Source: Candidatus Bathyarchaeota archaeon
GTDB taxonomy: Archaea > Thermoproteota > Bathyarchaeia > Bathyarchaeales > DTEX01
Direction: 5' to 3'
DNA: 33,627 bases
Assembly: GCA_018397055.1 (NCBI GenBank)
Contig: JAGTQS010000006.1
Coordinates: forward strand, 1 to 33,627
Of this stretch, positions 1-33,627 are shown in pieces. The position numbers and the translations under genes are program-made. A model generated the notes under the pieces. That model saw only the letters and a list, made by a program, of their open reading frames with translations. It had not been told where the DNA came from and did not search any database. Every line of letters begins with the position of its first letter. Within the stretch, counting starts at the first letter, position 1.

Positions 1-397
1 GAGACGCTTCAATGTTAACAGACGAACCATCAAACACCAAACGATAAAAGACAGGAGAACGAATTATGCATTAGACTAATATGGAAAGAGAAGCTTATAA
101 ATTTACCATATTCTTATTCAAATTAAATTTTATAAATTTACTTAAGTGAAAATTATTATATAATTTACAGTAATCCGCAATACGTAAATACGCATTGTTA
201 TTTCATGGATAATTAATGTTTTTACCTGTTGAAATTATGTAAAATTTACCACTTAAAGTAGTAAGATATTTCGCTTTTTGACGTAGAAACTGTAAAATTA
301 CTTTGAAGTTAATTGAAAATATCGATGTATACATATCTTTTTTACCGAAAGAAACTTAAATTTACCTTTATTTGGCGAATTACCAATCAATTAAAGA

Positions 398-445
398 GTA
401 TACTTTTTTTGTAAAAGTATACAATTTTTAGCCTAAAAAGTATAC
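398..445. repeat. Palindromic AT-rich repeat cluster: GTATACTTTT-n5-AAAAGTATAC plus a third AAAAGTATAC
   Basis: GTATACTTTT at 398-407, AAAAGTATAC at 413-422 and again at 436-445; TTTTAGCCTAAAA palindrome lies between the last two. Confidence 0.6.
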
Positions 446-533
446 ATATTATAAAAATGCTTCTTTTAGTAAAAAACGGTAATTTTAGGCTTATTTGATT
501 TTTAATAAAAAAGAAGGGAAGTTAAAGGGAAAT

Positions 534-583
534 TTTACACTTTTTTACATTTAGACATCATTTTTTAGATAGAAAAGTGTAAA
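534..583. repeat. Inverted repeat TTTACACTTTT ... AAAAGTGTAAA
   Basis: 11-bp perfect inverted repeat, arms at 534-544 and 573-583. Confidence 0.5.
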
Positions 584-1308
584 CGTTCGATTTCTCCAGA
601 CATTAACGAAAACCACCGATTAACCGGAATTAAGGATCTGGACAGCATAATCGGCGGCTTGAAGAGGGGAGGCTTAACCCTATTCGAAATTGAATACGGC
701 GTCGGGCTTCGTCATATTCCATTTCTTGATCAAATAGCCATGAACTTGTCAAGCAACAACATCGGCGTAGTTCGAATACGGTCTGCAGGTGTATCATCAA
801 CACTAGAAAATGAGCTTCCAAGGGCTAAGGGAATATACCAGTTTAAACCCAAAACCTGGATCACATGGAGATTGGAAAAGCGTTTCCGACATCAAGGGAG
901 TATGTGGACTTTTTTGAGGTCATCAAGAAAGAAAGCTCCAAGATTTTAGAGTTGTCGCTGATGGAATCCAGAAAAGAGTATGCTGAGTTTCTTGAGCAAA
1001 AAAGGGAAGGTCATCCCAGCGTTGCAGAATTTATTGGGTTAGGCACCTTTGAAATCCTTTACGGCGCAGATAACACCTTAAAATTGTTGGACGAAGCTGT
1101 TTCCAGAGTAATTGAAAATAACGAGGTGCTAATTGCCGTAGTAAAGAGAGGCATGAAAACAGTTGAAATGATTACAAAGATAGCTCATGCCCACCTAGTT
1201 TTCAAGGACATAGTTGGTAGCTTGTTCATTTACGGCGTCCAGCCGAGAACTGGGCTTTACAATGTTTCGTCAGATGAACAAGGCATTCACCTTACGCCCG
1301 TAGTATAA
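569..1308 (+). pseudogene. RecA/KaiC-like ATPase, frameshifted (fragments in two frames), degenerate P-loop
   Basis: Frame of the 659 ORF reads ...LTGIKDLDSIIGGLKRGGLTLFEIEYGVGLRHIPFLDQIAMNLSSNNIGVVRI (KaiC-type N-terminus); the continuation is in the frame of 865-1308; switch must lie between about 847 and 949. Confidence 0.5.
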
Positions 1309-1320
1309 GGGGTATAAACA

Positions 1321-1890
1321 TTGAGCTACGAAGCAAAAATCGTCGAAGCCCTTCGGAAATCCGATGGAAAACTAAGCACTATAGAACTAGCCAGAGAAAC
1401 AGGGCTTCCTAAAACAACGTTAATCAAGTATCTTACGTCTTTCAAAATGTCAGGAAAAGCCGACTTCGAGGATGTTGGGGTCTCGAGAATTTGGCGCCTC
1501 GTCACACCGACAAAAGTCAAATCATTTGTGAAAAAGAAGGAACTGGATAAAATGTTGAAAAAGCTCGTTGAGGACACTAACCTCTCAGGCTGCGCTGTTG
1601 TTGACCGAGAAGGCTTCGTACTTTCAGCCTTTTTGCCGTATAACGTTACCCAAGAAAAACTAGGCTATTTAGCTAACCTGCTGTTCGAGGTTAATGAGAA
1701 AATTGCCATGTTCTCCGGCATACAATATTTACATCGAACAATCTTTGAAGGAAGTGAGGAAACAATTTTTTCAAGGTATTCGGGAAACTATGTCTTTATA
1801 GCCTTTTTGAAGCATAACGCGATGCTTTGGCCGTTAAGGCAGGAGACAGAGTCGCTTATAAAGCGAATTAATGGGGTACTAATAACCTAG
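1321..1890 (+). CDS. Winged-helix DNA-binding domain fused to roadblock/LC7-like domain
   Basis: N-terminal IVEALRKSDGKLSTIELARETGLPKTTLIKYL HTH; C-terminal LSGCAVVDREGFVLSAFLP...roadblock-like; TTG start. Confidence 0.65.
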   Translation: MSYEAKIVEALRKSDGKLSTIELARETGLPKTTLIKYLTSFKMSGKADFEDVGVSRIWRLVTPTKVKSFVKKKELDKMLKKLVEDTNLSGCAVVDREGFVLSAFLPYNVTQEKLGYLANLLFEVNEKIAMFSGIQYLHRTIFEGSEETIFSRYSGNYVFIAFLKHNAMLWPLRQETESLIKRINGVLIT

Positions 1891-2002
1891 AAATTTTTGG
1901 AACATACTAAGTTGGTGGCATCCACTCTAAGAAACATTTTAATTAAACTTTGCGTAGTAATTGTGTTACATATACTATAACAGATGACGGTGTTGATTTG
2001 TA

Positions 2003-2365
2003 ATGAGCGAAGGCACAACTCTTCCACCAGCTGTTCAAGAAAGGCTGTTAAGACTGCAACAACTACAACAAACTCTTCAGAACGTTTTGACACAGAAACA
2101 GCAAGTTGAACTTGAACTCCTTGAAGTTGACCAAGCCCTAAGCGAGCTTGAGAAAACCGCTGACGACGGCGTGATTTATAAATCAGTTGGGTCGCTTCTC
2201 ATAAAAACCGAAAAACAAAAAGTCGCCGATGAACTAAAGGAAAAGAAGGAACTTTCGAACATGAGGGTTTCGGTTCTTGGTAAACAAGAAGAGCGGCTTC
2301 GAACACAGATCAAGGAACTTAACGAGAAACTGCAAAAAGATCTTCGGCCGCTTTCTTCTGGCTGA
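2003..2365 (+). CDS. pfdB: Prefoldin subunit beta
   Basis: Coiled-coil protein with LPPAVQERLLRLQQLQQTLQNVLTQKQQVELELLEVDQAL and GSLLIKTEK; typical archaeal prefoldin beta. Confidence 0.92.
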   Translation: MSEGTTLPPAVQERLLRLQQLQQTLQNVLTQKQQVELELLEVDQALSELEKTADDGVIYKSVGSLLIKTEKQKVADELKEKKELSNMRVSVLGKQEERLRTQIKELNEKLQKDLRPLSSG

Positions 2366-2679
2366 TGGTGGAATTTTTGGAGGAATCAAACAAGTTATCG
2401 TTATCCGATGATCAGATTGAGGAATTGTGCATATTAGCTGATGAAGCTGCTAGAAAATATGTAACCTCAAAAATTTCGAAAAACGAGGTCAATGACCTAG
2501 TAGTCTCGGTGAACCTTGAAGACGCGAAAGAGCTGATAGTTGAAATAGAGGTCGAACTGTCTCTTTCTGATTTATACGCCGAGGAAGACGCTAGAAAATT
2601 GGCGGACGAAGCGGTCAAATCAGCCTTTAGGGCAATTGATGAATACGTGAAGGAAGTTAGATGTCAGCCAAAGACTTAA
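2365..2679 (+). CDS. DUF3194-like archaeal protein
   Basis: Small acidic protein directly overlapping prefoldin beta, the usual archaeal context. Confidence 0.65.
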   Translation: MVEFLEESNKLSLSDDQIEELCILADEAARKYVTSKISKNEVNDLVVSVNLEDAKELIVEIEVELSLSDLYAEEDARKLADEAVKSAFRAIDEYVKEVRCQPKT

Positions 2680-3671
2680 AATCTATTTTTGAAAGAGTTA
2701 ACCCAAAGTATGTTCTTTTGTTATGCCATCAAAATGCAGATCCAGACGCTATCTGTTCAGCCTTCGCCTTTTCGCGGCTAATAAAAACGCTAAACCAAAA
2801 CACAAAGGTTGACATTGCTTGCCCTGATGGAATAAGTAAGCTTTCAAAGGTCTTGAGCAAGTATCTTCCTATGGAGATAATGACGGAGGAGCCCCTTTTT
2901 GAAGATGCGGATATCATCGTCATGCTTGACACGAACACGATCCGGCAACTTGGAAAATGGAGCGAGAAGGTGAAAGGTTCTTCCGCCTATCTTATTTTGA
3001 TTGATCACCACGCGAGTCACCCGGAAACTGAAAAGGTTGTTTCTCTTTGCATTTCAGATGAAAAATCGTCATCCACATGCGAGATTGTGTATGGCTTTTA
3101 TGGGGAGCTTGGCTTAAATTTCTCAAAAGAAGAGGCTGAAGCGCTATTTTTGGGGATAGCTTTCGACACAAAACACTTTATTTTGGCAAACTCAGCCACC
3201 TTCAAAATCATAGCTGATCTAGTAAGCGTCGGAGTGAATGCTCAGGAATCTTTGTCACGTTTGTCTCTTCCGATTGACCTTTCTGAACGCATAGCCCGCC
3301 TTAAAGCCAGTAGAAGAATGAAGCTTTTGAGAATCAACAACTGGTTAATCGCTTTTTCCCATGTAAGGTCTTTCCAAGCTTCAGCTGCGAGGGCAATAGT
3401 CGAGATGGGTGCGCATCTAGCTGTTGTCGGAGGACAAAAAGACGATCAGCTACAAATAAGCATCAGGTCAGACCAGGAATTTTATGCGCAAACAGGGTTT
3501 CACGTGGGAAAAGATCTAGCTAAACCTTTAGGCGAGTTTCTTCATGGAATGGGAGGAGGACACTCAACAGCAGCAGGAATAAACGGAACAGGGGACTTTG
3601 AGTCTGCTGTTAAGCGGGCAATAAAAATTTTGAGAGCAGGTCTCGTGAAAAACCAAAATTCGAAAAAGTGA
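2661..3671 (+). CDS. DHH/DHHA1 family phosphoesterase
   Basis: LLCHQNADPDAICSAFAF, MLDTNT, LIDHHASH, and C-terminal GGGHSTAAGI motifs. Confidence 0.92.
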   Translation: MSAKDLKSIFERVNPKYVLLLCHQNADPDAICSAFAFSRLIKTLNQNTKVDIACPDGISKLSKVLSKYLPMEIMTEEPLFEDADIIVMLDTNTIRQLGKWSEKVKGSSAYLILIDHHASHPETEKVVSLCISDEKSSSTCEIVYGFYGELGLNFSKEEAEALFLGIAFDTKHFILANSATFKIIADLVSVGVNAQESLSRLSLPIDLSERIARLKASRRMKLLRINNWLIAFSHVRSFQASAARAIVEMGAHLAVVGGQKDDQLQISIRSDQEFYAQTGFHVGKDLAKPLGEFLHGMGGGHSTAAGINGTGDFESAVKRAIKILRAGLVKNQNSKK

Positions 3672-5846
3672 TTACTTTTCCTTAGATACCTTTTTCACAA
3701 ATGAGATACATTTTGCCTTAAATGTTTCGTAGCTGCTTGAAAACTCGTCCATCGTCTTTATAACCGCTCCGAAGCTTTGCCATTGCGAAGGCAAGATTCC
3801 CCCAGAACCATACTGTTCAACGCTGGGTATTTTGGCTTTTTTCATGATTTCAGACTGAGGCTTTGTTATTTCATAGAATTTATTCACTTCATTTTTTAAG
3901 TCGTTTGTGTCCCTTGTTAATCTTTGAAGAATTGCGGAATCAAGAGGCTTAAGGATAGATTCGAGGCAGTTTTCAATTTTGAAGCTTGGCTCTGAACACG
4001 CCGACAAAACTGCTGTTTGGTGGTTGGGAAATTCGGTGTGCGTCATGTTTGTCTCTGCTAAGGTGAGAAGCGTTTCTTTCGTATGTCTCTTGGAAGCTGG
4101 AAGAATGTCAATTCCAAACAGCACTTCCTTGGCTTGTTCTTCGGCTAAGTCATACCTAGCTTGCAAATATAATATCCATTTCGGCTTGTTTTGAGGACTA
4201 AAGAAAATTTCGTAAACTTTTTTGGTTACTAATATGCCGCAGTATCCGATGTCGTTCTCCAAAGTTTCCAGATAAGCCTTAACCCTTTCTTCCGAGTTGT
4301 ATGGCACACCATGTTTTGCAAGGAAGCGAATCATCTGCTCCTTATTTAATGGACGAAGGTATTTTCGGCTACTAACAACTATTATTTTTTCAGCCAGAGT
4401 TTTTTTCTGAGAGACCTCGTCCCATGCTCCTAGCTCCTCAGCAAGGTTTTTCAGAGCGACATCTTTGTCAGATGCTTTTTCTATTGCTTTCTTCACAAGC
4501 GCCTCAGCCTGAACCTCTCTTACATGGTCGTCAAGTCTTCCACCCATGTTTGTCTCGTACACGGTTGTTAAAGGAATGCCCTTCTTAACTGCCTCAGCCC
4601 TTCCTTCTATCTTTGCAAGGATCAGTTCAACCATTTGTGGAACAGTAAAAGTAACCGTGTTGTTGGTGCCGATTCCTAGACTTTCAAGTTTTCTTGTAAT
4701 GTCAATTGAAGCTGGGGAACTTCCTGCAACCTTGAAAACTATATTCGGTCTTCCCCTCTCCACGTTTTCTGAGTATCCCCACAACAGCCAAGCATCATAG
4801 AGTCTAAGAAACTCCTGAGCGTCCAAGTAAAATTTTAGAGCGTAGTTTACACTTTCTTCGTAGTTATCGGCAATAAACGGATTAAGCTGAAGGCTTATCA
4901 TTCCGTGAACCATGTTCGAGGCGACTGCAATAGGTCGAAAAACTGTTAGATTCCGCCAGATGCTGACCTCGGTTGCGTAAGCAGTTATCTCGTCTCCATG
5001 TTTCCCAGGGTCATTTAAGAGTTCTGGATGCTGCTTGATTATGGCTTTAAAATCGGGACATAGATCTTCGCCGTTATAACCTTCCCACATTGAGGGGTCA
5101 TCCTCATAGGCTACTGCAGCTAAAGACGGATTGGTTGTTACTTGAACAAAGCCCACATGGCGTAGAAATCTAAGTCCCAAAGCGTAGTCATTTCCAAACT
5201 TGCATGCCCCCCTCATGCTAAGTTTATAATATACATTGTTCTGAATCTGTTGTTCAGACAACCTTAAGAAGGATCCTAAAACATCCTTGTTGTCAAGTTC
5301 TTTTTCAATTTTCTCCGCAATATGTGCAACCATTGCCCCTGGGGGTCTGTATACAACCTTCATTACAGTTTTCATTTCTGTTAAGGTTCTTTCGACCACT
5401 GCTTTGGCGATTGACGCTTCATTTTGGTCATCATTATAGGTGCTGCTTCTTTCAAGAGCCTCTAACCCCTTCAAAGCCGATGTCAACAAAGAGAGAGAAC
5501 TTTTTACCTCATTTTCAGAAAAACCCATAATCTTTTTTTCAAACCCAATCAGGTTTAGAGCTAGGTTTAACAGAGTGTCGTAAATTCTTGCGCATTGAAC
5601 AACCTTTTCCTCGTGTTTCTTGTCAAGAACAGCCTTATTGAATGCAAGGTTAAGTTTACGGATTGTGTCGCCCAATGTTTCTTCCAAGTGTCCCCTCATT
5701 TCGGGATGAAGAATGTGGTCTGCGGCGAGTTTAGAGTACCCTTTCAGAGTCAACCTAACAATATGGTCTGAGTGGTCTAAGCTCAACGGGAAACTTTCCA
5801 ATTCATCCGGTTTTGTCTGCATCAATGTGTCTGAAACTTTTTTCAA
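3672..5846 (-). CDS. Transaldolase-like protein with long N- and C-terminal extensions
   Basis: VTTNPSLAAVAYE, GISLQLNPFIAD and IVFKVAGSSPASIDITRKLESLGIGTNNTVTFTV (candidate Schiff-base Lys) in a 724-aa protein. Confidence 0.75.
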   Translation of the reverse strand: MKKVSDTLMQTKPDELESFPLSLDHSDHIVRLTLKGYSKLAADHILHPEMRGHLEETLGDTIRKLNLAFNKAVLDKKHEEKVVQCARIYDTLLNLALNLIGFEKKIMGFSENEVKSSLSLLTSALKGLEALERSSTYNDDQNEASIAKAVVERTLTEMKTVMKVVYRPPGAMVAHIAEKIEKELDNKDVLGSFLRLSEQQIQNNVYYKLSMRGACKFGNDYALGLRFLRHVGFVQVTTNPSLAAVAYEDDPSMWEGYNGEDLCPDFKAIIKQHPELLNDPGKHGDEITAYATEVSIWRNLTVFRPIAVASNMVHGMISLQLNPFIADNYEESVNYALKFYLDAQEFLRLYDAWLLWGYSENVERGRPNIVFKVAGSSPASIDITRKLESLGIGTNNTVTFTVPQMVELILAKIEGRAEAVKKGIPLTTVYETNMGGRLDDHVREVQAEALVKKAIEKASDKDVALKNLAEELGAWDEVSQKKTLAEKIIVVSSRKYLRPLNKEQMIRFLAKHGVPYNSEERVKAYLETLENDIGYCGILVTKKVYEIFFSPQNKPKWILYLQARYDLAEEQAKEVLFGIDILPASKRHTKETLLTLAETNMTHTEFPNHQTAVLSACSEPSFKIENCLESILKPLDSAILQRLTRDTNDLKNEVNKFYEITKPQSEIMKKAKIPSVEQYGSGGILPSQWQSFGAVIKTMDEFSSSYETFKAKCISFVKKVSKEK

Positions 5847-5961
5847 TTTAGGTCATCCACTTTTTAAATTGTCACGTATTGCCTATTGTTAAGGTAACCT
5901 AAAACACATAAATTTATCGTGCAGAAGACAACAATCTTAAGAAAGATTACATATTTACTTC

Positions 5962-7155
5962 TTATTGCGTTCCCATTTTCCTCTTAAAATATGCTATCTC
6001 TTGGCTTGAAAGAATTTCCTTTGGATGAATGAAAGTAACGCCTATCTGATCTACTTTCAGGTCTCTTGTCGTTATCCATTCTTTTCCCGGCTGCATCGTG
6101 GAATGAGGATGAGGCTGAACATCCTCTGGAAAAACGTCCTCAGCTATTCTATACAGAAATCCAGACTTTTTTCCGTCATGTTTAATTGTTCCGTCATCCG
6201 AAACGCTGACAATCGTTGGCGCGTGAGAAAACACCCTAGCCAATTCCTCGTCTTGGGTAATCGTAGATCCTTTTTGGAGGACGCTTAATCTTAGAGGAGA
6301 GCCGTGGAACCAGGGTCTGGCAAAGTCTATTGACGGCGTAAATTCTTCTTCTTTTTTCCTAATAGCCCTCAAATCAAGAGAGTTCAACCAGTCAACAGTT
6401 TCTTTGATAACTTCGAGTGTGTGCTCTTTTAATGAGAAAACGTGGTCTCCACCTTTAACTATGTGAAGTTTGTTTTTATCATTTAGGCCTTTAATTATTT
6501 CATAGCCTCGCAATGCAACTTCCAAAGGAACTGTTTGGTCAGAATCCCCATGCACAATTAGTATAGGTGCCTTTATTTTGTCCATGATGCCGTAGGGAAT
6601 CGTTTCATCCAATGTATCAAAGAAAGGCTTCTTTAGATACCAACCATTATTGAGCGAAACGCTTTCGCCTCTCTTAAGCAACTCAAGTTTTTCACTTCCA
6701 ACCATGCCTTCGAACATTTGTTTTAATGGAGCCAACGCTGCGGAATACAATATAACGTATTTTACACGGTTGTCCCTAGAGGCAAGAATCGAAGCGACCC
6801 TTCCACCCATGCTCAGCCCAATCACGCCGATCAACTTGTCGTCGACTTCTAGAAGGCTAGATAAAAACGTAAGCGCCTGTTCAGCGTCACTTACCTCTCC
6901 AGGAACAGTCATGTCCTCAAACTCGCCGTCGCTGTCCCCAGAGCCTCTGAAATCGAAACGTAGAACAACAAACCCAGCCTTGCATAGGGCTCTCGCAATT
7001 TGGACAAAAAACCTGTGGGCCTCAGATTTGTGTCCCGTAAACCCGTGAAACATTGCGATAGCTGGAGCTTTCTGGTCTGGGGAAAGGTCGTCGGGCACGT
7101 GCAAGATGCCAATCAGCTGCTGCCTGTAGTTATTGAATGATACTGGCTTTATCAT
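5962..7155 (-). CDS. Alpha/beta hydrolase with ~119-aa C-terminal extension of possible ADP-ribosyltransferase-like fold
   Basis: FHGFTGHKSEAH, FDFRGSGDSDG, GLSMGGRVAS, VHGDSDQTVP, GGDHVF; start moved to M58 of the ORF because the longer start overlaps the upstream CDS; C-terminal WFHGSPLRLSVLQKGSTIT... Confidence 0.8.
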   Translation of the reverse strand: MIKPVSFNNYRQQLIGILHVPDDLSPDQKAPAIAMFHGFTGHKSEAHRFFVQIARALCKAGFVVLRFDFRGSGDSDGEFEDMTVPGEVSDAEQALTFLSSLLEVDDKLIGVIGLSMGGRVASILASRDNRVKYVILYSAALAPLKQMFEGMVGSEKLELLKRGESVSLNNGWYLKKPFFDTLDETIPYGIMDKIKAPILIVHGDSDQTVPLEVALRGYEIIKGLNDKNKLHIVKGGDHVFSLKEHTLEVIKETVDWLNSLDLRAIRKKEEEFTPSIDFARPWFHGSPLRLSVLQKGSTITQDEELARVFSHAPTIVSVSDDGTIKHDGKKSGFLYRIAEDVFPEDVQPHPHSTMQPGKEWITTRDLKVDQIGVTFIHPKEILSSQEIAYFKRKMGTQ

Positions 7156-7189
7156 TTTACCCACCCTATATTGTGTACAATGGCTGGCT

Positions 7190-8230
7190 TCATTTAAAAA
7201 TTCCTTGAATATGGTTTTTACGATTTTCCGACTTAAGACTTGTGGGTATGAGGTCAACTGGATAAGACCTGATTCGGAGTTTTTGCTCAATAAAATGTGA
7301 AAGGGCGTCATCAAATCTGTTTCCATGACAGGTTAGCACAGTTTTTGGTCGGCATTCCTCAACGAATCTGATTAGCCTTGGGAAATCAGCGTGGTCGCTT
7401 AGTGGAAAAGCGGTTTTCTTCGCCCACACTGCCCATCCTGAAACCAGTGCGGGAACAAACTCAGTATGGTCTTGAAGGTCCAGCTGCTTGGGTGTGATGT
7501 AGACAGTGTTGCCTGAGTCGATGACCTCTTGAGCTTCCTCGGATTTCGCATCCACGTATTCAAGCTTATAACCGTGAGTTTCATAAATTTGGTTGATTCT
7601 TGAAACTTTCCAGTGAGTAACAACTGGAATGTCTACCTCGTTGAAGATGCTGATTATTTCCTGCGCGTTTCCTAACGGGTCGGTTTGAAATGTTGGGATT
7701 TTGCCTGTTTTTATAATCTTCTTTGCCCAAACAATCATTTCTTTCCCTACCTCGTCTTCGGATGGAAAGGTAAAGCTTGGAGAACCGAATGTTGCTTCTA
7801 GAACAAGCACATCGCACTGCACAGGCTCTGCGGGTTTCATAGTCTTGGTGTATTCGGTGTTAAAGTCTCCTGTGAAAAGAACGTTACCTTCAGGCGTTCT
7901 AACCTCGAACTCGCAGGAGCCTAAAACGTGACCAGAATTGTGGGAAACAACCTCGATGTCGTCAAAGGTGACTTTTGAACCAACTTCGAGAGGCTGCCAG
8001 TTTTCTGGTTTTATCCCATAGCTAGCAATAAGGTCGCAGGTTGGCTGAGTGGAATACTTCTGCAACCCGTCTATTCTAAATGCGGCTGAATGGTCAAAGT
8101 GACCGTGACTCACAAAAACCAAACAGTGGCTAAGACAATTATTTTGAGGGTCAAACATAACCTGTATCCCTTCGCTCTCAATGATGATTCCGCTTTTCCA
8201 CCTAACCCTCAAAACCCAACCGCCAACCAA
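7190..8230 (-). CDS. MBL-fold (Cft2-type) RNA-processing exonuclease-like protein
   Basis: VSHGHFDHSAAF, HVLGSCEFEV, FTGDFNTE, SDHADF motifs. Confidence 0.85.
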   Translation of the reverse strand: MVGGWVLRVRWKSGIIIESEGIQVMFDPQNNCLSHCLVFVSHGHFDHSAAFRIDGLQKYSTQPTCDLIASYGIKPENWQPLEVGSKVTFDDIEVVSHNSGHVLGSCEFEVRTPEGNVLFTGDFNTEYTKTMKPAEPVQCDVLVLEATFGSPSFTFPSEDEVGKEMIVWAKKIIKTGKIPTFQTDPLGNAQEIISIFNEVDIPVVTHWKVSRINQIYETHGYKLEYVDAKSEEAQEVIDSGNTVYITPKQLDLQDHTEFVPALVSGWAVWAKKTAFPLSDHADFPRLIRFVEECRPKTVLTCHGNRFDDALSHFIEQKLRIRSYPVDLIPTSLKSENRKNHIQGIFK

Positions 8231-8418
8231 ACATACGACACACTATAAATTAGAGTTTCTATCTAAAAAAATTGACAACACAGTTATTTAAAACCATAAA
8301 CTAGAAAGCTAAAAATTTTCCTAACTAATTTCTTATTCAACCCTTTCAGAAAATATAGTGAGGCGTAGGAACCAAAGTCTATAAGAAAAGGCAGTTAAAG
8401 TTTTCCAGCCAACGAGAT

Positions 8419-10641
8419 CTAGGTTTCCTCTTCCAGTATTCTGTCCACAACTAGTTGCCTTAGGTTTTTAGATAGGCTTGCGAAGTACGCGCTGAATCCT
8501 GTTACACGCACGATAAGGTTTGGATACTTCGAAGGGTCTTGATGGGCCTTAAGAATCTGCTTCTTGTCAATAACATTCATGTTAATCATGGTTCCTCCTA
8601 ATTCAAAGTGTCCTTTTATCAAGGCTTCAACCTTTGCAAGCCCTTCCTCGCCTCGAGCTAATCCTAGATCCATATCGAGCTGCAAAGGCGCAGCGTTGCC
8701 GTAGCCACATTGTACGGATACAACAGCCACAGCCATCGCGGTGGGAGCACTTCCGCCTCTAAGAAAACCAGGGTCGGGACTGGCACCGTGAGAAATCGGG
8801 GCGTGCGCATGCCGACCGTTAGGCGTTGCCCCAACCGTTTGACCCATCGAGATCATTGATGCCCACGAGAAAAGACCAGGAATTACGTTGAATCCTGCTG
8901 GCGTAGGTTTCTCTTTTACGAACTTGGTGAAAGCTTGAACGATGCGGATCGCCCATTGGTCTGCCCTTGTGCCACCACGACCGTACCGTGGAACACTGGA
9001 CAGCATTAGCCGAACGTTTTCCGCGTCTTTGAAGTCGTTTTTCAAGTGTTCAGCTAACTGCTGCCACGTTAACAGGCCCTCTTTTTCGACACGTTGCTCT
9101 ACAGCAGCAAATGAGTCAGCGACCGTGGCGAGGCCAGAGCCGTCTATGCATAGGTTGTAATATTCTACGCCGCCGTTAGATGCGTCTAGGCCTTTTTCAA
9201 TTGTTCCGTAACATAATAGGTCTAGAACAAGTTCTGGGAAAACCTTGTGCATGTTTTTCATGTGAAAGTCTAGTCCTTCCTTAGTGACTTCCACGGCTCG
9301 ATGCAGGTGTTTCTTAAAACGGCTCCACAGCTCATCTACGCTTGGCTTAATCTCAGAATCGTTCATCATGTCCCAAAATGCAACCTCAAAAACCTTCGTA
9401 AAGTTGATTTTAACGCAGTCGTTCAACGTGTACTCTCGACCTGGAATTGCAAACCAGTGGCAACCCGAGTAGACCCGCTGACGGGCAAGCTGCACGGAGT
9501 AACCGTTTTTTACGAAACCTTCAACCAGCCCCTTGTCGCCGAGAAATTTAGGAAAGCCAGTTTTATCTTCAAACATGATTTCGACTCCTCTACGTAGAAG
9601 TTCAGGGTTAAGACCGTCGAAAACTCGGATGCCGATGTTGGCGGGGGCCTTTAATCTGTGAACAGCTTCCAAAACGAGGAACGACACCTTATTAGTTGTA
9701 TCTTTACCTTCACCGTCAGGTCCTCCAAGCTGATAATACTGCGTATCGTTAAGCAGCAAACATGCAAGGTGAAAGATTGCCTCCTCGTCGGTCAACGTTC
9801 CAGCTGCTGACTCACGTTCATAATAGGGCTTAAGCCACACGTCAATTTGGCCCATTGACCCGCTTCCATTATACATACGGGCAATCATCTGATACCAAAC
9901 TGTCCACTGGCAAGCCTCACGGAAGGTTCTAGGAGGCTTAGAGATAAGCCACTCATTAATTTCAGCAATCTCTTCCAAGTTGCGACGTAAGGTTGGGTTC
10001 TTTTCTTTTTTAGCCATCTCACGGGCGACTTCAACGTGGCGGCGAATCCAGTCTTGAACCCCAAGTACAACTTGCTCTAAACCATCGTAAAAGTCAGACT
10101 TTTCAGGATTAAGTTTTCTATAACGACGTATCTTTCTAAGCAACCCTCCCCAGCCGAGCTTAAAGCCTATTGTCATGTCCTGACAGAAATGTTGAGTAGC
10201 CCCGATTCCAGGATATACGCCGTATTTTCTCTGCTCATCTTCCAAGTTTGAGGCAAGCTCAGGAGGCCAGCTTGGATTTCTGTAACCCATGAAATAGGCC
10301 ATGTATCCTCCTGCGAGCGAACTCATGGGATTAATGTAAACTGGATGAGCTTTGAGAAAAAGATTGAAGTTTTCGCCACAAGCCTTCGCGCCGAAAAATC
10401 CACCGCTTGGATGATTGCTCTTCGGTTTGAAATTATTCAGTTTTGCGTCTCTCACCATCTCGCCGGAGGGTCCCATGTATTCGGTAATCTCCCTAAACTC
10501 GGGTGAAGGCAAAATTCTACCATGGTCATCCTGATCCATTACAAGAAGGACTTCCTGCTTCTCCCTAGTCTGCTGCATCTTGGTTTTGCATAAAGCCTCC
10601 AGCCTTTGCTCGTAAGTTAGCTCCAAAAATTCCTCAGCCAA
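8419..10641 (-). CDS. Glycyl radical enzyme (pyruvate formate-lyase/diol dehydratase superfamily)
   Basis: C-terminal RVTGFSAYFASLSKNLRQLVVDRI glycyl-radical loop (8419-8508) and mid-protein YSGCHWFAIPGREY thiyl-cysteine region; paired with an activase. Confidence 0.9.
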   Translation of the reverse strand: MAEEFLELTYEQRLEALCKTKMQQTREKQEVLLVMDQDDHGRILPSPEFREITEYMGPSGEMVRDAKLNNFKPKSNHPSGGFFGAKACGENFNLFLKAHPVYINPMSSLAGGYMAYFMGYRNPSWPPELASNLEDEQRKYGVYPGIGATQHFCQDMTIGFKLGWGGLLRKIRRYRKLNPEKSDFYDGLEQVVLGVQDWIRRHVEVAREMAKKEKNPTLRRNLEEIAEINEWLISKPPRTFREACQWTVWYQMIARMYNGSGSMGQIDVWLKPYYERESAAGTLTDEEAIFHLACLLLNDTQYYQLGGPDGEGKDTTNKVSFLVLEAVHRLKAPANIGIRVFDGLNPELLRRGVEIMFEDKTGFPKFLGDKGLVEGFVKNGYSVQLARQRVYSGCHWFAIPGREYTLNDCVKINFTKVFEVAFWDMMNDSEIKPSVDELWSRFKKHLHRAVEVTKEGLDFHMKNMHKVFPELVLDLLCYGTIEKGLDASNGGVEYYNLCIDGSGLATVADSFAAVEQRVEKEGLLTWQQLAEHLKNDFKDAENVRLMLSSVPRYGRGGTRADQWAIRIVQAFTKFVKEKPTPAGFNVIPGLFSWASMISMGQTVGATPNGRHAHAPISHGASPDPGFLRGGSAPTAMAVAVVSVQCGYGNAAPLQLDMDLGLARGEEGLAKVEALIKGHFELGGTMINMNVIDKKQILKAHQDPSKYPNLIVRVTGFSAYFASLSKNLRQLVVDRILEEET

Positions 10642-10737
10642 CCTTTACCACATCCAACGGAAGATTTTTCGCTTCTTTGTGAATAGCATAAAAAAGAAAG
10701 AAGTGTCTTAATTCAGTTTCGATTAGAAATTCAGAAA

Positions 10738-11706
10738 CTAGTTCCCACGAACTTTTATTCCCAGTTTTTTCACTGCCTCTGACAGTTCTCTCATTTTTTC
10801 TTTTGCCGGAACCGCCAAGTTACTTGCAGAGTACTCAAGCCCAAGGGCTTTGTATTTGCCTTCTCCTAACCGGTGAAAAGGCAACAGTTCCAAGTATTCA
10901 AGATTTGAGAATTCCTTTACAAACTCTGCGATGGCCTCAACCTCGCTTTTTGTGTCGTTGAAGCCGGGAATAATTGGCACACGTAGGATGAGTGGCTTTT
11001 TGGTCTTCGACAGTCTCACGGCATTATTCAGAATTATTTTATTCGAGACTCCGGTTGCTTTTTTATGTTTCTCAGAGTCAACGTGCTTAATATCCATCAT
11101 AACTAGGTCAAGCATGGGAAGTAGCGAGGCTAGAATCTTCCATTGACAGTTAGCAGCAGTTTCAATTGCGGTGTGTAAACCAACCTTTTTACACTTTTTA
11201 AGCAGAGCTCGGGAAAAACTGTATTGTACAATCGGGTCGCCTCCTGAAAGCGTTACTCCACCGCCGGATGTTTCGTAGAAAACCTTGTCTCGCAGAACCT
11301 CATCTACGACCTCGTCGACTGTCATTTCACGTCCGACAAGAACAAGTGCGCCTGCATAACAGGTTTGTGCACATTTACCGCACGCAGTACACTTTTCCCG
11401 AAGAAATACGTGGGCATCTTCCTTTACAACGTGGGCCTTGTTCGGGCAAGCTAGAAGGCAGTTTCCGCAGTAGATGCACCGGTCAGGGTAGAACATGACT
11501 TCAGGTTTAAGATGGATGCCTTCTGGGTTTTGGCACCAGAAACAGCGGAGTGTGCAGCCTTTGAGAAAGATTGTTGTCCGTATACCTGGGCCGTCGTGAA
11601 CAGAAAATCGTTGTATGTCAAAGATCGTTCCTTTCGCTGTTTGTGGAGTCAATGTTTTTCGAGTACAATTGTTGCGTTTCAATAATAAATTTTCTCTTAT
11701 GGGCAT
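10738..11706 (-). CDS. Glycyl radical enzyme activating enzyme (radical SAM, two extra 4Fe-4S clusters)
   Basis: SVHDGPGIRTTIFLKGCTLRCFWCQNPEG (CxxxCxxC); CIYCGNCLLACP and CTACGKCAQTC; TSGGGVTLSGGDP; immediately upstream of the GRE. Start codon uncertain. Confidence 0.93.
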   Translation of the reverse strand: MPIRENLLLKRNNCTRKTLTPQTAKGTIFDIQRFSVHDGPGIRTTIFLKGCTLRCFWCQNPEGIHLKPEVMFYPDRCIYCGNCLLACPNKAHVVKEDAHVFLREKCTACGKCAQTCYAGALVLVGREMTVDEVVDEVLRDKVFYETSGGGVTLSGGDPIVQYSFSRALLKKCKKVGLHTAIETAANCQWKILASLLPMLDLVMMDIKHVDSEKHKKATGVSNKIILNNAVRLSKTKKPLILRVPIIPGFNDTKSEVEAIAEFVKEFSNLEYLELLPFHRLGEGKYKALGLEYSASNLAVPAKEKMRELSEAVKKLGIKVRGN

Positions 11707-12057
11707 GCTTCAAGACGAAAATTATGATTTTTGGCTTTACTGGCAGCATGTCAGTTTTAAAGTAGCGTCAAAAGAAAGAAAACAACGTAGCCTACTATGA
11801 CGCTTCCAATGTAAGTAACCGCCATCATTGTGTATTCTCTTGTCTCTTTACACATTCTTATTTTCCACACTTCTTATGCCTCCTTTTTGGTTTACTCCTT
11901 ATTTTGTATGGTCACCAGAATTCAGAATTGTGTGAAAATGTGGTCAACAGCGTGGTCACGGGCGCTCCAAGACCTATATATATTGCTTGATTTTTTTGGA
12001 CAATGTGATTGTTTGCTGTACTTTTTGGGAAAAGATTGAATTTTTTTGGGTTTCCTA

Positions 12058-13431
12058 TTAGTTTCTTGTTTGAGGTTCACAGTGAACGCTTACTTGGTTA
12101 ACCCTGTTATCAATTGACCTAATCTTTTCTTCAATCTTTGTCGCTATTTCATGGGCCATAGTTAATGTTATTGAGCTATCTATTTCGCAGTGTAAAGTTA
12201 CATTAAACTTTCCATCACGTACCAAAATTTCAAGTTCATGCAACGAGTGGACCTCGGGCATACTTAATGAGATTTTTTGAATTTCATTTTCCAAAAAAAC
12301 TGTTGATTTGTGGCTGTATTCTGTTCCAGAAATCTCAGAAGACGGCTCAAGGTGGCTAATAATCGTTGATACGTTTGGCAATTTATCCTTGAGAAGCCGT
12401 TCCAATCTATCTGCGATTTCGTGGGCTGAAGCGATTGTGATTTTCGGGTCAAGTTCAATGTGATAAGAAACGAATAGTTTACCTTCGATTGTTCTTACTG
12501 ATATTCCGTGAATGTCCCTTATTTCAGAAACATCAGAGGCAACTGCCCTTATTGTCGTTACGATGTCTTTTCCAGAATAGGGTTCGGTGTGAATCAAAAT
12601 GTCAGAGTTAGGAAGAATCTTTGATATTCGCTCTTCTATAGTTGACGTTATTGAGTGCGCTTGATAAAGCGTCATAGTGCCAGACAAAGTAATATGAGCG
12701 TCAACAAAATTTTTTTGACCAGCCCTCCTAATTCTCAGGTAATGGCAGTCCTTGACCCCTTCAACAGTGAGAATTTGGTTTTTCACTTTTTCCGAAATTC
12801 CAGGCGGCGCAGCATCTATAAGAGTTACATATGATATTCGCAACATTCTGATTCCTGAATACAGGATGTACGCCACGATGCATAGCGCGGCTATTGAGTC
12901 TGCAATCCAAACCCCAAAGTGATAGAAAATCAAACCAACGATGACAATGACAGCTATTAGGAGGTCATTAAGAAAATGTAGAGCTCCAGCCTCAATCGCC
13001 TCACTCTTTTGTTTCTTAATAGACGACTTAAGCCTTGCATAAGCAAACAAGTCAATTGCTATTGACGCGAAATTCGTGGAAAAAGCCACCCAAAAAAACT
13101 CGATTGTTTGCTGGTTCGCCACGAGTCTAAGAAAGGCGTTATAGACTATCCATGAGCATGTTAGAAAAAGAAGTAGAATTTCGGAGATTGCTGCTATAGA
13201 CTCGACTTTTTCGTGGCCATACATGTGGACTTCGTCTGGAGGCTTGCTGCTTTCTCGAACAGCAAAGAACATGATGATTGCGGCGAGAAAATCCATTAAA
13301 GTGTTGAATGAGCTCGATAAAAGACCAAGACTTCCAGAAACAAAGCCTCCTGTCAACTCTATTACAGTTAATGTTGCACCAGCTAAGATTCCTTTCTTGG
13401 AAGCAGATTCGTTTGACGTGGAATTTGACAT
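12058..13431 (-). CDS. Cation diffusion facilitator transporter with three tandem C-terminal ZT_dimer-like domains
   Basis: CDF core (GILAGATLTVIELTGGFVSGSLGLLSSSFNTLMDFLAA, DEVHMYGHEKVESIAA); three repeats ending in LIHTEP / IISHLEP / VSVHCEP. Start placed at MSNSTSN. Confidence 0.88.
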   Translation of the reverse strand: MSNSTSNESASKKGILAGATLTVIELTGGFVSGSLGLLSSSFNTLMDFLAAIIMFFAVRESSKPPDEVHMYGHEKVESIAAISEILLLFLTCSWIVYNAFLRLVANQQTIEFFWVAFSTNFASIAIDLFAYARLKSSIKKQKSEAIEAGALHFLNDLLIAVIVIVGLIFYHFGVWIADSIAALCIVAYILYSGIRMLRISYVTLIDAAPPGISEKVKNQILTVEGVKDCHYLRIRRAGQKNFVDAHITLSGTMTLYQAHSITSTIEERISKILPNSDILIHTEPYSGKDIVTTIRAVASDVSEIRDIHGISVRTIEGKLFVSYHIELDPKITIASAHEIADRLERLLKDKLPNVSTIISHLEPSSEISGTEYSHKSTVFLENEIQKISLSMPEVHSLHELEILVRDGKFNVTLHCEIDSSITLTMAHEIATKIEEKIRSIDNRVNQVSVHCEPQTRN

Positions 13432-13542
13432 AATGAACATGCAGAAATAATCTCTCTTGCTTATAAGTTTTTTTCGATAAGCAATCGGCAACATTGCGAA
13501 ATTGTTCAACTATAATATTTTTGGGAGTCACGGATATCCTTT

Positions 13543-13941
13543 TTATGATGCAGCTTTTCCACATTTTGAGCAGAACTTAGCGTCTTGTGTCAGTTCTGAG
13601 CCGCAATTAGAGCAAAATCTAGCTTGTTTTTCGTGATACGGTGGAACTCTATAAACCGGTCTCTTTTCTTCTCTAATTATCAAATATATAATGAGACCCA
13701 AGACATTAGCGATTAAAACAATTAAGAGCCAAAGAGCGCCATCCATTCCTCTTGATTTGGCGTCTTGATAAACCCATATGCAAATTAGGATGCCAGCTAC
13801 AAACCATATGATGCCGAATACTAAAATGAAGAAGAATGGAAAAATGAAAAACTGTTGCATCATTTGAAGTACAGGCTCTGGCAACTTACCGTCACAATAT
13901 TTCTCAGTAATATTGTTGCTTATTAAGGATTCTATAGCCAA
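13543..13941 (-). CDS. Membrane protein with C-terminal zinc ribbon
   Basis: Two hydrophobic segments then FCSNCGSELTQDAKFCSKCGKAAS; true start may be a downstream Met near 13863. Confidence 0.7.
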   Translation of the reverse strand: MAIESLISNNITEKYCDGKLPEPVLQMMQQFFIFPFFFILVFGIIWFVAGILICIWVYQDAKSRGMDGALWLLIVLIANVLGLIIYLIIREEKRPVYRVPPYHEKQARFCSNCGSELTQDAKFCSKCGKAAS

Positions 13942-14094
13942 CTACACAACTGTTTTTCCTAAAAAAATGACTTCAGAAATTAACACACAACTGAGTATAA
14001 TGTGATTGAGTAATATGTATTTACACGTGTTATGAAAAAATAAATAGCTTCCAGATTTCTTTTTTTTAAAAAAAAACAGCTGGGGGCTATTATC

Positions 14095-14460
14095 ATGGAA
14101 TCAACCGACCAGAAGCTTAGGGAAATGAAAAAAATATTGTCTACTCTCCAAGAACACGGTAGACTCTATCAGGATTTTGCAAAAACCCTTGAACAATACG
14201 CAAATGAAACAAGAACAATGAAACCTTTGATTGGCAAACCAGGAGAAACAAGCCTTAAGGATTCTTGGCTTGTAAGAGCAGGTTTAGCCTTAATTGCCTT
14301 TCCAGACCCAACCATCAGCGACCTCGTTGGCTCAATGCTGGTTACAGCAGGTGTCATTAAACATAAAACAAGGAAATTGACAGCTGCTGATGCTTGTTGT
14401 GAATTTCAGAGCACGGTAAAAACCATTCATGAACTTGCAAAAGACATTAGACAGAAATGA
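14095..14460 (+). CDS. Hypothetical protein
   Basis: 121-aa ORF in an otherwise empty gap, ordinary composition. Confidence 0.55.
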   Translation: MESTDQKLREMKKILSTLQEHGRLYQDFAKTLEQYANETRTMKPLIGKPGETSLKDSWLVRAGLALIAFPDPTISDLVGSMLVTAGVIKHKTRKLTAADACCEFQSTVKTIHELAKDIRQK

Positions 14461-14547
14461 GCAGACTAATGGATAAAGCTCAAATTTTCAGCCTTTTATA
14501 TTTTATATTTATATTTGAATTCAATTATTTTATCATGGTGTCTCTTT

Positions 14548-15405
14548 TTGACCGCGTACCTTTCCGAGGTGGCTATCGTTAAAGGCGACGAACCATCTGA
14601 AATGGTCGTTAAAGCTTTGACTCTCGTTGGCGCTGAACAAGCATTCAAAATTGAAGAAAAGATTCTCATTAAACCCAATTATATTAATGCAAGCCATCCA
14701 GCTACGGGCAACACCACAGACGCAAGGGTCATAGAGGGAATCGTGAAGTACTTTAAAGAAAAAGGCTACAACAAAATCACAGTGGGAGAAGGAAGCGGAT
14801 TCGCTGACACAATGAAGGCCTATGAAGTTGCCGGGATCAACGAGGTTGCAAGACGATGGCAAATTAACCTGGTTGACTTAAATAAGGACGAGTACGAAGC
14901 GGTTGATGCCCAAAAAAGTCCTGTTCTAAGTTCTGTGAAAATATCAAAAACAGCCCTAAACAGCGCCATAATAAGCGTGCCCAAACTTAAACTACATAGA
15001 ATAACGGGCGTAACTTTAAGCTTGAAAAACATGATGGGTGTAGTTCAGCCAAAAGGTAAAATGCACTTTCACCTTAACGAAAAAATCTCTGACTTGGCAT
15101 TAATCGTTAAGCCTAGGCTAGCGGTGATTGACGGCATAGTTGGCGGAGAAGGACATGAAACGGCTGGAAGACCTGTACCTATGAACCTTGTGATAGCAGG
15201 ATTAGATCCCGTCGCAGTCGACACTGTAGGAGTAGCCGTAATGGGGGTAGACGTGAACAACGTTAAGCACGTAAAATTGGCATCAAAAAAAGGGCTTGGC
15301 GTCAGCGACCTGAATCTGATTAGGATTTTAGGAGAGCCCATTGAAAATGTGAAAAGAACGTTTAAGCCTTCCTTCTCTTCTTACTTTATGTCAAAATTTG
15401 CCTAA
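14548..15405 (+). CDS. DUF362 domain protein
   Basis: VAIVKGDEPSEMVVKAL, ILIKPNYINASHPATGNTTDARV, KLKLHRITGVTLSLKNMMGVV, GLDPVAVDTVG; TTG start proposed at 14548. Confidence 0.8.
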   Translation: MTAYLSEVAIVKGDEPSEMVVKALTLVGAEQAFKIEEKILIKPNYINASHPATGNTTDARVIEGIVKYFKEKGYNKITVGEGSGFADTMKAYEVAGINEVARRWQINLVDLNKDEYEAVDAQKSPVLSSVKISKTALNSAIISVPKLKLHRITGVTLSLKNMMGVVQPKGKMHFHLNEKISDLALIVKPRLAVIDGIVGGEGHETAGRPVPMNLVIAGLDPVAVDTVGVAVMGVDVNNVKHVKLASKKGLGVSDLNLIRILGEPIENVKRTFKPSFSSYFMSKFA

Positions 15406-15500
15406 ACTGATTGGAATAACATTGAAGGGTTTCTTTTATCCAGTTAATTTTATATCAACAGTCGACGAGACATTTTCAGCAAACACTATGAGGAATAAGT

Positions 15501-16328
15501 ATGAGTTCAGTTGGGAAAAAAATAAGATTAGGCCACATCTTTAAGGAAGATGGAAAATGTTTTGTCCTAACAATGGACCACGGAGTCGATTTGGGACCCC
15601 TTAAAGGGCTGGAAAACATTAAAACTGCCGTTAGAAAATGTCTTAGCGGAAAATACATGCCTGATGCTATATTAATGAATCCATCGATGATACGGCTTTG
15701 TCACGCTGAAATAGTCGGTAAGCTCGGCGTTATAGCGCGACTAGACGGAACAGCAACCGTGATAGGACCTGACATTACGGATTATCGGATGTTTTCCTCA
15801 GTTGAAGAAGCTTTGAGGGTAGGCGCAGACGCCATAGCGTCAATGGCATTTCCGGGAACAGTAAGAGAATCGCAAAACGCTGAGAAAGTTGGAAAAATTT
15901 CTCAAGAATGCGAAAAACTGGGTATGCCACACGTATGTGAAGCTCTTCCACCTGAAATTATTGATTATCACTTTAAATCTGAGGCTAAACGGCAATGGCC
16001 AAGCGTCGAGCACGTGAAATTTGTAGACCGAGTAGCAGCTGAACTAGGTGCTGATGTTGTCAAGTCCTATTACACAGGAGACCCGGATTCATTTAAAGAG
16101 GTCGTTGAATGCTGCCCGGTTCCTGTAATCGTGTTAAGCGGTCCAGGTGCGGGAAATCCGAATGAGCTTCTAGGAATCGTACATGACGTGATGGCTTCTG
16201 GAGCTGCAGGTGTAATTATGGGCAGAAACATCTGGCAACATGAACGTCCGGCTGCTATGATTGAGGCTGTTATGCGAATAGTTCACGAAGACTTAAGCAT
16301 AGAAAAAGCAAGAAAAATAATAGCGTAA
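15501..16328 (+). CDS. DhnA-type class I aldolase (archaeal FBA/LsrF-like)
   Basis: LTMDHGVDLGPLKGLEN, ADVVKSYYTGDPDSFKEV (Schiff-base Lys), VIVLSGPGAGN, GAAGVIMGRNIWQHERP. Confidence 0.85.
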   Translation: MSSVGKKIRLGHIFKEDGKCFVLTMDHGVDLGPLKGLENIKTAVRKCLSGKYMPDAILMNPSMIRLCHAEIVGKLGVIARLDGTATVIGPDITDYRMFSSVEEALRVGADAIASMAFPGTVRESQNAEKVGKISQECEKLGMPHVCEALPPEIIDYHFKSEAKRQWPSVEHVKFVDRVAAELGADVVKSYYTGDPDSFKEVVECCPVPVIVLSGPGAGNPNELLGIVHDVMASGAAGVIMGRNIWQHERPAAMIEAVMRIVHEDLSIEKARKIIA

Positions 16329-16349
16329 TAGTCGATGTTAATTAAGTGA

Positions 16350-16483
16350 CTAAAGTTTGGCAAATTTTTGGCTTTCGCCTATTTCTTGGAAGATTTTTGC
16401 TAAAATAATGTTAATATTCATGGGTGCGAACTCCATTTTTTGCATTGTGGGTACATTCGAAACGAAAATTTGCCAAAGTTTAG
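16350..16483 (-). mobile_element. MITE-like element, copy 1 (inverted relative to copies 2 and 3)
   Basis: CTAAAGTTTGGCAAATTTT...AAAATTTGCCAAAGTTTAG; perfect 7-bp TSD TAAGTGA at 16343-16349 and 16484-16490; reverse complement differs from copy 3 at two positions. Confidence 0.92.
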
Positions 16484-17844
16484 TAAGTGATTTCAATTTC
16501 AATTCCAAGCACTCGACACAACTCAGTCAGTTCCTTAGAATAATCTCCATAAATGATATGATAGTGTTGAGCGAGGATTTTTCCCATAAACTCCCTTGTC
16601 CTGTTCCCAAGCACTATCTCCAAGCTTGGATAAACAGGTGCTTCCAGCTGCCAACCTATTTCATGCCAAACCCTTGGTTTTTCAGCTTCAGCAACTACAA
16701 CGTGCAACTTGTACTGGTCGCCTACGGAAGCTAGCCGCGCCAACGTAACTTTTCCAGTTCTCATTGAACCAACGGTCATTAGCCCTGTTAATTTTCCCCA
16801 GGCGTATTTATACAGTCTTGGAGTATTCTCGAGAGCCTGCTGAGGAATCATGCCACATACACCCATCAAGACGCGGTCTTCAAGTATGTCATAAAATTCA
16901 AGATAAACCGATCTTTGCCCGCTGATGTAGTCTAACATTAGCTCTGTAACCAAACCTAGGACGTCGCACTCGCAAACAACGGGCACCTCAGCTCCAGCTA
17001 AAGCAAGAGGTATGCATGGCGTTATGCCGTGGTATATTGGTAAACCATACACGCATTTCATGCTGACCGCTGAAAATCTTCGTTCATCAATTATCTTCTT
17101 CAGGGCTAAAAATATTTTAGTTGCTTTTTGAAGGTCCTCTCTGGCTACTTGTTTGTCCACATCCCAGCTGCCAAACTGTTCCTTTACGAATCTGTCCGCC
17201 TCTTCGTCTGGCATTTCTTCTGCTTTTAAAAGAAGCCTATGCACCTCATAGTCTTCAACTTCAGGCCCAACCTTACTTCGAAGAGAGGTTTGGTCAAAAC
17301 CAGCTGTATAACTGCCCATGTCAGCGTATCCAAAGATGCCAACTCTTGATTGCGACAATTTTCTTGCAGCCTCACAAGCTTTCGCAAATTTCGCTATCTC
17401 ATTTTGGGCATTCCCTGAATCAGGGTTGCCAAAGACCACTTTTATATTGAACCCCATCGTTTTCAGCGGCTGCATAACAGCGGACATAGCAGCTGCACCC
17501 GCAGGTGCAATGAGAACACCTTTTTCATCCAAAGACGATAAAGCCCAAAGAAGAATCGGCCGATTTCGGAAATTTATTAAGGTGTTCACGATCATCGGTG
17601 GTTCAGCCCAAGAGGGAAGCAAGGCTGTTAAAAAGTCGAAGTCTCCACGTTTTAAGGCTGATGCAGCTGGGTCAACGTCTGATAGTTCAATGACTGGTCC
17701 TGCTTCAGCAGTTTCCTTTATGCCGATTGAAGCCATCGTGTTTCTAGCAGCTTCCACGACCTTCTTCAACAGTTCAACAGTGTCTTTAGTATATGCTGGG
17801 GCTATGAAGCTCACAAATCCTGTACGCAACTGTAGCTCCTCCAT
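16480..17844 (-). CDS. L-fucose/arabinose isomerase-like protein
   Basis: GFVSFIAPAYTKDTVELL...LTALLPSWAEPPMIVNTL; VKEQFGSWD; VYGLPIYHGITPCIPLALAGAEVPVVCECDVLGLVTELMLDYISGQ. The 53 N-terminal residues of the ORF-track version are MITE/intergenic translation, so start is set at MEELQLRTG. Confidence 0.8.
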   Translation of the reverse strand: MEELQLRTGFVSFIAPAYTKDTVELLKKVVEAARNTMASIGIKETAEAGPVIELSDVDPAASALKRGDFDFLTALLPSWAEPPMIVNTLINFRNRPILLWALSSLDEKGVLIAPAGAAAMSAVMQPLKTMGFNIKVVFGNPDSGNAQNEIAKFAKACEAARKLSQSRVGIFGYADMGSYTAGFDQTSLRSKVGPEVEDYEVHRLLLKAEEMPDEEADRFVKEQFGSWDVDKQVAREDLQKATKIFLALKKIIDERRFSAVSMKCVYGLPIYHGITPCIPLALAGAEVPVVCECDVLGLVTELMLDYISGQRSVYLEFYDILEDRVLMGVCGMIPQQALENTPRLYKYAWGKLTGLMTVGSMRTGKVTLARLASVGDQYKLHVVVAEAEKPRVWHEIGWQLEAPVYPSLEIVLGNRTREFMGKILAQHYHIIYGDYSKELTELCRVLGIEIEITY

Positions 17845-17876
17845 AAAACTCAGTTGAGTATTTAATATATTAATGA

Positions 17877-18010
17877 CTAAACTTTGGCAAATTTTCATTT
17901 CGGAAGCATTAAAAACGCAAAAAATGGAGTTCCAAATATGAAAAATTAACATTATTTTGGTAAAATACTTTAAAGAAATGGGCAAAAGCCAAAAATTTGC
18001 CAAACTTTAG
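17877..18010 (+). mobile_element. MITE-like element, copy 2
   Basis: CTAAACTTTGGCAAATTTT...AAAATTTGCCAAACTTTAG; perfect 7-bp TSD TTAATGA at 17870-17876 and 18011-18017; more diverged internally. Confidence 0.92.
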
Positions 18011-18039
18011 TTAATGAATTAATTAGTCTTTGTGCCCAA

Positions 18040-19548
18040 TTAGAACATGGTTCTAAGATTGTTGTATAATGCAACATATTTTCCGTATTGTTTATCGTAT
18101 ATTTCACGATTAGCCGATTGTGGAGAAAAACGTTCTTTGATTGAAACCATGGATTGCACAGCCTCATTAAGCGAAGGAAACGTTTCGGTGGCTAAACCCG
18201 CAAGCACCGCAGCTCCTAAAGCAGCGGTTTCTTCTGTGCGAACTGTCAGTATTGGTTTTTGAAGCACATCTGCTTTGATCTGGTTCCACAAAGGGCTTCT
18301 AGCTGCTCCTCCGGTTGATCTTACCTCTTTTACTTCAACGCCTAATTCTTCGAGAAGCTCGATGTTTCTTCTCAACATATAGGCAATGGACTCTATAATG
18401 GCCCTTATCACATGGCCTTTACCATGGTATAACGTAAGTCCAAATAACACTCCCTTAGCGTCTGGATTAAACTCTGGGGAAGCTGCACCCATAAAGTGAG
18501 GCAAAAGAACCAATCCATCTGAGCCTGGAGGAACTTTAGACGCCTGTGCCATCAAAAGATCATAAGGATCCATGCTTCGCATCATTGCCTCCTCTATTTC
18601 TTGCTTGCCAAAGTTGTCTCTAAACCACTTTAGGACTGCGCCAGCAGTTTGGCACCAAGGTTGAAGGAAATATTTTCCGAAAACAGCGTGGCAGTGGCAT
18701 GGTATTCTCCGCTTTGGATCCAGCAGAAATTTATCAACGGTGGCAACAGCTGCCATTGCTCCTCCAGTGGTTTCGGTGACCACGCCATTTTCGATGTTAC
18801 CTACTCCTATGGCGTTTGCGGCTTGATCGTAGGCACCCGTAGACACAAGAGTTTTTGTGCTTAATCCAGTTTCTTTCGAAGCGTCAGACGTAATTTCACC
18901 CACTGGAACTCCAGATGGATTCAGCTGAGGCAGCTGGTCCTCGTATATTCCAATGAAATCCAAGATTTCTTTCCACCATCTTCGTTTGGTTACGTCGAAA
19001 AGAAGAGAAGAACACACAACTGAATGTTCAGTGGTAAACTTGCCTGTCAAATTGTAAATCAAAAAGTCCTCAAGAAGCAGAAACTTCTCAACTTTCCCAA
19101 AAATTGAAGGCTTGTTTCTTTTTAACCAGAAAATTTTTGTGGCAGTCCATGTGGGAGAAACAAAGTTTTGTCCTGTGACACGATAAACTTCGTCGATGCC
19201 AAACTCGTCTTGTATGATCTTCGCCTCATCCTTTGATCGGTTGTCAAGCCACACAATTGCGTTTCCCAAGAGGTTTCCGTTTTTGTCAAGATATACAAAG
19301 CTTTCCCCCTGACTTGAAACGCCTATGCCTAGAATTTCACGGTTGTCAACATTGGCGTGCTTTAATATTTCTTTGGTACACGTTCTGAATGCGTCCCAGT
19401 AGGTTTTCGGATTAACCTCTACCATGTCTGGAGTTGGCATTAGAAGCTCGTATTCCTTGAATGCTGAAGCTGCAACTTTGCCTTGTTGGTCAAATAGGAC
19501 GCACTTAACCGAGGTTGTACCCAGATCTACTCCTAGGAAATAGGTCAT
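18040..19548 (-). CDS. FGGY-family carbohydrate kinase (xylulokinase-like)
   Basis: FLGVDLGTTSVKCVLFDQQGKV, GVSSQGESFVYLD, WLDNRS, STGAYDQAANAIGVG, TGGAARSPLWNQIKADVLQKPI. Confidence 0.92.
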   Translation of the reverse strand: MTYFLGVDLGTTSVKCVLFDQQGKVAASAFKEYELLMPTPDMVEVNPKTYWDAFRTCTKEILKHANVDNREILGIGVSSQGESFVYLDKNGNLLGNAIVWLDNRSKDEAKIIQDEFGIDEVYRVTGQNFVSPTWTATKIFWLKRNKPSIFGKVEKFLLLEDFLIYNLTGKFTTEHSVVCSSLLFDVTKRRWWKEILDFIGIYEDQLPQLNPSGVPVGEITSDASKETGLSTKTLVSTGAYDQAANAIGVGNIENGVVTETTGGAMAAVATVDKFLLDPKRRIPCHCHAVFGKYFLQPWCQTAGAVLKWFRDNFGKQEIEEAMMRSMDPYDLLMAQASKVPPGSDGLVLLPHFMGAASPEFNPDAKGVLFGLTLYHGKGHVIRAIIESIAYMLRRNIELLEELGVEVKEVRSTGGAARSPLWNQIKADVLQKPILTVRTEETAALGAAVLAGLATETFPSLNEAVQSMVSIKERFSPQSANREIYDKQYGKYVALYNNLRTMF

Positions 19549-19573
19549 TTGTTTTTCTTCTGCCTTTTTTGTC

Positions 19574-21361
19574 TTATAAGCGTCTAAAAATAAGGTTGTC
19601 CAGTTTGAACCTTATTGTTTCCTCGCCTTGGTATGAGGGAAATTCTTTGAATGCTTGGTCTATGTGCTCTGCGTCGCCGTTGAAAATAAACAGGTTTAGA
19701 GTTATCTTGCTTTTACCTGCGAGGCAACACTCTATTTCGCCTTGGGTTGAGACCGTTTTGGCATATTTTATCTTTGAATTATGAAGGTTTTCAGCGTATT
19801 CGGCGATGTAGCTCCAGCTTTTGTATATTTTTTGGTAATTGCATGTTAGCTGGTCAACCATTGAAAGAAGTCTATCCCACTCTTCATTGTTCAGGATTGA
19901 GATGTTTTGCTCGTGGGTTATCAACACAACTGGAAGCAAACTGTTAAGACCGTGCTTAATACCAAAAGCCGCATACCATGCTCCGAGCTCTACGTCGATT
20001 TTTTCTCGACCTGTTTCCCAGAGAAAATCATATTTTTGTCCATTAGGCGCAATGGCGCCCTTGTTTATCAGAAACTGCTGCACCGACTTCGGTACATCTT
20101 CATAGCTTTGGTAGACCACGAAGAGGTCGGGGAAGTCAGGGTGGTAACCGATAACTCCGCCTTGCCCCTTAAATGGTTTCAGCTTTTTCATCTCGGCTTC
20201 GGGAAGCTGCAGCGAAGCAGCATCGTAAGGTACACTAAACGCATATGGCATTCCTAAGTAAACGATCCCTCTTTCTCTAAGAAACGGTATTGCGTCTTTT
20301 CCAACTTCTCCAAAGTGTGCTGTCAGAACTTTGGACCATTTGATTCCCCATTTTTCAGCGTTTTCATCCAGCCTTTTGAAGAATTCCGCTAATTTCTTTT
20401 TGCCGTATTCTTTGCCTTGACCGTGGTCAGTTGGGGATTTTGGTTCCCAGAAAATTTGTTTTGTCCACGTGAAGGCGTGGAACGAAAATTCCACCATCCC
20501 AGCGTCATAAAGTTGCTTGATGACTTGGGCTTCTTTTTCTCCAATGTTTTCAGTGAATAAGGAAACGTGGGGTATGAAGCCGTGTTTGTTTAGGATTTTT
20601 ACCCATTCAAAGTGGTTTGGTGCACCGCTGCAGTCGTCTATCCTTATCGTCACAAATGGCGGCATAGCAAGCATAACGAAGGGCTTCTTAGCTGCCCAAA
20701 CGATGCTTTTCCAGAAAACGTCGTCAAAACCGCCACCATGACCGAAGTACTCTTTAAGCCAAATTTTAGGAGAAACGGCGAAAAGAACGACATTGCCTTT
20801 TCCGCATTTTTCCGTGACAAGTGCAGGTAACCCGCTGCTGTTTGCAACTGACATGAGAAGATTGAAATCTTTTTCGATGTTGACGATGTTACAAACCTCA
20901 ACTGGCTTGTTGAACCGAATGAACTCAGGGTCTTTGGCGCCTGTTATGAAGTGCTTGTTGTTCCAGACTCTGACCATCCACGTGTTAAGATGCGGCATGT
21001 GTGTACCTTCTTCAGAAGTCCAAAGTCCAAAAGCATCTTTGAAGGCATCGTTGTAGGAATGAAGGTCGCCGTCGAAGCAGACTAATCCTACACCTGACTT
21101 TACTGCTTTCAGAATGGAAATTGCGTCGTTTTTTGACAAGCTTCTACCAAAATGTTCTTGGCATAGAATGATTACGCTACAATTGTCTAGAGTCTCAGCA
21201 GCTAAATTGTCCTTAGCGAGGTCAAAGACATTGTATGGTATGCCGAAATAATCCAACGCTGACCACAAAATTTCGTCAAGTTGGCCATATCCTTCTTTTT
21301 GGGAGCTGTCAACTAGACATAAGGCAGAAATATTTTTTTCATTCAATGAACGTACCTCCAA
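19574..21361 (-). CDS. Two-domain protein: N-terminal GATase/trimerization-like domain plus C-terminal NodB/polysaccharide-deacetylase-like domain
   Basis: VIILCQEHFGRSLSKNDAISILKAVKSGVGLVCFDGD... then FVTIRIDDCSGAPNHFEWVKILNKHGFIPHVSLFTENIGEKE...EFSFHAFTW. Confidence 0.65.
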   Translation of the reverse strand: MEVRSLNEKNISALCLVDSSQKEGYGQLDEILWSALDYFGIPYNVFDLAKDNLAAETLDNCSVIILCQEHFGRSLSKNDAISILKAVKSGVGLVCFDGDLHSYNDAFKDAFGLWTSEEGTHMPHLNTWMVRVWNNKHFITGAKDPEFIRFNKPVEVCNIVNIEKDFNLLMSVANSSGLPALVTEKCGKGNVVLFAVSPKIWLKEYFGHGGGFDDVFWKSIVWAAKKPFVMLAMPPFVTIRIDDCSGAPNHFEWVKILNKHGFIPHVSLFTENIGEKEAQVIKQLYDAGMVEFSFHAFTWTKQIFWEPKSPTDHGQGKEYGKKKLAEFFKRLDENAEKWGIKWSKVLTAHFGEVGKDAIPFLRERGIVYLGMPYAFSVPYDAASLQLPEAEMKKLKPFKGQGGVIGYHPDFPDLFVVYQSYEDVPKSVQQFLINKGAIAPNGQKYDFLWETGREKIDVELGAWYAAFGIKHGLNSLLPVVLITHEQNISILNNEEWDRLLSMVDQLTCNYQKIYKSWSYIAEYAENLHNSKIKYAKTVSTQGEIECCLAGKSKITLNLFIFNGDAEHIDQAFKEFPSYQGEETIRFKLDNLIFRRL

Positions 21362-21401
21362 ATTGATGTTGATTAAGTCGTCTTTTATTGTTTTGCATTA
21401 A

Positions 21402-22763
21402 CTAAACGTAATGTTTCCGCATCTCGTCATGTTGCGGAAGAGACAAAATTTCGTCGAGAAGACTTTTCGCTTGTTCCTCTGACTTTGTCCACGGATCCAT
21501 CAAAACAAGGTCAAGAAGTCGTTCCCTGCTTCCTGCCTCGTACGCCTCTAATTCAACCTCAACTGGGGCAACCCTGTCTCTAAGAAGATATGCGGTAACT
21601 GCCTTTGGCAGTCCCCTCGTTTTTTCGCCTTTTACGCCATCACCGTCGACGACGGCTGGGACTTCCACCTCAAAGTTTTCTGGTACGCCAGGAACAAGGT
21701 TTTCAGTGTTCATGATGTTAACTTGGAAGACCCTTGGTATTTCGCATGCTAAAGACTCTATTATGTTGATTATGCTTTCATGCGATTTTTTGGGTGGAAA
21801 AACGCTTGTAACCTTAACAGAAGGGTCATATGCGGTTTTGATTAGTTTAGAAACAGTGTCTTCCTTGGAGGGATTAAGCACCCATCTCCACCAACTCTTG
21901 GGGTCTTCCTTCCATTTTTTCTCCGTCTCGTCGTCCGTGTGGTACCACCAAGGCCACGAACCGCCACCCGGTGTGCAGGTGTCACCGATTGGAAAGACAC
22001 CGAATCTTTTGTAAAGATCTACGGCTTTTGGGCCAACATCACTGCTTGTCCCGCATTCCCTAAAATATTTCTCTGACTCCTTCTCTATCCAATCGTTCAA
22101 AACTGGAAAGGCGTCGTCGCCATCGTGTTTGAAGTCTGTTAACCATATAAAGTGGTTAACGCCTGGAATTTTATACTCGATCTTTTCCAAGTTGAGTCCA
22201 AGCACTGAGGCTAGGTGGAAGACGCCAACGTAGCCGTGGCAAAGCCCGATAAACTTGAGCTTCTTGTATTTTCTGCCAAGATAAGTAGTGGCTGCTAGCA
22301 CTGGGTTTGCAAGTTTAAGGTACCAAGCATCAGGGCAGATTTCCGATATGTCGTTCACTATTGACTCGAAAAGCCTAAATTGATAGAAATTTATCCAGAA
22401 TCCCTCGTCGTGCATTACGTGGTAGCTTCCGCCGAAACGATATCCATGCTTGAAGCCTATGCTCCAGCCATCTCTGTATCCGCTATAACCAACAACTAAA
22501 GCTGTATTAATAACGTAATCCGCATTCTCCAGCGATTTTTTTCTGTCAGTGGTTTTTTCCAGTTTTAATTTTGTTTCAGTCTCTTCTGCGTATCTTTTGC
22601 ATAACGTGTAGACTGCGTCTAACCTTTCTTTGTTTATGTCCATGAAGCTAACCGTGCTTCCTGAAAGATTGGGTGTAAGGCAGAGATCCTTAATAAGCGA
22701 CAAGGAGAAAGTCGCGCTTCCAGCTCCAATTATACTTATTTTAACGTCAACCATATTTGTCAA
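21402..22763 (-). CDS. Glycoside hydrolase family 4 (NAD-dependent alpha-galactosidase/glucosidase type)
   Basis: KISIIGAGSATFSLSLIKDL, SVSFMDIN-type Rossmann start, YVINTALVVGY, LKLANPVLAATTYL, FIGLCHGYVG, GVNHFIWL, EVEVPAVVDGDGV. Confidence 0.88.
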   Translation of the reverse strand: MTNMVDVKISIIGAGSATFSLSLIKDLCLTPNLSGSTVSFMDINKERLDAVYTLCKRYAEETETKLKLEKTTDRKKSLENADYVINTALVVGYSGYRDGWSIGFKHGYRFGGSYHVMHDEGFWINFYQFRLFESIVNDISEICPDAWYLKLANPVLAATTYLGRKYKKLKFIGLCHGYVGVFHLASVLGLNLEKIEYKIPGVNHFIWLTDFKHDGDDAFPVLNDWIEKESEKYFRECGTSSDVGPKAVDLYKRFGVFPIGDTCTPGGGSWPWWYHTDDETEKKWKEDPKSWWRWVLNPSKEDTVSKLIKTAYDPSVKVTSVFPPKKSHESIINIIESLACEIPRVFQVNIMNTENLVPGVPENFEVEVPAVVDGDGVKGEKTRGLPKAVTAYLLRDRVAPVEVELEAYEAGSRERLLDLVLMDPWTKSEEQAKSLLDEILSLPQHDEMRKHYV

Positions 22764-22789
22764 CTCTGTTGAAAGTTAATTAGATCTCA

Positions 22790-22803
22790 AACATATATAA
22801 CTT
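22790..22803 (-). promoter_or_regulatory. Candidate TATA box for the GH4-led operon
   Basis: Minus-strand AAGTTATATATGTTT about 30 nt upstream of the GH4 ORF start region. Confidence 0.35.
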
Positions 22804-22870
22804 GAAGTAGAAAATAGACCTAGTAGAAAATAATATTGTTTCGAACATATGCGCATGGAGAAAAATCGTC

Positions 22871-23548
22871 ATGGAAGTCAACTTGATTAACTATACAAGG
22901 AATGGGATAGAAACCATCGCAACTGCAGTTCGAACATCAGGTCCCTTTTTTGACCAAATGGACGACAGGAAACTTGTAGGGTACATGGTGGAGCACGACT
23001 ATGGTTCAACACTGGAACATGTCTACTTCACTTTTGAGCTAAAAGACATCTCAGTTGCCTTAACCAGAGAACTATTAGAACACAGAATTGCCTCTCACAC
23101 TGCAAAATCAACTAGATACGCGAGTCAAGCAGACGAGATGCCCGTGTACATTCCACCCGACATTAAAGGCCCTTTAAGACAAAAAGTAATCATGCACATG
23201 GAAAAAACGCATGAACTATACAAGCAGATAGAAAAGGAAGCATCCAAAGAATCAGCTCGCTACGTTCTGCCACTGGCCTTAAAATGCACGTACATATGGA
23301 CGATCAACTGCCGTTCTTTACTCAATTTCTTAAGATTAAGACTATGCAAAAACGCTGCCCCAGAAATTAGGTTTATGGCTACAAAAATAAAAGAAGAGGT
23401 CACCAAAATCTACCCCGAAATATTCGAAACCGTCGGGTGCAGAGGCAGCCAATGGGGAATATGCCCAGAACCTAAAAAAAGGAGTTGCGGAAAGTACCCG
23501 ACGAAAAAAGAAATAATGCAACTCTATAATAAAAAAAGTAATGAATAA
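22871..23548 (+). CDS. thyX: FAD-dependent thymidylate synthase ThyX-like
   Basis: LVGYMVEHDYGSTLEHVYFTFELKDISVALTRELLEHRIASHTAKSTRYA and GICPEPKKRSCGKYP tail; ThyX motif reads EHR rather than RHR. Confidence 0.82.
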   Translation: MEVNLINYTRNGIETIATAVRTSGPFFDQMDDRKLVGYMVEHDYGSTLEHVYFTFELKDISVALTRELLEHRIASHTAKSTRYASQADEMPVYIPPDIKGPLRQKVIMHMEKTHELYKQIEKEASKESARYVLPLALKCTYIWTINCRSLLNFLRLRLCKNAAPEIRFMATKIKEEVTKIYPEIFETVGCRGSQWGICPEPKKRSCGKYPTKKEIMQLYNKKSNE

Positions 23549-23675
23549 CCTTATTATACATTTATTATCATCAATTTTTGCGATATTCCAAAAACAAACA
23601 AAGGCCATCACTATCCCAATTACCACTATGTTACCAGTAACGTCTAATAGAATTTTGATTCTCGAATGATTAATG

Positions 23676-23789
23676 TGGCGGGCCCGGGGGGATTTGAACC
23701 CCCGCCCTCAGGCTTTCTCCGCCTAAGCTGGCTCCGAAGGCTTACGCGAAATTTTTTCACTGCGCCATATCCAGCTAGGCTACGGGCCC
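23676..23789 (-). tRNA. tRNA-Arg(TCG), two introns, genome-encoded CCA
   Basis: Exons 23789-23760, 23741-23730, 23710-23676 give GGGCCCG TA GCCT AGCTGGATA TGGC G CAGGC CTTCGGA GCCTG AGGGC GGGGG TTCAAAT CCCCC CGGGCCC G CCA (77 nt); introns 23759-23742 (18 nt) and 23729-23711 (19 nt). Confidence 0.85.
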
Positions 23790-23868
23790 AATAACTTTTA
23801 CTTTATTGTTTTTAAAGAGATTTTGGGAACATTATTTTAGGCATAAAAAGTATGTGTTTGATTGGGCG

Positions 23869-25182
23869 TTACTTGATTTTTATTTTTTTGAAGTCGCCAT
23901 CGTATGCGGCTTTGAGAATGCTTTTCATGTACTTGTCTATGTCTCCCCTGTCTACGTCTAAGGGCGTCGGCATGTTCTGCAACTTCATTTTAAGCTGAGG
24001 ATCTTTTGCTGCTTCCAGCATTCTCTTAATGTGCAATGTTGTCGCTCCTGCTTCTTTAAGGGTTGTCGGAAAGCCAAAAGACCTGTTAAAATCTATCATC
24101 GCCTTAGCTACGATTTCACCTAATTTTCTGTCTTCGAATCTTTCCAGATCAAGATTTTTCGCAATTATTCCAGCTTCTTGGAATATTGTGCCAAGGATCC
24201 TAAGTTGTTCCTGAATGTTTGATGTAAAGAACACCGTGTAATACGGATTAAGAACTGCGCACGCTCTGCCATGGGAAAGAACATCCACAAGCGAGAAACT
24301 TCCAAGATGAGGACCACTTGTGCCCCCTATCATTATTGAATAACCGCCTAGATCAGTCCCAAGCCCAAGTGCAACTCTCGCTTCAACATCGTCTTTAAGT
24401 GCAGCCCTAAGATTTTTTACAATCAAACTTATTCCAAGCGATGCCACAGCCTTTGATTTTTCGAAGTAATCTTTGCCACCAGCCCCCATAAAAACCTCCC
24501 AACAATGTGCGATTCCATCCATCGCGCCATCAAGGGTCAGGTTCTCCGGCGAACCAACTGTCACACCGTAATCAAACAATGCCTTCTTAGGCGTGATTGC
24601 GTCGTCCACAATCAGTTTCTTTTGGCCCAACACGGGATCCGTTATGTTAGAGTATTTTGTCAAATGCGCAGCAGAGCTTGAGGCAGCCTGGACCGCAATA
24701 ACGGGTATAATGTCTTTGTTTGTGGCAGTCTTCATTTTAGTAACATTTCCAGTCCCAAAAAAGGGATCAATCGAGCCTGCAATGCTCCAATCGACATTTA
24801 ATACCTTTGAAATCTCTGAAGGCTCAAAAACCGTCAAAAAGCTCGCAGCCTTAACAGCATCAATTGTGCTTCCTCCTCCAAAAGCTATAATGCTGTCTGG
24901 TTTAAATCTGACAACCTGAAATGTTATCCTATACAAGTCTTCACGCGGACAGTTTGGTCTTGCGCCCAAAACAGTGTTGAAAGAGATACCTGTCTTCCTT
25001 AGAGACTCTGAAATTTTCTGCATAAATTTCTGTGCCCATTTCGAACTGCTTCCCACCAGAAGCGCATTGTGGCCAAAGGTTTTCGCCATCTCTCCAACTT
25101 TGTCGAGGACTTCTAATCCAAAGACGTAAAACTCTTTTTTCCATTCTCTTAACAGTCTTTGAGCTTCATCCTTTTCGTCCAT
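23869..25182 (-). CDS. Iron-containing alcohol dehydrogenase
   Basis: SIIAFGGGSTIDAVKAASF, LTLDGAMDGIAHCWE, HLGSFSLVDVLSHGRACAVL. Confidence 0.9.
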   Translation of the reverse strand: MDEKDEAQRLLREWKKEFYVFGLEVLDKVGEMAKTFGHNALLVGSSSKWAQKFMQKISESLRKTGISFNTVLGARPNCPREDLYRITFQVVRFKPDSIIAFGGGSTIDAVKAASFLTVFEPSEISKVLNVDWSIAGSIDPFFGTGNVTKMKTATNKDIIPVIAVQAASSSAAHLTKYSNITDPVLGQKKLIVDDAITPKKALFDYGVTVGSPENLTLDGAMDGIAHCWEVFMGAGGKDYFEKSKAVASLGISLIVKNLRAALKDDVEARVALGLGTDLGGYSIMIGGTSGPHLGSFSLVDVLSHGRACAVLNPYYTVFFTSNIQEQLRILGTIFQEAGIIAKNLDLERFEDRKLGEIVAKAMIDFNRSFGFPTTLKEAGATTLHIKRMLEAAKDPQLKMKLQNMPTPLDVDRGDIDKYMKSILKAAYDGDFKKIKIK

Positions 25183-25316
25183 TTTCTAACACACTCCATT
25201 GTCAGTGTAATAATAGTTACTAGGCCTTTCGCAACTGTGCAATTCCTTGTTGTTCAACACTTTTATTTTTCTAATCATTTATCTATTTCCTTTTGTTCTG
25301 AGCACGTAAGTTTCGC

Positions 25317-25330
25317 CGAAAAGTTATAAA
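25317..25330 (+). promoter_or_regulatory. BRE/TATA-type archaeal promoter
   Basis: CGAAAAGTTATAAA about 45 nt upstream of the 2-hydroxyacid dehydrogenase start. Confidence 0.5.
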
Positions 25331-25373
25331 CCACCTTTCTACATCATAGGTGAGTCGAAATAGTAAATGACTG

Positions 25374-26393
25374 GTGAAAACTTTGAACTTAAAAACTCAT
25401 AAGAAAATTTACGTAACAAGAGAACTACTTCCAGAAGCGATGGAAATTCTTAAATCCAAATTCGAAGTTGAGGTTTGGCAGGAAGAAACGCCTCCCCCAA
25501 GAAGCCTTTTGTTCGAAAAGGTAAAAGAAGTCGACGGCGTTATATGTGTCTTGACAGAGAAGTTTGACAAAGAAGTAATTGAGGCAGCAGGTCCGAAGAT
25601 TCGCGGAATTTGTCAAGTCGCCGTGGGCTTTGACAACATCGATGTTGAAGCTGCAACAAAAAAGGGCATCTATGTTACAAATACACCAGGGGTTTTAACT
25701 GAAACAACAGCTGACTTTGCTTTTGCCTTGCTTATGGCGACAGCTCGAAGAGTAGCAGAAGCTGACAAGTATGTTAAGTCTGGGCAGTGGAATGTTCCGT
25801 GGGGGCTTACGATGCTTCTTGGACAGGACGTTTATGGCAAAACAATTGGCATAATAGGCATCGGCAGAATTGGGTCGGCGGTGGCGAGACGAGCTAAAGG
25901 CTTCAACATGAGAATTCTGTATTATGACATTTATCGGAATGAACAAATAGAGAAAGAATTAGGCGCCGAGTTTACGTCTTTAGAAAATCTTCTTAAAGAA
26001 TCTGATTTCGTGACGATTCATGTGCCATTAATGCCCGAAACCTATCACCTAATGAACGAAGGAAGACTGAGGTTGATGAAGAAAACAGCTTGCCTCATTA
26101 ACACGTCAAGAGGACCAGTTGTTGACGAAAAGGCCCTTTACAAAGCACTTAAAGAAAGATGGATCTGGGCCGCGGGGTTAGACGTGTGGGAAAAGGAGCC
26201 CGTTGACCTAAGCAATCCCTTGCTTAAACTGGATAATGTTACAGCAACACCTCACATTGCAAGTGGAAGTATCGCAACGAGAACAAAAATGTCAATAATG
26301 GCAGCAGAGAACATGATCGCCATACTGGAAGGACGCGTGCCGCCAAATCTTGTGAACAAGGAAGTTTTAAAGGTCAGGCCTCCGACGAAATAG
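25374..26393 (+). CDS. D-isomer 2-hydroxyacid dehydrogenase (glyoxylate/hydroxypyruvate reductase-like)
   Basis: GKTIGIIGIGRIGSAVARRAKGFNM, NTSRGPVVDEKALYKALKE, TPHIASGSIATR. Exact start uncertain. Confidence 0.92.
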   Translation: MKTLNLKTHKKIYVTRELLPEAMEILKSKFEVEVWQEETPPPRSLLFEKVKEVDGVICVLTEKFDKEVIEAAGPKIRGICQVAVGFDNIDVEAATKKGIYVTNTPGVLTETTADFAFALLMATARRVAEADKYVKSGQWNVPWGLTMLLGQDVYGKTIGIIGIGRIGSAVARRAKGFNMRILYYDIYRNEQIEKELGAEFTSLENLLKESDFVTIHVPLMPETYHLMNEGRLRLMKKTACLINTSRGPVVDEKALYKALKERWIWAAGLDVWEKEPVDLSNPLLKLDNVTATPHIASGSIATRTKMSIMAAENMIAILEGRVPPNLVNKEVLKVRPPTK

Positions 26394-26461
26394 TAAATTT
26401 GCTTTCATCCTTTTTGGTTTTTTAATACTTCGCATTAAACTGAAGGTCTCTGAAGCTATTA

Positions 26462-28345
26462 TCAGTACTTAGGAAGGGGTTTCCTTATTTCATCAAGTTT
26501 CCTGTCAACGTCTTTTAGCCCAAGTCTTTTAAGCTCGGTTGGCAACGGAATCCCGTTTTCGTCCCAGCCAATAGCTTCGTAGTATTCCTTACGGTCCCTG
26601 TTAAGCCTCTCACGGTCAACTGCTTTACCCTTGTATGGACCAGCCCCCAAAGGTATATACCACCTTAATGGCACATCGTCGTCTTTCCGTGGAACCCATT
26701 GCATGTCAGGTCCTCCTAACAGGAGAAGAGCCCTTTGAATGTGCAGAATTTTTCGACCAACCGTTTCAATCCATTGTTTTTCCGTAATTTTCCAGCCAGT
26801 GACAGCTTCTATGAACGGCCAAAGCAAGTCTTGTGCTTCTTTTTCGAAGAAGTTAAACCAGCAGAATACTCCTGTATCGTAGAGTAAGGATCTGAGTTCG
26901 CTGTTTCCGTGATCTAAGGGAATTCTTGCTACTGACGTGTGGTCTCCAGCTTGCACTGAACAGGCGTACGATTCATATCCCGGATAGTCTTCTTCGCTTC
27001 GAATGCCATGCGCGCCGATTGCTATTCCTTTCTCGGTAACATCGTACAGTGAAACGTCGACGCCTTTTAGCTTACTTATCTTGAGAGCCGCTCTGTGGGT
27101 GCCTTCGGCTAATATGTCGCCTATTCCTTTTCGGTCAGCTATCATCTGAGCTAAGGTGGCAAAGGCTTTTGCGTCCCCCCATTTCAGTTCGACGCCTTCC
27201 AAATCCTGTTTAGTTAGGATGCCTTTTTCGTAAAGTTCACCTGCGAACCCGAGAACATTCCCGGTTTGTATGCCGCACAATCCCAGCTCGTCAATGAGCG
27301 CTGTCAGGTAAATGTTTTCCTCAGCATTAAAAATACCCAAGTTAGGCCCAAGATATGCTTGGTTTTCGTAGTCAGGGTTATCCGTAATAGCTCCTTCGAA
27401 AGGACCTGACCTAATCACGGCAAGCTTCAAGCAGGACGTGGGGCAACCGAAATCCGCCCAGTACCTTTTTACCCAGTATTTCTCGAATTCGTATGAGCCG
27501 TAACTTTCTTCGTTGTGCCATTCTTCCTGCCAGTTTCTTACTGGTTCCGAGCTTATGCGGGAGCCAACGTCGTGACCTAAGTTACCCGTGCCCCAACGCC
27601 TAAAAACTATATTTCTAAAGTTGATGTCTAGAATCTTGTTAATTAACGTAGAAACCTTTTTCATGTCCACAACGTCAGGCAAGGGTCCAGTGCCTTTTAC
27701 CACAACGGCTTTCAAGTTTTTTGACCCCATAACCCCTCCGTAGCCGCCATAGCCAGCTGCGTGAGCCCATTTCGCCGCGACAACCGCTATTCTGCTTCGT
27801 TTTTCGCCTGCTGGCCCAATATACACGATTTGAGGTTCCTTCCATAAGCCGCGTCTTGGAAAACGACTTGCAAGTTCCTCTCTGCATTCTTTCACAAGTA
27901 TTTTAAGCGTTTCTTGACTTCCTTTTCCCCAAATGTGGTTTGCGGGTTTCAGCTCCACTTCAGAGTCCTTAATGAAAAGGTAAACGGGCTTTTCCGCCTT
28001 TCCATAGAAGATGATTCCGTCGTAACCAGCGCACTTCAGCTCCACGGAGAATTCGCCTCCAACCGTTGAGCCTACAACGCCGTTAGATTGTGGAGACTTT
28101 CCTGAAACACAAAGCCTTGCACCTGGGACGTAACCAGTTAACGGCCCAGTTAGCATAAGAAGCAAGTTTTCTGAACCTAAAGGCTCAATTCTTTCCCAGT
28201 TTTTTCCAAGCTTATCCCAGAGAATTTTTGTAGCTAACCCTCTTCCGCCAATGTATTGGCTAAGAATTTCTTCGTCCAATATTGTTTCCTTGACATTTTC
28301 GCTTGAAAGATTGACCTCAAGAAACTTTCCAGCATATCCTTTCAT
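26462..28345 (-). CDS. Aldehyde ferredoxin oxidoreductase family protein (tungstopterin)
   Basis: GYAGKFLEVNLSSENVKETILDEEILSQYIGGRGLATKIL; GGVMGSKNLKAVVVKG; CPTSCLKLA; LGLCGIQTGNVLGF. Confidence 0.95.
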   Translation of the reverse strand: MKGYAGKFLEVNLSSENVKETILDEEILSQYIGGRGLATKILWDKLGKNWERIEPLGSENLLLMLTGPLTGYVPGARLCVSGKSPQSNGVVGSTVGGEFSVELKCAGYDGIIFYGKAEKPVYLFIKDSEVELKPANHIWGKGSQETLKILVKECREELASRFPRRGLWKEPQIVYIGPAGEKRSRIAVVAAKWAHAAGYGGYGGVMGSKNLKAVVVKGTGPLPDVVDMKKVSTLINKILDINFRNIVFRRWGTGNLGHDVGSRISSEPVRNWQEEWHNEESYGSYEFEKYWVKRYWADFGCPTSCLKLAVIRSGPFEGAITDNPDYENQAYLGPNLGIFNAEENIYLTALIDELGLCGIQTGNVLGFAGELYEKGILTKQDLEGVELKWGDAKAFATLAQMIADRKGIGDILAEGTHRAALKISKLKGVDVSLYDVTEKGIAIGAHGIRSEEDYPGYESYACSVQAGDHTSVARIPLDHGNSELRSLLYDTGVFCWFNFFEKEAQDLLWPFIEAVTGWKITEKQWIETVGRKILHIQRALLLLGGPDMQWVPRKDDDVPLRWYIPLGAGPYKGKAVDRERLNRDRKEYYEAIGWDENGIPLPTELKRLGLKDVDRKLDEIRKPLPKY

Positions 28346-28882
28346 CTAAACTGTTTCCCTCCATTTTTTGCCATAAATCTGTGATGCGATGTCTCTGGTA
28401 ATGATTTCAGGCGTCTTAGCATACAGCTTAAAAGTATGCGTGTCAGATTTTTTAATTATCTCCAAAGCGTTCCACCTTCCGGCAGCACAGGCTTCGACGC
28501 ACTTTGGTCTCCCGCTGCACAAGTCACAAATCAAAGCATAATTTTCGGTTGGGTGAATGTACGGAATCTTGCCAGGGCATGCATCGATGCATTTTCCACA
28601 GGCCACGCATGCTTCTTTGTCAACGATAACGGCTTCGGTTTGTTTATTGATTGATAACGCTTTAGTTGGGCAGACCTTCAGGCAGGGATAATCATGACAC
28701 TGCACGCAAAGGTGTGGAACCTCTACGCCTGGAATAAGCATAAAAACCCTTATCCGTGAAGCTTCAGGCCATATTTTGCCTTCATGGCTGAGTGAACAGA
28801 CTATTTCGCATCTTCGGCAACCGCTACATTTCAGATAGTCTCTCGCTATCCAAACACGTTCATTTTCTGACAACCCTTTCAC
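28346..28882 (-). CDS. 4Fe-4S ferredoxin-type electron-transfer protein (AOR partner)
   Basis: CSGCRRCEIVC, CVQCHDYPCLKVCP, CVACGKCIDACP, CDLCSGRPKCVEAC; abuts the AOR gene start. Confidence 0.92.
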   Translation of the reverse strand: MKGLSENERVWIARDYLKCSGCRRCEIVCSLSHEGKIWPEASRIRVFMLIPGVEVPHLCVQCHDYPCLKVCPTKALSINKQTEAVIVDKEACVACGKCIDACPGKIPYIHPTENYALICDLCSGRPKCVEACAAGRWNALEIIKKSDTHTFKLYAKTPEIITRDIASQIYGKKWRETV

Positions 28883-28988
28883 CCGATATTTTCCTAGTTA
28901 ACAAAATGATTTTTAATTATATATTTAATTTAAATTATTTATATTTTCTACACGCTTTTTTTTGATTAGAAAAGATGCAATAAAAGTT

Positions 28989-29123
28989 CTAAACTTTGGC
29001 AAATTTTCGTTTCGAATGTACCCACAATGCAAAAAATGGAGTTCGCACCCATGAATATTAACATTATTTTAGCAAAAATCTTCCAAGAAATAGGCGAAAG
29101 CCCAAAAATTTGCCAAAGTTTAG
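28989..29123 (+). mobile_element. MITE-like element, copy 3
   Basis: 19-bp perfect TIR CTAAACTTTGGCAAATTTT...AAAATTTGCCAAAGTTTAG; perfect 7-bp TSD AAAAGTT at 28982-28988 and 29124-29130. Confidence 0.93.
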
Positions 29124-29300
29124 AAAAGTTCTTTCTAAACTATTTTATGTTTACAATAGAAAGGCATTTATCGATTATAAAACCGTGTTGAAAGGCAACA
29201 CAATGAGGATACATGGCTTAAGTCCGTAATCTCGTTCTCTACGAGTCAACGTTAAGGAAGACAAGAAAGACATCTATGCTTGTATGACATTTCAATCATT

Positions 29301-29448
29301 AGACCTTAGGCGTAATTAATACTTATGGAGATTCTTGCTATTTCTAAGTGCCTTCTATCACAATTCTTACATTTCTTTCGAAGTTTTCTGAACGATTTTT
29401 GAATTTTTCGCATCGTTTCTGAATGAGAAATAATTACGCCTAAGGTCT
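29301..29448. mobile_element. Second, unrelated TIR-bounded element (148 bp), single copy in window
   Basis: 18-bp perfect inverted ends AGACCTTAGGCGTAATTA / TAATTACGCCTAAGGTCT; flanked by ATT on both sides (possible 3-bp TSD). Confidence 0.5.
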
Positions 29449-29530
29449 ATTGTTTATTTGCATAATCCTTGTAGGTCTGTTTTTATCTTTCGAATACTAA
29501 TATATGCGAATTGTGGGTTGATGTTTAAGC

Positions 29531-31075
29531 ATGAAGCTGAAAACAAAGATCTTGGGTTTAGAAGCCGGTGGAAAATTTATTGTTGTCCTTAACCGTGAGG
29601 ATGCTGAAGACTTAAGTGTTTCCAGCCTAGAAAGAGTGAGGGTTCGAAGTCACGACAACGAAGTCATCGCAATTGTGAACATAGCATCTATGCTTATAGA
29701 GAAGGGAACAGTTGGAATCTACGAAGAAGTAAAAAACAGCTTAAGCCTTTACGAAGGCGACGAAGTTGACGTTGAGATTGCGCCTTTGCCTTCATCCGTC
29801 TATTTTATACGTAATAAGCTGAACCGAAGGAAACTTACCTATAACGAAATTAACGAAATAATACAAGACGTTGTTAAAGGAAAACTCAGCGAAATTGAAA
29901 TAGCGTCGTTTATCACTGCGCTTCATGTTTTTGGGCTGGATTTGGATGAAGCAACAAGTCTGTCAATGGCTATGGTTAAAACAGGCAACGTTTTAAAAAT
30001 TAATAAACCCGTCATTGTTGACAAACATTCGATTGGCGGAGTTCCAGGAGATAAAACGACATTACTCGTTGTCCCCATCGTCGCAGCTGCTGGCTTAACA
30101 ATACCCAAGTCCTCATCAAGAGCCATAACCTCAGCTGCTGGCACAGCGGATAGAGTTGAAGTTTTAATGCCTGTGAACCTTGAACTTGAGGAAATGCAGA
30201 AGGTTGTTGAAAAAACTAATGGTTGTATGGTTTGGGGAGGAACCTTGAATCTTGCGCCAGCAGATGACATATTCATAAGGGTTGAGAATCCGCTTTCGAT
30301 TGATCCACTTCTGTTGCCTTCAATAATGAGTAAGAAAAAGGCTGTGGGAGCTAATCTTATGGTTCTGGACATTCCTACGGGAAGAGGAACAAAAGTCAAA
30401 ACCATTGGTGAAGCTGATCTTTTGGCAAAGGATTTCATGGAGCTAGGTCGACGCTTAGACATCAAAGTGCAATGTGCAGTAACATACGGCGAACAGCCAG
30501 TTGGACATACCATTGGACCTGCATTGGAGGCCAGGGAAGCTTTGGCCGTTCTTACAGGCGAGGTTAGAGCTCCAGATTTATTTGACAAAGCAACTAACAT
30601 AGCTGGCATATTGCTGGAAATGAGTGGAAGGAAGAACGGAAAAGAGGTTGCCATGGAAATTCTGAGATCTGGCAAAGCAGAGAAAAAGATGCGAGAAATA
30701 ATAGAAGCCCAAGGTGGAAATCCAGATATCAGAACCAAGGATATACCTGTTGGAGACCAGACATATACGGTTCGTTCGGCGAAGGAAGGATACATACTCT
30801 GGATAAACAATGCGTCGCTTGCTGAGGCCGCGAGGCTTGCAGGTGCACCTAAAGACAAGGGAGCTGGCATATACCTTCATAAAAAAATCGGTGACAAAGT
30901 CAAAAAAGGCGACCCGCTTCTCACTATTCACGCGGAGAGAGACCTTAAGCTGCAAAGAGCCTTGGATGGGCTTAAGAAGGCTGACGTTCTTGGCATAGGT
31001 GAACGCATGGACATGCTCATACATGAGGTAAGGGAACTCCCGGTTTCAAAAACTGCATTCATGATTGAACGTTGA
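29531..31075 (+). CDS. deoA: AMP phosphorylase (archaeal DeoA-like)
   Basis: VDKHSIGGVPGDKTTLLVVPIVAAAGLTIPKSSSRAITSAAGTADRVEVL; extended N-terminal domain typical of the archaeal AMP phosphorylases. Confidence 0.93.
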   Translation: MKLKTKILGLEAGGKFIVVLNREDAEDLSVSSLERVRVRSHDNEVIAIVNIASMLIEKGTVGIYEEVKNSLSLYEGDEVDVEIAPLPSSVYFIRNKLNRRKLTYNEINEIIQDVVKGKLSEIEIASFITALHVFGLDLDEATSLSMAMVKTGNVLKINKPVIVDKHSIGGVPGDKTTLLVVPIVAAAGLTIPKSSSRAITSAAGTADRVEVLMPVNLELEEMQKVVEKTNGCMVWGGTLNLAPADDIFIRVENPLSIDPLLLPSIMSKKKAVGANLMVLDIPTGRGTKVKTIGEADLLAKDFMELGRRLDIKVQCAVTYGEQPVGHTIGPALEAREALAVLTGEVRAPDLFDKATNIAGILLEMSGRKNGKEVAMEILRSGKAEKKMREIIEAQGGNPDIRTKDIPVGDQTYTVRSAKEGYILWINNASLAEAARLAGAPKDKGAGIYLHKKIGDKVKKGDPLLTIHAERDLKLQRALDGLKKADVLGIGERMDMLIHEVRELPVSKTAFMIER

Positions 31076-31832
31076 CAGCGGACGAGTGCAAGATTTGATT
31101 CGAGCGGTAACCTTTGACCTTTGGAACACGTTAATCGAAAACCGCGATTATACAGCGCAGAGAATCAATTTTCTATCTGCAAAATTAGAGGAAATGGGTT
31201 ACTCATTTGCAAAGGATGACTTAACGGAAGCCTTTGTCTCGTCACTAGATTATGTTTATAGGGTTTGGGAAACCGAAAACCACCGGTTTGTGCCAAACAT
31301 GGAAAGACTAGAGTACATTCTTCAAAAGCTAAAAGCTCAGGTACCTGAAGACCAAAAAAAGGAGATAGTCACATTTTTTGAAGAAGTCGCCCTGAAAGAT
31401 CCTCCGCCTCTAATCAAAGAGGCAAAAGGAGTGCTTGAATATTTAAGGTCAAGGTACCAGATGGCAATCATCAGCGACAGCGGATTTACGCCGGCAAGAA
31501 TCTTAAGAAAAATATTGCAAAAAAACGGTGTTTTAGATTTTTTTGTTGTAACCGTTTTTTCCGACGAGGTTGGGTTTAACAAGCCTCATAGAATGATGTT
31601 TGAAAGAGTTTTTTCAAGGTTGTCTGTTAAGCCTTCGGAGGCTCTCCATGTTGGCGACTTACTGCATACAGATGTTGCAGGGGCAAAAGCGTTTGGAATG
31701 AAGTCCATTTGGCTGAATAAGGAAAAAGAAAGGAAAGCTGCAGAAGCCTTCAACCCAGATTTTACCGTTAATAAAGTGTGCGAAATCATTGAAATTCTAA
31801 ACAACATTGGGCAACAAGAAAAACCTGTCTAA
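31065..31832 (+). CDS. HAD-superfamily hydrolase
   Basis: AVTFDLWNTLIENR, MAIISDSGFT, FNKPHRMMFE, ALHVGDLLHTDVAGAKAFGMKSIW; overlaps the 3' end of the AMP phosphorylase gene. Confidence 0.88.
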   Translation: MNVDSGRVQDLIRAVTFDLWNTLIENRDYTAQRINFLSAKLEEMGYSFAKDDLTEAFVSSLDYVYRVWETENHRFVPNMERLEYILQKLKAQVPEDQKKEIVTFFEEVALKDPPPLIKEAKGVLEYLRSRYQMAIISDSGFTPARILRKILQKNGVLDFFVVTVFSDEVGFNKPHRMMFERVFSRLSVKPSEALHVGDLLHTDVAGAKAFGMKSIWLNKEKERKAAEAFNPDFTVNKVCEIIEILNNIGQQEKPV

Positions 31833-31841
31833 GCAACATGT

Positions 31842-32858
31842 TTAAAACGCAAAATCAGCGAGAAACCTGAGGTAAGGGTTGTTCCATTTGTAGAAGTTTG
31901 TGAAAAATCTTTTTGCAGAATAATATGTTGAGGTCTCAACGGTAACGGAGTTACCACAAAGGCTGCAGCCCTTCGCGAGCTCAGCGAATTGTTTAAGAGG
32001 CTTCGAGCTCAGTATTTCGTTTAGGCTTTGGCTTCGTAGATCGCCTAAGGGGCTACTAGTTTTTTGGCACCAGAAAGGCGTGACTTTTCCGTCTTCTGCT
32101 ACCACTATGTAGATTGATGGTTGAGCGCAAGAATATTTTGTATGATTTATAATGTGCTGTAAATATTCAGAAGAGTTCAACACGTATCTTTCATAGTTTT
32201 TTGTTTCCTGAATTTTTTGGAAGGCGCTTGTTTTTTCGTCAGTTGTCAAGGCAAGTTCCTCATTGTACCCGTCGAACACTTCCATTTGGTCAAATGCAAT
32301 TTTTACTCCCAGCGAACGAGCGAGTTCAACCATTTTCATTGCAGAGTCCAGATTTATCTTGCTTAAGACGCAATTAATCACGGCTCTTCCTCCAGCATCT
32401 CTCAGTTTTATGATGCCTTTTACAGCTTTTTTGAAGGTTCCTTTTTGACCCCGCATTACGTCATGGTATTCCGAGTAATGATCGAGTGAAACGAAGGTGA
32501 GATCTACGAGTTCTGCAAGTCTTTCAGCATTTTCTGGTAGAAGAATTCCGTTTGTGATCATGCTTGTATAAAAGTCGTTTTTACGAGCTTGCTGAAGAAT
32601 TTCGAAAATATCTGGTCTCATGAGAGGTTCTCCGCCCCAAACCAGATAAGCAACAAAGTTAAGGTCTTTCGCTTCATCAAGCATTCGGAAAACCTCACTT
32701 TTTTTCATCTCATTATTATTCAACGGTTTCTTCCACAGATTGCAGATCTTGCAACGGCAGTTGCACCTTGAGGTTACGGAATGCGTCAAAATGACTGGTT
32801 TATGCGTCCAAAAACGTGAAAGCATGTATTTTAAGGAAATTCCCAAATACCGCTTCAT
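31842..32858 (-). CDS. Radical SAM protein with SPASM-like C-terminus
   Basis: TSRCNCRCKICNLWKK (CxxxCxxC), YLVWGGEPLMRPD, VSLDHYSEYHDVMRG, late Cys cluster; start placed at MKRYLG. Confidence 0.88.
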   Translation of the reverse strand: MKRYLGISLKYMLSRFWTHKPVILTHSVTSRCNCRCKICNLWKKPLNNNEMKKSEVFRMLDEAKDLNFVAYLVWGGEPLMRPDIFEILQQARKNDFYTSMITNGILLPENAERLAELVDLTFVSLDHYSEYHDVMRGQKGTFKKAVKGIIKLRDAGGRAVINCVLSKINLDSAMKMVELARSLGVKIAFDQMEVFDGYNEELALTTDEKTSAFQKIQETKNYERYVLNSSEYLQHIINHTKYSCAQPSIYIVVAEDGKVTPFWCQKTSSPLGDLRSQSLNEILSSKPLKQFAELAKGCSLCGNSVTVETSTYYSAKRFFTNFYKWNNPYLRFLADFAF

Positions 32859-33376
32859 CCAACCATTTCCTTTAAAAATACAAGATGCATATACAAGGTC
32901 TATATTAACCTTAAGAATGATCAATCAACCCTATTCTGAAAATTCAAACCAGCATAAATGGAAGCCCATAGAAAAAGGATTCGACGCAGAACCTCCAAAA
33001 AATGTTAACAAATACATACGTGGCAAAAAACATCAAACCCAACTGCGCGTGATAATCACCTTTGAAACACGTGTTCCAACAATATCGTTACTCGCACACA
33101 AGTCAAACTCAACTCCAATCTACAAACTATATATTGTGTCCATGAATAATTCTCCTTAAAAAAGGTCTATTGGGCTGAGAAGAAAAAACGTCACAGTTGT
33201 TTGGCGCCCTGGCCTAGATACGAACTCGGGTTTAAACTCGGAAAACTAAGTTGACATGTTTTTGTTAAAATTTTGAAGTTGAAAACTTCACGATCTCATG
33301 AAGAAAGCGGAAGAGGTTGATAGCGATACGTAGAAATAGAAGAATGCTATTTGAAAATTAGCGAGAAAGGAAAAAT

Positions 33377-33520
33377 ATGGGTAGTGAAATAAAAGAACTC
33401 ATAAGCGAACTTAGGGCACTCTACGTGCTTGTGAGAGGTGTACTTTTCTTCATCTTCTTGATGTTCATCGGAGAACTTGTAGCAACTCCCGAGAATACAA
33501 TAAATTGCTTTGTGGATTAA
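33377..33520 (+). CDS. Possible small single-TM protein (47 aa)
   Basis: MGSEIKELISELRALYVLVRGVLFFIFLMFIGELVATPENTINCFVD; below the ORF-track length cut-off. Confidence 0.35.
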   Translation: MGSEIKELISELRALYVLVRGVLFFIFLMFIGELVATPENTINCFVD

Positions 33521-33627
33521 CTAGGCTAATGAGACTGTGAATTATCCATTTTTTGAAATAAATTGACGAAATAGGCAAGAATTTTAGTTCTTTTCGCTAT
33601 TTTCGAATAAGCCTAAGAACAGGTTAA

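Follow-up and report, generated by a model that had tools for sequence, protein, structure and literature searches.

Which tRNA, if any, is encoded between positions 23676 and 23789 of the window (the whole analysed stretch of 33,627 nucleotides), and at which sites is it interrupted? We regard the locus, with a probability of about 0.93, as a predicted functional gene for tRNA-Arg(UCG), the only one detected in the genome, containing two protein-spliced archaeal introns: one of 18 nt at position 29/30 and one of 19 nt at position 37/38. A sequence-only reading had already arrived at two inserts of these lengths, at this tRNA identity and at an archaeon related to the Thermoproteota; the organism is a Bathyarchaeon, and of its proposals only the placement of the second intron had to be revised. 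The computation supports the gene structure, the intron registers, the splice helices, conservation throughout the class and the presence of the enzymes in relatives; we infer transcription, cleavage and ligation of the tRNA, as well as the order in which its introns are removed.

Gene structure

The gene is located on the minus strand (Table 1). When both inserts are removed, the product is called by ARAGORN as a 77-nt tRNA-Arg(tcg) ending in CCA, as the sequence-only reading had predicted, with a perfect five-base-pair anticodon stem (CAGGC/GCCTG). The remaining features of the cloverleaf are also in place, with a seven-base-pair acceptor stem, a T-arm, U33 and the anticodon UCG. When introns with strict bulge-helix-bulge (BHB) elements were enumerated blindly over the precursor and the products judged by ARAGORN, the top solution was the two-intron gene with anticodon TCG. 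A search for the exon-intron pattern gave a single match in the window and no match in 100 shuffles. The first exon is identical in the sister genome of the same genus (G001, Candidatus Bathyarchaeota JZ-2_2_bin_4.4, JAGTRI010000001.1), and many relatives contain CTTTA or CCTTTA at a distance from the tRNA 5' end comparable to that of the TATA-box-like element. The gene is flanked by a ThyX-like open reading frame (22871-23548, plus strand) and an alcohol-dehydrogenase-like one (23869-25182, minus strand), both named from motifs by eye.

Table 1. Features of the tRNA-Arg(UCG) locus, in window coordinates
Feature	Position	Strand	Remarks
TATA-box-like A/T-rich element, CTTTAAAAA	23809..23817	-	20-28 nt upstream of the tRNA 5' end; putative function, from sequence
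tRNA-Arg(UCG) body	23789..23679	-	
Exon 1 (tRNA positions 1-29)	23760..23789	-	5' acceptor strand, D-arm and 3 nt of the anticodon stem
Intron 1, TGAAAAAATTTCGCGTAA	23742..23759	-	18 nt; non-canonical site 29/30; single register; same site in 25 genomes
Exon 2 (positions 30-37), GCCTTCGG	23734..23741	-	anticodon TCG at 23737..23735
Intron 2, AGCCAGCTTAGGCGGAGAA	23715..23733	-	19 nt; canonical site 37/38; BHB in register +0 only; 37/38 in 21 genomes
Exon 3 (positions 38-73 and encoded CCA)	23676..23714	-	3' anticodon stem, variable loop, T-arm and 3' acceptor strand
CCA	23678..23676	-	

Several other tRNA genes of this genome appear to be interrupted. For the tRNA-Lys(CUU) gene (L022, G000:C29:10782-10911, minus strand), a pair of BHB introns is predicted, one of 30 nt at about 30/31 and one of 26 nt at 37/38; in Nanoarchaeum and some Staphylothermus, tRNA-Lys(CUU) is split at 30/31 (PMC4090602). 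In the tRNA-Arg(UCU) gene (L048, G000:C91, approximately 5107-5189, minus strand), a 31-nt intron with central helix CCCG/CGGG is predicted near 9/10 and another intron near 37/38; its spliced anticodon loop would be CCUCUAA, with a C instead of a U at position 33. Introns are also predicted in tRNA-Val(UAC) (L025, G000:C64:8961-9075, plus strand), one of 19 nt near 25/26 and one of 21 nt near 37/38. A further gene, resembling tRNA-His(GUG) (L047, G000:C92:13886-13941, minus strand), has an apparent insert in the D-arm, for which a strict BHB search gave no solution.

Splice elements of the two introns

Around intron 1, a central helix GCGC/GCGU with all four pairs formed is bordered by the bulges AG^U and AA^G, and the intron folds into an inner hairpin, GAAA-AAA-UUUC, closed by a four-base-pair inner helix (GAAA/UUUC). 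The insertion at 29/30 thus has a BHB-type splice element in its single register. The element is a relaxed version of the motif, because in the genus its outer helix consists of only one base pair, where the strict hBHBh' motif has at least two in both flanking helices. In the other relatives the outer helix contains three base pairs, and several of these lack the inner helix instead. The 29/30 introns of loci L028, L030, L031, L032, L034 and L039 are only 11-12 nt long, with at most one inner base pair, and their intron loop is closed almost directly by the central helix. Position 29/30 is listed among the non-canonical archaeal tRNA intron sites (PMC4090602), and intron 1 shares this site, the 3-4-3 geometry and the short length with the published non-canonical BHB introns. 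It differs from them in its bathyarchaeal host and in the short outer helix of the genus, to which the reduced or missing inner helix of the shortest introns in some relatives can be added.

Intron 2, in register +0, forms the full hBHBh' motif. The outer helix (CAGGC/GCCUG) has five base pairs once intron 1 has been removed, the central helix (CUUC/GGAG) has four pairs out of four and the inner helix (GCC/GGC) has three, with the 3-nt bulges GG^A and AA^A in between. Site, motif and the contribution of bases from the anticodon loop to the central helix are shared with canonical archaeal 37/38 introns; unlike in these, the outer helix is split here by another intron in the same anticodon stem. 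BHB-type elements, which the sequence-only reading had anticipated, are thus present at the exact registers of both introns.

The gene in other Bathyarchaeia and alternative readings

The orthologous gene was compared in 26 Bathyarchaeia genomes including the source, 21 from its own order and five from outside it, using a pattern search that took in genes with well-conserved exons. Both introns are present in 21 genomes, the 29/30 intron alone in four (G024, G215, G218 and G219) and neither in one (G031); within the same search, none of the 26 has the 37/38 intron without the other. As four relatives carry intron 1 alone, the two introns are separable. The intronless ortholog, a 66.9-bit tRNA, has two additional bases in the D-loop and two substitutions relative to our spliced product. 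A loose pattern scan over the wider contig collection returned mostly chance bacterial matches.

Intron lengths vary from 11 to 32 nt at 29/30 and from 12 to 26 nt at 37/38, and the intron interiors have diverged, with the splice helices kept across the relatives. At the exact registers, 95 of 100 possible central pairs are formed at 29/30 and 82 of 84 at 37/38, while at most 66 and 63, respectively, remain when the 3' strand is displaced by one to three bases. In sets of 20 and 19 members, 76 of 80 and 74 of 76 central pairs are formed, against means of 24 and 40 for shuffled introns, counts that should not be read as probabilities because the species share ancestry, which the slid control retains. 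The inner helices score above all 3000 shuffles, and their base pairs differ between species.

Since AGCC is repeated at the ends of intron 2, the intron can slide over five registers, +0 to +4 from 37/38, its first letters being AGCCAGCTT at +0 and AGCTTAGG at +4 (41/42), and the spliced product is identical in all of them. The sequence-only reading had noticed this freedom and had picked +4, concluding that neither intron was at 37/38. The spliced product is equally compatible with that choice, which would place a second non-canonical intron in the 3' strand of the anticodon stem; the splice element is not, as no central or inner pair is formed at +4, against four central and three inner pairs at +0. 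Moreover, relatives in which intron 2 does not repeat (G002, G004, G006, G008 and G010 among them) permit only +0 or +0/+1. Two non-canonical introns are therefore very improbable; the earlier statement holds for intron 1 and fails for intron 2, for which the BHB element and the relatives with little or no freedom to slide both indicate the canonical site.

Could the locus instead have arisen by decay into a pseudogene or by misassembly, the two insertions being due to chance? Standard searches do miss it: ARAGORN makes no call on the unspliced gene at default settings, and Rfam has no tRNA match in the window when its threshold is applied, and a tRNA fragment of 18.6 bits as the sole match at a loose one. 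Yet the exons are intact, and the same two insertion sites with their conserved splice helices recur in many independently assembled genomes. A survey of Rfam-detected loci gave 27 further tRNA genes in the genome; none of them is a second tRNA-Arg(UCG), which the sequence-only reading had named as grounds for suspecting a pseudogene. We consider decay or misassembly slightly less probable still than the 41/42 placement. The lowest probability of all is given to a one-intron tRNA of other identity, such as the tRNA-Pro(CGG) with a 20-nt intron that is ARAGORN's best proposal once introns are allowed. A better fold with a single intron would have spoken against two introns, but this one has two mismatches in the anticodon stem, and the variable loop of its product, 94 nt long, is too large; the one-intron solutions of ARAGORN were rejected for their mismatched stems. 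In addition, the anticodon arm of the intronless relative is perfect and contains TCG, and a separate tRNA-Pro(CGG) gene exists elsewhere in the genome.

Splicing machinery, order of removal and significance

The broad-specificity splicing machinery that the sequence-only reading had invoked for tRNA-Arg(UCG) is present in relatives. Two EndA genes (PF01974) were found in 40 of the 43 relatives that are at least 90% complete. One kind matches the crenarchaeal enzyme, with the catalytic Tyr, His and Lys in all 22 relatives compared, the sister genome included; the same 22 have lysine 44 of the Crenarchaea-specific loop, and the loop of this kind of EndA carries lysine at the positions corresponding to 44 and 46 of A. 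pernix. These features are shared with the crenarchaeal (alpha-beta)2 splicing endonuclease (A. pernix, 3p1z). The second, EndA-like protein retains Tyr and Lys, and all 11 genomes compared have Thr, Pro or Ser at the position of its catalytic His (L046:1201-1794; relatives L091, L093 and L236-L243); in contrast to the crenarchaeal enzyme, this putative bathyarchaeal second subunit resembles the M. jannaschii EndA. RtcB was detected in 53 of the 61 genomes searched, and the sister genome contains the catalytic EndA, the second EndA and RtcB. In the source MAG, which is 87% complete, the second kind of EndA was found, but neither the catalytic kind nor RtcB; this is likely a matter of missing sequence. 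A lineage devoid of RtcB was considered and dropped, given its occurrence in the relatives.

The precursor would fold a BHB-type element around each intron, and an EndA-type endonuclease would cut 3' of the second base in each 3-nt bulge. Nucleotides 31-33 are common to both elements, and removal of intron 1 takes the outer helix around the 37/38 intron from two base pairs to five in 15 of the 19 genes with both introns. Because of this sharing, and because the outer helix is complete only without intron 1, the most likely order, judged from the sequences, is stepwise with the 29/30 intron first. Its excision would bring CAG next to GC and so complete the five-base-pair outer helix, after which the canonical intron would be cut out, with RtcB joining the exons. 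The order is not forced in every relative, since the other four of the 19 have four to five outer pairs even with intron 1 present. Minimum-energy and pair-probability folding recovered neither the BHB folds nor the mature cloverleaf; as these calculations misfold even the mature tRNA, in its unmodified form, folding energies are uninformative on the order. A further proposal, which we put forward tentatively and think rather unlikely to hold, is that the intron pair is obligatorily ordered in Bathyarchaeia, the 29/30 element competing for nucleotides 31-33 and the first excision switching the second on, and that the enzyme cutting the 11-12 nt introns without inner helix is an EndA in whose second subunit the catalytic His alone is missing.

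The combination of a canonical and a non-canonical intron in one tRNA gene has been published before (PMC4090602, PMC4033280), and stepwise removal of neighbouring archaeal introns has been described (PMC8450103). Among the multi-intron genes of the Thermoproteales, that for tRNA-Pro(UGG) of Pyrobaculum islandicum, with introns at 25/26, 37/38 and 56/57 (PMC4090602), likewise combines both kinds, although the tRNA, the combination of sites and the lineage differ from ours. In the open-access literature searched (subscription papers being outside its scope), we found no paper dealing with the tRNA introns of Bathyarchaeota or Bathyarchaeia. What is new is the documented bathyarchaeal case, with introns as short as 11-12 nt and a series of genes with zero, one or two introns.

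The finding leaves the known splicing mechanism unchanged. It adds an abundant class of uncultured archaea to those with catalogued multi-intron tRNA genes, and illustrates how a tRNA for an arginine codon can be missed by standard finders. The occurrence of zero, one or two introns in one orthologous tRNA provides a natural series for intron gain and loss and for the minimum size of an intron.
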